A DNA stretch of 64,000 bases from Cryoendolithus antarcticus (lineage: Eukaryota > Ascomycota > Dothideomycetes > Cladosporiales > Cladosporiaceae): NCBI GenBank assembly GCA_002077065.1, contig NAJO01000009.1:992001-1056000 (forward strand), given 5' to 3'. Every line of letters begins with the position of its first letter. The stretch's first letter is position 1. Made by a program: the position numbers and the translations under genes. The notes beneath the pieces are model-generated. The model searched no databases. It saw nothing but the letters and a program-made list of their open reading frames with translations, and was not told where the DNA came from. Below, in pieces: positions 1-64,000 of the stretch.

Positions 1-1209
1 GGAGTTGCATGGTCTGTTGGCGTATGCTGAAGCGAGACTTCGGTGTGACTGCCGGGGCGAGTCGAATGTTGTCTAATTGTAATCTATCGCGCTCCAAACG
101 TTTGGCGTACTCTGACCTCATGTTTGACAGAAGTGCTACGAGATCTCCGCGTACGGGAGTGGCCACCGTTGTTGATAGTAGTTTCTGCAGAAAGGGTTGC
201 AAATACATCATAGTGATGAGCATCTCTTGCTTGCCCAGGCTCAACTTGGAGTTCCATGCAGACCACTGAACACGAAGCAGACGCACCAGGTGACTTGCCA
301 CCATGGAAGACAGATCAACATTTTCCGTCTGTGTCCAGGATAGGACGTTGCTGATGATCGCAAAGCAGTTCGACTCAGAATGGCTGGTCGTGACTCCACT
401 TTTCATGAAGTCAATCACTCCCCACAATGCCTCTGATGCAAGACTGATCACTGGAGCATTGGGGGCGGCAGTGAGGGCACGTAGGGAGAACAGCATCTCT
501 TCAGCCACTTGATGGAACAGGGTTCGTTGATGCTGTTGAGTGCCATATCCCGTACGTGTCCCAGATCGCGAAGACTGGTAGCTTGCGTTGTTGGTGCTAC
601 GATGCCCGGCTTCTGATGCGGCCCCGGCATCCGCATCGTCAATTTGCGGATCTTTGATCGATATCAGACACAGTCTGACAGCGCGTTCCCATTGTTCCGC
701 AGGAAGATGCTCGGTATGCGGCTGATATGTAAGAAGCGTGCGCATACACTTGGCATAGTCAAACGCAAGTGGCTCACAGAAGTCTCCGCCTGCAAGGTGA
801 AGCCCACTATCTATGTGGTCGAGCACAGCCCGCACAGTCTTCAACTTGATTCGCTGCACGCCGACATCGATGGCCAGCTTCAGCGCGCTAGCGCAGGCAG
901 CTAGACGAGTAGTGGAACCGGTGATCAGTGCTGGTGTCTTGGCCTTCACGTATGTCGATCTCTCGGTCAGCGCTGCGCCGAAAAGCACCTCGTATATCCG
1001 GTGGAAGGAGGCGTCTGCGAAGCCGCCGAGCTTAGAGCTGTTCTGGTTATGACGAAGTATGTGTTTGAGATCCGCAAGAGCTTCGCCCCGCGTCTTGACT
1101 GAACCCTCGTGGACGCCATCTGGAAGGGTTAGTCTCGCATCGTGCCTGGCAGACTGTGAGATTGCTTACCGAGGGCGCTTTGCAGCGTGACTTCCCCGTT
1201 CTGTACCAT
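1..1209 (-). CDS. TEL1: TEL1/ATM-type PI3K-like protein kinase, N-terminal part (3' end outside window)
   Basis: Partial gene entering from the left edge. The start codon is at 1209-1207, preceded in frame by a stop two codons upstream. A 40-nt first exon (1170-1209) is followed by a 50-nt intron (1120-1169), and the second exon is open from 1119 to the window edge, about 385 residues in all. The N-terminus carries the TAN-type segment with the motif ALADLKHILRHNQNSSKL, then LKLAIDVGVQRIKLKTVRAVLDHI and a CEPL..DY..CMRTLL..QPHTEHLP stretch, all characteristic of fungal Tel1. Family knowledge: Tel1 is the ATM orthologue, recruited by MRX to double-strand breaks and telomeres. The kinase domain lies beyond the window. 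The gene is divergent from NUP192. Confidence is high because several separated N-terminal blocks match. Confidence 0.88.
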
Positions 1210-1655
1210 CTTTCATGCAGAGGCCGCGATTGTACGATCTCCAGAATCTCATGCAGAGTCTGGGAGTGGAGAGTCGATGCGATGGGAGAGAGGTGATCAT
1301 CGTGCAGCAATTGAATTGTGAAGTGAAATGATGCTTCACCTATAAGCCGTCGCCGACCAGACGGTAGTACGGTCACTTCCTGCCATATCGGGGGACTAGT
1401 CTCGCTGTCTTTGTATTCGTGTGGGATGGAGAAGAAAATAAGAGGTGTGAACGGTATCGGATGTATAACGAGTAGATACATTGACCGGGGTCAGCACAAG
1501 GACGGCCCGGACCCTGAGTCTAAATCACGCGGCAACCTCGCGTCTCAAGTTGTAGAATTTATTGAGGAGAGGCATCGGCCATCCTTCATATTTCGTTTGG
1601 CACCTCCCACCTTCACCTAACCACACAGCCTGACTGATACCATTCCAACATCACT
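1210..1655. promoter_or_regulatory. Divergent intergenic region between TEL1 and NUP192
   Basis: A 446-bp head-to-head spacer that must hold the promoters and 5' leaders of both TEL1 (minus) and NUP192 (plus). I see no RNA gene or repeat. Short open frames on both strands lack any recognisable domain. Confidence 0.6.
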
Positions 1656-4600
1656 ATGGAGGACGACGATCCTCTGGAGCGGCTGCAGAGTCTGCAACGC
1701 GATCTCCTGCTATTCATGGACTCCAGGCTCGCCAACATACAACGTCTGGAGCTTGAGATAGATGCGAGCATGGCAGACTTTCGGAGGTTGTTGGACAAGA
1801 AGAAGAGGACTCAAGCCAGCAGAGATGCGTTAAGCGTGAGTCCAACCGGCAATCCCCCGACCAGCAAAGTCAAGCTTGGCAATGAGGAATACTCTATCAA
1901 CCAGGAATTTCGGGAAGGAGCGATACAGGTGGCGGACGAACTGGATCTGGACGAGCTGGAGGCTGCGCAGCTCTATCTTGCGGTCTCGGCATCTTCGGAT
2001 GGCTACTCGGAGCTCTTACCCCTACGCGCGATCCTAAGATTCCAAAATCAACAGGAGGCACTCACGGAATGCGTACGCTTACTGTGCAAGAAGGGTGCCA
2101 ATGCGGATGCCGATGACGGAGAGGCGCAGCTTGCGCAAAGTGCTGTACGTGAGATCATAGGAGGAGCCGATGCACCGCCCAGTGAGCGCTCTGCTTTCTG
2201 GAGGAGATGCATAGATGGGCTTACGGTGATCGAGGATGGTCTCAAGAAGACTCAGGATCACGTTCAGATGTTTGCCATGACGGGTCGTGACCTCAACACT
2301 TCACATGGCGAGATGCTACAAGCCCAGAGAATGCTACTCACTCGCCAGCATGAAGGTTTGGCCTCGACAATGACCTATCTCATCACCAGCAGCTATGTGT
2401 TCCCAGAAGATTATCGCGGCTTCCTCAGCAAGGCAGCCGCCGCGGACATCATTGCTGATATCATGGTCCATTATGCTCCCATTTTACTTGCAGGTTCTGC
2501 ACACTTTGGATCTTCAGACTCCACGACTGATGACGCTGCGCGAGACTTGCACAGGCTCTTTGCGCCTGGTCCTGGTCAGCTGCAATGGAAGGCGAAAATG
2601 TACCAATCAGCCACGACTATTTGGTGGCTGGCAGAGTACAGTGCGCGGTTCGGTGAGCCTTCCGCGCATAGCAGCGTACGAGAAGGTCCGCTCGCGAAGC
2701 TGGAGCAGGAGCGCAGCAAGCTGTTCACAGATTGTTGTGAAGGGAAGGCCTTTCATCTCATGCTTGGCATCACCGACTTCCTCAAGACGGAAAGCTGGTA
2801 CGACCCGGCCAAGGCTGGCCTGGTTGGCTTTCTTCTCGACAACAGCGTTGCCTTCTCCCATGACACAACCGGCCCTTCGCGCGACTTTGCGTCCCTTGTG
2901 ATGGAACTGATGCAGGAATTTGTCGGCGCGTTCGTATCGAACATGCCAGATCTACTGAGGAAGTTGAAAACTCAAGAGGACGACGTCAGACGACGAGTCT
3001 ATTCGTTGCCCGTGGAAGGAGCCCAACCCGACTCAATGGACTTGGAAAGGTTCATGCTCGTTGTTGCAGGCGCATATCAAGAAGACGCCGAAGCCGCTGA
3101 AGACTTCTGGTCGGATCCGGGAGGCAATTTGTGCGGCTTTCTGCGCTGGGCGTCGCAAAGATTACCAACCCCTCGCGTTGCTGCATTCTGTCAACTGCTG
3201 AAAGCCATCTCGGGAGACATGAAGTCCGCGAACAACACGCATCGCTTCCTGCTGGGTGAGATGAGTCTTGTGGCCGGCCAGCCTAAGATAGCGCATGCGG
3301 TCAGCTGGGCGCAGATTTTCGGCGAGCTTGAGGTGTTTGCCACGCAGAACAAAGGTCGGCCGGCTGTACTGCAAGACTCTATTGGCCGGGCGGACGGCGT
3401 GAAGGATGTGAATATTACCGAAAAGGAAACACCTATCATGCTCGAAGCATACATTCGCTTAGCTGCCTACGTCTGCGAGAACAGTCCCGCTGCTCGCCAT
3501 TGGATCCTACGCGAGCAGCCATTTCCTCTGCATGAGTATCTACTTCGTCTAGTACAAAGCAATTCGCCCCCCAACGTTCAATCGTCGTGCTTCGACTTGT
3601 TGGCAGCACTTCTTACAGACAAGACTGTGGACATCAATGACGGAGTATGGACAGCAATCGATTCGTGGCTTTCTGGCGGTATGCAAGCTGGTGACGGAAG
3701 ACAGCAGACCACGCCTGGTCTTCGGCCTCCACCAGCGAAGCAGTATCTGAAGCGTATTGCGGAGAATGCCGAGATCGCGACATCGTTCGTACATCTACTT
3801 AACGCACTCATGGAGCCAGTCCGCAATGATCCAGATGCTTTGCTCGATCCTTTGCCGTTCCCCGAGTCACTGGGCTCATCACAACGACGCGATGGCATGG
3901 AGCCTTGTGTTGACTTCGTGTTGGGCCAAGTACTGGCGCTGCCTATGGCTCAGCCATCGCTGATGGAAAACAGACTGCTCTGCAGCGTACTTCGCCACGC
4001 CTGTCTAACATTCGCCTGGCTTGCGTTATCGACCTTCAACGAGAGCCTAGTTGTGCTGGCCAACACGAGCAGCCTCGCGGTCGAGAAGACGATCAAGACC
4101 GAATCGCTGCAGACGTATGTCCGATTGCACCCGTTCGCACGTACCATGGAGCACATGTTCAGCAATAGCACGATTGTGGCTCTGTACGACTGTTTGCATC
4201 CGGCTGTGGAAGAGATGGAGGCTTTCGACAGTGCATCGCCGGTCGTGCAGATGATCACGAAAGCTATCCAAGTAATGGACTTGGTAATGCGCCTTCAGCC
4301 AACGTACTTCAGCATCGTACGGCCGGTCATAAAGATATCTGCACCAACGAGAAGCGATGCTGTGGCGAATCCTGCGATCGCCTCATTCGACGAAGTCATG
4401 TTGAGCCAGCTGCCAGCAATGGGATTTGTGTACTTCTTCGTCGCCAGTAAGCATCTCGAGCTATCGATGAGTGCCATCAGCCTGCTCGGAAGGCTATCAA
4501 CGTCAAGCAAGCTCACGTCTGTTGTGGATCCCATGTCCGGCCAACGGGTTGGCAACAGGCTTGTGGGCAGTGTGCAACCCTTTGCGGACGCAGTTGTAGA

Positions 4601-6769
4601 ACATCTACGCGATGCGTTCACGCTCGATGCAATCGACTTCGAGCAAGGCGTCAAAGAGAACACTGAGCCGCTCAGAATCACCAAGGCGAGAGCTCTGGTG
4701 GAGTTCCTGACTAGCAGCCTTGACGCGTCGAAAACCACGCCGACGATTGCACATACCATGCTCGGACTGCTGGACGCCAACGGCCGCATCAGCAATGTCA
4801 TCTCAGAAGGAGACGGACTCTTCGCGTCGGGCACATCGTTGTTCCATGCCATTGCAAGATGCGCCAACGATCTTCCGACAGGTGCTGATCAGACTAACCT
4901 GTCTTGGCTCTTGTCGCTGAAGCGCGGTTGTATGGAGATTATGACCAAGCTCGCAGCCGCATTACTGACTGCTCACGTGGTGCAGAGTGAGCTACGCAGC
5001 CTCGACTTTCTGCCCGCCATTGCCATATCACTACTTGAGACACGTCCTGATGGGCTTTGGGACGATCTACCGCCGAGCGATCCAGCAGTATTGCTAAACC
5101 CCGGCGGTAGCGGCATCAGGGACTTTATGCAGTGCCGTGATGCCCACTTCCAGTACGCCGGACTGGAGCTACGGGCACTCTCTGATGGTAGAATGGACTC
5201 TCTTCGCGGTCGACAGGTCAATGCTCTGCTAGGAGCTGTCATCGAGCCAAATGGCGAGGACACAGCTGCGGCGTCAATACTGCAGCTGATTGACTTTTTT
5301 GACATCGAGGTTGCAGCTCCGCCTGACATCTCACTACGTCATTACGAAGGAGTGGATATATCGCCGTGTATCTCAGAGCCAGCATCTGGCACTCCCAGCT
5401 TTGATCTCAACCTGGCTGCTGAGCTTCTGGCTGTGCGCAGACGGGAGCTTCACCTAAGTGGCGACGTATGCGCTGGTACACTTGAAGCCCAGCAAGTAGA
5501 AGACGAGGAGACAGCGCTACTTGCAAGTCTGTTCAGCCAGAATGCATTCCGAGAGATCCAGCGAGCACGGCTCGACGCTACTGAGGCATGGACGGATGTC
5601 GTGTCTACGATTGTGACTGCCGGCGGACTTAACGAGACCGATCTGACGAAGTTCGCCCTACAGGCGTTGCAAGTAGTGCTCTCACGTCTAGAAAAGTCTC
5701 TTGGTGACGACATGGACGCGGCTGGGCTCTTCGCGAGGTTGACTCTCACACTAATCAGCGCAAGCGTCGCAACGTCCTCTAAGAGCGATCCACAATCATC
5801 TAGCAGCCGAGCGGAGCGCCTACACACCGCCTTTCACGTCTGCGTGAAAGCCATCTGCGATAGCGAGACCAGCCTAGTCCTCCGAGATGTATGCTACCGG
5901 ATCTGCTGCCTCGTGCTGGCTGATACTGTCACCTCATCGGCGCACTCACAACCCCAGAAGTCAAGGCAACCTCCAGTGGCCTCCAAACAGCTTCTCCTAC
6001 AAGTTCAAACCGCTGGTGAGCGTCTTATCCGCGTCGTTACCGAAGATGCCTTTTCCGGCCGCGGCACAACGCGAATCTCCGCATTACTCTTCCTAGACGC
6101 CCTGCTCCTGCTCTTCGCCGCGACAGCAACCCTTCCGATTCTGCTGCGCTCCCTCACAAAGCTGAACTTTCTCCCTGTCCTGCTCGACAGCAGCATCACC
6201 ACCGCCTCCCACTCCTTCCGCAACGCTAACGCGGACCTCCCGACAGCGTTGTCTTACTTCCACACCTCACTCTCCCTCATCCTGAATCTCGCCCGCGTCT
6301 CGCCTGAAGGCTCCAGCTTGCTGCTCACCTCGGGCCTCTTCCAAGCAATCGCCGACTCGAACCTCTTCGCCACTGACCCTGACATCGGATTAGACATCGA
6401 CAATCTCGCCGCGCTACGACAGTTCTACCGATTCCTGAGCGCGGTGCTCAGGGTCGTCACTGCTGTCGTCGTCAGCAGAGGACCTAGTAATGGAAGTGTG
6501 CTCCATCAGGCAAAGACGTTTCTGACGCAGAATCGAACATGCATGATGGCGGTGTTCAAGCGGGTCAGCAAGTTGGATCGGACTGCTGGTCCGCCTGAAG
6601 TAGAGGCTAAGGAGGTCGCGGAGGAGTTCGGAAGATTGGTCATTATCAGTGGATGGCTAGAGGTATGTTCATGCGTTATGTCTCAATGAGAATGGATGCA
6701 GACTAATATGTGATGCAGGATGATGAGCCGGCGGAGAAGAAGAGGACGACAATGGGTGGCTTCACTTGA
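1656..6769 (+). CDS. NUP192: Nucleoporin NUP192 (Nup205 family), inner-ring scaffold
   Basis: A 1,685-residue protein in two exons, 1656-6662 and 6719-6769. The 56-nt intron has donor GTATGT and a GACTAAT branch point, and the last exon adds 16 residues ending MGGFT. Length fits fungal Nup192 (about 1,680-1,750). The N-terminus has EEYSINQEFREGAIQVADE followed by LDLDELEAAQLYL, the usual start of the helical solenoid. The rest is alpha-helical repeat sequence without catalytic motifs. Known role: large scaffold of the nuclear pore inner ring, binding Nic96 and Nup53-type linkers. Nothing is truncated. Reading through the intron would replace the last 16 residues with eight unrelated ones. Confidence 0.87.
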
Positions 6770-7031
6770 ACGACATATACCTCTTCATGGCATAGCGATC
6801 GAGTCACAGATCAGGCCTGATACTATGCTCAGCTTTCATGCGCAAGTTGACATTGTATACGTTCATGCCGACCTTTTATGCCTCTCTACCGACAACCATG
6901 TCCTTTGTACAGTCTCTGCCGTACAGTCATACAGCCAAAACCATGCTAACGCCATCAAATCCACAGTCCCACGCCATGCATCTTACACTCCCTTGTCCAC
7001 TCTTAATCTCACATCATCCATCGATTCAACC

Positions 7032-7499
7032 TCAGTACCCCTCCCCCTTCCCACCCCACTCCGCCTGCCCCCCAACCTTAGCAACATCCTCCAGCTTCGC
7101 CCCCATCTTCACAACACTATACCGAATCAACCTCGGATCCAATCCCAGCGTCCGTCTCACCGCATGCTGTGTCTTCGCACTCGAGTCAAATCTCAATATG
7201 AAGTAGTGGCCGGAGTCGTAGGTGGCGCCTTGTTTGCGGTAGGGTTTCGGGAGCCGGAAGGTGCCCCAGTTTGTGATGCCGCGGACGACGCCGCCGGCGT
7301 TTAGGACGAGGAGAGAGGATGTGCGCACGATTCTAAATGATGTTAAAGGGATGTGGGAGGAGGAGGAGAAGAGGGAGGAAGGACTCTTTGATTTCTGTTA
7401 GGGGACGGGAGGGGCGGCACTGGGAGTGGAGATGTCAGTGAGGGCAATGAAGGTGTAGCGGAGCGGAGAGCATACCACGCCAATGAGCTCGTATAGCAT
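7032..7499 (-). CDS. MRP17: Mitochondrial small ribosomal subunit protein bS6m (MRP17)
   Basis: A 119-residue protein in three exons: 7476-7499, 7385-7419 and 7032-7332. Exon 1 encodes MLYELIGV. The 35-nt exon 2 supplies CRPSRPLTEIKE, and exon 3 continues IVRTSSLLVLNAGG then VVRGITNWG, the diagnostic bS6m segment, and YDSGHYFILRFDSSAKTQ. The micro-exon is required to restore the family pattern (V)RPG..EVKEI.RT. Both introns are GT-AG: 56 nt with a CTGAC branch, and 52 nt with a weak GTCCTT donor. Role: S6 of the mitochondrial ribosome. It is head-to-head with GCV3, another mitochondrial protein, across about 200 bp. Confidence 0.9.
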
Positions 7500-7707
7500 G
7501 CTTGCGTTGAATGTACTGCTTCAGTCGTTCACGGCTCGATCATATGTGCATCTTTCGGGATTCCACGTCCGAAATAGGTTCGCGACTCCAAGCACTATAA
7601 GCTTAAATACCTTATTGTTCCCTCGGCTCCACTTCCACGTGAAGGTCAAACGTCTGTCAAAGCAGCATTGAGAGCTCAACACTCTTCCTTCACTCACCAC
7701 GGTAGCA
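7500..7707. promoter_or_regulatory. Shared divergent promoter of MRP17 and GCV3
   Basis: A 208-bp spacer between the start codons of two genes for mitochondrial proteins (mitoribosome S6 and glycine-cleavage H protein). The compact head-to-head layout suggests a bidirectional promoter; co-regulation is inference. Confidence 0.55.
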
Positions 7708-8343
7708 ATGGCAACAATAAGAGCAGTCCGCACTGCTTCTCGCGTAGCTGCGGCATCCTCACCCATACGATGTAGCGCAACATCCGGTCTGCGGCTACAC
7801 GCGCAGAGCACGCGATCGTTCACAGGGAGCTCGAGAAGTGCGCACTGACTCGAAATATATTGATATCGGCAAAGCTGACAAACAAAATCAGTACTAGCAA
7901 AGCGCTACACAGAAGACCATGAATGGATCGAGCTCTCCGATGACAAGAAGACAGGTATCCCCTCCCTCCCCTTCAGCCAGCTGCCCTCGGCCCGTCCCTA
8001 ACAGCCCACAGGCACGATTGGCATATCCACCTACGCCGCCAAAGCCCTCGGCGACGTCGTGTACGTCGAGCTCCCCACCACCGACCTCGAAGTCTCTGCC
8101 GGCGACGCGATAGGTGCCGTCGAATCCGTCAAATCCGCCTCAGACATCATGACCCCGATATCAGGCAAGATCATAGAAGCGAATGCGGTGCTGGAGGACA
8201 AGCCTGGGACGATCAACAGGAGTCCGGAGAATGAGGGCTGGATGGCGAAGATTGAGGTGACGGATGCGGCGGAGGTGGACAAGCTGATGGATGGGGAGGG
8301 GTATCGGGTGTTTACTGAGGAGGCGGCGGGAGAGGATCATTAG
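7708..8343 (+). CDS. GCV3: Glycine cleavage system H protein, mitochondrial
   Basis: A 174-residue protein in three exons: 7708-7837, 7892-7954 and 8012-8343. An Arg/Ser/Ala-rich N-terminus (MATIRAVRTASRVAAAS) looks like a mitochondrial presequence. The mature part begins near RYTEDHEWIELSDDKKTG, then TIGISTYAAKALGDVVYVEL. The lipoylated lysine lies in ESVKSASDI, and the C-terminus KIEVTDAAEVDKLM is typical. Role: lipoyl carrier shuttling the aminomethyl group between P and T proteins in mitochondrial glycine decarboxylase. The second exon could begin at 7892 (CAG acceptor) or 7898 (TAG acceptor). Both keep the frame and differ by two residues. Confidence 0.93.
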
Positions 8344-8544
8344 TGTATGGAGATGCAATGATAAGATGTGCTGGTGGCGTTGTGTCAATGTAAGTGTGCA
8401 TGTTTTGACGATCATTGCTGATATTATAGATTCGCGCCACAAGGGCATTTGCCCACTACGTGAAGACAAGCGTGATCAAGAAGCAGCACTACTGCCGAAC
8501 AGCCTGCTGATCGAACTCTGAACCATTGCGGACTTGCAGAAAGC

Positions 8545-8722
8545 GAGCATTTCAACACTTGAACTTGTAATCTCGCCCTAGCTGAGCGTCTGTGGACGAC
8601 AAGCCACCCAATGAAGGGCAATGGGCGCAGTCCGGTAAGGGACCACGGTTTCAACAGGAAATGACCTGGGAAGTCACTCCACGTCTGTTCTGGGTGCGCT
8701 CTTACCGTTGAGCTAGATGCTC
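8545..8722 (-). ncRNA. tRNA-like RNA locus A, split by an insertion with the shared hairpin block
   Basis: On the minus strand a tRNA 5' half starts at 8722: acceptor GAGCATC, then TA, then D-arm GCTC-AACGGTAA-GAGC, a good Pol III A-box. The 3' half ends at 8545 with acceptor AATGCTC, which pairs 6 of 7 with the 5' strand. Between them lies about 105 nt containing the block 8603-8628 (arms GCGCCC..TGCCC and GGGTGGC around a small loop). The anticodon-stem strands CACCC and GGGCG pair 4 of 5. The T-stem is degenerate (ACAAG/GTTGA) and there is no U33. It may be a decayed member of the family formed with 8779-8945 and 9378-9558. Not a normal tRNA. Confidence 0.45.
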
Positions 8723-8778
8723 TTCAATGAGAAGTATATCTCTAACAGTGTACATATAGTATCCAGGTGAATAAGGTC

Positions 8779-8945
8779 GGACAGAGGAGGGCTCGAACCT
8801 CCGACCTTATCAAGACATCGGCTGTCCAGGACGTCAGCCACCCCTGGCAAGGCGACGGGCGCTGTCCCGAAGGACAACGGGGACACGGGACAGTTCCGTG
8901 ATTGTCGATATGGTGGATGCGCTCTTCCGGCTGAGCTATCTGTCT
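8779..8945 (-). ncRNA. tRNA-like RNA locus B, split by an insertion with the shared hairpin block
   Basis: Minus-strand 5' half from 8945: AGACAGA, TA, D-arm GCTC-AGCCGGAA-GAGC (A-box TAGCTCAGCCGG). The 3' half ends at 8779 and has a perfect T-arm, GGAGG-TTCGAGC-CCTCC (strong B-box), and acceptor TCTGTCC pairing 6 of 7. The intervening sequence holds a stable hairpin closed by TTCG (GTTGTCC/GGACAGC) and the 26-nt block 8837-8862, placed 58 nt from the 3' end exactly as in locus A. Anticodon-stem strands CATCC/CGATG pair 4 of 5. A 12-13 nt variable region could form CTT-GAT-AAG. No U33 is visible, so decoding function is doubtful. Confidence 0.5.
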
Positions 8946-8963
8946 CACGATGACGACTCATCC

Positions 8964-8995
8964 TGTGGCGACGCGTATGTGTGGCGACGCGTATG
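8964..8995. repeat. 16-bp tandem duplication upstream of tRNA-like locus B
   Basis: TGTGGCGACGCGTATG occurs twice back to back (8964-8979 and 8980-8995), flanked by the inverted pair ACTCATC (8956-8962) and GATGAGT (8995-9001). It lies 19 bp upstream of the 5' end of tRNA-like locus B. It could be an upstream element or a simple duplication; nothing distinguishes these. Confidence 0.6.
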
Positions 8996-9369
8996 ATGAG
9001 TGTTAGAGGCAAGCTGCGGAAATAAAAATCGCAGCATGTACCCGCAAATGCATGACGTGCGTCCCGCTGCATACTAGAGACAGAGGACGGCCGGTGGTAC
9101 CTCGCACAGCTGCAAATTCGCTGTCAGGTATCCGCAATCCAGCACGACAGTATCCGGCGCACATGGAGAGAATCGTGGCTTTGCAAACGCAGACCCTTGT
9201 ATTCCGCAGTGTTGGGTAGCAAAGAAGCCAAAAAGCCTGCTCCCGGGAGAGGTCCAATGATCGATCCGCGAAGGCATCCTACAGATCGAACTCGCGACCT
9301 TCTGGCATTAGTAAATCTTACCCGTATCCGACAGTCTAAACATGTTGTTTGCACACCTTGGAGTGTCGC
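8996..9369. other. Spacer with a possible tRNA remnant
   Basis: No protein gene seen. On the minus strand at roughly 9265-9310 there is AGAAGGTCGCGAGTTCGATC, which resembles the variable loop, T-stem and B-box of a tRNA. The 3' T-stem strand does not pair (TGTAG instead of CTCGC) and no matching acceptor half was found. I read it as a tRNA fragment at most. Confidence 0.3.
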
Positions 9370-9373
9370 AAAA
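9370..9373 (-). terminator. Pol III T-run terminator of tRNA-like locus C
   Basis: TTTT on the minus strand four bases past the 3' acceptor of locus C, as expected for RNA polymerase III termination. Confidence 0.5.
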
Positions 9374-9377
9374 GATT

Positions 9378-9558
9378 GGATCGCCTACGATTCGAACGTA
9401 GGTTCTCTCCCTCAGCCGCTGGCCAGGTGATACTCAGCCACCCATCTCAGGGCGACGGGCGCTACCCAGGACGCCTGCGGGGCGATCTAGGGCAACGTGG
9501 GCTTTCAGCCGTGAGCACCGCTAATCTGGGAGCGCGTTGACCACTACACCAGCGACCC
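9378..9558 (-). ncRNA. tRNA-like RNA locus C, intact cloverleaf arms around a 109-nt insertion
   Basis: The best-preserved member. The 5' acceptor GGGTCGC (9558-9552) pairs over all 7 positions with GCGATCC (9384-9378). D-stem GTGT/ACGC, anticodon stem CTCCC/GGGAG (9411-9407) and T-stem CTACG/CGTAG around TTCGAAT all pair perfectly, with a 5-nt variable loop AGAAC. Removing the insertion would leave 72 nt. The insertion of about 109 nt sits in the anticodon loop and carries the block 9437-9462, 59 nt from the 3' end. A-box TGGTGTAGTGG and a TTTT terminator fit Pol III. No choice of splice points puts U at position 33, so either the splice points are unusual or the RNA is not a translational tRNA. 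Confidence 0.6.
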
Positions 9559-9915
9559 TTGTATGGATCACAGACTAATGAGAATGTTCATGACTACCAT
9601 CGGCGCATCGAAGCTGCCGGCATGAACTCATGCGCTGCAATGAGCCCGCCACAAATGGAAACAGCCAGGCTCATCGCGCCTTCTCTGCAACGTGCGATTG
9701 CGCCGGCGGGTACTAGCTCCGTCCGTGCGTAACGCCTTGGTCCGCAAACACACTCTTTCAATACATGGACTACCACGACAGCGATCAAAGTCGGGCGTCG
9801 ATCAAAAGCATTGACGATCTCTCGACCTACAATCCGCAAGCACGCTGGACGCCAAACTTGTCTATCTCGCGAAAGTCAGCATCGTATCTGCTGCCGTCAA
9901 AATATCCATGAAACC
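9559..9915. other. Intergenic, nothing recognised
   Basis: A 357-bp spacer between the tRNA-like cluster and the F-box remnant. It should contain upstream sequence of both; no motif or coding sequence recognised. Confidence 0.5.
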
Positions 9916-10718
9916 ATGTCTACTACAGTGTCCAACTCAGAGGCGGAGGTCGCTGGATCAACTGCGCTTCTGACTGTGAGTAATTTGCGCTCTCGCGGCG
10001 GTGCACATACTGCTGCGCGCTGCCATCATGATGCCGATATCAGCTCCTGAAAGGTGGCAGAGATTTTGAGATGGGTAGCAGGCACTCGCGATCTCGGCCA
10101 CCATCGAGGTCTTCACCATTCCCGAGCCGGTCGACGAGATCCTGTTCCATGTTTGCATGAAGGACATCCTATTCCTTCAACGTACCAGCAAGGTCTTCGA
10201 CCGCACCATGAGATATGCGCCACGTCTGCAGGAGAAGTTGTTCTTCCGGCCGATCAAGCTTGCAGAGCCGCGACAGCGAGGCCTACTTCTTGACATGGCT
10301 GCGGACTCCCACGTCAACAATCTGCTACTCTCGCTCCTGGGTGTGCAGTGCAGGAGATATCGTTGCAAGCTGGGCCGTAACGCTGCCAATATCGAGGGCA
10401 TCACGATGGGCTACGAGTTCACCCTACACTACAAGCGCCCTCGCGAGCGTCGCAAGCACTACATGCCTGGGTCTTGGGAGACTACAGCCTCCAATTCACG
10501 AGCAAGTCAGAGCCCAAGGGTGTATGACCTAGTGGCTCAAACCCAAAGTGCTGCTGCGTGCTGAGGGCGAACCAATCAAGTACAAGCATGCGAGGAAAAG
10601 GCTCAGGCAATTTCGTCCCCATGAGAAGCCAGCAAAGATGCGTGCTTTGCACAAAGTTGTTGTGCACATGCGAAAGGTCTTCCGAGCGTGTAGGGGAGTT
10701 CGGGATCCCCAGACCTGA
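9916..10718 (+). pseudogene. F-box protein gene, probably decayed
   Basis: Exon 1 (9916-9975, MSTTVSN...) joins exon 2 at 10082 through a GT-AG intron, giving VFTIPEPVDEILFHVCMKD then ILFLQRTSKVFDRTMRYAP and RLQEKLFFRP. This is the F-box pattern of a large Dothideomycete family and resembles the intact copy at 11936. The frame runs to a stop at 10564. The family's QPP motif after a Trp-rich SW segment appears only in another frame (RLQPPIHEQVRAQG near 10480-10520). That frame meets TAG and then continues as a basic open stretch to 10718. A frameshift plus a nonsense codon is the simplest reading. A short genuine protein ending at 10564 is the alternative. F-box proteins recruit substrates to SCF ubiquitin ligases. 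Confidence 0.45.
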
Positions 10719-11935
10719 AAGTCAAGCTTTCCGGAGGTGCAAAGATGAGGGAAGTCCCTGTTGCGGCTGAGTGGAAAGAAGCATTACCCCATTGTCGAGT
10801 CTCTGCAGAAGGGTCTTGCGAGTCGCACGCGACCTCTGAGCTCTCAAGGTGGTGGTGTTGGTCACTTTCGCTGTCGCAGCTGGGTGTACAGGAGCACTGG
10901 TAAGGTCTTGAGATTCAGGAGAAGGAGCCTTGGAGTGAAGGAAGCAGAGCTTCAAATCGAAGTCGCTGGTCGTACCTGCCTCGTGTATTCGCAAATCGTC
11001 CTGTCCCATTCGTAGTACCCCCTTTTTGAGACCTCCGCCCAATTCGCCACCCTTGTATCTGCACTACCATGTCAGATCGCACATGTTCCATCCACGTCCT
11101 GCAGAAGTCAAAGGAAATTTCGAGTATTGCTACATATGAATCCTTAGTGCTCAGAGCGTCAGCCAACAACACCAGGCAGTCATCCACCACGTCTGCCGCA
11201 GTCCAAGGCTTCAGTCTCACCAAGCTTCTCCGAACCGTTCTCCACCACCTTGAGATGTAGGACATTCTGGTCTTCGAGCACATTGACAAAATCTACAAGC
11301 GCACCATCAACAGCTCGCATTGACTGCAAGAAAGGCTCTCTATCAGGCCCACCAGACTCACCGATGCGACTGGCCAGGAGCTCAAGCCCGTGCCAAACAA
11401 GCTGATGCTCGCAGTCCCGAAGGTGGAACATGCCCCATTTATCATCCAGGTATCGCCGCCGGCTCCTGAAGAACGAACAGCTCGCGAAGATGGCGATGAA
11501 GGCGCACGCGCAGGGACTTCTTTCCTGTGCGCTACTAGGGCTGAGAAGAGACGAGGACGTACTTGAAATCCCTGTGCAGAGAGATTGCGAGATCGTGCAC
11601 GTTTAGATCGTGATGCGCTGATCTTAGGTTGAGAGTGCTGCCAACAGTGCCTCGTGTACGTCTGCCGTGCGTTAGGACGGGCGAATTGGCTGCAGAATGC
11701 GGATATCGAGGCGCATACACTTTCGAGCATGACCTGATCGCACGTTCCTCTCGTATCGCCTCTGCGACCTGCCAAGCCGATCCGCGCTACGCTTATCCAA
11801 GCACCACATATTCCCTAGCCTCCTGTAACTCCGCAGTCGTCCATCTCTCCAACGCAGACCTACATCGTCTCATCTTGTGGTCTTGGGAAAGGAGGAATTT
11901 TCATAGATCAGACCTACGCTGCAAGGTCAGTCGAG
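10719..11935. other. Long intergenic stretch, no gene recognised
   Basis: 1.2 kb between the two F-box genes. There are open frames on both strands (for example 11293-11775 minus, about 160 codons), but none has a recognisable motif and they overlap one another in conflicting frames. It could hold remnants of further F-box copies; I cannot show this. Confidence 0.45.
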
Positions 11936-12649
11936 ATGATACCTACGCACGAATGGCAGCCACTGACTACTCCATATAGCCCATTGCCAACAACGTCTGC
12001 AGTCAATGAAGTCTTCGACATTTCTGAGTTGCTGGAGATGATCTTCTGTCAGGCCACGATGGCAGGCGCACTGCGCTGCCAACGCGTTTCGCATAACTTC
12101 CATGACTTGATCAATGCGTCCTCCGCCATCCAGGAGAAGCTACACTTCAAGCCTGCGCCAATCTTCGGCCCTGGATGCAGGTACATCCAGCCACAGCCGC
12201 ATAAGCTGCTACTGGATGCGTGGAGCGCAGTGCATAGTACACCACGAGCTGGCGACCCGTCCGTCAAAGTGCAGGACAGAGTGTCTCTACTACACTTGTC
12301 ATACATCGACAGAGTCGACTACCACGTATTGCCTGGTGCGAAACTCCTCAAGCCCGGCTGGTGGAGCAAGATGTTTGTCTTGCAGCCACCAGACGCCAGC
12401 CGCACGTTTCCTGTACAGATGCAGGTGACTGGGAAGGACAAGCTGGAACTGCGCTTGCTTTGCCAGATGTTGAGAGAGTGGAGTAAGACAACAGGTTACT
12501 CGCGGATGGCTTGGCAGCAGACACGAGACAAGGAGACGATCGAGGAATCCATCGCATACGCTGTGTCTAATGGAGAGGACGAAGCAGGACTAAGAGCTGC
12601 GTGGTATGGACCGTACGATGCCATCGAAGATGGGACATCTTCCGAGTAG
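11936..12649 (+). CDS. F-box domain protein
   Basis: A 237-residue single-exon protein. Residues about 25-75 read VFDISELLEMIFCQATMAGA, then LRCQRVSHNFHDLINASSAI and QEKLHFKP, an F-box. It is followed by the family's WWSKMFVLQPP motif near residue 140, also seen as a frame-shifted remnant in the neighbour at 9916. An intron-like signal (GTCAGT at 11927 to ATATAG at 11980) overlaps the start codon. If spliced it would remove this ATG and leave no nearby in-frame Met, so I keep the unspliced start. Inferred role: substrate adaptor of an SCF ubiquitin ligase. The target is unknown. Confidence 0.7.
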   Translation: MIPTHEWQPLTTPYSPLPTTSAVNEVFDISELLEMIFCQATMAGALRCQRVSHNFHDLINASSAIQEKLHFKPAPIFGPGCRYIQPQPHKLLLDAWSAVHSTPRAGDPSVKVQDRVSLLHLSYIDRVDYHVLPGAKLLKPGWWSKMFVLQPPDASRTFPVQMQVTGKDKLELRLLCQMLREWSKTTGYSRMAWQQTRDKETIEESIAYAVSNGEDEAGLRAAWYGPYDAIEDGTSSE

Positions 12650-12989
12650 TGTGTTGAGCAGATCGTCATCGACACTGCAACGTACAGTGGAGCGAAGTTT
12701 GCTAAGCGCGACGAGATGAAGAGAGCGAGGCATGACGGCTCTCTTGACCATTGGTAGTGTGATGTCTTCAGGACATAGGTCTACACAGCTAGGGACATTC
12801 GAGTGAAGTCGCAACGACCCCATAGTATGGTTTTGCTTGGCGTCGCCGAATGAGGCACCTCCGAACTTCACGCCCCCATACCGTGACACCGAAGCGACCC
12901 TGAGCACTATCGTATTTCGTCTCTTCATTGCCTCCAACATCGCAGCCAGCCATATACACCTATACTAGTCCCTCATCCATCTCATCAAC
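12650..12989. promoter_or_regulatory. Upstream region of TOM22
   Basis: A 340-bp spacer between the F-box stop and the TOM22 start. It contains the F-box 3' UTR and the TOM22 promoter; no specific motif recognised. Confidence 0.45.
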
Positions 12990-13534
12990 ATGGTCAAGCT
13001 CGAAGAAGTTCCCGACGAAGAGTTCCTCGCGGCGCAACCAGGTCCCAAGATCGAAGAAGAAGACGACTGGGAATCAGACTCCAGTACCTCACACCCTCCC
13101 TCCCTACCTCATCACCCCTTAACCCCTCTCACCAGACTCCGACACCTCCTCCATCCTCTCCGACTCCCTCGAGGAAACCCTCTCCGACCGCATCGCCGCC
13201 CTGAAAGACATCATCCCCCCAACGACCCGCGCGCGCCTTTCTTCATTCGCATCATCGGCGCAAGGATGGGTAACGAGCGGACTGAGCTTCTCGGGGAAAA
13301 GTCTGTGGGTTGTGAGCACGAGTGCGCTGTTGCTTGGGGTGCCTTGGGCGTTGGCTTTTAGTGAGGAGCAGCAGATGCAGGAGATGGAGAGGGAGATGCG
13401 GATGCAGCAGAGTGCTAATGAGGTATGTACATACTGTCGTCTTGAGGAGGGAAGGATGAGCCGTCCGGAGGATGATATTGACGAAATTGCAGATGCTTAC
13501 GGCTGGGTCTGGGCAAGCGAAGCCTGCGCTCTAG
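12990..13534 (+). CDS. TOM22: Mitochondrial import receptor subunit TOM22
   Basis: A 140-residue protein in three exons: 12990-13083, 13136-13422 and 13493-13534. The N-terminus MVKLEEVPDEEFLAAQPGPK is followed by an acidic, Ser/Asp-rich cytosolic receptor segment. Then comes LEETLSDRIAALKDIIPP and one membrane span, LWVVSTSALLLGVPWALAF, at about residues 85-103. A short Gln/Met-rich intermembrane tail follows. The final exon adds only MLTAGSGQAKPAL. Role: central receptor and organiser of the TOM complex in the outer mitochondrial membrane. Length and layout match fungal Tom22. Confidence 0.93.
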
Positions 13535-14079
13535 AGACAGCGGCACGTGGTGCAGGGCAACGGTCTTTCATGCATGATCATCGGTCAGCACTGCATCTAC
13601 CTTTGTGTGGACTGCAGTCGCTGCCGGGACTGCTTCGTAGCGAGTGTACCATATTCTCGTCTCACACTCAGCGTATCCTGCATTCAACTCTGGCATTTCA
13701 CAGCCTGCACGCCGCCTTCGAGCCATGATGGCTTCATACGCAATACTGCGTGCCCGAGACATGGACCCTCAGCGTACGAGCTCGAAGATACTGACAGCTT
13801 CGCAGATCGAACAGCCATGGTCGAAAGGTACTTCTCAACAGACAGAATCTAGCCCTTCATACGACTTCTCGCAAGCTTAAGCGAAATGTTGTAGCTATAT
13901 GCGGGTGCAACTATCGACTTTCTCAGTAAAATCTGGGCTGGTCGCGCCTACGTGCACAAATCACATAAGTCTCTGGTCTGAAATGGCCCCGTCTAGTGAC
14001 ACCACCTCATGGCGCGCTACAACAAGTGAATCCAGCGGTTATAAAATGCAAGGTCTTATGAAGTCTCGATCCTACATGC
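13535..14079. other. Intergenic, nothing recognised
   Basis: About 545 bp between TOM22 and the next gene. Overlapping short frames without domain signatures; treated as UTR and promoter sequence. Confidence 0.45.
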
Positions 14080-15465
14080 ATGTACGCGCCACGTCCAGTA
14101 AGTTTAAACACCGACAACCTTAGACTAGGAGACGTCCACCAGCGCAGCAGGGCTGCACTTCCTATGGACCCTTACGCCACCGCTATGGATACCTCACCGG
14201 CGGCCCCAACGGAACAGGCTGTACCTACGACCAGGATCACTGCAGGCACTTCGCCTCCCAGCGCTCTACAGACATACCACCCCTACGCTGCTTCGCTCTA
14301 CAATGTGTCGTTCATGTGGCCGCCGAAAGACGTTCCAGAGCATGGCCCCAGTCATGAGGACGACGGCGTCAATGCTTATACAAGACAAGATCACCAGGTA
14401 ATTCAAGAAGCGCTGATAGTGCCGAGTAGCGCACCAGACCCATCACGGACACAACGTGGTCATCCGGAAATCGAACAAGGATCTCGTTGGGAAAGCGCAC
14501 TGACGAGTGATGAGGCTTTACCTCCGCACACCACATCAAAGGGAGCGCCAGCAGCCACAGCATTCCAAGGCCCAAGAGCGCCTTACGGCAGCCAGAGTCC
14601 GTACACCCACGGCCTAATGCAGCCTCTCGCACCCACGCGGCGGCCGCCCGGGTCTAGTACACAGAATACCCTTCCAGGCGGGAGGAATCGTCATCTCGCA
14701 TTTGATGGCGCGCACGACACCTATCCTCCCGCACCATCACAACAACTGCGACGGAAGCCCGCTCGCCTCCCAGCACAACAATCCAGCTCCCACCTCCTCG
14801 CCTTAGACGGTGCATCCGCCCCTCCCTCTCGTCGCTCTACCTCCCATCAACCCAACCCCCTCATCGACCCAGCACTCACGTCCACTCACCCACCTCCCAC
14901 CTCCCATCCCATCTCCCTCCCACCCGGCCCCTTCACCTGCCATCCTTGCTCCCAGACCGCCACCCTCGACGCCCCGCAGACTTTTTCAACGCAGAACGAG
15001 GTGCTGGCGCATATGCATACTCAGCATAACATGCCCCATAGTCGGCTGTGCTGCTGTGGCGTTTGTCGGTTTGTGTTTTGCGAGATGGAGGCCGATGGAG
15101 ACGGTGACGGGGGAACGGGGGAGGAGGAGGGAGTGAGGTGGTTGAGGGGAGGGGGGTTTGGGGAGGTGGGGATGATGGATGGGGGAGTAGTGGCGATGGG
15201 CGATCGGCCTGTGAGGACAGGAGATGGGGAGAAGGGGGCGGGCGATGTTGGTGGACGGGAAGAGCACTTCACTTGGCCAGCGACTATGGAGCAAGTGGCC
15301 AATGAGGCGGATATGGGCAGGCCGCAATGGGATGGAAGTCTTGATGAGTTTGTGGACTTTGGGGCAGGTGATAGAGGCCAGCAGTCCGACTTTGGCGACG
15401 TCAGCAGTAGCGCAGGCGCCGACTACGCGCCAGACGTACCAGGATGGCTTCATCCACCTACTTGA
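14080..15465 (+). CDS. Pro-rich orphan protein with one C2H2-like zinc-binding segment
   Basis: Open frame of 461 codons. The first ATG is at 14080, but the ATG at 14164 (MDPYATAMDTSPAAP) looks a more likely start. The first 280 residues are low-complexity Pro/Ser/Thr/Gln sequence. At about residues 285-330 there is FTCHPCSQTA...EVLAHMHTQHN, a CxxC...HxHxxxH arrangement like a single degenerate C2H2 finger. It is followed by a second Cys cluster (RLCCCGVCRFVFCE) and a Gly/Asp/Glu-rich tail. I do not recognise the family. A transcription-related role is only a guess from the finger and disordered flanks. The base composition swings sharply (C-rich then G-rich) across the gene. Confidence 0.55.
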   Translation: MYAPRPVSLNTDNLRLGDVHQRSRAALPMDPYATAMDTSPAAPTEQAVPTTRITAGTSPPSALQTYHPYAASLYNVSFMWPPKDVPEHGPSHEDDGVNAYTRQDHQVIQEALIVPSSAPDPSRTQRGHPEIEQGSRWESALTSDEALPPHTTSKGAPAATAFQGPRAPYGSQSPYTHGLMQPLAPTRRPPGSSTQNTLPGGRNRHLAFDGAHDTYPPAPSQQLRRKPARLPAQQSSSHLLALDGASAPPSRRSTSHQPNPLIDPALTSTHPPPTSHPISLPPGPFTCHPCSQTATLDAPQTFSTQNEVLAHMHTQHNMPHSRLCCCGVCRFVFCEMEADGDGDGGTGEEEGVRWLRGGGFGEVGMMDGGVVAMGDRPVRTGDGEKGAGDVGGREEHFTWPATMEQVANEADMGRPQWDGSLDEFVDFGAGDRGQQSDFGDVSSSAGADYAPDVPGWLHPPT

Positions 15466-15512
15466 GTACAATTCAAAGAAGGCACTTGGCATCATGCAGA
15501 TTCATCGAGGTA

Positions 15513-16625
15513 TCACGTCTGTAACTTCAACTCCACCCCCTCCCCACCCTTCTCCCCACTCCTTAACATCGCCTCCAGCACCTCCAAATCCGCCAGTGCC
15601 TCCTCAGCACTCTGCAGCGGGTTAGGCTTACCCTCCTTCAGACTCTTCGCCCAAGCAAAAACTTCCGTCTTCACGCCTCCAAATTCGTCTTCAGCTTTCT
15701 CGAACTTGCCTTCCTTCTCCCCTTTAGCTCTAATATTCACGCCCTTGCCGTCGCCTGGGAAGGGTGAAATAGAGACTTCGCCTTTCTCGCAAGCAACGGA
15801 CCATTCGGTGCCAGTACCTGTTGAGCCGAAGGAGAGGCTGAATGTGCCCTGTCCGCCTGATACAAGGCGGAAGATGGCGTCGACTGTGTCGACTGGAGGG
15901 AGGTAGTCCTGATGTAGAGTCGTGAGTGCGCTGACTCGTTCGAGCTTGCTACCTTCCGAGCCTAGTAATCGCCGCATGCCAGCGACGAAGTGCACCCCGC
16001 CGTCTAGTAGGAAGCCGCCTTGATACTCTGGTTCTTTTCGCCACGAGGTTGCGAGGTACTTCATATCAGGTTGTATGCAAGTTTGCATTCGCACGCGGAA
16101 ATTGAGAATCTTGCCGAAGGATGCGATCCACTGTGCGCCCACGTTGAAGGGCGACATGAAGCGGTATTGCTCTGCGATGGCGAAGAAGACTTTACTCGTG
16201 TCGACGTTTGCATAATACCAAGCTAAGAGCTCCTTAGCCGTAGCAACATCTTTGGCGATTGGCTTTTCGGCGAGAACGTGTTTGCCGGCTGAGAGACATT
16301 GTTTGATGTATTCTGGCTGATTTGGGATGGGCAGGGCGATGATCACGGCGGAGACATCTTTGCGAGACAGGAGCTCACTGAGAGGCTTGCTGTCCTCGGA
16401 GTAGAGATCGATGTCTTTGAGGGAGGCAGACTCAGAGACGGACTCGGCAGAAGCGTGGGACCGGGAGTAGATGGCCTTGAGGGAGAGATCTGGGCTGTCG
16501 AGGACCGCTGGGAGGTGCTCTTCTTTGACGAAAATACCTGTTCCTCGTTAGTGAGGACTCAATGCGTACACATCGCTGTAACATTTACCGCTGCCTATGA
16601 TTGCCACCCCGATTGGGGAGCTCAT
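15513..16625 (-). CDS. Gfo/Idh/MocA family NAD(P)-dependent oxidoreductase
   Basis: A 353-residue protein in two exons, 16589-16625 and 15513-16537. Splicing restores the Rossmann motif GVAIIGSG|IFVKEEHLPAV. The NAD-binding domain continues with VIIALPIPNQPEYIKQCL and the family signature AGKHVLAEKPIAKD (EKP lysine). The C-terminal substrate domain has GGFLLDGGVHFVAGMRRLLG, where the conserved DxxxH is visible. The family reduces or oxidises sugars, inositols and related diols; the fungal branch resembles dihydrodiol dehydrogenases. The substrate cannot be told from sequence. It is divergent from the coiled-coil gene at 16965. Confidence 0.85.
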
Positions 16626-16964
16626 GCTTATGGACGTGCGAGAGCCGCTGAATGCTCTGAAGTTTGCGATTGGACACCAAGGAAAATGCTTGCATTGATG
16701 GATACTCAATGGAAAACCACCTACCAGGTCCGCCCGACTATGCGGGTACGTCACATCATCGCAATAGCTAAGGTACGCTGCATTCACCCGGCGCATGCTG
16801 GATGTCGTGCATGGAGTTGTCGGGAGGTGGAAGAAGCCGACATATCTACCCCACACCCCCACATCCCGGCTCTTCCCAAAAAAGTCGCCGTGTTTGTCAA
16901 TCCAAGAAGAGCTCCTTCCCTGCAGAGCAGCTATTCGGAAAGCGTGTGCAGGACAGTCGCCACA
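16626..16964. promoter_or_regulatory. Divergent promoter, oxidoreductase and basic coiled-coil gene
   Basis: A 339-bp head-to-head spacer. No specific site recognised. Confidence 0.45.
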
Positions 16965-17837
16965 ATGCCTCACAAACATACCCGCAAAGATACTAATAAG
17001 TCTGACTTCAACCTCCCCCCAACAGTCCAAGCCAAACCTCTTCCAGCCTACACAAAAGCTTCCCTCCTCTCCTCGAAAGCGAAGTCCAATAAGCGCAAGC
17101 GAACCGCCATACCCGGCTACGGCGCAGACGACACCCCTCGAGCCTTTGCGCGACTTCTATCGAAGCAGAACACCCAGAAGCCTCGAAGCGGCTTAGATGA
17201 CGGCAACCGAAAACGCGGCGACAAGCCTGCCAAAGCGAAGCCCAAGCCCACACCCACAGAGTCAAGCCGAGATGTCCCCAGACTGCTTCCCGGCGAACGC
17301 ATCTCCGACTTCAACGCTCGGGTCGACCAATCTTTGCCTGTCTCTGGCCTCGCGCGCAAGGGCCGGCAGAGCATTCCTGGAGTCAAGGAGTCTCGCACCA
17401 AGACCGAGAAGCGCATGCACAAGATGTACGCCGCCTGGCGCGAGGAAGACCAAAAGCGAAAAGACGTCCTCGAAGCCGCACGTGAGGAGGCAGAGGACGG
17501 GGACTCAGACCCGGAGACCGCGGCCGCAACCGCTGGCTTCGGGCTATCGAAGAAGCGGAGACGGGAGATTGGCGAGAGCGAGGAGAAGGAAAGGGACGTG
17601 TGGGAGGTGTTGAAGGAGAAGCGAGGTGGGAGAGTGGCGTTGAACGATGTTGCACAGGCACCGCCGGAGATTAAAGTCAAGCCTAGGGAGAGGTTCAAGG
17701 TTAAAGAGGGTGCGAGGGTGGATGTTGCGAACGTGCCTAAGGGCGCGGGGAGTCTGAAGAAGAGGGAGGAGTTGGGGAGCGCGAGGATGGAGGTTATTGA
17801 GCGGTATCGGGAGATGATGGGACGGGGAAAGGGGTGA
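16965..17837 (+). CDS. Conserved basic coiled-coil protein, probably nuclear/nucleolar
   Basis: A 290-residue single-exon protein starting MPHKHTRKDTNKSDFNLPPT. An upstream in-frame extension exists, but this start is chosen because the sequence becomes compositionally uniform and carries the conserved MPHKH start. It has a Lys/Arg-rich N-terminal half with a nuclear-localisation-like cluster (KSNKRKR), then LLPGERISDFNARVDQSLPV, and a helical region with long Glu/Lys runs (MHKMYAAWREEDQKRKDVLE). It ends ARMEVIERYREMMGRGKG. I recognise it as a conserved Pezizomycotina protein, possibly related to CCDC137-like ribosome-biogenesis factors, but the function is not established here. Confidence 0.65.
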   Translation: MPHKHTRKDTNKSDFNLPPTVQAKPLPAYTKASLLSSKAKSNKRKRTAIPGYGADDTPRAFARLLSKQNTQKPRSGLDDGNRKRGDKPAKAKPKPTPTESSRDVPRLLPGERISDFNARVDQSLPVSGLARKGRQSIPGVKESRTKTEKRMHKMYAAWREEDQKRKDVLEAAREEAEDGDSDPETAAATAGFGLSKKRRREIGESEEKERDVWEVLKEKRGGRVALNDVAQAPPEIKVKPRERFKVKEGARVDVANVPKGAGSLKKREELGSARMEVIERYREMMGRGKG

Positions 17838-19028
17838 CGTTGGCAGGACCTGCATCGAATACAGTGAGGTCGCAGAACTCTGATAGCGTTGCCAGCTCGA
17901 CTCGCGAAGACTTTGAGATTCACCCTTGACTAGAACGCTCAAAATGTGATTGATCTGAAGGCACAGCAGGGGCGGCGTTCAGTAATAACCTGCCCAAGGG
18001 CTCTCGCTGCCCAGGTGTGCTTCCAGTATCTGTCCTAGGGCCCGCACAAGCTGCGTCTATGTACGCGTGCCAATGGCAAGGCTTCAGGTAGCACAAGATA
18101 TCGATGTTACTCCGGGGCTGAGGCAGGGCTGTCAACTGTCGCCACGGCGTACCCCAGACGCGACTCCACTACAGAATGACAGCATGAACACGTTGTGGTC
18201 CGACTTGGCTGCAGCCATTGTGATTACGTCCGGTGCCAGTACTCATATCCACCACATCTCCCTCCCACCACACCCACAAACCCATCGCACCGCGCTCCGC
18301 AGATCAGATCCGTGACTTTTCCGCACAACGACTATCACGAACCCAGGTCCTACAGGCAGAAACCCGATTCGCCAGTACAGGGTCCACATGACGTCAGCAT
18401 GGCGCTTCAACGGTTGCCGTCCCGTTTGCGAGGTTTGGAGCGAGACAACCCCGCGCGAGAAAGCAGATCTGAGCACAGGGTAAGTGCGTAAGCCACGATG
18501 ATATGGTGTGGCTTGTGCGATGGGAAACAGCTTCATGTTGAAGTCGCACATCGTTTGGGGGAGTCTCGGAGTGTCACTCCGAAAGTTGGTGTACTGACCG
18601 CAGCACATGTCTGTAGAATTTCTACCGGGTCAAGCCAATGTTCACAACTGCAGAGACTTTCGATAACAGTGCCAACAAAGTGTTCCGGAAAAGCCATCCC
18701 CAGATCTGCATCCTTGCCAAACGGCCTCGGAGAAAGCTCCGCCAAAGTCAATTCAGTCGCCACCACTGCCCTCACAACTCCATCCTACAATACCATACCG
18801 TTCGCCACCATCACTACAATACTGATCATTCTCACTTCCACCACCAAAGAGGCACTACGCACGCAATACGAGGCTTTTAGGTCTCTTGCACCGCTCTCGC
18901 GTGCCAGCCCGCCCACTGCAAGCCCCACCAACAAAGTCTGCTGTGTGGATTCGCCACCCAGCTTCAAGAGCCGCCATCGCCTCTTATTCCATTGCAACAC
19001 TCATTCCTGAGCACAGAATAGTCAGACT
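17838..19028. promoter_or_regulatory. Long upstream region of the bZIP gene
   Basis: 1.19 kb without a recognisable protein gene, directly upstream of the ATF/CREB-type factor. It contains several open frames (longest 18498-19010 plus) that lack domain features and end just before the bZIP start. A long 5' leader with upstream frames is common for stress-regulated bZIP genes. That reading is inference. Confidence 0.4.
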
Positions 19029-20251
19029 ATGATCCCACAGGACTCACCTCTTACCCATAGTGGCAGTGTCGCGTTTTCGCACCAGTCTTACCACGATGGC
19101 GCTTATGAACCTCAGCCGGAGTACCGCTTTGGCGAAGTGGCGATTGATGATTCGAGAATGAATGACGAGTTCGCTTCGATGCATGGCTCGCATTTGGAGG
19201 AGCAGCAGCAGGCGTTCGCGGCTGCGCAAGGAAATGCGAGGTTCGTCGGCACTCGTGGCCGTCGCCACTGAAGTGCCTTGCTAATGATCGAACTAGACAC
19301 TTCAAATCCAGTGCCTTCTCGTTCCAGCAGAGTGATGGTGGCTTTGCAGCATACCAGCAGATGCTGCAGCAGACCGCGGATGCTGTAGACGCATGGCCAC
19401 ACGGCGGCGCACAGCCAGCTTTCGACTTGAGCATGTTTCAGCAGAGCGGCGGGCTACGACAGAGTATGCCTCGAGGCTCGGTGTCTGCGATCGAGAAGTA
19501 TGGGCAGGTCACTCCTCCCAATGATGCGTCCAGTGAGGCGGCGTCGGATTCCAAAGCGCAGATTGTTTCGCAGATCTCACCAGAAGAGCGGGGTCGGAAC
19601 GACAAGTCTGAACGCGCTCGGAATGCCGCCATGCAGCGGCATTCGAAGAAGAAGCAAAGAAGAGGCAGTGGTGTCAGCCCAGTGTCAGGTGGTAGTGAAG
19701 ACGAAGAAGGTAGTGATAAGAAAGAAAAGTATCGAGAAAAGAATCGGTTAGCAGCTGCGAAGTGCAGGGCAAAGAAGAAGGACAACATTGAAGGGATTGA
19801 GGACAGGCACCGCAATTTGAATGCCATGAACTCTGCGCTCAAGAAGCAGGTGCAGGACTTGCGAGGCGAACTTGCCGACTTACGCACGCATGCCCTGGAC
19901 CACCAAGGGTGCAATTGCCGCATTGCAAGGTACAACGTCAACCAGGCGCAGAAGGTCGCTATGGGCACTGACGGTATCGGATCGTCCGCGGGTAGCGGTG
20001 CCTTGGGACACAGTCCAGACTGCAGGTACGGACGAGGAAGCGAAAGCGGGTCGGCAGGATCCGGCCAGGGCAGACCATCAGCAGCGCAATGCCACTCCTT
20101 CGTTGCGCCCTCCAGCTTTGCCTTCAATGGCATTGGTGGCCCCAACGGGCATGGCGATATGGAGATGCAGGAGCGCGACGAGGCGGCGGACTTTGCCGAG
20201 TATCTCCAGGCCGAATTTGGTGCTACAGATGACTTCTCGCACGCGGGGTGA
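19029..20251 (+). CDS. ATF/CREB-type bZIP transcription factor
   Basis: A 388-residue protein in two exons (19029-19240, 19297-20251). The 56-nt intron has a GCTAAT branch and rejoins an Arg codon. The bZIP lies at about residues 210-280: basic region KYREKNRLAAAKCRAKKK with the NxxAAxxCR core, then a leucine zipper (ALKKQVQDLRGELADL). It is followed by HALDHQGCNC, the His/Cys end typical of fungal ATF/CREB proteins. N-terminal and C-terminal regions are Gln/Ser/Gly-rich. Known relatives (AtfA/AtfB/Atf21 types) act in stress response, sporulation and secondary metabolism downstream of HOG-type MAPK. Which paralogue this is cannot be decided here. Confidence 0.85.
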
Positions 20252-22068
20252 AGAAGCGTGGAAGCCGTGACGAATTTCTTACTATCTTGTTCAATAGGCC
20301 TACGACAGCCCCCCGTGGCGGAGATCCTTGCGTGTAACGATGACGAACAGCGGCGACATTGTTGTCGAAAGGCCTTTGGGTGCTTGCTGTTCCAGTTACA
20401 GATCGTCGTAGTGAGGCAAACGACAAGATGCGATGATATAGGTGGCCGGTAGATATATGAACTAAAAGCAATTGACATGCATCCTTCGATCAGAGCAGTG
20501 GCGTTGACGTACAATACAGTGGCGGGTAGAGAAGCTTCATGCACGATCGATTGAGTCTGTGCATGAAGGTTTAGCGAAGTAAATGTCCTGGAGTTGTGGT
20601 CCTAGCCCAGGCGAAGTGGGAGCGTGACCATTCCGGATCCTCGCCACTTCGTCAGTCTGCTTTGAGCGGTTGCCCTTGATCGTGTCTTGGCGAAGTGCAC
20701 AGGTCACGATATGTCCAGGACGGAGGCAAAATGACTGTGAAGTTGCTCGGTCTCCAGTCCAATCCGCCTTGGATGCACATGTCCCAAGAGTGACGCAGAT
20801 CGATCACCAGATGTTCTCGTCAACAGCAGTGGTTATCATGATCGTGAAGATCGAGTGAAGGGTTGCATTCCCCAGGCGGCCGTGGACCCAGTCTAGGCGC
20901 AGCATGTCCAAGCCAGAGGCGCCATCGACGGCGCGAGCGTGACGATGAGACACCATCATCGTGCTCCCATCGTCTACCAGAGGTAAGTCGATGGTCGTAC
21001 GCCAGAGGTGAGTACAAGAACAGATGACGGGAGGAGAAGAGAATGAAATGGTCGATCGAGGCGACATCTCGAGAGATTCGCGATTGCGACAGCGCGCATC
21101 ACCAATCGCCAAGCATCGACGATCGTCGCAAGCGCTCTCTTGAATCACCCTTGACCATAGAGTTCATTGTGAGTATCTCGAGCGATTGAACGATGACCAC
21201 ACGATGGTGTAAGGGTGTGGAAAGAAGACAACGACGTGCGACGACGAAAAATGGTGTGGTGGGCGATCGCTGATCACAACAAGGCAGCTGCGGGCGCGGG
21301 GGTGCACGGATCCTTGCCGAAAGAGGATCGAGTCGATGCGAGTGAAACGAAGCCGTAGAAGCTTGGAGGACGAGACGGTTGTGTGCCCGTCTCCGACCGG
21401 GTCCAGCCGCTGCATATGGACTGGTTTCTTCGACGAGACGAAGAGCTGTACTTGACCAACTTTGACAGCTCTATAAATCTGTTCTTGACAGATCGACTGT
21501 TCGAGTCCAGTGTCATTTTCGATTGGAGCACGAAAGACAACCTTCTCGATGCCTTTCATCGTTGCATCGATCGCTTGCCTCGCGACGCCGCGCATGCGGT
21601 CAGAACCACGCAATTATGACGGCAAAGTGAGCAGAATGGACGAGTCTCGATCGCCACGCAGATGCCAGCAAGCTGCGCCGTACGGATACGCGCGTACGCA
21701 GTCCAGTAGCCCAGATGCGCATCTCACGATAGACAAATAATGTGGCTCGCTTTCCAGACGTTTTGCGATTACTCGAAAATTGTATGTTCGCCTGCGCGTT
21801 GCGACTTCTGCGCATAGCCCCGACGAGAAACTGCACTCGTCGCTTCTGCTGCATGCGTTGGGTCAATCAGTTACGTCGTACCTCGTTTCCCGAGGACTGC
21901 AAAGGCATCTCCGTATTCCATCGAGATGATCGCAGTGCCTTCAGTGGTCGGTATAGTGCCCTGGGCGAGGCGTTAGGTAAGCAGAAATCGCCATGACGCA
22001 AGTCCGCGACTTGAATGCCTCACTTATGTCGAAGGACCTCAATCGTCTTCTGAGTGACTATAGTACTC
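20252..22068. other. Long intergenic region between bZIP and glyoxalase II
   Basis: 1.8 kb with only short conflicting frames; none shows a domain. It should include the bZIP 3' UTR and the glyoxalase promoter. A lineage-specific short gene or ncRNA cannot be excluded. Confidence 0.4.
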
Positions 22069-23394
22069 ATGAGCTTGCTTAGTACAGCTAAGAGTGTTCT
22101 GTTTCGTCCTGCCACATCAAGCTTATTCGCGGTAGGCGTTACCCTCCTGGGCTACTTCTTTCTCCTCCCTACTAATCCCGAGCTTGCTCAGTCCAAGTCA
22201 ATTCGCAAGATGCATATCGAGTCCATCCCCATGTGTATGCCCCAAACTGCCGATCGTGTTTGTGTCGCAGCATCTGATCAATTTCAGGGGAGGGAAGTGG
22301 CAACAACTACGCCTACCTCGTTACAGATGAGAAGACAAAGAAGGCCGTCATTATTGATCCTGCCAACCCATCAGAGTACTGTGCAAACCTTTATAACAAT
22401 GCTATCAGCTCGTCTGATGCTATCGTAGAGTCCTACCACATCTCAAGAAAGCTACCGACAGTGGGATCAAATTGACGAACATCATCAACACTCATCAGTA
22501 AGCCGACAGGAAAGCCTCGCGCAATGACTCAATCTAACACTGTATGATCAGCCACCACGACCACGCTGGCGGCAATGTCGAGATCGTACGTCCCGCTGTC
22601 TTCCATTTAAAGCCCTCCTCTGACCTTGAGCTGTGTAGCTCAAGTCATACCCTCTTCCCATCATAGGCGGCAAAGACTGCACAAAAGTCACCAAGACCCC
22701 GGCACACGGCGAGACCTTCACGATCGGTGAGGGCATCAAGGTCAAGGCTTTGCACACACCTTGTCACACGCAGGACAGTATTTGCTTCCTGTTCGAGGAT
22801 GGCAACGACAAAGCTGTGTTCACCGGCGATACGCTGTTCATTGGAGGTAGGTCAGACTGTCCATCCCAATGTGAGACAATCGTACTGATCTTGATGTAGG
22901 CTGTGGTCGATTCTTCGAAGGCAAAGCCGAGGAGATGGATACTGCGCTGAACAAGACATTGGGTGCATTGCCTGATGACACGAAAGTCTACGTATGGCAT
23001 GCCTGCATTGTACGACCGGATGCAGTCGACTGACATGCCCCACAGCCTGGACACGAGTACACGAAGGGTAATGTCAAGTTTGGTGTCAAGGTCGATCAGT
23101 CAGAGGCAATCAAGAAGCTCGAAGCGTTCGCCGACGCAAACAAGCAGACGCAGGGAAAGTTCACGATAGGAGATGAGAAGGTGAGACGGCCGACGGATCA
23201 TACCTGCGAGCAACGCTGACCATCGACTGTAGAGACACAATGTCTTCATGCGACTGGACGTAAGTGAACGGATTTCCGGCTCACCAGAAGCGATCACTGA
23301 CAATGACTAGGACCCAGCAGTACAAAAATTCACCGGCAAGACTGGACGAGTCAATGTGATGGCTGCGCTGCGGGAGGCGAAGAACTCGATGTAG
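22069..23394 (+). CDS. GLO2: Glyoxalase II (hydroxyacylglutathione hydrolase)
   Basis: Nine exons: 22069-22234, 22288-22375, 22429-22497, 22552-22585, 22639-22846, 22900-22991, 23046-23180, 23233-23259 and 23311-23394. They give 300 residues, with all phases consistent. The metallo-beta-lactamase core has the zinc motif [12 protein letters not shown] split across the exon 3/4 junction, then [42 protein letters not shown] and a C-terminal [12 protein letters not shown]. Reaction: S-D-lactoylglutathione to D-lactate and glutathione, in methylglyoxal detoxification. The first 47 residues, before an internal Met (MHIESIPMW), are hydrophobic and Arg-poor ([17 protein letters not shown]). Two starts could give an organellar or membrane form and a cytosolic form. 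Confidence 0.93.
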
Positions 23395-23717
23395 AAGACT
23401 AGTCACGGAAGATTGACCATTTGTACATATGACCGTCTTGCGGTGTCCCAATCGATGTCAGTCAATCACCAATCGCCGAACACAGTATCGCTGAGTGGTG
23501 TGCACCTGTTTTGTATGAGTCCGCTGTCAATGACTGTGAGGTCGATCGATGACTATCACACTGCGGGGCCCCCACTGTTACTTGCTCATATATCTCCATG
23601 ACCCAAACATTCATTAGCCACCTATGTACTTTTCCTAAACACACACATCCACAATGATACTACGAATATCGCGGCATTACTAATTCTCAACACTATCTCG
23701 GACACTCACTACTGAAC
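23395..23717. other. Intergenic, nothing recognised
   Basis: A 323-bp spacer holding the glyoxalase 3' UTR and the promoter of the GTPase gene; no motif seen. Confidence 0.45.
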
Positions 23718-25733
23718 ATGACGACCCGTCAAGAGCGGTATAAGCAAGGCCAGCTTTCCGCACAAGAGCGGCGGGCGGGCGAGTCCGCCCTGAGTGACTT
23801 CGCAGACTACGTCCAGCAACAGCAAGCATTACGGAAACCCGGTATCGCCACCTCGAATGGCACTAACGGCACAAATGGCGCTGCTCCTGCGCCGAAGCAT
23901 GAGCACGCCGAGCTGGACATTCTCGACACGCTCGACCTAGGCGACGACAAGCCCAAAGTCCGGATACGGCATCTCCTACTCAACGATGACGCAGAGACGG
24001 AAGATGAGAGCATAGCGCAACTTCGATCGCTGATCGAGGCGCGATTAGATGAGGGTCATGGCGAGTGTCTCTTCGACGTTGGCCTCGAGGACAGCGGCGA
24101 CTCTCAAAATTTGAGCGAGGCAGAGTGGGACGCCGCACTCGCTCGGATACGGACTTTACTAGAGGTGCTCAAAGCCGACTGGAAGATCCTCATGACCAAG
24201 AACGTCCCGGGCAGCACAGTAGACGTTGGCAACGAGACGAAGCGCGAGAAAGGCTGCGTCGGGAAAGTGATGATACGGCGGCGGCCGAAGGATTTGGACG
24301 ACACGATTGAGACGCGAATAGCGGTTGTGGGGAATGTGGATGCTGGGAAGAGTACGTTGCTGGGGGTGCTTGTTAAGGGCGGGCTGGATGATGGGCGAGG
24401 GAAGGCGAGAGTGAATTTGTTTCGGCATAAGCATGAGGTTGAGAGTGGGAGGACGAGTTCGGTGGGGATGGAGATTATGGGGTTTGATACTAAGGGGGAG
24501 GTTGTTGTGTCTGGGGTGCCGGGGAGAAAGTTGAGCTGGGAGGAGATTGGTGGGTTGTCTTGAGGTGCTGTTGGGATGTTGAACGAGCACTGACAGCGCG
24601 CAGGCAAGCGAAGTGCAAAAGTTATCAGCTTCACCGATCTCGCAGGTCACGAGCGATACCTGCGAACCACTGTCTTTGGCCTCCTCAGCTCCGAGCCGAA
24701 CTACTGCCTACTGATGGTCGCAGCCAATAACGGTCTCATCGGCATGTCCAAGGAGCATCTTGGCATCGCTCTGGCCCTGAACGTCCCAGTTATGGTCTGC
24801 ATAACCAAAATCGACATCTGTCCGCCGCAGATCCTCGCCCAGACCGTTACTCAACTCACCAAGATCCTCAAATCACCAGGTGCCCGCAAGATCCCAATCT
24901 TCATCAAGTCCCGCGAGGACTGCATCAACACCGCCACGCAATTCGTTAGTCAGCGCATCTGCCCAATCTTCCAGGTCTCGAACGTCACCGGCGAGTCGCT
25001 AGACCTCGTCCGCGAGTTCCTGAACATTCTCCCGCACCATGGCAAATACGACATCGACGCTCCTTTCGAGTTCCATGTCAACGATACCTTCTCCGTCCCC
25101 TTCGTCGGCACAGTCGTCAGCGGCGTCGTCAAATCCGGCGTCGTGCACGCAGGCGACACAGTGCTAGTCGGCCCGGATTCCCTCGGTCAGTTCACAACGA
25201 CCACAGTCCGCTCCATCGAGCGAAAACGTATTTCAGTCCCTGCCTGCAGCGCCGGCCAGTCTGCTAGCTTCGCCTTGCGTCGCGTGCGGCGGAAAGACGT
25301 CCGCAAAGGGATGGTCATGCTGCTCGCCAAGTCAGATTCGAACCCGAATATTCTAATCCCGCAGCCGAAAGTCTACCGCGAGTTCGTCGCTGAAGTGCTG
25401 ATCCTCAGCCATGCTACGACCATCCGGACGAAATACCAGGCCATGCTTCATGTGGGACCTGTGAGCCAGACTTGTGCCATCATCGATATCGATCGCGCGT
25501 ATATCCGGACCGGGGATCGGGCTACGGTTGCTTTTCGCTTTGTGCAGCGGCCGGAGTACTTGGCTGTTGGGGATCGGATTCTATTTCGCGAGGGGAGGAC
25601 CAAGGGACTGGGGATTGTGAAGGAGGTGGGGTATGATCCTAGCAAGCCATTGAATCCTGAAGCTGCGAAGGAGAGGGCTGCGTTGGAGAGTGGGGTTGAA
25701 GTTGCGGCGCCGAGTGCGCCAGTGGCTGTTTGA
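23718..25733 (+). CDS. GTPBP1-like translational GTPase
   Basis: A 653-residue protein in two exons, 23718-24549 and 24604-25733. The GTPase motifs are G1 GNVDAGKST (about residue 205), G3 DLAGHE (about 290) and G4 TKID (about 346). They are followed by EF-Tu-like domain II (GTVVSGVVKSGVVHAGDTV) and domain III (TGDRATVAFRFVQRPEYL). The N-terminal 200 residues contain a Gln-rich helix (YVQQQQALRKP) and an acidic stretch. The order matches eukaryotic GTPBP1/GTPBP2, which are EF1A-related GTPases linked to mRNA decay and ribosome rescue. The fungal role is inferred from the family. Confidence 0.88.
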
Positions 25734-26392
25734 GGAAAGAGAGGATGGGCGTTCGGGGCTATCGCTATTGGAGCATATTAATGGATCATGAGAGACGAAT
25801 GCTATGCCGGGCATGGGGAGAGGCAAGCATCTGCTGCATCTGGATGTAGTCTTGTACAGAACACATATGGAGACGATGCTACCTGTAATTATGCGATTCG
25901 ATGAGTTGAATGGCAGGGTATTCAAATAGTACCCAAAATTATCGTAATCTACAATTTCATGGTTGATAATCGACGGAAGGTAATGATATCTCGTGCTCTT
26001 TCAGTCATGTTCGTGCCTCGGACTTCACTGAGTCATCGGAATTTCTTATGGAACAATCGCGGTGTTACTGTAACAGCATTCAATATCGTATCCGACCATA
26101 CACAACAGCCCTTCAAGATCAGATCACCATATCAAGTACAAAGAATCCCCACACACTCACGATCAGCTCGGGATACAACATATCTGAAGCGCATACGATT
26201 CCTATAGCTTTTGCTCGTCACGCTCGAGACACCCACTATGAACGGCTCCAAGTAAAGATGTCTCTCCCTACGAGGTCAGCGTTCGGAGACGCTAGTGATA
26301 CAAAGGCGCGAGAGAACTGTCGAGGGAGTGATCGATCGTTGTACAGCTCTGTGATATAGGATACCGAGAAGCTTCAAGGTCCAGAGGAAATC
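25734..26392. other. Intergenic, nothing recognised
   Basis: 659 bp, AT-richer than its neighbours, with no domain-bearing frame. It holds the 3' UTR of the GTPase gene and the promoter of the eIF2B delta gene. Confidence 0.45.
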
Positions 26393-27916
26393 ATGGCGGA
26401 CACCCCGAATGGAGCAAATGGCAACGTGCCGGAGAAGAAGGCTGAGCCGGCGCCTGCAAAGAGTGTAGGGGATGATGGATTGACGCCGGCAGAGAAGAAG
26501 AAGAGGGCGAAGGAGGAGAAGCAGGCGAGGAGAGCGGCTGAGAAAGCTGGAGCTGGAACATCTACGGCACCAGTCACGAACGGCGTGGAAGCAAGCAATG
26601 GAGCGGTGCAGCCTGTTGGGGAGTCTTCGTCACAAGCAGCGCAACAACAGCAACCTGCACAAGTACCTAGAGCACAGCCGCGGAGGCCAGTCGAGCAAGC
26701 TGCAGCGCCCACAAGCACGCAACATGGCCGGAATCCTTCAACCGCCACACAACCCCCACCGCCACGCCGTCGAAACTCACAGTCCGTTCTACCAGCCGTC
26801 CCGAAACCAGCCTCCAAACCCCCCAAACCAAAGGAATCCAAAGACGTCCCCCTCTTCTCCCATCTCTACGCGGCCCAACCCCGCCCAACGCTCCTCACGA
26901 CCCCGAAAGACATCCATCCCGCAATCCAAGCTCTAGGCTTCCAATACTCTACCTACGCTATCTGTGGCTCCACAGCACGCACAGCAGCCATGCTGCTAGC
27001 CTTTAAGGCCGCCATAGCCGATTACACAACGCCTACAGGAACGAGTCTGGCACGACATATGACGACGCACTTTCTGAGTCCACAGATCGAGTTCTTGAAG
27101 GCGTGTAGGCCTATCAGCGAGAGCATGGGGAACGGGATTCGGTTTCTGAAGAAGGCTGTTGTGGAAATTGATCCGAGTGTTGATGAGGGCGAGGCGAAGG
27201 CTTACTTGCGAGACAGTATTGATATGTTCTTGAGAGAACGGATCGTGGTGACGGATCGGGCTATTGCCACTGCAGCGGTGAAGCAGATCAAGCAAAATGC
27301 TGTGGTGCTCACTTACGCTAAGTCTTCGCTTGTCGAGAAGACTCTCGTTGAGGCGCATGAGGCTGGCACGCAGTTCAAGGTCATCTGCGTGGACTCACGA
27401 CCGCTCTATGAAGGTCGAAACCTTGCTCGTACACTTGGGCGGAGAGGGATCGAGGTGGAGTATACGCCTCTCTCAGGTATCGCGCACGCCATGAAAGATG
27501 CTACGCTTGTTCTGCTAGGCGCAAGATCAATGCTCAGCAATGGTCGACTCGTCTCCCGTGTCGGTACGGCGAGCATAGCGCTCCACGCCTCACACGCCGA
27601 CGTCCCGGTCATAGTCCTTTGCGAGAGCGTCAAGTTCACGGGCAAAGTCGCTCTCGACTCCGTGGTACTGAATGAGATTGCGCCACCGGAGGAGCTCTTG
27701 CTACCTGACACGACACCCACGACTACGGAAGGCGAAGGCGAAGGCGAGAAGGTCAAGACACTCGCGGACTGGAGGGATATACCCGGACTGCAGATCCTAA
27801 ATCTGATGTACGATGTTACGCCCGCGGAGTATATCCGCATGGTTATCTGCGAGTATGGCAGTTTGCCGCCGAGTTCGGTGCCGGTTGTGCATCGGCTGGC
27901 TAACGAAGGGGTATGA
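26393..27916 (+). CDS. GCD2: Translation initiation factor eIF2B, delta subunit
   Basis: A 507-residue single-exon protein. A disordered Lys/Ala/Pro-rich N-terminus of about 150 residues contains the basic helix AEKKKRAKEEKQARRAAEKA. It is followed by the eIF2B alpha/beta/delta fold from about residue 160: helical AMLLAFKAAIADY, then VVLTYAKSSLVEKTLVEAHE, FKVICVDSRPLYEGRNLARTL, ARSMLSNGRLVSRVGTASIA and DVTPAEYIRMVICEYGSLPP. Role: regulatory subunit of the eIF2B GDP-GTP exchange factor, sensing phosphorylated eIF2 in the integrated stress response. Length is normal. Confidence 0.94.
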   Translation: MADTPNGANGNVPEKKAEPAPAKSVGDDGLTPAEKKKRAKEEKQARRAAEKAGAGTSTAPVTNGVEASNGAVQPVGESSSQAAQQQQPAQVPRAQPRRPVEQAAAPTSTQHGRNPSTATQPPPPRRRNSQSVLPAVPKPASKPPKPKESKDVPLFSHLYAAQPRPTLLTTPKDIHPAIQALGFQYSTYAICGSTARTAAMLLAFKAAIADYTTPTGTSLARHMTTHFLSPQIEFLKACRPISESMGNGIRFLKKAVVEIDPSVDEGEAKAYLRDSIDMFLRERIVVTDRAIATAAVKQIKQNAVVLTYAKSSLVEKTLVEAHEAGTQFKVICVDSRPLYEGRNLARTLGRRGIEVEYTPLSGIAHAMKDATLVLLGARSMLSNGRLVSRVGTASIALHASHADVPVIVLCESVKFTGKVALDSVVLNEIAPPEELLLPDTTPTTTEGEGEGEKVKTLADWRDIPGLQILNLMYDVTPAEYIRMVICEYGSLPPSSVPVVHRLANEGV

Positions 27917-28078
27917 GAACGGCAACAGCACTACAAAGATCGAGCAAATGAAGCATTCATACCAAATCGCTGACGCCAAAGCATCTGCATGCTGTCCCGT
28001 CTACCAACGCCATCGCATATCAGATCGGCCGAAAAGTCATCGTCACCACCTACCTCCCCCTTTCCTTCCACCTCTCTC

Positions 28079-28470
28079 CTACATGCCCCTCTGCCGGCTC
28101 ACGCTCCTTCGGTACTCGTCATGATGATGTTGATGATGATGCCGATGCCGACTCCCACTCCTCCTACTCCCTCCCCAACTCCCACTGCCTCGAACCTCCT
28201 TCTCAGCGCTTCTCCTGCGCTCCCTTCTCTTCTCCCTGAGCCCCGGCACCGCCAAGATAACCACCCAGGCGTGTATCACACCCGGAACCCAGGCTAAGGC
28301 TGTGAGGAGAATGTTCAGGAGGAAGTTCAGACTGCAGCCGGTGCGGAGGAGGACTGCGAGGGGAGGCAGGAAGATGGCGAGGATGCCTTCGGCGAGGGAG
28401 ACCTGTGGGGGTTGGGTTAGGGGGTGGGGATTAGAGGGGAAAGGATGGGGGAGTGACGGACGAGAACCAT
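28079..28470 (-). CDS. PMP3: PMP3/stress-induced hydrophobic peptide family protein with a long basic tail
   Basis: A 110-residue protein in two exons, 28462-28470 (only MVL) and 28079-28402, across a 59-nt GT-AG intron with CTAATC/CTAACC branch candidates. The core is AEGILAIFLPPLAVLLRTGC then SLNFLLNILLTALAWVPGVI and HAWVVI, the two membrane spans with the PP and GC of PMP3/UPF0057. Normal members have about 55 residues. Here the second span is followed by about 55 residues rich in Arg, Ser, Gly and His (SRHRHHHQHHHDEYRR), presumably cytosolic. Family role: plasma-membrane proteolipid affecting membrane potential and cation tolerance. Confidence 0.82.
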
Positions 28471-29326
28471 CGCGTAGGGGTCTTGAGCTGTGGCGAGATC
28501 TTGGGTATCTTCGACCACGTAAGCCGGTTCGGATGTTCTCAGATAGCTTAGGATTGTACAGACTTTCGGTTTTCCAAGTCGTCTTGTTCTGTTGCCGATT
28601 CTCTTGCTTTGTCTTTAGTGGAAAGAGGGAGATGAGGCAGAGTGAGCTTTGATATAACACGCAATGGAACAGCAAGAAGTAGCATCGTACCATCGATCTC
28701 ACACTCAACTACATCACGTTGTACCATCACTCTCCGCCCCAAGGGCCGCCGCGGAGGGCAGTGAGGCCATGCCGGTGAGCTCGGCTTGTCACAGATGGGA
28801 GGCCTCATGGGACCTTTGGACTTGAGTAAGTTGAGTCATCTTCATATAGTGTGATATGTTACATTCGCCCGGTACGTTGCGGCTGCTCACGTGGAGATCA
28901 GACGTCAGTATTTGGTACCTCAGCAGAGTCATTAAGTACACAGTTAAGTTGGGGTGAAGAGGCCGATGTGAGCGAGGCCGCAGAGCGATGCAATTTCGCC
29001 AAGCCTCGGTGACTTCACCTCTCAGCTTACTCCACGTGCTGGTCATCAGCCTGAAGGAAGATGTCGTCACATATGATGTACGCTCTCAGTGGAGGCTGGC
29101 TTGCTTGGTGTTTCGTTGCTTTCGCGCCACTGTCATATGTATCAAAATCATGCTTAGTGCGCCACCCATGTAGCCTGCAGCTAAGATCTACCGTGCTGCA
29201 CCATGCCCCGCTCAAGTGCCGACAAGACGTTTCTCACAAGGCTGACAGCTGAATATGTTCGTATGTTATGGTCTAGTACGCTGAGGGTCATAGCGTACTA
29301 TAGCGTTATCGGATGTGTTCATAGCC
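28471..29326. other. Intergenic region upstream of PMP3 and the gasdermin-like gene
   Basis: 856 bp between divergent genes. No domain-bearing frame seen; assumed to hold both promoters. Confidence 0.4.
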
Positions 29327-30130
29327 ATGACAACCCACCAGCCTACCTTCATGCTCCTGCCGGATACAAGCTTCCTCCCCGGCAAAGGCATCCAGCTCGG
29401 CACACTCTTGCCTGTTGAAACAGCTTCGAAGCACCCAGATGCTCGGCGACCCTTAAACTCTCCTTCTCGCATTCCTGTCGACGAGGCAACCGTCACCCGC
29501 CAAACTCACAAACAATGGTTCCTCGACACCACACAGCAAGCGTCTGGCAAGGTCGGCCTTTCAGCTGAGCTCTCAATAATCCCAATACTTAGCGGTGGAC
29601 TCTCAGGCAGCCGCGCAGTCAAAGATTCGATCAAGATCACCGCCGAGAACGTCGCTGTCGAATGGTTTGCCCCGGACGAGATATACATCGCCGAAGCCAC
29701 TGTCAACCCAACACTGCGGAAGTACGCTGGTACTCTACGCAGGAAACCTATCTATATGGTCACGGGACTCATGACGGCCTCGGTGGCTACCATCGAGTAT
29801 GGCAAAGATCGCAGCGGCAGTGCGGGAGCAAAGCTCGCCGTCGATGGCGCAGCTTTCGGCGCACCAGGCAAGGTCGGTCCGGAAGTCGAGGGTTCGCGGT
29901 CTTATGAGCGACGACAGGGCTCAAGTCCAGTTGAGCCATTCTTGTTGGCGTATCAGCTTCTGCGCATCCGGCTGAAGAGGCAAGAGGGGCAATTTGAGAC
30001 GCGCATGGAGACTAAGTGGGCGTTGGCGGGCGATGAGGATGGAAAGATCAAATTTGATGGTGGAGCGAATCTAGGAGAGTGGGCAACTGTACCCGTGCTT
30101 CGCGCGGGAGACTTCGAAGATAGCGACTAG
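29327..30130 (+). CDS. Gasdermin-like pore-forming cell-death effector (candidate)
   Basis: A 267-residue single-exon protein; the first in-frame ATG is at 29327 (MTTHQPTFMLLPDTSF). No signal peptide is seen. It is rich in beta-type alternating segments: KVGLSAELSIIPILSGGLSG, AVEWFAPDEIYIAEA, RKPIYMVTGLMTASVATIEY and EPFLLAYQLLRIRLKR. This succession (a KPIYMVTGL strand, a Gly-rich linker, then an AYQLLRIR strand) and the size match fungal gasdermin-like proteins of the RCD-1/HET-Q1 type. The short acidic C-terminus would be the inhibitory tail. Its stop is 15 bp from the stop of a subtilisin-like protease gene on the other strand, the partner type that activates HET-Q1 by cleavage. Fold assignment is from pattern and context, not alignment. 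Confidence 0.62.
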   Translation: MTTHQPTFMLLPDTSFLPGKGIQLGTLLPVETASKHPDARRPLNSPSRIPVDEATVTRQTHKQWFLDTTQQASGKVGLSAELSIIPILSGGLSGSRAVKDSIKITAENVAVEWFAPDEIYIAEATVNPTLRKYAGTLRRKPIYMVTGLMTASVATIEYGKDRSGSAGAKLAVDGAAFGAPGKVGPEVEGSRSYERRQGSSPVEPFLLAYQLLRIRLKRQEGQFETRMETKWALAGDEDGKIKFDGGANLGEWATVPVLRAGDFEDSD

Positions 30131-30145
30131 CTGCAATTCTGATCT

Positions 30146-32945
30146 TCAGTCCAATTCGTGCAGTATCCTCTTGATCGTCCAGACCAAGTCCTGAGGAGCA
30201 GCCGCCTCAAAAAGCTTTTCTGGCACGACGTAGTGATAAAGTCCGCGAGGTTCGTGCATGAGCATGAAGATGCGCATCATGTAGCCGACTGAATGTAGTC
30301 GCGCTGTCTTCTGCACGTATGATTGTCGTTCACTTTCGTGTGACGCACGTTGACCGTGGCGCTGAGCTTGTTCGACTCGCCAGTGCACATATGCTTCCTG
30401 CCAGTTCTGCATGAGGGAAATGACGAGCGCAGCGATACCAGCTGCGATGGGAGTGGCGAATGATGTACCCGTTTGTCTCACCAGCTGTGTGCTGCTATCA
30501 GCATTTGGGAGCCATTCTGACTGCACATCGACGCCAAGTACAGCGAAGTTCGACTCTCCGGCGAGAGCGCTGGGGTTGCGGTCATATGGATTCCCGAGGG
30601 CATCGGTAGCGTGTACGCAGAAGACATCGCGACGCTTCGCCGGCCAGCTGCGACCCTGATTGCCGCCAAAGTTCGACGCGGAGGCGAAGATAAGTACTTT
30701 CTTGGCTTGAGCTTTCTCGATCGCTTTTTCGATTGCCGGTACTACATGCGACGTGCCAAGTGATAACGAGATGATCGAGACTCCCCATGTTTCGACAGCA
30801 TATTCGATGGCCTGTCTTGTGGTCAATTTAATTGCTACGTTATAGTTTGTATGACAAATCGAGGAGACTTACCTTGGCAATGGCTTCCTCCGTTTCAGGC
30901 CGCATGGGGCCCGCTTGATCACGCCGTCGTACCACTCTCGCTACGTAGATCTGTGGCTCAGCCTCGGCGGTAATGTCAAGCACTGTCGAAGCGATATGCG
31001 TGCCATGACCATCGTCATCCTCATCCGCCTGGAAGACATAGCCGTCCCCCGTTTCATAGCCTGTAGCTGCGGCAGATATCCAGCTTCGACACTCTGCGAT
31101 CCGCTCGTAGTGTAATGTATGTGAATCCGCAGACAGCTTTAGTCCCGTGTCAATGATGGCGATCTTAACGGGAGTTGCTGCATCGGAGCGATGCAGGAAG
31201 TATGGCTGGATGTGATGCTGGACCGTTGCGAGCCATTGATCGCTTGGATGCTGCGTGGTATTTGTAGTACTGCAATGATTGTGTCGTGCATTGCATCTGT
31301 CCCGATGCACTCTGTGCGTATCAGACGCTTGATCTGCGTCATGCTTCCCGCTGGTCGTTTGACTTTCGCGGGCGCCGAATAGCGCGTCGAATGTCACGCC
31401 GAAGCCGACCTCGAGTGCGCTCTGCAAAGGTAGCACTACTTTCTGCAGGAAGACCTCTCTAGCTTTGTCGCTTAAAGCGTCCGTCTCGCCTTCAAGCTTC
31501 AATTCTTGAGCGTCAAGACATGCGTCAACAGCGCCAACTAGCGCTTTCGCAAATGGCTCTTCTTTGGCATTCTTGATCTGGTCTTCGTACGTATCCCAGG
31601 ACACCTTCTCACCACTGATCAGTGCTAGCAACATGGTTCCCAGTATCGGTAAGCTTGGGGATGACTTGTTGATGAATGAGGCGAGAGCTTTCTGCTTGGT
31701 ATTACCTGCTCGAGGCGTAAGACTAAAGAGGAGCTGCCAGTTCGCCTCTGATGTGTTCTTGGGATCAATATATTGCCACAACTCGTTCGAAGTCTGCTGT
31801 CGTGGCCATAGCGCACTGCCACTCAAATGTAGGTAGGCGTATGCCAAAGTGAGTGCAAGAGATAACCTTTGCCGTAGCTTCGATGACAATATTGTCTCGG
31901 GGAGCCTGTCTGTGCTCCAGTGCGAAAAGAGTGCCGGACTGCTTCCAATGGGGTTCTCGGATCCGTCAAGGTCCTTGGCAGACTTCACGGTCAGTCCGCC
32001 CGATGCGATCTCTACGATGGACTCTGAGGAATCGACCTGTAGCAGTTCGCACACCTTGACTGGTGGAGTTGCTTGTTCTTTGTCCGGCTCGTCGTCAAAC
32101 ATAACTTTGCGCTTCCGTGACGTCGAGGTCCCATGCTTGCCATCTCCAGAACACTTCAACTTGACCGATCTCCAGTATACTGCATGGCCGTGCGAGATGG
32201 AAGAGACGGCAAGGCATGTTACATCAGCGCCTCGCACATCTGACGCACGACCTAATGAGATCTTGGTATCGTAATGATCGCAGATCTTACACTTACACAC
32301 GCTGATCCAGTGCTTGAGAAGAGCCTCATGGGCGGCACTCATGGCGTCGAAGATTGGTTTCGTTCCATTCCATTCCGTAGTTGGCGCCATCTCGATGGGC
32401 GCTGCAATGGCTGCGGCATGTTTGCCCAGATCTCTCAGTAGACGCTTTTGAAGCTTCCATGATGGCTGGTCGACTTTCAGTCTCGCTAGCAGCCAGGTGC
32501 GTCTTCGTGAATCCGTCACATTGACTTCCCTGCTGAAAAGCCCGAGAAGCAGAACGTAGGACTCGCCGCCCTCGTCGTAGGTACTCTCGTCCACTCTGAT
32601 GCCATCGGCACTCAAGTCCACCCAGTCCTCTTCGAGAGTATCCAGGAAAGCATCGCCACTATCGAGCTGTTGGGTATTGAAAACCTTGCCCTCTGCGGCA
32701 CCTTTGGCTTTCACTATGATATCGAGCTCGGCACGGAGCTTTGCGTTGAAGCCGTGGTTCCTCGATGGAACATGGTCTTTGTGCGATGCAGACGTGTCCG
32801 TGCTCACTCTACAGTATTCTGCAGCTTCCCGCAAGAGTCGGCAAGCAGTGTCAAGTAGGTCAGACTTCACCCAGTCGGGGACGTGGTCCGAACGGACCGT
32901 ACCATCATCATGGTCTACCTGGTCTTCAGACTTCCTCTTGTTCAT
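30146..32945 (-). CDS. Subtilisin-like (S8) protease with large N-terminal fungal domain, HET-Q2-like
   Basis: A 912-residue protein in two exons, 30873-32945 and 30146-30811. The junction restores EEAIAK|AIEYAVETWGVSI. The S8 catalytic triad is complete: Asp in IAIIDTGL, His in DDDGHGTHIAS, Ser in TGTSFATPIAAG, with the oxyanion Asn in FASASNFGG. There is no signal peptide or propeptide, so it is probably cytosolic. Residues about 200-560 resemble the domain called DUF7580 in fungal immune-type proteins (KVCELLQ..., LRQRLSLALTLAYAYLHLSG, LWQYIDPKN). This architecture and the adjacent gasdermin-like gene match Podospora HET-Q2, a protease that triggers gasdermin-mediated death. The identity of the N-terminal domain is less certain than the protease. 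Confidence 0.85.
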
Positions 32946-33269
32946 CTCACACCATGCTGTAACGCAAGAGAGGCCTCACTGCAGAGAAGATTACAGTCTA
33001 TGATGTACACAAGTCCTCCTTTGCCACATGCCCGATCGCGCTATGCACCGCGTTCAGGTGTCTACCGTTCAGCCGCATCTTCACGTGACGTCAGTGGCTG
33101 ACCCGAACGACCATCTCACTGCATGTGTTGCTGATCACCATAGTGATCTGGTATGGCACATCGGGTAGCTCTAGTACCGCTTCGCAGGTACAATCCCTTT
33201 CTAGGCCCAACTGATCTTCTAGATGTAGCAAACAGATTGCTGTAGACATCGGAGCGTCCGGCGAAGACC
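32946..33269. promoter_or_regulatory. Divergent spacer between the S8 protease and the PAH/zinc-finger gene
   Basis: 324 bp head-to-head between the protease (minus) and the 1,349-residue regulator-like protein (plus). It would allow shared control; no motif identified. Confidence 0.45.
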
Positions 33270-36200
33270 ATGTCAGCGACAACAGGCCACCAGGGCATCA
33301 TCACGCAGCTAGCCACCGAATGCAGACGCATATTGACTTACGTACGGGATGGAGGCGAGTCCGCGCAGGTGGACTGGGCGGGAACTGAGGTCGCGCGGCT
33401 TGGTGTGTGGTCGGCTATGCTTGGTGTGTCCGCGGCAGGTGATGTGTCTGTCGATCATCGCCTGAGGAAAAACTTCGAGGTGTATCAGCTGCTGACTGAT
33501 TTGCTTGATGCATTGAGGGCTGACCTGCGACAATGTAAGGATCACAGGTGCGCTTCTTCCACTCCACGCTGCTGATGACTCTCAGTGTACTCTACGGCAG
33601 CTGTACAGGATCGAGGCATAAAGCAGCCAAGGGCCAAGCGAGCGAGACACCATGAGCCCAGACGATCCAACCGCCGCAGAGCATCAAACTCGCCATCATC
33701 CGACGAGGAATACGCAGCGGAGACTCTGCGGGCTCGCATCAGCGATGATATTGGTCGACTACTACGCTATGCAGCTCAGATACGGCAGTATAGTGAACAA
33801 CGCGACTACGATAAATCTACGACTTACGATCCCAAGGACTTAGACGGATCTCCTGTCATGTCGGGCTTCAGCAAACACTTGTGCTTCATGGTCGACCGCT
33901 TACTGCCCACAACCGAGGCTAGTCTACTGGGCACGCCGGAGTGGCTGCGCCGTCGATTGATACTGGTGACTGAACAGCGATGGAGAAAACTGATGTACGG
34001 TCAGCGTCGGGCTAGCGTGCGAGCAGGGGAAGCCCACTTTGTCGGAAGTTTGCCGAATCGTCCTGCAACACAGCTGGATATGGGCCCGAAGCCCTTCTCC
34101 AGCCACATCGATGATAGTAGTCTGGCCATTGTTCCACCGATAAGTGAGCTCTTTGCATCCGGCAATGTGCCATCGGTACATGCCGCTACGACGCTGGCTG
34201 GTAGCGTCCGGCTACAAGCCGAAAGACCTTTGGCACTGTCACAAGCGGGGAGCAGTGCCACCAAGATCACGGGAGGGCAGTTGAGCTTCCCGGCTCCCCC
34301 TCCTGTACCTAAAGGCGTTGATGTGTTTGAGTGCTCCTATTGCTGGCGTCCGAAAGAAGTGAAAGAGGCACAAAACGTGCGTAGGTGGCGGTTCGTCTTG
34401 TGCTCGTCATTGATTGCGCAAATGAGGCTGATGTGATGCGCAGAACTCATGTCATGCACGATCTTTGTCCATACTTTTGCGTCTTCGAGAATTGCAAAAC
34501 TCCATTGACCACCTACCCAACGTCGACAAAGTGGATTGATCATCTCGAGTCGGGACATGCGCGCACAGCCTGGGTATGCCAAGTATGTGAGAAGCAGTCT
34601 GACAGCGAGCTTGATATGATTGGGCACACTCGAGATACTCATGAACCCTTGGTCACAGACAGTGCGGCAGCACTGATTGCCCGGATGAGCTTCAACAGAC
34701 TACCTCTTAGACTTGAGTGCTGCCCCTTCTGTCGATATGAGCCTGCCGAAGCGGAAGTCAGCCAACGCCAAGCCTTGGTATTCGAACACATCGGACAGGA
34801 TCATCTGAAGGGCTTCGCACTGATGTCCATTCCATGGGCATTTGGCGACGATAGTTCGGTCGCAGGTGACAGCTTAGCCACAAAACACGACGCGAAAAGC
34901 GTGGCGACCAGGTCTAGCTATGGGTCAGAGGTAGAGACGGCAGCAACACTAGCGGCCAGTATCGATTCCGGTCAGCCAATCAAGTTGACATCGGAAAGCT
35001 TGAAGAATGTCAGAAGTGCCTCAGATCTTGAACAGCCGGCGGCAAGTCTCATCAACACTTGGGCAAAAAGCGTTGCGACTTCGGAAGTCATCATCGAGAC
35101 ATCCACAGAGCCAATGCTTTCTCCAGCACCAGGTCGCATCATACCTTTGCCGCAGGACGGCGATGGTCCAGGCGGTATGGAACAGCGCGGACCTGTCGAG
35201 TTCAACCATGCAGTCAATTACGTCAATAAGATCAAGGTGAGCAGCTCCGGACCCTCTCACGTGAAAGCAAGAAAACCACGCTAATAACAATACCCGCAGG
35301 ACCGATTCTCATCACAACCCGACATCTACAAGCAGTTCCTCGAAATCCTCCAAACATATCAACGCGAATCAGAGCCCATCCAAGACGTCTACAGTCAAAT
35401 CACGCATCTTTTCAAAACCGCCCCAGATCTCCTCGACGACCTCAAGCTGTTCTTGCCAGAGTCTGCCGCTGCTGCTAGAGCCGCTTCCGAAGCTGTCAAA
35501 GGCGATACTACCTTGGACTCGCAGACTGAGATGGATCTGGAGCTTAGGCTTTCCGGAGAAGACACGAACAAGTCGTTCTCCTTTCCTGCGCCACCTCCAC
35601 CAGAATCGTCCCGACCAGGATCTCCTCTAGGGATGAATCTACCTGGGTACGATCAATCTAGTCAGCCTTTACCTAGCTCTGGAATAAAACGACACAAGTG
35701 CCCATACTGCTCAACAGAGTTCACGCGACATCACAATCTGAAGAGTCACCTGCTGACACACGTCCAAGAAAGGCCATATGCTTGTCAAACTTGCGATGCG
35801 CGGTTCAAACGGCTTCACGATCTAAAGCGACATACCAAGCTACACACAGGCGAGAAGACCCATACATGTCCCAGATGTGGAAGACGCTTTGCTCGTGGTG
35901 ATGCGCTAGCGCGCCATTCCAAGTTCGAGGGAGGCTGTATGGGCAAACGGTCCAGTTCCGATGACGATGATCGATCTTACAGCCGGGGCGTGGACAACAG
36001 TGACGATCTTACCGTAGATTACTTCGCAGATCGGACCGACAGTTCCGAGGATACCGCCTACGATGTCGACTACGATATTATGAAAACCACAAAACCCCCA
36101 ATCAGAGCCATGCACAATAGCCGGGCATATCTCGGGAACGATCGCGAGCATCAGCTCACTGAAGATCCGCATTCTTCTGAAGGCATGTACGTTGAATCTG

Positions 36201-37492
36201 CGTTCGAGCCTGCCGCATCTGCATATGCTGTCAGGCCGAAGCGGCCTCGAAGCTTGGTAGCCCAGCGACGATCGACAATCCCGACACCCGTCTTGGATTC
36301 GGAAGGCAGGACGTCGCCGGTCAAGAAGAACCAGAAGCGAGTGATCTTCCAACTGATCGACGATCAAGACTCTCGCATTCAGGCGCGCTTGCCTATGAGG
36401 GTTCTCATCTCTTCCCACGACACTACCGAGACGATTATCACGACCGTCAAGAACTTCTACGGTCTATTCGGTCTATACGAGTACGATGTCAGCTTCGAAA
36501 GCGAGGAAGGCATACGCATTGTCCCAGCTTACGACAACTTTGACAACGACATGGTGATTCATGTTAAACATATCAAGCCGGCTCCAGTCGCTCAGCACGA
36601 CTGCGCACATACTACATCACCCAAGAAGCCAGGCGCTGCCGACACATCATCGACGACCATGGAATGGTGTTCCACGCATGGTGGCCGGGTCCCTAGAGCT
36701 GAGTTCGAACGCAACGGTAAGGTGTACAAAACATGCAATGAGTGCAGCGAGAAGAAGCGCGATTTTCATCAGAAGCAGACAGCTGCAAGATCAAAGGCTT
36801 GGCCAGGGAAGGGTTGGCCAGACCCTGAGCAATACTCGAACGCTGACAGTGCCAGATCGAAGGACGGGAGTCATTCCAGTGACGGAGGGGCGATCAATAC
36901 AGCGGGTGCAGACGGCAACAGCAAGATGTCAGGAAAAGAGGCAGAGAAGAGTAAGATCGGCTTTTTGATCAAGGGTCGTGCCGCGCAAGCTGCCGATCAA
37001 GATCGTATGACTCCATCGAAAGCAGAGACGTCGCCACTACTTGATCGGAAGCTCCCTGTACTCGATTCGGCGTCCGGCTCGAAAGCGACAGTACCGAAGA
37101 GTAGAAAATATGTGGGTAATACCCGCGTCAGTGCTACTACACACTTGAGCCCGTCTGCGAAGCAGTTTATAGGTCCAGCCCCGCGAGCGTTCACAACACC
37201 GTTCCCGCCGGCCGCCCAATCAGCTGAGCCGGACTTGCGAGAAAGCAGCAATGTACCTGGTCATGTCCGTAGCGGAACCCATGACCGTATCGGTGCTGTC
37301 CACAGCATTGCTCCTAGCATGCAGCCCGAGGCCAGTAATCCATTATCAAATGCTGCAGTTAGCTCGCAGGATCATTTTCCTCGAAATCATTCGGGTGCAA
37401 GTCCAACACCGGATGACTTGCAGGGAGCACTTACCAAGGCTTTGGCGGAAGATCCTAGTCAGACAGATAGCGAGGCTTCTGTCGAGGAATAG
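33270..37492 (+). CDS. Fusion protein: fungal zinc-finger N-terminal module + Sin3-type PAH + three C2H2 fingers
   Basis: A 1,349-residue model in four exons: 33270-33534, 33586-34384, 34444-35236 and 35300-37492. All phases are consistent. Residues 20-90 hold a helical N-terminal module seen in fungal zinc-finger and NLR-like proteins (RLGVWSAMLGVSAA...DHRLRK..). About 320-480 hold C2H2-like finger segments (FECSYCWRPKEV, CPYFCVFENC, WVCQVCEKQSDS, RLECCPFCRY). About 605-675 hold a paired amphipathic helix close to Sin3 (AVNYVNKIKDRFSSQPDIYK, then QFLEILQTYQRESEPIQDVY). Next are three C2H2 fingers (HKCPYCSTEF, YACQTCDARF, HTCPRCGRRF), then a ubiquitin/PB1-like segment (MRVLISSHDTTETIITTVKN). 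The exon 2/3 junction is the least certain. Two separate genes remain possible, but no stop or promoter-sized gap separates the halves. Confidence 0.72.
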
Positions 37493-38046
37493 CAGTGACG
37501 GTTGATCCTTAGGACCGCTAGTCCGACTCTATCCCTACATGCGAAGTTGATTAAAGGACTACCTCGGCTACAGGATCACCAAGCTCTTCGACGCCGTTGC
37601 GTACGGTCAACTAGCTCCTCCGGCCTCGAGCCTGTATCGTGACACGTCACTCCGCTGGCTTGGACTTCCTACAAGTAGCAATGTGACGGATATCATCGAG
37701 TATGCTTACACGCGTATTACAAGGGAGATGCCATAGGTTCTCGCAACGAGTGCAGGACGGACCTGCCGTCCGCAGAGCGAGAGCCAGTCGAAGGATGTAT
37801 CGCAAGGCTGACGTCCAAGTAGAAGGCTATTGGTCTCCCGTGGACTTAAGATCGTGATCAAGGGCCGCGGCGCCCAAAACTTGGCAGTGTCATCGACATC
37901 TTCCACATCAGGTCTCGTAGGTCCAATTCAAATTCTCTTGGCAAGGTGTCAAAGTAAATGTACGCGCTCCTCTGGGAGTCGCGCAAGCTCAGCATCTGGC
38001 AGATGCGAGAGGCTTGCCTCATAACCGCTGTGTACTATCAGTTCCC
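37493..38046. other. Convergent 3' region, nothing recognised
   Basis: 554 bp between two convergent genes. No domain-bearing frame; assumed 3' UTRs. Confidence 0.45.
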
Positions 38047-41000
38047 TCAGACATCCAACCCATCCAACTCCACCAGATTCCTCACAACCCCCACAACCCC
38101 CTCCCCACTCTCATCTCCCTCCGGATTCTCCACCCTTCTCGCAAGCACACCATCCAACATCCCCCTCAACCTTCCAACCAACACCCCAATCCTCGCCCAA
38201 CCCCTAAGCCTCACCCATCCATCAACCACCAATCCCCGTCCCAACGCATCGATCTCCACTGGGCCGCCGAACATCAGCAGCGCGTACACGCCTACGGGCG
38301 TGAGCTCGCGAACGAAGATTTTGGATGTTGAGAGTTTGGTGAAGTAAGCTAGGTATGCGGCGTTATTGGGGAACGTTTGCGTCGTAAAGAGTGTAGAGGA
38401 CGGGTGAATGAATACCCGTCCGCTTTCTTCGGAAAAGAACTTCAGCGTCCTGGACTCTGGGTCTAGTGCCACGGAGCCGGAGGACGAGGCGGCGTATTTC
38501 GTGTTGGGGAAGTCTATCCTTAGGATCTGAGGACTGAAGGACGCGGCTATGAGGGCGCGGAGGAGAGCGTAGTTTGTTGATTGGGCGTTCGCTTTGTCGG
38601 TTGCGGAGAAAGGGTTGTAGGATGTGGAAAGGAAGCCAGCTTCTTTGAGGGAGGAGAGGTATTGCGTGCGATTCGTGGATATGTCTTGGAGGGTTTGGTG
38701 GGAGAGGAAGTTTTCGTCGCACCAGTGGCGGAGCTGAGATGTTGGTTCGCCGGAGGCGCGGCGGGATGACCAGGCTGTGTAGGCGTTGAGATCACAGAGG
38801 AGATCGCCTTGTGGACCGCCGGGACTGAAGGAGGCGCGTGCGGCTTTGGACTCGTCGCGCTTGGCTTGAGGGCTGACGAAGGGCGACCGTGCGGTGAGGA
38901 TCGAGGCGATAATGAGCGTTGCTTCGAGGCAGCCAAAGATAGCGCCGTAGACCATCAGCTTGCCACAGCGGAGGTCTGCGGGTATAGAGGAGAGATGACG
39001 ACCGAGGGCAGTGAGCTCAACGCCATCCAGAGCACCCATACGGCGAAGGAGGTGCAAGGCGCCTTCGACGGCCATCTTCTCTGGTGGCGTCAATGCCGAT
39101 GCGATGAAAGCCGGCACGTCTGCTACGCCCATTGCCTTCACTGATAGACAGAGCTGCTCCAAAGGCACTCGTCTGATCTCCGGCTCCGGCCGCTCTTGCA
39201 TCTTCGCTTCTGCGCTGCGAGTGTACAGCTTGTAGCACTTGCCAGCCCGTACACGGCCAGCCCGACCACGACGCTGCTTGCACGCCGCGCGTGAGGCCCA
39301 GACTTCGGCAAGCTTGATCATATTGTTCGCGGGATCAAAGCTCGTTTCTTTGACTCGGCCGGTGTCGATCACAGCAACAATGTCTTCGATCGTGATTGAT
39401 GTCTCGGCCACATTTGTCGCCGCCACGACTTTCCGCATACCGTGAGGCGCTTTTTGGAAGACTCGGCGTTGCTCGACGCTTTGTAGAGAAGCGTGCAGCG
39501 GCAGAGCGTGCAGGTTCGGGATATGTCGAAGTGCTCGGATCGTCTGGTCGATCTCTGCGACACCAGGCAGGAAGATCAGGATGCCTCCGTCTGCGCTCCC
39601 GAGCTCGCTGTCGATCATCTGGACTGTCGCTGCTATGAGGTCGTAGTTGATGCGCATCCCAACCGCCCTCAACGCGCTGCCCATGCTTTGCGGCCCAGGT
39701 CGTGGCCCATTCCTAGGGTCCTCGTCGACCATGGGCTCGGGCTCCTCTTCCGCGGCCACACCACTGAATCCAGTAGCTCTCACAATATCATCAAGATACA
39801 CATCGGTAACCGGATGGGTTCGTCCCTGAATCTCCACCATCCCCACACTAAGCTTCGCACTCGCGAAGTACTTCTCAAACGTATTCGAGTCCAGTGTCGC
39901 ACTCATCAAGATAATCCTCAGATCCTTTCGCTTCTTCTGCACATCCCTCAACAACACAAGCAGAAAGTCCGTATCCAGACTCCGCTCGTGCACTTCGTCG
40001 ATGACAACATGACTTACATCGGCCAGACTCTTCAGTACATCGTCTTCTCCGCCGCCAGAAGTCTGAAGCCGTCGGAGGAGCACACCAGTAGTCACGAAGC
40101 AGATCTTCGTCACGCCCGCTCGCTGCTTACTCTCGCCACGAATGGCGTAGCCGATCTCCTCTCCCACCCTTCCACATCTTTCATCCGCTACTCGATCCGC
40201 CAGCCCCAAAGCGGAGATTCTGCGAGGCTGTGTGCAGATAATGTTGGCCTGCTCGCCGAAGCCACGCTGGAGTAAGTCGTCGAGCAGAAACTGCACTGAT
40301 TGCGTGGATTTGCCGGAGCCGGTCTCGCCAGAAATGATTGTTACTTGGTTCTTGGTGATGGAATCCACGATGGCGGACTGGAGGGACCATGCCGGGAGGG
40401 CTTGCCGGGTGCGGAGCATCGATTGCTGGGCGAGCGTGGACTGTTTACTCGTCCAGTCCCGGAGGAGGCGCTGGGAAACAGGCGTGTTGGGTGTCCAGGT
40501 CAGTGGGCGAGGGTGGCGTCGAGGACCTTTTGTGGGTCTGGGGTGGCGAGACGGTGCTTCAGCAGAGGTTGATGCTGCGCTAGCGATTTCGCTGAGGCGA
40601 CCAGGTCGCTCTATGATAGAGAGTACGTTGTTTTCGAGCCAATCGACGATGCTGAAAAGCATCTGCTCGCCCAGGAAGTGGTCCTGACTATGCGTGAGGC
40701 ACTGCTTGAGGATGCTGAGTCGGATGTATGCTGGTAGATCCGCTTCGATTGAGAGTGTGGGCACTGATCTTGGATAGCCATGACTAGGCGGACGTGCACG
40801 TAGTGTGATGGGTTTCATGGATGGCGTTTGCAACTCTAGTTGTATTGTGCATATTCCGTCGTGATTTGTACATCTGTTGCCATAGATAGCGGCCAGAGTG
40901 GCCTGCTCCTCATCCCATAAATCTGTGTCCACACTCAGCGTATCGAGGTCCACAGCCTCTTCGTCCGAATCCATCAGTCGCCGCTGTAATGCTTCGGCTG

Positions 41001-42168
41001 CCCTGGCCTCGTTGCCTTGGCATGCGTCCAGCACCTCTGTGCAAATTTCCCTCGCATAGCCCCCGGTGACCAGCCGCGTGATCTTGCCCTCCCTCTTCAA
41101 ATCTCCACTAGCGAGACTAACGCCAGCAGAGTAATTCTCGGGCAACATCCACTTCGGCAAGTCATCCTCAGGACAGTGAATCGCAAGCCATTCGAGGCAC
41201 TCCTCCTTGTCCTTGCAGATTTCTACCGCCTCCTCGACGTGACTTTTCCGGAAGCCGATAGCTTCAAGATCGTCCACAATCCTCTTTGCCTCGATCTTTG
41301 AGATCTTCACGGCATGCGCATTCCACACCCCCTCCTCCCTGACCAGCCTCTCAACCTCCCGTCTCGTCCTAGCCCCCATCTCAACTTTCGGCACTTTCTG
41401 CCATCCCCTCAAGACATGCTTTCCCTGCACCGCGCCGTCCAGCCCCACAACAGCATTCTTCTTCTCCTCTTCTACAATCTTGACCCTCTCGGCCCTGGCC
41501 TTCTCCCTCTTAACCTTGGCCTCCTCGTGCGCTTTCTTCGCCGCAAACGGATCAGCTTCATAAAGATATCCCAAGCCCTGCGCCACAGCCTCGCTCTTCA
41601 GATCCGCGAAGTCACCCTTCCACAGGTCTCGATATCGAGGTGGGAGCATCATATGGATATTCTTCATACTCCCCACTCTATGCAGCGCGAACGTGGCAGC
41701 GAAATGTCTCGCTTCCAGCGCAGTAGGCTGCGCACCTTGCTCGACATTATACTCTCTTGGTGGCGTGATGGGAGGTAGCACAACGACTTCCTGGGTCTTA
41801 GCATTCTTCGACTTGATGATCACGCCTCCAGTGAAGCCTTTGGGTGTGCGGTGAGTGGTGTACTCGGGCTTCTCCCAGCACTGCTTCTGGCAGTGCTCGT
41901 TGAAGAGCGTCATGGGGAGTTTGCCTGTCCAAGATGGGCCACCGATTAGGGTGCGTGTGTCCGGGGGTTTGGGGACTTCGGGGGTGGTGGGATCCGTAGA
42001 CGGGCCAGCGACCTTGGGCTTCGGAGTAGCATCGTCGGTCGGTGCTGGTCTGGCTTTCTTAGGCTTCTCGTTGCCGAACACTATGAAGCTCGTGTCCTCT
42101 CCATTGAGATTTGCGGCGCTGCTCGCTGGCTTTTTGCTGCTGCGCGGCGCATGCGGTTTGTTAACCAT
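38047..42168 (-). CDS. DExH-box RNA helicase of the DHX57/YLR419W type
   Basis: A 1,373-residue single-exon protein. I start at 42168 (MVNKPHAPRSSKKPASSAAN); the frame is open to an ATG at 42345, but that extension looks non-coding. Order: basic linker and coiled coil, a UBA-like segment (LEAIGFRKSHVEEAVEICKD), an RWD-like domain (WDEEQATLAAIYGNR), then the helicase. Motif I is SGETGSGKSTQ (about residue 614), Ia TQPRRISALGLADRVA, II DEVH in VVIDEVHERSLDTD, III SAT, VI QRRGRAGR. The HA2 and OB-fold region follows (GALDGVELTALGRHLSSIP). The UBA-RWD-DExH order is diagnostic for this family. Its cellular role is poorly known; an RNA-processing or translation-linked function is inferred. Confidence 0.92.
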   Translation of the reverse strand: MVNKPHAPRSSKKPASSAANLNGEDTSFIVFGNEKPKKARPAPTDDATPKPKVAGPSTDPTTPEVPKPPDTRTLIGGPSWTGKLPMTLFNEHCQKQCWEKPEYTTHRTPKGFTGGVIIKSKNAKTQEVVVLPPITPPREYNVEQGAQPTALEARHFAATFALHRVGSMKNIHMMLPPRYRDLWKGDFADLKSEAVAQGLGYLYEADPFAAKKAHEEAKVKREKARAERVKIVEEEKKNAVVGLDGAVQGKHVLRGWQKVPKVEMGARTRREVERLVREEGVWNAHAVKISKIEAKRIVDDLEAIGFRKSHVEEAVEICKDKEECLEWLAIHCPEDDLPKWMLPENYSAGVSLASGDLKREGKITRLVTGGYAREICTEVLDACQGNEARAAEALQRRLMDSDEEAVDLDTLSVDTDLWDEEQATLAAIYGNRCTNHDGICTIQLELQTPSMKPITLRARPPSHGYPRSVPTLSIEADLPAYIRLSILKQCLTHSQDHFLGEQMLFSIVDWLENNVLSIIERPGRLSEIASAASTSAEAPSRHPRPTKGPRRHPRPLTWTPNTPVSQRLLRDWTSKQSTLAQQSMLRTRQALPAWSLQSAIVDSITKNQVTIISGETGSGKSTQSVQFLLDDLLQRGFGEQANIICTQPRRISALGLADRVADERCGRVGEEIGYAIRGESKQRAGVTKICFVTTGVLLRRLQTSGGGEDDVLKSLADVSHVVIDEVHERSLDTDFLLVLLRDVQKKRKDLRIILMSATLDSNTFEKYFASAKLSVGMVEIQGRTHPVTDVYLDDIVRATGFSGVAAEEEPEPMVDEDPRNGPRPGPQSMGSALRAVGMRINYDLIAATVQMIDSELGSADGGILIFLPGVAEIDQTIRALRHIPNLHALPLHASLQSVEQRRVFQKAPHGMRKVVAATNVAETSITIEDIVAVIDTGRVKETSFDPANNMIKLAEVWASRAACKQRRGRAGRVRAGKCYKLYTRSAEAKMQERPEPEIRRVPLEQLCLSVKAMGVADVPAFIASALTPPEKMAVEGALHLLRRMGALDGVELTALGRHLSSIPADLRCGKLMVYGAIFGCLEATLIIASILTARSPFVSPQAKRDESKAARASFSPGGPQGDLLCDLNAYTAWSSRRASGEPTSQLRHWCDENFLSHQTLQDISTNRTQYLSSLKEAGFLSTSYNPFSATDKANAQSTNYALLRALIAASFSPQILRIDFPNTKYAASSSGSVALDPESRTLKFFSEESGRVFIHPSSTLFTTQTFPNNAAYLAYFTKLSTSKIFVRELTPVGVYALLMFGGPVEIDALGRGLVVDGWVRLRGWARIGVLVGRLRGMLDGVLARRVENPEGDESGEGVVGVVRNLVELDGLDV

Positions 42169-42703
42169 CCTCGTCGCTCGCTGATATGAATGGTAAGTAT
42201 GGACAGACGTTCCATGAGGCGAGTGGAGACGTATTTGTCTCCCAGAAAAGTATTTCACATCACCCTCCGAGCTCATGCAGACATGTGAAGACGCATGACT
42301 CGCGCCCAGAATATACTCACTAAAACCCTGTTCAATCGCAGGCATCTGCCATTGGTGTGGTCACAACCGGCGCTAAAAGTTTGTTAGTGGAAGGAGAAGA
42401 GCGAAGCCAGTAACATCGACAAAGTGGAAGGAACGGCCGCGACTAGTTAGACGCTCCTGCCCAGGATCAACACTGCAAGCGAATAGAAGTCATCGCACTT
42501 TGATCGCATCTGGTATGAGTCAGAGTAACAATTGCAGTGATACGATAGCTGTCAAGCTAGTATGAGGAATTCCGTAAGCCTGTCATCATCTCTTATGCTT
42601 TGCTTCCCGTTCCTCGATGGTATTGCAGCAAGACGCCAGATGCGATCTCTGGCCCCATCCCCAACGCCACGCTAAGTTCAAGCAGTCCATCCCTAGCACG
42701 CTC
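42169..42703. other. Intergenic, nothing recognised
   Basis: 535 bp between tandem minus-strand genes, holding the helicase promoter and the RPC53 3' UTR. Confidence 0.45.
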
Positions 42704-44524
42704 TCATATCCCTTCCCAGCTCGGCACAACAACGAACTTCCCCTTCACCTGCCCCATCCCCATCGCCCTACCACCCACAACCTTCTCCTTCGTCTCCCCA
42801 CTCTCCTCCCCTTCAACGGCATCCTGCCTCTTCTTCTCCAGCTCAGCAATAATCACATCTTGCAAGAAGCTCGCCTCAAATCCCATACCCATTTCCATTA
42901 GCACTCCGCCCCAGTCTAGCGTTGCGCGGCCGGAGGCGTGGATGTTGAGCTTGCCGACGAAGCCAGCAGGTTTGGTGGGCGGAGGTGCTGAGGAGGTGGA
43001 TGTGGCGGGCGGGCCATCAGGGTCTGGTTTAACGGTGATGGGTTTGAGGTCCGGGAGTATGGGTGGGAATTGGAAGAGGTAGACTTTGTCCTGTCTTGGA
43101 TCCGTGGCAGAGATATCGGGCATTTCTGCGTCTTCGCCGTTCTGTTGAGTTGCGGTAGAAGGCGCGGGCGTGCCGAGCTCGTCACGGAGAATACGAAGGT
43201 CTTTCTCCTTGAGCTCCCATTCGAGAGCGTCTTCGTTCGTTTCAAATTCTGGTCTATCCTGCGTTGAGAACGAGGGCTGCTTGACGCGGTCTTTGGCCTT
43301 CTTGCGGGCCTCTGGAGACGATGGTGGGGATTGCGGTGGGAGCATGGAAGCAGTCGGTGCTTGGCCCGGTGGTGTAGCAAGTCGGTCGTCGTCATCATCT
43401 ATGGGTTCGGGTTTGATGCGCGGCCGACGCTCCCCTTCGCTTGAGCTGTCAGAGTACACGCCTTGGTATGCGTGCTGTTCGCTCACGATCTTAACGTCTT
43501 TGGCTCGTTGTTTGCCCTTCCCTCGACGCCGTAGGGTCGGCGATGAAGGGATATCGTTCGCTTCGACAATCAACGCAGATGTGTCTGCCACCTTGGCTGC
43601 GTCCTCCTTCAGTCCCAGCGCCCTATCTCGGTGCTCAACCCGCTGTATTCGCACAGGCGCAAAGCCGCCCGGCGCAGCACCACTCGCATCGTCATCTGCC
43701 GTCAGATCGATGAGCGCCAGGTCGTCGATGTTTCGCCGTCCGCCCGCTGCCTTATCGTCCTCATCGTCACCACTGGAAATGTACCCGCCATCCTCGCTCT
43801 TAATCATCGTCCTGCTGTCCATCATCTGCACATCTCGGTGACTGGATCCGTTTGCGCCAGGTTCTTGCTTGACGCTGGATCGGCTTCCACTCGCTCCACT
43901 GCTGCTACCACCACCACCACCACCACCACCACTGCCTCCGCCTCCTCCAGAGCCACCGCCTCCGCCTCCACCACCAACCCCGCTACTTGTCCCACCTCCA
44001 CCACCTCCTCCACCTCCACCTCGCCCACCGCTAGTCCAACCCCTTCCTCCACCCTTGACCTCAGTCACAGCCTCCCCCAACGAGAACGGTCCACTCATCA
44101 CAGCCGCACCCTCACCTTTCCTCCGCTCGCCCTCCCCCATGTACCCACCCCTCAACCTCCCCCTACCCCTGCCATCGCCCCTCCCTCCCGCCCCACCAAA
44201 CTTCACCCTAGCATCCTTAGCTTTCCGATCGCTCTCCTCGCGCTTCCGATCAGCTTCCTCTTTCTCGAGCTCCGCGCGGGATTTGTTGGAGCGTCGGCCG
44301 GTGAATTTGGGTTTTGCTACGGGGGCGCGGCCACGGCCACGGGTCGAAGTGGTTGTGACAGTGGGGAGTGAGGCTGAGGGAGGGGCAGGAGTTGAAGGGT
44401 GAGAGGTTGAGGGTTGGGAGGTAAGGTCTACTTGGGTGGGGGGTGAGGCTGCTGGTGTGGGTGCTGAGGTCGAGGGTGGTGAGGGGACAACAGGAGGCCG
44501 GGGAGGTGGGCGTCGGGGCGGCAT
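42704..44524 (-). CDS. RPC53: RNA polymerase III subunit RPC4 (Rpc53)
   Basis: A 606-residue protein starting MPPRRPPPRPP at 44524; an upstream in-frame ATG at 44560 is less likely. It has a long disordered Pro/Ser/Thr then Arg/Gly-rich N-terminus with KPKFTGRRSNKSRAELEKEE, the RPC4 basic signature. A poly-Gly/Ser tract covers about residues 165-225. The conserved C-terminal dimerisation domain reads VYLFQFPPILPDLKP, KPAGFVGKLNIHASGRATLD, WGGVLMEMGMGFEASFLQDV, ending GQVKGKFVVVPSW. Role: with RPC5 forms the TFIIF-like module of Pol III acting in initiation and termination-reinitiation. It is longer than yeast Rpc53 because of the Gly tract. Confidence 0.9.
   Translation of the reverse strand: MPPRRPPPRPPVVPSPPSTSAPTPAASPPTQVDLTSQPSTSHPSTPAPPSASLPTVTTTSTRGRGRAPVAKPKFTGRRSNKSRAELEKEEADRKREESDRKAKDARVKFGGAGGRGDGRGRGRLRGGYMGEGERRKGEGAAVMSGPFSLGEAVTEVKGGGRGWTSGGRGGGGGGGGGGTSSGVGGGGGGGGSGGGGGSGGGGGGGGSSSGASGSRSSVKQEPGANGSSHRDVQMMDSRTMIKSEDGGYISSGDDEDDKAAGGRRNIDDLALIDLTADDDASGAAPGGFAPVRIQRVEHRDRALGLKEDAAKVADTSALIVEANDIPSSPTLRRRGKGKQRAKDVKIVSEQHAYQGVYSDSSSEGERRPRIKPEPIDDDDDRLATPPGQAPTASMLPPQSPPSSPEARKKAKDRVKQPSFSTQDRPEFETNEDALEWELKEKDLRILRDELGTPAPSTATQQNGEDAEMPDISATDPRQDKVYLFQFPPILPDLKPITVKPDPDGPPATSTSSAPPPTKPAGFVGKLNIHASGRATLDWGGVLMEMGMGFEASFLQDVIIAELEKKRQDAVEGEESGETKEKVVGGRAMGMGQVKGKFVVVPSWEGI
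43905..44035. repeat. GGT/GGA-type trinucleotide-rich tract inside RPC53
   Basis: Coding minisatellite-like stretch: CCA/CCT/CCG triplets on the plus strand encode the Gly/Ser run of RPC53 on the minus strand. Such tracts vary in length between isolates. Confidence 0.7.
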
Positions 44525-44747
44525 CGCGAAAGAATTGGATCGCACGGTTTGTGCAGTCAATCATCAGCTAAGAATGAAGCCTCGCAGTGTCATTTTAAGC
44601 TCAAGCTTCAGTCACATGAATATTTTCCGGAGTTAAGTAGGGCAGAACGCCGAGGTCTGACGTCGAAGGTAATTTCAAAAGCTTGATTACCTTAGGTACA
44701 CAATACTAAGGGTGCTCGACAATGAAGTACTACGTCCTACCCAAATC

Positions 44748-46493
44748 CTAGAAGAAAGCAATCGTCCTAATCTCAATGCTCTCCCTCGGCCTCGCATCAC
44801 TCTTACTAGTCGGATCCGCAAACGCCGAATGTCCCACAAACTTCGCGACCCCCTCCTCACTATCAAAAGTCTTCAACAGTATGACCTTCCCCTCGTCCAT
44901 GCCCGGAAAGTAGTACCACTTATGCTCCGGGCTATACCTTAGCAAGTAGTTCTCGCCATCCCGATCGTGGTAGCGGAGGTGCAGTTTGAAGAAGTCTTCA
45001 GGTGGGGAGGACGTGACGTCGCACATTGCGAGGGGGTTCTCTTCGACGGCGTGGAGGGGCTTCCAGACGTTCAGGAAGGCGTGGCGGCGCTTGAGGAGTT
45101 CTGGAGCGCGGTCGGGGAGGAGCTGGGTGATGCGTTTGGGGCCTGACTCAGCGGTGTAGTCGCAGTGGACCAATTGCACGGGAGCGCGCTGCGACGTGTC
45201 TGGGCATCATCAGTACGGTGAGCTCCGCCGGTAAGCATCTACCTCTCACTCACTTTTCTGGTCTGTCAGTGGCTTCGCAACGTTCTTCTTCGTCCTGATT
45301 GTGTGGTCGAAAACAAGCACCTCTTTCGCGCCCAGGGTCTTCTTCAAGAACTCGACGATCTCGGGATAGAATTCCCTGCGCACTGTCTCATCTTCGTCCC
45401 AAGCTTTGCTGTACTTCGCTCGGAAGTCATTGAGCGAGAAGCCATGCTTGTCGACGTGGAAGTCATCAGCTCGAGACCAGCCATCGTGGATGTCGACCTC
45501 ATGTGCAGAGTCGCCAGGCTCATGGATGCCTTTCGACTTCTCCGTCTCGTAGAAGTAGATCTCAGTCAGTTGTGGAGAGACATCTTTGGTATCTGGGAGC
45601 GATGGGAAGGCAAGTCAGCAGACTGTTACATGAAGATATGTACACAATATGTAAATGATCAGTCGAGCTGCATGACCATGGGCAAACTTGATTATGTGCT
45701 GCTGTTGTCCGCTCTCCTATTCCTCGGTTTGGCAGCTCTGTATAGTGCTCAGCTCGGAGCGATGAGAGTCATGTGAGAGTCACTTACAGTTCAAAGTCGC
45801 CTTCACGCTACCTCCGCTGCCATTGGCACCAGTCGTTGACTGCTTCTTGTTCGGTAGCAATGCCTTCTCCACAGCCCCTTGCGTCTTCTGCCAGCACGGC
45901 AGCTTCTCCACTTCCTGGATCCAGCGCGTTACGCCAGGGTAGTTCTCCAAAGGTAGCTTCTGCTCCTTCCACAAATGCATAGGCGCCGCGATGGCAAGGT
46001 CTGCAATCGTGACTTCATCGCCCGCGATCCACTTCTGCTTCGATAATGTCATTTCCAGGACTTTGGCGAGCTTGTGGAAGTTCGGCTCTTCAGCAGACAG
46101 CGCAGCTTGATCTGGCTTGCCACCAAGTAGCTCCTGGACTACGTTCTGGACAATGTAGACATAGCAGCTTGGGAACCACACGGACGCCTCCCAGAGCAGC
46201 CAGCGGTTGACATCTGCGCGGCGCTTTGGATCAACCGGGTAGGCTGAGCTGCCGCCCTGCTTGATGTCTGCAGCGTACTGCATGATAGCGTTGCTCTCCG
46301 TCAAGACGAGATCACCATCAGTGGCGGCTGGAACGGTGGCGCAGGGGTTAATTTTGGTGAACGATGGGTCCTTGTGTCCGCCATTAAAGTAGTCAATGTT
46401 GACGAGCTCGAAGTCGGTGCCGATGAGGTCCACGCCGGCTAGGACTTTCCTGCAGTTGATCGTGCAGGGATCGAGGTAGATTTTGAGCACCAT
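44748..46493 (-). CDS. Glutathione S-transferase fused to a CmcJ/AsaB-like oxidoreductase domain
   Basis: A 498-residue protein in three exons: 45788-46493, 45254-45592 and 44748-45199. Both junctions restore the frame (the first joins KATLN to YTKDVSPQLTEIYFYETE). Residues 1-225 are a soluble GST: N-terminal thioredoxin fold MVLKIYLDPCTINCRKVLAG, CATVPAATDGDLVLTESNAI, and a helical C-domain with WIAGDEVTIADLAIAAPMHL. Residues 240-498 are a CmcJ-like (cephem-methoxylase/AsaB/GA4-desaturase-related) domain: DIHDGWSRADDFHVDKHGFS, VLVFDHTIRTKKN, VQLVHCDYTAESGPKR, FLNVWKPL, HKWYYFPGMDEGKVILLKTF. The second domain family hydroxylates or desaturates secondary metabolites. The substrate is unknown and no synthase gene is adjacent. 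The 195-nt first intron is long for this window. Confidence 0.8.
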
Positions 46494-48061
46494 CTTGACA
46501 ATATGCGCGGATTTGAGGGCAAGAAAGCTGGGAATTGTCTGACAGGATGAAGGTGAAGCTGACTTACAAGGGTCCTGGTGCGATTCCGAGCCTCGGACGG
46601 CCAAGGGTCTTATAGCTGGCGAGATTCTTGGGCCGTACCACCTTCACGAACCCATATTCCCGTAATCTTCGATCACCCCACAATGCGGGGTCGCTGAGGC
46701 GCGAGGCGATTTGGGCGTTGACAGCATATCTTTGGCTACTGGTCGCAGTGGTGGTGGCAGTGTTCCAAAGCAGGCAGGTCACCCCTCGTCAGCTTCTAAC
46801 GGTTCCGGTCGGCCGATGTCTTCGCCTTGATGCAATTCCAAATGGCAATGCTGGAGGAAGTTGTGTGTTCACATGACTGCAGCGATGCTGGGCAGCGCGT
46901 TGACGGCCAGTCGTACAGTAGGTACTAAGGCACTGATTTAAGCACATTGGCCTCCTGGGGTCTAGTTCGAGCCCCCGACACAGTCTGTGTACGTCGCAGG
47001 CATACATGTACGGTCCCGTCAGTGAGCGCCGCGAGGTCAACATTTGGCGGACAAGGTCGAATGCCAAGAAGCGGAAAGACTCCGCGTCACTTCCTCCCTC
47101 CCAGCGAAGATAGCAACACCACCTGCATCCTTATCATGCATGTTCGAGTGTCCAGTCTGCTCGGTGACGCCAACACACGCGCGGTAGTCGCGACAGGCAG
47201 CGATGAGCATGAGAGTCCCTGACTTAGCAATCGACTTTGGTTTGGCATCGGGGACCGTCACAATGAAATGCTGATACGTCTTCAGCCTGCGGACATCACA
47301 ATGATTCCTCTGAATCCGGGTCACAATTAACAGACGAGTCTCCAAGTGTAGGCCTCTGGAGTAAGCAAGTATGTTGCATGATGACGGCCCATGCTACTTC
47401 GAATTCGAATGCTGGCAGGCATGTCCAGCCCCATGAGCGTGCATTCATTGGCATCTATGCCTAAGAGTACGCGTACCTACGCGCTGTTGGCAGACTCAGA
47501 GTCCACAATATCTGGAATACGTCTCATTGGCGACTGCCTTGCCAGCATGACGAGCTTCTACGTTCATGTCAACGGTCCCCTGTTTCTACGGCTGGACGCA
47601 ACACACAACTTGCAGACACCCCGATTGATGTGCCCTTGAGAGTGACCTACAAGCAAAATCTGTCGTTTGGTCCCGTCCCCCGTCAGCGATGATGCTTGCC
47701 ATCGCCACGTCGGACGAGACCTACGTCTGCCACAACAAAACTATTCCCATGGTCACCATTGTCGAGGTCATCGCCAATGACTACAGTATTATCTGTTGTG
47801 TCATATGAGTCGACTGACCGAGGTATGCCTAGTAGGTATTGTGCTGACCGTCAGAAGTCGTCTCATTGGACTTTCAATCACTATACTGGACTTCGCTGAG
47901 TCACAAACTCACTAGTTGGCGGATGGCCAGCTACTGGAACCAACGAGCGACGCTGCGAAGGGACTGACTCCGAGTATGCGCACAAATTCGGTAACCTCAA
48001 TTGCTGTAAAGACCATAGTACCACAGACTGGCGAGCAAGTGTCCTCAATCGCTCGCACACG
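46494..48061. other. Long intergenic region, nothing recognised
   Basis: 1.57 kb without a domain-bearing frame. A B-box-like GTTCGAGCCCC at about 46966-46976 (plus) has no matching A-box or acceptor stem, so I do not call a tRNA. Confidence 0.45.
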
Positions 48062-48802
48062 ATGATATATACGATGTCTTTCCTCTTTCCTCCGCCTGTC
48101 TCGTATCACATCAAACCAGCTCCATCATCACAATCACAGTCGAAATCAAATTGCACCATCACAAGCCAGCCAAATCAACAAGAAGCATCTCACATCCACC
48201 GGCTCAATCACAAGCACATCATTATGTGCCGCCTCCCTTGGCACACCGTTCGCATTGACTCGCCCGTTGACCGCGAGGTCGTCCCTCCCGAGATCATCAC
48301 CTCTCATGCCGACTGGGACGCATACCTCGCCAGCTACCCACTCAACAAGGTCCAAGACATGCCATCATATCACGCTGCTCGCAAGGAAGCCTACCGTCAC
48401 ACCATCTTCCGCGCAAGGATCGACACAACTCAGAACATCTGCTACCGGCAATTCACCGGACCGATGTTCGCACCTGGACAGGGGATGAAGACTGCAACTG
48501 AGATAGCCAGACAAGCGGAGTGTCTGGCTGTGAGGGTGAAGTTGGCGGATCATAAGATCCAGAGAGCTTTCGTGGGAGTGAAGAGGGTGTTGGCGATGTG
48601 CAAGGGTGCTAAGATTGTGGAGATCGAGGTCGAGTTCGATGTGAGAGACGAACGGAGAGCGGAGGTTTTCAAAAGGGACTTGGTGAAAGCGAGAGAGTCA
48701 GGACTGTGGCAGGGAGTGAGCGTCTATGTGAAGCTGTCGGGGAGAGAGGGATTGTATGAAGACTGGCACGGACGGGCTTGCAGGGTAATGACACGAGCAT
48801 GA
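48062..48802 (+). CDS. Hypothetical protein
   Basis: Single open frame of 246 codons; the ATG at 48224 (MCRLPWHTVRIDSPVDREVV) is the more likely start, giving 192 residues. The preceding 54 codons are Ser/Gln/His-rich and look like leader sequence. The C-terminal half is helical and charged (VFKRDLVKARESGLWQGVSV). No signal peptide, membrane span or motif I recognise. Codon pattern and length support a real gene, but function is unknown. Confidence 0.5.
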   Translation: MIYTMSFLFPPPVSYHIKPAPSSQSQSKSNCTITSQPNQQEASHIHRLNHKHIIMCRLPWHTVRIDSPVDREVVPPEIITSHADWDAYLASYPLNKVQDMPSYHAARKEAYRHTIFRARIDTTQNICYRQFTGPMFAPGQGMKTATEIARQAECLAVRVKLADHKIQRAFVGVKRVLAMCKGAKIVEIEVEFDVRDERRAEVFKRDLVKARESGLWQGVSVYVKLSGREGLYEDWHGRACRVMTRA

Positions 48803-49104
48803 TGAGATGGAGCATGAAAGCATAGCGGGCGCCGGATATGGTACCACGCTGTATTGATGACTTCTTCGCGACATCGCTGTTTTGTCTCACATTCGCGTTA
48901 TCATATATATTCTGCCATGATCGCCTTGTAATGTAAGTGAAGTCGCTATAATAGCTTTAGCGGCACCTGACTCGTGACAAGTTCGTCATGCCATGGCTGA
49001 AATCCGGGGCAATGCAGGTGCAGTTCGGACGTTCAACTTTCTGGCCAGCTGGCAGACCACCTTGACTACCTACAATACCTCATTCTTGTCTCTCAGTAGC
49101 AGCA
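48803..49104. other. Short intergenic, nothing recognised
   Basis: 302 bp holding the 3' end of the orphan gene and the IRC22 promoter. Confidence 0.4.
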
Positions 49105-50084
49105 ATGGTCTCCCTGAAGCTTACATCGCTCGCCCTAGTGGTCCTTCGTGCGCTCAGCGCCGTGGCTCAGCTTCCCGATGGCATTGAGGTACGATAATGC
49201 CCACGTCCCCAAATTACCCGTGCCACGTGCTCATGTCCAGTGTCGCAGGTCGAAAGCATTGAAGAGCTCGAGGACGCGATAGACGACCCCTCGAAGCTGC
49301 AATCAACCACGCTCAACGTCAAAATCTCAACCACCTTCCCCGACTCGGAAGTCTTCGGCGTCAAGCTCGTCAACGGCCACCCCACGCGCGCAGTCCTCGA
49401 CATCAGCAACCAAGAACCCAAGCCGATCAAAGTCATCCTCGCTGGCGGCTTCCTGACTACGCCAAATACAGCTGGCGCTCCAAGCCCGCCGGTGATCGTG
49501 CGAAACTTGACCAGCCAGCGCTACTCGCTGCAGATTCCTGCGGGCGAGAGCCAGAGCGTGACATACTCATTCGCGACGGAACTACACCCGCAGGACTTGA
49601 GGCTGAATATTGCGGCGATCTTGCAGGGTGCGAAGGGTGGTGTTGTGGAGACGCTGGCCTACAATGAGACTGTGAGCATTGTGGAGGCGCCGTTGAGCTT
49701 CTTTGATCCGCAAATGTATGATCTTCAAGTCTTTCCTGCTATGCCATCTGGACTGTGTACTGACTCTAGTGCAGCATCTTCCTCTACCTCTTCCTCCTTG
49801 CAGCCTTCGGCGGCGTCTGCTACTTCATCTATAAGACCTGGATCTCGACCCTATTTCCTCAGAAGCGTCGCGGAGGCAAGGGCGGCGAGCGCGCTCAGCG
49901 CTCTTCCGGAGGCACGAAGAAAGTCGACCCTGCCGATCAGGTCTCGGTTGTTGGAGCTGATGGACCTGCTGTCACGAGTGGAGCGAAGGCATACGATCAG
50001 AGCTGGATCCCAGCCGAGCACCTCAAGCGCCCGGAAGCGAGAAGAGTGGGCAGTGGGAGGCCGAAGAGCAGGCAAGCTGCTTAG
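49105..50084 (+). CDS. IRC22: IRC22/TRAP-alpha-like ER membrane protein
   Basis: A 286-residue protein in three exons: 49105-49188, 49249-49715 and 49775-50084. Exon 1 encodes a signal peptide (MVSLKLTSLALVVLRALSAV). The luminal beta-sandwich has TTLNVKISTTFPDSEVFGVK, LVNGHPTRAVLDISNQEPKP and YSFATELHPQDLRLNIAAIL. A single membrane span follows (IFLYLFLLAAFGGVCYFIYK) with a basic cytosolic tail (PQKRRGGKGGERAQR) ending PKSRQAA. This is the fungal Irc22 family, related to the alpha subunit of the ER translocon-associated protein complex. Role: ER membrane, near the secretory translocon (inferred). Confidence 0.85.
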
Positions 50085-51115
50085 AATGCCGTAATTTCTG
50101 CAAGAAGATGTTTGGTCTAGAAAGAGCTTGTACGTCGGCCAGCATAGAGAAGTACCATCTCTCGAGCGGTCGGTTGATCCCGATCGGACATCGACGTGGC
50201 CTCTGACTGGAGGCGCTGGCCCTAACGAGCAGACGAGGCTGGGCGAGGGCAATCTGGCCGTATGTGCGGAGGGGCCGTGGACTGGAGCAATGATTGGGCA
50301 GTGCAGTGTGACCCATTGGCATTCGGGTTTGTGTAAGTATGAAGGACAAATCATGCCCATTTGCTCGTCGATCTTCCTCGCTTCATCGCTCGCTTCTTAC
50401 GTTGGATTTCTTCACACGGTGTGACCCTACCGTTGCTCTTGGGCACAACATGGCTCACCCGAACAGGATCTCGGTGCCATCAGCTTGTGAGTGGCCTGCT
50501 CGACTGGTATAGCACACCTGGTGGCGTTGCTAAATTTTCGCAGGCATCTCGGTCTGTACATATGTAGTGCACTAGTCTACTGCTTGCTTATCAGCATACG
50601 TCGAGCACAACAAACGCGTCTCGACGCCGAAGAATCAGGTCCTCTCTAAGCCTGAATCGCGCCTTCCCTACCACGCGCTCCCTCACACGCTCCTCCCTTG
50701 CAACATCGCACCTCGCTGCCGCTATCAGACTGGCTCGCTTGTACCGCGAGCTAGTGGCTGTCGACATTCTTATTCCAACCTCTTCCGAAACGCACAGCTC
50801 ATCGGCGGCTGTAACGGGTTATGTTCACGTGACGCGTGCTTAACCCGCATACATAGGGTTCAATCTACATATCGCACGCATACTACAAGGATGACACGAT
50901 ACACATATCTGCGCCTGCACTACTGCTAATGCCACGAGGAAGTCACTCTGTAGATGCCACAGCATGTGGCACTCGGCATGTACCTGGCATGTGCTGCCAT
51001 GGACAGCGCGATATGCTCCCGCCTCAAGGGGCCGGTCAAGCTGACGGCCAGAAACATCGCAAACTCCACAACACATCCATACTTACTAACACCCAGACAA
51101 TCTGAAACGACCAGC
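50085..51115. other. Intergenic, nothing recognised
   Basis: 1.03 kb. No domain-bearing frame; the promoter of the next gene presumably lies at its right end. Confidence 0.45.
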
Positions 51116-52261
51116 ATGATCTCGATCCGACTTTGGCTCTTGCACGGTGTACTGGACGTGCTCCTTCTTTGGTCAGTACTCGACTGGCTCGTGCCTCTAG
51201 ACGATGACATTGCACCCGCGGGGCCAACCTACGACGCCTATCAGCCCACCAATCTCGTCCGAGTCCGACCTCGGACCCTCATCACACAATCAGGAGACTA
51301 CAAAAGGGCTGTGAAGAAGGGGAAGGCAATCATTTGCGGTTTTGGAACCCCTTCGAAGATGCCAGCTGCGAGGTTCACCAAGGTGTCGGACCTCAAAGAT
51401 TGGGGCTGGGATTCTATGGAGATGACCGCAGCTGATGTGACTGGTACACTCAAGAATTTCGAGGAGGCGCTCAGGCAGAAGCAATTGCCTATTGCTTCGC
51501 CACCAGTCAAAGGCGTGAGCTGGCGGCATGTACGAAACACTACTCATGACAGCGTGTTTTACCCGGTACGGTCACTCATCACATCATCATGAAGTGTCTC
51601 AAGCTGACGCAGCGCACATGACAGGCTACCGGAGGGCGGTACGACGTCCTCTTCGAACCCAGCAAAGGCCTAATCGTGCCCGCATCGTCCTACGGCCCGT
51701 CGTGGTACCTCAGTCACAAGTCCGGCCCCTCAGCCAACCTGCCACCGAATACGCCTCTTCCCAAAGTGAGCGTTTGGTCTGACGTCTCATTTCTCACTTG
51801 GATGCAAGGCACCAACGACCAGAACCGCCAGAACCTGCATTACGTGGTCAATATCAATTGTATCAACCAGACGTCCATCGACGTAGTCAGCGCGGCTCTA
51901 AAGCGGGACGGGGTCAAGAATGGCATACCGCCGAAGTGGCCTGGTCATACTTTTGCGCAGCTTAGACCTGGGCCGTTTACGAGGAATGATGCGTATGCTG
52001 CTGTGCTTGGGACGCCGAACATACTTGGCAGCGGATGGCTAATTGTAAGTGCCACGCCTTCGCAACCCATCTGCTGTTGCTGATTCTCCGCAGCTTCAAC
52101 ATCAACAGCAACTGGGTAAGAAGCGTGTTGGTGCAATTACCGTCTGGGACTCCAGCGGCAATCAGAATGACGATGGGCTGTTCCAGTTGAGCGTGATGGT
52201 GGAGGTGATCCCGATTACTTGTGCGGATCAAGGCAAGGACGATGGATGCCATCTAAGCTGA
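51116..52261 (+). CDS. Unknown membrane/secreted protein of a DLxDWGW family
   Basis: A 345-residue protein in three exons: 51116-51565, 51625-52044 and 52094-52261. An N-terminal hydrophobic segment (MISIRLWLLHGVLDVLLLWS) could be a signal anchor. It is followed by KRAVKKGKAIICGFGTPSKM and FTKVSDLKDWGWDSMEMTAA, then RYDVLFEPSKGLIVPASSYG and a C-terminal AITVWDSSGNQNDDGLFQLS. I do not recognise a characterised family. The VSDLKDWGWD segment and the preceding KGK..C/L...P pattern recur in the broken gene at 53355, so the two look paralogous. Function unknown; exported or membrane location is inferred from the N-terminus. Confidence 0.62.
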
Positions 52262-53354
52262 AGTTTTCACAAGATCGGATCCTCTGTGCTGGGTCACAAC
52301 GGCGGCGTCGCTTACCCCTTTGCATGAACATCTCAGGTCTATCGCCACCAACTGCGGTGATACTCGACAAGCGAAGCTATGTACACCGGCGTAGCAAATG
52401 GGAGGCTCACGGTCTCTATGCAGTCCACGACACCTAATTTCTTGGCTACTGAAGGCTTGACTTGCGCTTCCACTGCCACTAAAGGCTTCATCTGCTCTTC
52501 GAAAGCCCATCAAGGCCCTCCGACTGCCACGGCGCTGAGCTTCCATCTCGTGATCGCATCGGTTTAGCTGAACAATGCGGCTATCTCGGGCTCTTTGGTG
52601 GCACCCTATGCGAATCAATACATCTCGGCTGCTGTCTTACATTCCGTGCTGTCGCACGATTGCAGACATGTGGTGTGCCTTGTGCGCTTTCGCGCGTGAA
52701 AGATGAGCGCGCATGCTGTCTATTCTGGAAACACTCATACAAGTCCTTCTCTGCAATCTCAGACTAGCACATGTCGATAGCGTACAGGATTGTGAAAGGA
52801 CTGTTGCTGACTTTCGCTTTTGCTCTCACTCTGTGATAGCCAACATTCTAGTTGAATTGTGTCCGAGTGGTCCGCCGCATCAGCAGAGACGGTCAACTGT
52901 GCGAATGAAGGATGCCGAGACCTCAAGAGGGCCACTCTGACGCTGTGAACCGCTATGAGAGATGATCTAGGCGTAGAAGTGCATTTGAAGCATTGCCTCC
53001 CGCCCACGTTGAATCCGTTCACAACATTCGGAAGTAGTCCCTTGATGTGCAGCTGCCGCTCTGATTGAGAGATCTCCGCTGCGACCGATCGCCGTGATGT
53101 CCATTCAGTGTCTCTGCCCCTGTGCACGAAAACGACGTCGGTCTGGGTCATTTTAAAACCCAGCGTGACAGTCATTTAAAGTCACGAGCCACGTACCCAG
53201 TCTGGAGTGGCCACAATTGTCGTGAAACATGAGGCAGCATAAGTTGTGTACGCAGCAAAGCAGTGCTGTAGCAAGCGGCTGGAGTCGCCCGCATCCATAG
53301 TATAGTTTCGCGGCCTATCAAGTTGGTAATCCGAAACACTGATTCGTATGCGAA
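52262..53354. other. Intergenic, nothing recognised
   Basis: 1.09 kb between the two DWGW-family genes; no domain-bearing frame on either strand. Confidence 0.45.
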
Positions 53355-53966
53355 ATGGCCGTCAAGTGCACACTCTGGCCGCTGGTGTGTGTAGTCGCTG
53401 TGCTGCTGACGAGTCTCTCTGCGTGCTTATTGCTCAGTAGCAGTGATGGCGGCCCCGGCCTGTCCGCGCTCGAGATGCTTGCGGGAGAGAGAAGCTTCAT
53501 TCGTGCAGCACTTCGGAAGGTCGCGCGCCCCTCGGCCCTCAGCTATGGGAGCCACGCAGAAGGCAACAGCACATACGGTCCCAACAGCGAGCAAAGCAAC
53601 AGTGTGATCGAGAGTGCGAACGGTCAGCGCGGAGCAGAAGGCGATGACTCCGAGGATGAGTACGATCTGCTCACTACGTATGAAAAGAAAGACCTCTGCA
53701 ATGACGCTGTTCGTCGTGGAAAAATACTTCTGCGCCTGATGCAGAACCCGGAGAACGCACCGGGGTCGGCATATACAGTATTCTCGGATCTGGCTGATTG
53801 AGGTTGGGATAACCAGTCTTCTCCGATGTCAACGCAGCAATTTCAGTGGAGGTATCTCCTCGGACTTCTCTACGCGGCCGCAGGTCTGGACGGACGAGCA
53901 CCGCCTAATGTTGTGGTGAGGTGGAATCACGCAAGGACGACGACTGATGTCGAGAATGGTAGATGA
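53355..53966 (+). pseudogene. DWGW-family paralogue interrupted by an in-frame TGA
   Basis: The frame from 53355 begins with a signal-anchor-like stretch (MAVKCTLWPLVCVVAVLLTS) and reaches DLCNDAVRRGKILLRLMQNP and TVFSDLAD, then a TGA at 53799-53801. The same frame continues for 54 more codons to 53966, starting G-W-D. The intact relative at 51116 has DLKDWGWD at this point. The TGA therefore replaces the first Trp of the DWGW motif, a TGG to TGA change. Readings: recent nonsense mutation (pseudogene), stop-codon readthrough, or a truncated 148-residue product. Composition after the stop (QWRYLLGLLYAAAGLDG) still looks coding. Confidence 0.55.
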
Positions 53967-54712
53967 TGCGATGGCGGGTCTAGTAGCGAGCGCAGACGAG
54001 GATCCAGGTATGTCACCGGCCTGATATCGGCAATCATGACCTCCAATGCCGCTCACCCTATGCGAAGACCATGCCCGCTCCATCAATGGCTGGGGGCGTG
54101 GTACCGAGAATGTAGTGTTCCGCATACTTCACCTTGTCGAGTCATGTGACAGTGTCAAACCAGGAAACACCCAAGCGACACAACATTGTCCTTTTGGCGG
54201 TACCACGTAAGGCTTCCGCGTATGAGACGCTTGACCTAGCTCTGCTGCAGGTACTAAGGTATCTGTTGAAGCGTTCATGCAACTTTATCCACTTGGCTTG
54301 GTGATGTGCATGCGTCAATACAGTACATCCGCAAATGGAGTGCAGTCGCTCGATTGCTTGTGTCGTTGCAGAGTCTCGAACGCATCGGAAGTCCGCCAGG
54401 CTGCGCACTCACTAAACAGGTTATTGAACGCGAGCTTCCTTCTCGCGTTCATCGAATTAAGCATGCTGCGGGAGATCGTCCCGCACCTCGTGGCTATCAG
54501 TGTGACATCACGACTAACGCGAGGAACGGATGCCAGCTCGCGATCACAGTGACGATGGACTGAGCAAGCGGCACATTAGTACATAGGTAGGTCTTACTGC
54601 AGGTACTCTTTACCATCTTTTGTTGTTGTTGTTGTTGGATCGTGTTCGAGTATCTGACCTTCTAACATACAAGCCGCAGCAACTCAATTAAACCACTCGA
54701 CACATCAACGCT
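53967..54712. other. Intergenic with a short (TTG)6 repeat
   Basis: 746 bp without a recognised gene. Six TTG units at 54620-54637 lie about 75 bp upstream of the next start codon, probably in its 5' leader. Confidence 0.45.
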
Positions 54713-55503
54713 ATGGGTGTCTCCCTCAGCACCGCGCGCTACCTCGCGCCAGCGTCCTTCATCTTCGACTTCGCCGCTCAGCAGTATGGCCTCAATTCGA
54801 AGCCCAATATGCTCGACATCCACAACCGCAATCTCTCCTTCTGGTCCCCTCAACCCTACTTCATCGGAGCCTTCTTCACCCCGCAACAGTTCTTCCAGGT
54901 CGCATGGCTGTACAGACTGTGGAAGCTGAGCCCCAACAAGCCAAATGAGAAGAAAGAGCTAGACGAAATGGTCAAGTATGCTCCATACTACGCCGTCGGG
55001 AACCTGTGCATTGGAACTTGGATGATCTTCTGGAACACGGAGCAACTGAAGATTGCCAACATCTTCGTGTGGGTCAACAGCTTGACACAGCTCTTCTACT
55101 GTTTCACGCAATTGCAACCGAGTGAGTGCTTCCGAGTCATCCAGTGACGAGCAAATGAGTACTAACTTCTCTGTCAGTGAACACCAAGAGCTGGGACAGC
55201 ATTCTGACGCACGTCGTCGCGAAGTCATTCGCTGGTATTGGCGTCCTTGATCTAGTGCACAACACCAGCGTGGCGTATTTCAAGGACGCTGCGCCGTCCA
55301 CCGCCATCAAAGCAATCACTGGGCTTGGTTTCGCCGGTCTGGCAGCAGGCAGCGATTGGATCCTTGGCGGCTGCCTCGTTTACGATCTTATCGCTCTTAG
55401 CGTTGGCCAGTCTATCTACGGGTCCAGCTCGTGGAGTCAGATGCTTGGAGGTTTCGCAGTCAGCACGGCGGCTATCGTGGGTCTGAGGAACTACATCAAG
55501 TAG
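54713..55503 (+). CDS. Polytopic membrane protein, unknown function
   Basis: A 244-residue protein in two exons, 54713-55121 and 55178-55503; the splice joins P with a Met codon (NTKSWDSILTHVV). Hydrophobic segments include APASFIFDFAAQQYG, PYFIGAFFTPQQFFQVAWLY, YAVGNLCIGTWMIFW, IFVWVNSLTQLFYCFTQL, AITGLGFAGLAAGSDWIL and MLGGFAVSTAAIVGL, suggesting about six membrane spans. It is rich in aromatic residues. It looks like a conserved fungal membrane protein, but I do not recognise a characterised family. Confidence 0.7.
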
Positions 55504-56989
55504 GTGTGCACAAAAAAGCATATGATATGCATTGGGCGGTGTTGGATCAGCTTTGCTGATGGTCACGCAGGCCACCTTATGTCAGAAGCGAGTACAAGCC
55601 GATCGAGCAGGACGAGGTTGATGACCGGGTATGAATGCATTGCTTGTGTGGGTTGCCCGATGGCACATAGCTGGAGTGTACGATAGGAAATGTAGGCAGG
55701 AAAGACTTCGTTGCATGATTATCAAATCTACCTTATTGAGCATTCCTGATTCCGTGAACTAAGACTAAAGCTGCACTTGACCACACTCGGGCTACATCTT
55801 TAGTTTTGAGGCGCGTGCAATCAGCTGACCTGATCTCGGAATTAGAGAGCATTCATCTTAGACTTCTGAGTACTGATGGGCCACTCGGACTGCGTGCAGA
55901 CGTTGATGAGAAGAGTGGTCCACGGCATCAGTTCGCCATGATCTCGGCGGTATCATGCCCGATCTGGAAATGCCGCCATCATATGCCTCAGACTTCCGCC
56001 GCCATATCGGACTGTTCGAAAGGTTCGATGCCAACAAACGAGTTAGCAAGCACCAAGACTTTCGGAGTGAATGCGGCGAAAATTGTGGTCGACCGCCAAA
56101 GCACCGATGGCAGTTACCCACTTTCCTGCCGGCCGGATCCGTAAGGTGTTTGGCAGGCAGCTCAGGATTTTGCGACAGCGATTCCTCGACGAGCACCTAG
56201 TCTGTCAAGCCCTCACGCTATGGCTGACATGTACCACGAAGACACGCTATACTTTGAGTACACTTAGGTATGAACGAAGAGGTCGTGTGAATTACTTAGT
56301 TCGGCCATGATTCGGGGGGCGCCGCGCGGATGCTCCCTGCAAACCTTCTTTTGTCGACTTCTCCCTGACATTGAACGATCGCACCAGTTGGTCTTAGCCG
56401 ATTGACCATGACATGGCCTCTGCCCCATCGCTGAGCCGCCAACGTTGCGCAAGCGCAGGTCGCAGACTACCAGAGCTTTTCCGGATGCAACAGGACAACC
56501 TGTAGTATTAGATGTTCATCGTCCCGCACTCGCAGCGCGCTCCGGCGAATCTCGCCACAAAGTCGGCGGGCGACGCTCTTCCTCGTCGAGCCGACAGATA
56601 TCATCGATTCGAGACGCTGGCAGATCCTGAGGCGCCGGCACTTCGCCCTCCGACAAAGCTTAAATTTGCCTTATGGACCCACACTATACATCTCTGCAGC
56701 ACCATGCGCTTTGTTCCGCTGAAGACAATTGCGTCGGTGCCATCTAGAAAGCTGCTGACATGAGTGACCATGGCGAGTTTCGTCATAAGGAGTGGAGTTT
56801 GCGCTGCCGGTGCTACCGTACCTGGTTCAAGGGCTTTAGGGTTGAAGTAAAAGTAAGTCGACTCCATCTCTCGAGCACCTTGCTTTCCTTGCTTCGTCGA
56901 ACTCTATCGCTCGGTGTATTGGCGTTTCCTGCTACTTCCTCACTCTATCACCTGACCACAGAAGATACCCACAGCTTGACATCGCGACT
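55504..56989. promoter_or_regulatory. Long upstream region of the hexose transporter
   Basis: 1.49 kb with only short conflicting frames. Directly upstream of the sugar transporter gene; long promoters are common for carbon-regulated transporters (inference). No site assigned. Confidence 0.4.
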
Positions 56990-58639
56990 ATGCCTTTCCT
57001 CAAACGCACAGAAAATGATGCGGCCCAGGCTGCGCAGCTAGAGAAGAAGGCGTCACCTACACCTGGCAATGGAGAGCTACCAGCGCCTACACAACGTATC
57101 ACCTTCCTTGCCATTTTTCTTGGACTCGTCGCCAGTATTGGCGGGTTTATGTTTGGCTATGTATCGGGACAGATCTCTGGCTTCTTCGCCATGCGGGACT
57201 ATGCGAGCAGATTTGGTGCACTACAACCAGATGGGCTTTACACATTCAGCCCAGCTGTGCAAGGCTCGATAGTATCGTTTCTTTGCTTGGGAGCGCTCTT
57301 CGGGTCGCTTGCGGCTGGCAAGCTTGCAGATGTAATCGGCCGCCGCCTGACGATCTCGACTTCCGCGTTCTCATGTTGCATCGGAACGATCATTGAGATC
57401 TCCTCATCTATGCACTGGGTGCAATTTGCGATCGGGCGTCTCATCACGGGTGTCGGCATCGGTGCACTTTCGGTCACCGTGCCTATGTACCAGTCCGAGA
57501 GTACGCCCGCGATCATCCGAGGTGTTGTGGTCGCATGCTACCAGCTCTTCGTCACCCTGGGAATTTGGACTGCATACATGATCGACTTCGGCACGCACAA
57601 TATCCAGAGCAGTGCCTCGTGGCGCATCCCTAATGGCATCAGCTTCCTTTGGGCTTTGGTGCTTGGTGTGGGTATGCTCTTCTTGCCAGAGTCTCCTCGC
57701 TACGCCTACCGCCAAGGTCGCGTTGATGAGGCCCGTGCTACCATCGCTCGTCTTGGTGGTGTCGATATCGATGACCGCTCAGTATACGACCAGATTACCG
57801 AGATCCGCGTCAAGTTGGACGAAGAGAGGGCAGGTAGAGATACGAAGTGGTGGGAGATGTTCACAGGGCCTGCAATGCTTCGCCGTGTCATGATCGGCGT
57901 GGTGCTCCAAGCTGGGCAGCAGCTTACCGGCGCCAACTTCTTCTTCTACTACGGCACGACTATCTTCTCGCAAGTCGGACTTGCAGACAGCTACGTCACA
58001 CAAATCATCCTCGGCTCTGTGAACGTTGTCTGCACTTTCGGCGGGCTTTACGTCGTTCAGAAGTGCAGCCGCCGCTGGGCTCTTATCATCGGCGCTCTGT
58101 GGTCCGTCGTCTGCTTCTTGATCTACTCTCTCGTAGGGTCCTTGGCACTTGGCGACGGGAACAAAGCAGCCGGTACAGTCCTCATCGTATTCAGCTGCCT
58201 CTTCATCGTCGCATTCGCCACGACTTGGGGTCCGCTAGTCTGGTCAGTAGTCGCTGAGCTGTTCCCTGCCCGCTACCGCGCACCTGGCATGGCACTTGCC
58301 ACGGCATCAAACTGGCTGTTCAACTTCCTCATCTCGTTCTTCACGCAATTCATCACACATGACATTGGCTACTGGTACGGCATGGTGTTCGGCGGGTCGT
58401 GTTTGTTTCTGGCAGGCTTTGTGTTCTTCTTTGTCATCGAGAGCAAAGACAGAAGTCTGGAGGAGATCGATACGATGTATGTTCTCGGTGTCAATCCGAT
58501 CACCTCGGCGAGCTGGGACCCAGTGACTGCGGCGAAGAGAGCCTCTGTGTCGTCGCCTGAGACAAGTCGGGGGGGATCTGCTTGGACGGGAGAGGACAAG
58601 GATGAGGAGGGCAAACCTATCAGGACGCTGGAAGGGTAG
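56990..58639 (+). CDS. MFS hexose transporter (high-affinity glucose type)
   Basis: A 549-residue single-exon protein with 12 predicted spans. Sugar-porter signatures: GGFMFGYVSGQISG in span 1, GKLADVIGRR (loop 2-3), GRLITGVGIGALSVTVPMYQ then SE, PESPRYAYRQGR (mid-loop), QQLTGANFFFYYGTTIF in span 7, VAELFPARYR and GMALATASNWLFNFLISFF. The QQLTGxNFFFYYGT motif is typical of fungal glucose/hexose carriers. The C-terminal tail is Ser/Glu-rich. Role: plasma-membrane hexose uptake. Confidence 0.9.
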   Translation: MPFLKRTENDAAQAAQLEKKASPTPGNGELPAPTQRITFLAIFLGLVASIGGFMFGYVSGQISGFFAMRDYASRFGALQPDGLYTFSPAVQGSIVSFLCLGALFGSLAAGKLADVIGRRLTISTSAFSCCIGTIIEISSSMHWVQFAIGRLITGVGIGALSVTVPMYQSESTPAIIRGVVVACYQLFVTLGIWTAYMIDFGTHNIQSSASWRIPNGISFLWALVLGVGMLFLPESPRYAYRQGRVDEARATIARLGGVDIDDRSVYDQITEIRVKLDEERAGRDTKWWEMFTGPAMLRRVMIGVVLQAGQQLTGANFFFYYGTTIFSQVGLADSYVTQIILGSVNVVCTFGGLYVVQKCSRRWALIIGALWSVVCFLIYSLVGSLALGDGNKAAGTVLIVFSCLFIVAFATTWGPLVWSVVAELFPARYRAPGMALATASNWLFNFLISFFTQFITHDIGYWYGMVFGGSCLFLAGFVFFFVIESKDRSLEEIDTMYVLGVNPITSASWDPVTAAKRASVSSPETSRGGSAWTGEDKDEEGKPIRTLEG

Positions 58640-59011
58640 AGTAGATGGCTACTACAATTGTGGTCACACATGAAGTAATTGGCAGTATTGCCTGACAGCG
58701 TAGCGATCAGCGTAGGATCATGATCAGAGAAGTCGCGGCCGTGGTGGCGTACAGGTATCCAATAGATCGGCAGAGAAGGAATAGGCTCGGAATGACATGC
58801 ATATTAGCGATTGCATTGTACATAGGCGTATAGTAATGACTATCTAGGTAACTTCATCCCCATCCATGGCCAGAAGAAAGAGCAACTGCTCATCGTGCCG
58901 TCTATCACGGTCTCGTCTGGTCAACCGTGTATGCACATACCAGCAGCGACATCGGACTTCACTCCATCGACTGCTTCTACAATCCTGCACAGCACCAACC
59001 AATTCGTGCAT
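58640..59011. other. Intergenic, nothing recognised
   Basis: 372 bp holding the transporter 3' UTR and the promoter of the SurE-like gene. Confidence 0.4.
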
Positions 59012-60068
59012 ATGCTCTCGTACCTCTTAGATCACTCTCCAACATGCATATCCTAGTGAGTCCCCACGTCTTGCATGTGAAGCCGCACGGACTGACAGCA
59101 GCGTTCGGGTCACAAACGACGATGGCCCTCCATCAGCACAATCATCGCCCTACATTCTTCCCTTCGTGCAAGCTCTCGAGTCCAAAGGCCATACAGTCTC
59201 CGTCATAATCCCACACACCCAACGCTCCTGGATAGGTAAAGCCCACATCGTCGGTCAAGACGTCCAAGCGACGCACTACTTCCCCCCATCTCAAACCCCA
59301 GCAGCGCATCCCGACAACTCCAACTCTACGCCACCATCAGGGCCAAATGACGAAGACACGGACCATCCTTGGGTCCTTGTCAATTCCACGCCAGCGTGCT
59401 GCGCACAATTAGCTTCCGAGTTCTTTGCCTCTCGCGGGAAGATCGATCTCGTGATCTCGGGCCCGAACTACGGCCGCAATACCTCTGCGCTCTTCGCCCT
59501 CTCCTCTGGCACCCTAGGCGCAGCGCTCGAAGCGACACAATGCAGCTATCGCTCCATAGCTCTCTCATTCGCTTTTTTCGATCGCAACAACGACCCTGCA
59601 ATCGTAGCCGAAGCCTGCACCCAAGGCGTGCGAGTCTGCGAATTCCTTGCCAAACAAGGCAAGTGGGAAACCGCACAACTCTACTCCGTCAACGTCCCGG
59701 TCCTCAAAGACGTCACCCAACGTCCCGTACGCTGGACGCGCATCTTACAGAACTCCTGGGCAAAGGGTGCTTGCTTCACCGAGCTCCCCGCTGGCAGTGG
59801 TGCAGACGACGCGGACACGGAGGAGCAGAGCCTTAGGCGGCAGGAGAGCGGTATGAACGGAGGGAAGGGTGGCGAGGAGACGCCGAATGGGAAGTGGAAG
59901 CATAGGCATTTCAAGTGGGCTCCCAGATTTTCCGACGTCTATGAGTCAGTGCAGAAGGGAGGGCCGGGGACTGATGGGTGGGTCATCAAAGAGGGAGAGA
60001 CGAGCGTCACGGCGCTCAGGGCGAACTTCATGCATGCTGAAGGGCCGGAGGGGGAGTTGAAGTTGTGA
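59012..60068 (+). CDS. SurE-like 5'/3'-nucleotidase (acid phosphatase)
   Basis: The main exon 59102-60068 encodes VTNDDGPPSAQSSPYILPFV, IIPHTQRSWIGKAH, the catalytic-fold segment ISGPNYGRNTSALFALSSGT, ALEATQCSYRSIALSFAF and LYSVNVPVL, all SurE family. NDD binds the metal. Start: the only canonical in-frame model I find is ATG 59012-59019 spliced (GT 59020 to AG 59101), giving MLSVRVTNDDG. The classical N-terminus MHILVTNDDG is spelled by ATG 59044-59055 (MHIL), followed by a perfect GTGAGT. However, the needed acceptor before GTC at 59109 would be GG rather than AG. Family role: dephosphorylation of nucleoside monophosphates. An insertion rich in Gly/Arg/Glu lies near residue 235. Confidence 0.82.
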
Positions 60069-60360
60069 TAGAGGCCGCCAGAGCAGCACGAGCTTCCTAT
60101 GCATTCAATGAGAGAGTACTCGACATTGTGAATATAAAGGTGACGGGAAGCACATACATAGCTCATACATATGTATATATACCTCCAGACATGCACATAT
60201 AAGATCAATCGATGATCGCGGCAGTCTCGATCCCTCTCTGATGCATATGCTTATGACACGCTTGCATACTGACGCAGCTTGTAGCATCTGCAGCTCAGCT
60301 TTTCGACTGTCTCTTACCTGGATCTCATGTCCAATTCTCCGACGATTCCGACACGCCCAT

Positions 60361-61293
60361 TTACTGAGACGATCCACCGGAGATCGTGATGACTTGACCT
60401 GAGGTGTATCATTAGCAAAAGACACACATATATCAAGACGAAAGGAGCTTACCGTTGACCCAGCCACCATCACCAGAAGCCAAGAAAGCCACCACGCGGG
60501 CGACATCCTCGGGCAGAGCGCAGCGACCAAGCGGGCAGTGGTCAGACATCATCTGCTCAATATCCGCAGCCGGGATGCCCGGGTGGCCACCAGGGATGTA
60601 GTGCCATGCGTTTTGCCTGTCCAACACGTCAGCATACTTTCCAAAAACTACTTCAGCACCCAATCCGAGCACTTACGTGAACATATCGCTCTTGATACCG
60701 CCCGGCGCCACACCGTTGACAGTGATACCCCTCTTTCCGAAATCCGTAGCAAAAGCCTTGATCATACCAATCACAGCCATCTTGCTAGCATTGTACAGCG
60801 CGTGGTCCTTCACACCAAGCAGACCAGCCGCGATAGAGCTCATGAGGATCAATCGTCCATTATCCTCCAAATGCTTCCAGCTCGCCTGGCCAACGAAGAA
60901 CTGCGCCCGGGCGTTCAAGTTGAACACGTTATCGTAGATCTCCTCTGTGATCTCCTCTGTCTTGTTCCAGCTCTCGGTGCCAGAGTTGCTCATGACGATG
61001 TCGACTTTGCCGAAGGCTTTCTTGGCTTCTTGGAAGAGGCGCTCGATCTCGGCGACTTTGGACACATCTGCCTGGATGGAGATGGCCTTTGCGCCGTTCT
61101 TGAAGGACTCGATCTCGGCGACGACCTCGTCGGCGCTGGACTTGGAGTTGGCGTAGTTGACCACGACGGAGCAGCCACGCTTGCCGAGCTCAATCGCGCA
61201 GCCGCGTCCAATACCGCGGCCGGCGCCGGTGATGAGAGCGACTTTGCCGTGGAGGGAGGCACTGGCGACGAGGACAGGCTGTTGAGCGGACAT
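60361..61293 (-). CDS. Short-chain dehydrogenase of the tri/tetrahydroxynaphthalene reductase type
   Basis: A 272-residue protein in three exons: 60677-61293, 60453-60616 and 60361-60398. Cofactor motif TGAGRGIG lies at residues 22-29. Catalytic Ser is in LILMSSIAAG (about 152-153), and Tyr167/Lys171 are in YNASK. GITVNGVAPGGIKSDMFT then QNAWHYIPGGHPG is typical of THN reductases and versicolorin reductases, with the final exon adding the conserved G|QVITISGGSSQ. In melanised ascomycetes such enzymes reduce T4HN/T3HN to scytalone/vermelone. No polyketide synthase is nearby, so the melanin role is likely but unproven. Some relatives act on mannitol or other ketones. Confidence 0.87.
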
Positions 61294-62817
61294 GATTGCG
61301 ATTTGATGTGGTGGGAGTGTCTTGTAAGGCTGCGGAGCGGTGTGAGTTCCTGGTGGTCCTTTCGATACTGATCTGTGTATCTTACTGCTAGTCTTTCACT
61401 TTTCAATCGTCATGTGCTTGGGTAGAGAGTGAGAGATATGTGATCACGGGAAGAGAGATTCAGCGGTGTAAGACACTACAAAAGAGAAATCCGCCCAAGC
61501 CCACGAATATGCACCTCACCCACATTGCATACAGTAGCTCGATCCCGCGAGGCCCGCAGGTCACCTTACGGGTACCTTTGCCCTGAGAAGAACCTTCGGA
61601 CCTTCCAATGGAGAGCCGCATCAGTGCTTCAGCTCCAGGAACCGCCATGCAGCTCGGGCTTCCGTGTCGGAAAGCCGTGAGACTTACATTCAGCCTCGCA
61701 GATGGTGGCTTGTTGGTCGTTCGGGCCAATTGATTGCTATCGAGGTGGTACCTGCATCGCTTTTCAATGGAAAGCCGAAAGGAGCGAGGTGTTTTGGCTG
61801 GGCGTTTTGGTGGGGTGATTGTGAAGAAGTGGGGACGCGGATCGGGCTATCTTTGGATTGATGATGCCGACGATCCAGAGATCGTAAATAATGTTGTTTC
61901 GGGGGACATGTGAAGGGTCTGGCAGGTGAGAGTATCGATATGAGGCAGAGTCTTTGTGTGCGCAGAGTCGTGCGCCTTCAGTACTTGATCGTGCTTTCCA
62001 CTCGACGGGCGGATCGTATGTAGGGGCCAGAAGCGGTAAGCTCAACAGCTCGAGTGCATGGAGAACATGACTCGATGGTCATCGACATAGGTTCGCGCGA
62101 TGCAAGAGGCACAACGGTGACGAACAACAACTCTTCCACTATTCTACCCTCCACCCCTACGCTACTACCCAAGGCGCTGCCTCCACAGGAGTAGAGATAA
62201 GCAGTCCGAGACGCAGCAAGAGTCACACCAATTCCTCTCCCAGCAAGCTAGCAAACTCCCGTCCAGTCTGGTATCTCAAGCAAGAAAGCCCACGAAAGAA
62301 GGGCCCAAACTCCTCCGTTCCATACGAAAGCCGATGCCCAAGCAACTCCAACCCAATGCCGATACCCTAGCCGAGTCCACTCCAGTGATCAGAGGGCAAG
62401 ACGAAGGGAAGAGCAAGAATGTACAACTCAGCTCAGCCTGGCAGTGACTGCAATGAAGATCGGGCGTCAGGCTGATAGAGCGCGCATAAAGAGCTCTATT
62501 ATTCTGTTCGTTTCGTCGTGGGTGTTTTCGTGGCAAGTCGTCAGGTTTCCGATGTCCCCAGTCCAATGCACCGTGTAATGCAGTCCTGTCGTGTGATGAT
62601 TATTAAGGAAGGTAAGCTAGTCGTCGCACTGTCTCCTACTTAGCCTTTCGCTTTTCGGACGACGTGGTCAGATACAAGAGCCGAGTTTACGCAGCTTGCT
62701 CATGCTGCGAGATGTAGTGATTGCGTATAGCAATGATCGTGTGGTCACCCCGCTCGGGTGAGCGGACGCATGATACTACGAATGATGTTGTGTTGCCGGG
62801 AGACGCTGTGCAACGCT
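61294..62817. other. Long intergenic region, nothing recognised
   Basis: 1.52 kb: SDR promoter at the left, cyclin 3' UTR at the right, and in between several short frames on the minus strand without motifs (for example 62276-62566). Confidence 0.4.
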
Positions 62818-64000
62818 TCATCTCCAGCCATTGGGCAGGGCGTCGATCGGACTCGGGAGGCTGGCTCCGCGTACGACACGAGGAAGCTGAAAATTCTTGC
62901 CCATCTCCGTCTCGACAAAGGTAGAGGCCTTCTTGTACCTCTTGTCGACGTACTTCTCGAACACGGCCAGGTGGTGCTTGCGCGGGTCTTCGCAGCACTC
63001 GAGGATGGCGTGCAGCAGTGGGCCAAGCTGGGTGTAGGTGTAGCCGGAGTAGTGAGCATGCGCGTGGCCCCAGTCACCCTTCTGCAGCATGAGACGAGCC
63101 ATGCAGTGGGCGCCGGCAGCGAGGAAGCTAGGCGTGCAACCTACGAAGCGCTCATCCATGATGGTCACCTCAAGGAAGTACTTGGCCAGCGTGCGAGTCT
63201 CAAGGTCGTAGTCATCAGCCTTGCTAATACGGCGGAGGAAGCTCATCGGTCCAGGCCAGCCGAGCTCGAATTGCAGCATGCTCAGCATGAAGCGCTCGGC
63301 CTTGAGCAGCTCGTCGACCGTGTAGCCGCCATCGACCATGTAGATGATCTCCTGGATGGTGGGGCAGTTGACCTCCTCATACTTCGCGGCAACGAAGATG
63401 GCAGTGGCGCCAACGAGCTGTAGCTTGCCAAGAGAGACGATCTTGCAAGACAAGAAGCGGTCGATGTAGTTGATGGTCAGGAACAGAGTCTCCGGCAGTA
63501 GGTTAAACCGAGAGTGGACCTGCACCACCCAGTCGATGAGGACAGCACGCATGGACCACTGGATCTCTTGCTGTGACTCCATGTACCTCGGATTGGGTGA
63601 CATGCGCGCCTCGAGCGAACGCATGTAGGCGAAGATCTCGTCACCATACTCGGCCACCATGGAGGTATCCCACAGCTCATCTTCAATGTCCTCTGGTGTG
63701 CGAGTGGCCACGACATACTCCTCCGCAACGGCAAGCTCTTGCTTGACTCTATCGTTCGCAGTGGGGACGTAGACGGTGGTGACGCCGCCAGTGCTATCGC
63801 CGCGGAGGCCGAAGGATCTTCCGGTGGTGTTGCCATCATCGTAGTAGAGCTCTGCCGTGGTGTCGTCGTAGTACTGGTGTGCTTGCTGGACTGGAGCGAC
63901 GGCAGTGACTGCGTACTGCGGCTGAACAGCAGGAATGGTAGCGATAGCAACAGGTGCGAGATACGGCTGCTCGATATGCGTTGGCAGCGACGGCTGGGCT
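62818..64000 (-). CDS. B-type (G2/mitotic) cyclin, 5' end outside window
   Basis: The frame is open from the right window edge (last base is codon position 3) to TGA at 62818, about 393 residues. A Gln/Pro/Tyr-rich linker (PVAIATIPAVQPQYAVTAVA) leads to the cyclin N-box: EYGDEIFAYMRSLEARMSPN, then MRAVLIDWVVQVHSRFNLLP and ETLFLTINYIDRFLS, with FVAAKYEEVNCPTIQEI. The C-box includes LAAGAHCMARLMLQKGDW. This is a canonical mitotic cyclin B (Clb/NimE type) that activates Cdk1 for G2/M. The N-terminal destruction box would lie beyond the window. No intron is needed within the visible part. Confidence 0.93.
   Translation of the reverse strand, partial: AQPSLPTHIEQPYLAPVAIATIPAVQPQYAVTAVAPVQQAHQYYDDTTAELYYDDGNTTGRSFGLRGDSTGGVTTVYVPTANDRVKQELAVAEEYVVATRTPEDIEDELWDTSMVAEYGDEIFAYMRSLEARMSPNPRYMESQQEIQWSMRAVLIDWVVQVHSRFNLLPETLFLTINYIDRFLSCKIVSLGKLQLVGATAIFVAAKYEEVNCPTIQEIIYMVDGGYTVDELLKAERFMLSMLQFELGWPGPMSFLRRISKADDYDLETRTLAKYFLEVTIMDERFVGCTPSFLAAGAHCMARLMLQKGDWGHAHAHYSGYTYTQLGPLLHAILECCEDPRKHHLAVFEKYVDKRYKKASTFVETEMGKNFQLPRVVRGASLPSPIDALPNGWR

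Follow-up and report, generated by a model that had tools for sequence, protein, structure and literature searches.

A putative gasdermin–subtilisin protease cell-death module within an island of divergence in the Antarctic endolithic fungus Cryoendolithus antarcticus

Locus layout and gene pairing

The window (the whole stretch of DNA analysed, 64,000 nucleotides, C139:992001-1056000 of a genome assembly of 46,965,068 bases in 149 contigs) belongs to Cryoendolithus antarcticus, formerly called Rachicladosporium antarcticum (type strain CCFEE 5527; PMC10739867). The draft genome was announced with 47.4 Mb, 267 contigs and 18,781 predicted genes (PMC5502844). Within the window, a gene for a 267-residue protein lies next to a gene for a subtilisin-like protease, and the locus has the following features:

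29327 to 30130, + strand: one-exon gene of a predicted fungal gasdermin (fGSDM; 267 aa), assigned from its translation and from profile matches to HET-Q1/RCD-1
30131 to 30145, no strand: gap of 15 bp from stop codon to stop codon, genes tail-to-tail
30146 to 30811, − strand: protease exon 2, encoding the second S8 half, which carries Asn738 and Ser808, and the C-terminal tail
30812 to 30872, − strand: protease intron, 61 bp, GTAAGT...ACAG
30873 to 32945, − strand: protease exon 1, encoding the N-terminal region, the DUF7580-like domain and the first S8 half, which carries Asp599 and His647
33270 to 35284, + strand: neighbour gene in divergent transcription, about 631 aa with uncertain splicing, candidate module member
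28537 to 38036, no strand: divergence island, from 500-bp bins compared with the duplicated copy on contig C100

The open reading frame (ORF) of the 267-residue protein translates without an internal stop, and the stop codon of the two-exon, 912-aa protease gene (locus tag B0A48_04605) occupies positions 30148–30146, which leaves the 15 bp between the two stops; the tail-to-tail arrangement described in the initial annotation therefore agrees with the translation and the ORF ends. The intron junction is identical in the deposited protease model (P0007), and a 61-bp intron fits at the same place in the C100 copy. The deposited model is 892 aa long and lacks 20 residues that are kept in three of the four other copies' models.

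The pairing recurs. The second gasdermin gene of this genome (B0A48_16584, on contig C100) also has a protease gene tail-to-tail, at a distance of 16 bp, and in Oleoguttula sp. CCFEE 5521 gasdermin and protease genes bear consecutive locus tags (LTR95_010023/010022 and LTR95_016981/016980, contigs equal in length), so that neither Oleoguttula locus shows the gasdermin gene without a protease partner. Pairing thus holds at all four loci checked, which divide equally between C. antarcticus and Oleoguttula. For Rachicladosporium sp. CCFEE 5018, one representative of each gene is listed, and their tags lie far apart (B0A51_07144 and B0A51_15971). A genome search with single proteins, which could miss distant gasdermins, gave at least two gasdermin loci and at least about 21 S8 loci (exon pieces merged). 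With some 21 S8 loci against 18,781 genes, and with both gasdermin genes tail-to-tail with a protease gene, chance pairing is unlikely. A weak third gasdermin candidate on contig C72 (E 1.5) was not recovered with the remote homolog and was dropped.

Homology and anatomy of the predicted gasdermin

The identification of the 267-residue protein as a gasdermin, proposed in the initial annotation, is well supported by sequence comparison. A profile of six homologs, comprising the protein itself and five relatives, one of which is a metagenome protein (P0006) with 36–38% identity, ranked three fungal gasdermins at the top of 177,635 distinct PDB sequences: HET-Q1 (E 4.1e-5), RCD-1-1 (3.8e-4) and RCD-1-2 (8.1e-3). 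The strength of this match depends on P0006, as a profile built from the five closely related sequences without it only gave 0.019; P0006 as sole query against the PDB gave 0.3. A single-sequence phmmer search with the 267-residue protein likewise placed the HET-Q1 pores (PDB 9uv9) first (E 0.0032), followed by the next entry at 0.16. When the profile was aligned with HET-Q1/RCD-1 fragments by hhalign, the probability was 96.7% (E 3.3e-10, 186 columns), figures that are flattered by the use of fragments already aligned by HMMER. In control runs with slightly different settings, the real score was 66.8 and none of 200 column shuffles came as high (at most 23.0), while the reversed profile scored 11.1 and the protease profile 15.1. 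The strand pattern singled out in the initial annotation aligns with YMVTGIMVA and FVCAIRLVKI of RCD-1-2.

Similarity to bacterial gasdermins is weak and far under the family cut-offs, but in keeping with the fungal matches. The PADLOC bGSDM model was the sole PADLOC match of both the 267-residue protein (E 0.024) and P0006 (E 0.0029), and the NCBIfam prok_gasdermin model was the sole match of the 267-residue protein (P0001; E 0.065); for P0006 it ranked second, behind an unrelated kinase model. The animal gasdermin family PF04598 had no match in this genome. AlphaFold models of the 267-residue protein (6 aligned rows) and of the protease (5 aligned rows) had pLDDT values of 31.3 and 31, respectively, and the gasdermin fold accordingly stays putative.

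In the 267-residue protein, the segment FLLAYQLLRIR matches the last aligned stretch of RCD-1. The part that precedes the end of this last matched strand (residues 1–217) is basic (pI 9.6), and the 50 residues that follow (218–267; 5.5 kDa) are acidic (pI 4.3). We predict that residues ~1–217 are the pore-forming part and ~218–267 an acidic tail. The tail is similar in size to what Podospora anserina HET-Q1 loses on activation, described as ~5 kDa, or 40 residues, cut after Phe238 (PMC10989679). The best conserved part of the protein extends from about residue 194 to 236: between the two genome copies, residues 200–236 are 95% identical and residues 237–267 are 55% identical. Both the gasdermin and the protease genes are under purifying selection in both copies, with dN/dS values between the two of 0.10 and 0.13, respectively.

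These results bear on the alternative that the protein is some other beta-rich protein whose adjacency to a protease gene is coincidental. Such a reading agrees with the failure of the 267-residue protein to match any Pfam family and with the low pLDDT of its model. However, the profile matches to the three fungal gasdermins together with the shuffle control, the pairing at four of four loci and the purifying selection on both genes all argue against it, and we regard it as highly improbable.

A putative sensor-protease and the proposed death module

The protease contains an S8 domain at residues 593–834 (Pfam E 1.4e-22). A motif search located Asp599, His647, Asn738 and Ser808, which we take to be catalytic residues of the subtilisin type, and the complete Asp-His-Ser triad (Asp599, His647, Ser808) claimed in the initial annotation is thus present. 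The homologues P0009, P0010 and P0011 also keep the Asp, His, Asn and Ser residues (in their own numbering), and the deposited model of P0008, from Rachicladosporium sp. CCFEE 5018, is without the Asp part, an absence that we read as a probable gap in the annotation. About 590 residues precede the S8 domain, in line with the large N-terminal domain noted at first inspection. They include a DUF7580-like domain at residues 345–512, which at 26.8 bits falls 0.2 bit short of the cut-off of 27; among the homologues, P0008 and P0010 score above the cut-off and P0009 below it, and a six-frame search of the genome gave DUF7580 above the cut-off at both loci. DUF7580 may, we presume, be kinase-like. 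Residues 1–344 matched no Pfam family, and the linker at 526–592 is variable, with 40% identity between the two genome copies. From this domain content, the protease appears to have extra, sensor-like N-terminal domains. Neither the protease nor the gasdermin is strongly hydrophobic at its N-terminus, judged by Kyte-Doolittle average only, which is consistent with the earlier claims that the 267-residue protein lacks a signal peptide and that the protease is cytosolic. One Oleoguttula protein (P0012) resembles the protease over approximately its first 220 residues but did not match S8.

Judging by homology, domain content and gene arrangement, the pair very probably constitutes a module for regulated cell death that consists of two genes and belongs to the fungal gasdermin/Q2L type. 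We propose the following hypothetical sequence of events, in which (i) the 267-residue protein would be a gasdermin kept dormant by its acidic tail of ~50 residues, with the pore domain in its basic N-terminal ~217 residues; (ii) the 912-aa protein would be a sensor-protease of the cytosol, in which the N-terminal part with the DUF7580-like domain keeps the enzyme inactive; (iii) a signal received by this N-terminal region would switch on the C-terminal subtilisin domain; (iv) the subtilisin domain would cut the gasdermin near its tail, at ~218–236, which falls within the best conserved part of the protein; and (v) the freed N-terminal part would assemble into membrane pores, leading to cell death.

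Among known systems, the best fit is with the Q2L/fGSDM two-gene clusters (Clavé et al. 2022, as relayed in the reviews PMC10197012 and PMC12881547), with which the locus shares adjacent genes, a multidomain S8 protease and a gasdermin partner. The criterion used for Q2L pairing was a protease gene within 10 kb of the gasdermin gene; here the two are 15 bp apart. A passage in one of these reviews (PMC10197012) puts the share of fungal gasdermin genes that cluster with S8 protease genes at about 63%, and with CHAT protease genes at 19%, and reports that the gasdermin-clustered proteases fall into 18 domain architectures. Where the two reviews name partner domains, they give ANK, TPR, WD40, NLR and 'other predicted kinase-like' (PMC10197012, PMC12881547), and DUF7580 was not found by name in the literature searched; the DUF7580-protease architecture may or may not be one of the 18.

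The more specific comparison in the initial annotation, with HET-Q1/HET-Q2, holds for the gasdermin homology and the S8 subtilisin partner, and the gasdermins are similar in length (267 aa here, 278 aa for HET-Q1). However, HET-Q2 is described as having 388 aa (PMC10989679), compared with 912 aa and a sensor-like N-terminus here, and het-Q is described as idiomorphic (PMC10890737), whereas C. antarcticus carries the two genes together at each of the two loci in its genome, so that the analogy is loose. RCD-1 of Neurospora crassa is homologous over residues ~88–217, but is reported to act without cleavage, via two coexisting allelic variants (PMC12881547), whereas a protease gene adjoins the gasdermin gene here. 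The bacterial gasdermin-protease defence clusters, as outlined in PMC10197012, share the two-part logic, and differ in that sequence similarity to them stays far below the cut-offs given above. The class is therefore a known one, a gasdermin/S8 protease death module, and this locus was not found reported among the matches listed in the literature on Dothideomycetes gasdermins or on Rachicladosporium, Cryoendolithus and black fungi. It would extend the module to an Antarctic endolithic Dothideomycete and to a sensor-protease of DUF7580 type, and the part worth following is the divergence of the block in which it lies.

Divergence of the duplicated block and possible biological roles

Positions 3–42438 of the window are colinear, with gaps, with C100:106974-144707, a duplicated block on which the second gasdermin-protease pair sits; a comparison of the remainder of the window with C100:85001-106973 gave no match longer than 150 bases. 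Duplication is not confined to this block: 14 of the 19 other S8 loci form seven pairs with 80–98% identity, in agreement with a paper that speaks of 'massive gene duplication' in Rachicladosporium (PMC7325674). Within the block, an island of ~9.5 kb (28.5–38.0 kb) has 51–77% identity per 500-bp bin (median 66%, 19 bins), compared with 76–91% (median 85%, 18 bins) in the flanks at 24.0–28.5 and 38.0–42.4 kb. The island spans the gasdermin and protease genes, the divergent neighbour and a C2H2/PAH ORF at 35288–37489.

Silent sites are affected as well. From 314 ORFs of the window and 221 of C100 (at least 80 aa each), 23 non-overlapping pairs with pN/pS of at most 0.7 were compared. Seven ORFs inside the island (two of them matching one C100 ORF) have dS values of 0.86–1.65, whereas 15 of the 16 ORFs outside have values of 0.25–0.81; the outlying ORF (11819–12646; 92 codons, 45% identity) has a dS of 2.19. 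Four-fold sites differ at 345 of 678 positions inside and 996 of 3087 outside (Fisher p 2e-19), and the per-ORF dS values differ with a Mann-Whitney p of 4e-4; since the island was outlined after the data were seen, both p values are descriptive. The comparison at DNA level concerns two loci of one genome, with silent-site distances between the two copies near saturation. Among S8 pairs used as a baseline (16 of ~21 loci, paired by similar scores with homeology assumed), seven of eight (80–98% identical) have dS values of 0.35–0.84 and one (54% identical) a value of 1.5.

At the protein level, the C100 gasdermin shares 71.5–73.0% identity with the four other close copies, among which identity is 85.8–93.3%, and the C100 protease is 73.9–75.3% identical to the other copies, themselves 86.4–97.8% identical. 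The two copies from Oleoguttula belong to the window type. A relative-rate comparison that used the remote homolog gave even counts (10:10, 10:10, 9:11 and 11:11, from ~20 informative sites and a remote outgroup), so that the C100 gasdermin copy seems not to have evolved faster; the branching among the six gasdermins was not resolved in a gene tree. Taken together, these data make it look as if the two module types parted before the flanking DNA did. The island could be caused by old balanced haplotypes, by introgression or by homogenised flanks.

We lean slightly towards a role as a stress- or pathogen-response death switch, or in leaderless secretion, with no part in allorecognition, the island then being an effect of the local mutation rate, of gene conversion acting on its flanks or of differing codon bias. 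Since the two partners sit together in cis, and do so twice in this genome, the protease must be held inactive, and its long N-terminus would suit a stimulus receptor. The genes flanking the island include those of an IF-2B family protein, an EF-Tu-like GTPase and a DHX29-like helicase, and codon bias of such conserved translation-type genes could lower silent-site divergence in the flanks; moreover, silent-site divergence as high as in the island is seen in the outlying ORF and in the 54% identical S8 pair. However, a fast-evolving flank ORF (14062–15462; 62% identity) has a dS of only 0.51, and the low values of the other seven S8 pairs also speak against this explanation of the island.

The other role to be weighed is that of an allorecognition locus, compatible with a cell-death module, in which block haplotypes would be kept apart by balancing selection and death would follow when unlike haplotypes meet after fusion. 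In its favour are, as indirect support, the excess divergence of the block, silent sites included, the distance of the C100 gasdermin and protease from the other copies despite even relative rates, and the window type of both Oleoguttula copies. It also finds parallels in the trans-species polymorphism with a narrow footprint reported for Aspergillus het genes (PMC11138114) and in the signs of balancing selection described for rcd-1 alleles (PMC10989679). Against it stand the joint occurrence of both genes at each locus of one genome, which departs from the idiomorphic het-Q, the two-locus DNA comparison with its near-saturated silent sites and post hoc outline, and the few informative sites, remote outgroup and unsettled branching behind the rate argument. 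We give allorecognition some credence, while considering it unlikely. That gasdermin, sensor-protease and neighbour together form an old allorecognition haplotype, with two trans-specific types united by duplication or hybridisation, seems to us improbable; if true, two separately tuned death switches would be tolerated, each protease matched to its own gasdermin, and toxicity would be expected where a protease met the gasdermin of the other pair.

As two diverged gasdermin-protease pairs within one duplicated genome, the loci offer a natural test case that bears on pair-by-pair specificity between protease and gasdermin and on such loci as hybrid barriers. The neighbour at 33270–35284 has a homeolog on C100; it reached no Pfam family beyond a sub-threshold match, and its cysteines lead us to guess at a zinc finger.

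Duplicated block and divergence island

Features compared between the window and G000:C100, another contig of the same genome carrying a second gasdermin–protease pair
3-42438: colinear duplication, about 42 kb (counterpart G000:C100:106974-144707)
28537-38036: divergence island between the two duplicated blocks (counterpart G000:C100 ~111.4-119.4 kb)
33270-35284, +: divergently transcribed neighbour gene, roughly 631 aa

Besides the gasdermin-linked genes, 14 of the 19 other subtilisin-like (S8) protease loci also occur in pairs (80-98% identical), and together with the block duplication they form a pattern as after whole-genome duplication or hybridisation. Excess divergence between the blocks marks out the island, whose edges are sharp and within which silent sites are likewise over-diverged; the gasdermin and its protease fall inside it, as do the divergently transcribed neighbour and a C2H2/PAH ORF. 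The neighbour lies 324 bp from the protease start, and its middle ORF shares 64% identity with the C100 copy; its product matched no Pfam family, and it is possibly a third member of the module.

Protease N-terminus and gene model

Protease residues ~1-220 are common to LTR95_005846, a predicted Oleoguttula protein of 1186 aa (52% identity over 266 columns) for which no S8 match was found; the likeness may mean that the two proteins have an N-terminal domain in common, or that the gene model is a fusion. The deposited protease model (892 aa) lacks 20 in-frame residues (window 30146-30811) that are present in three of four other models of the gene, and the 912-aa reading seems the better one.
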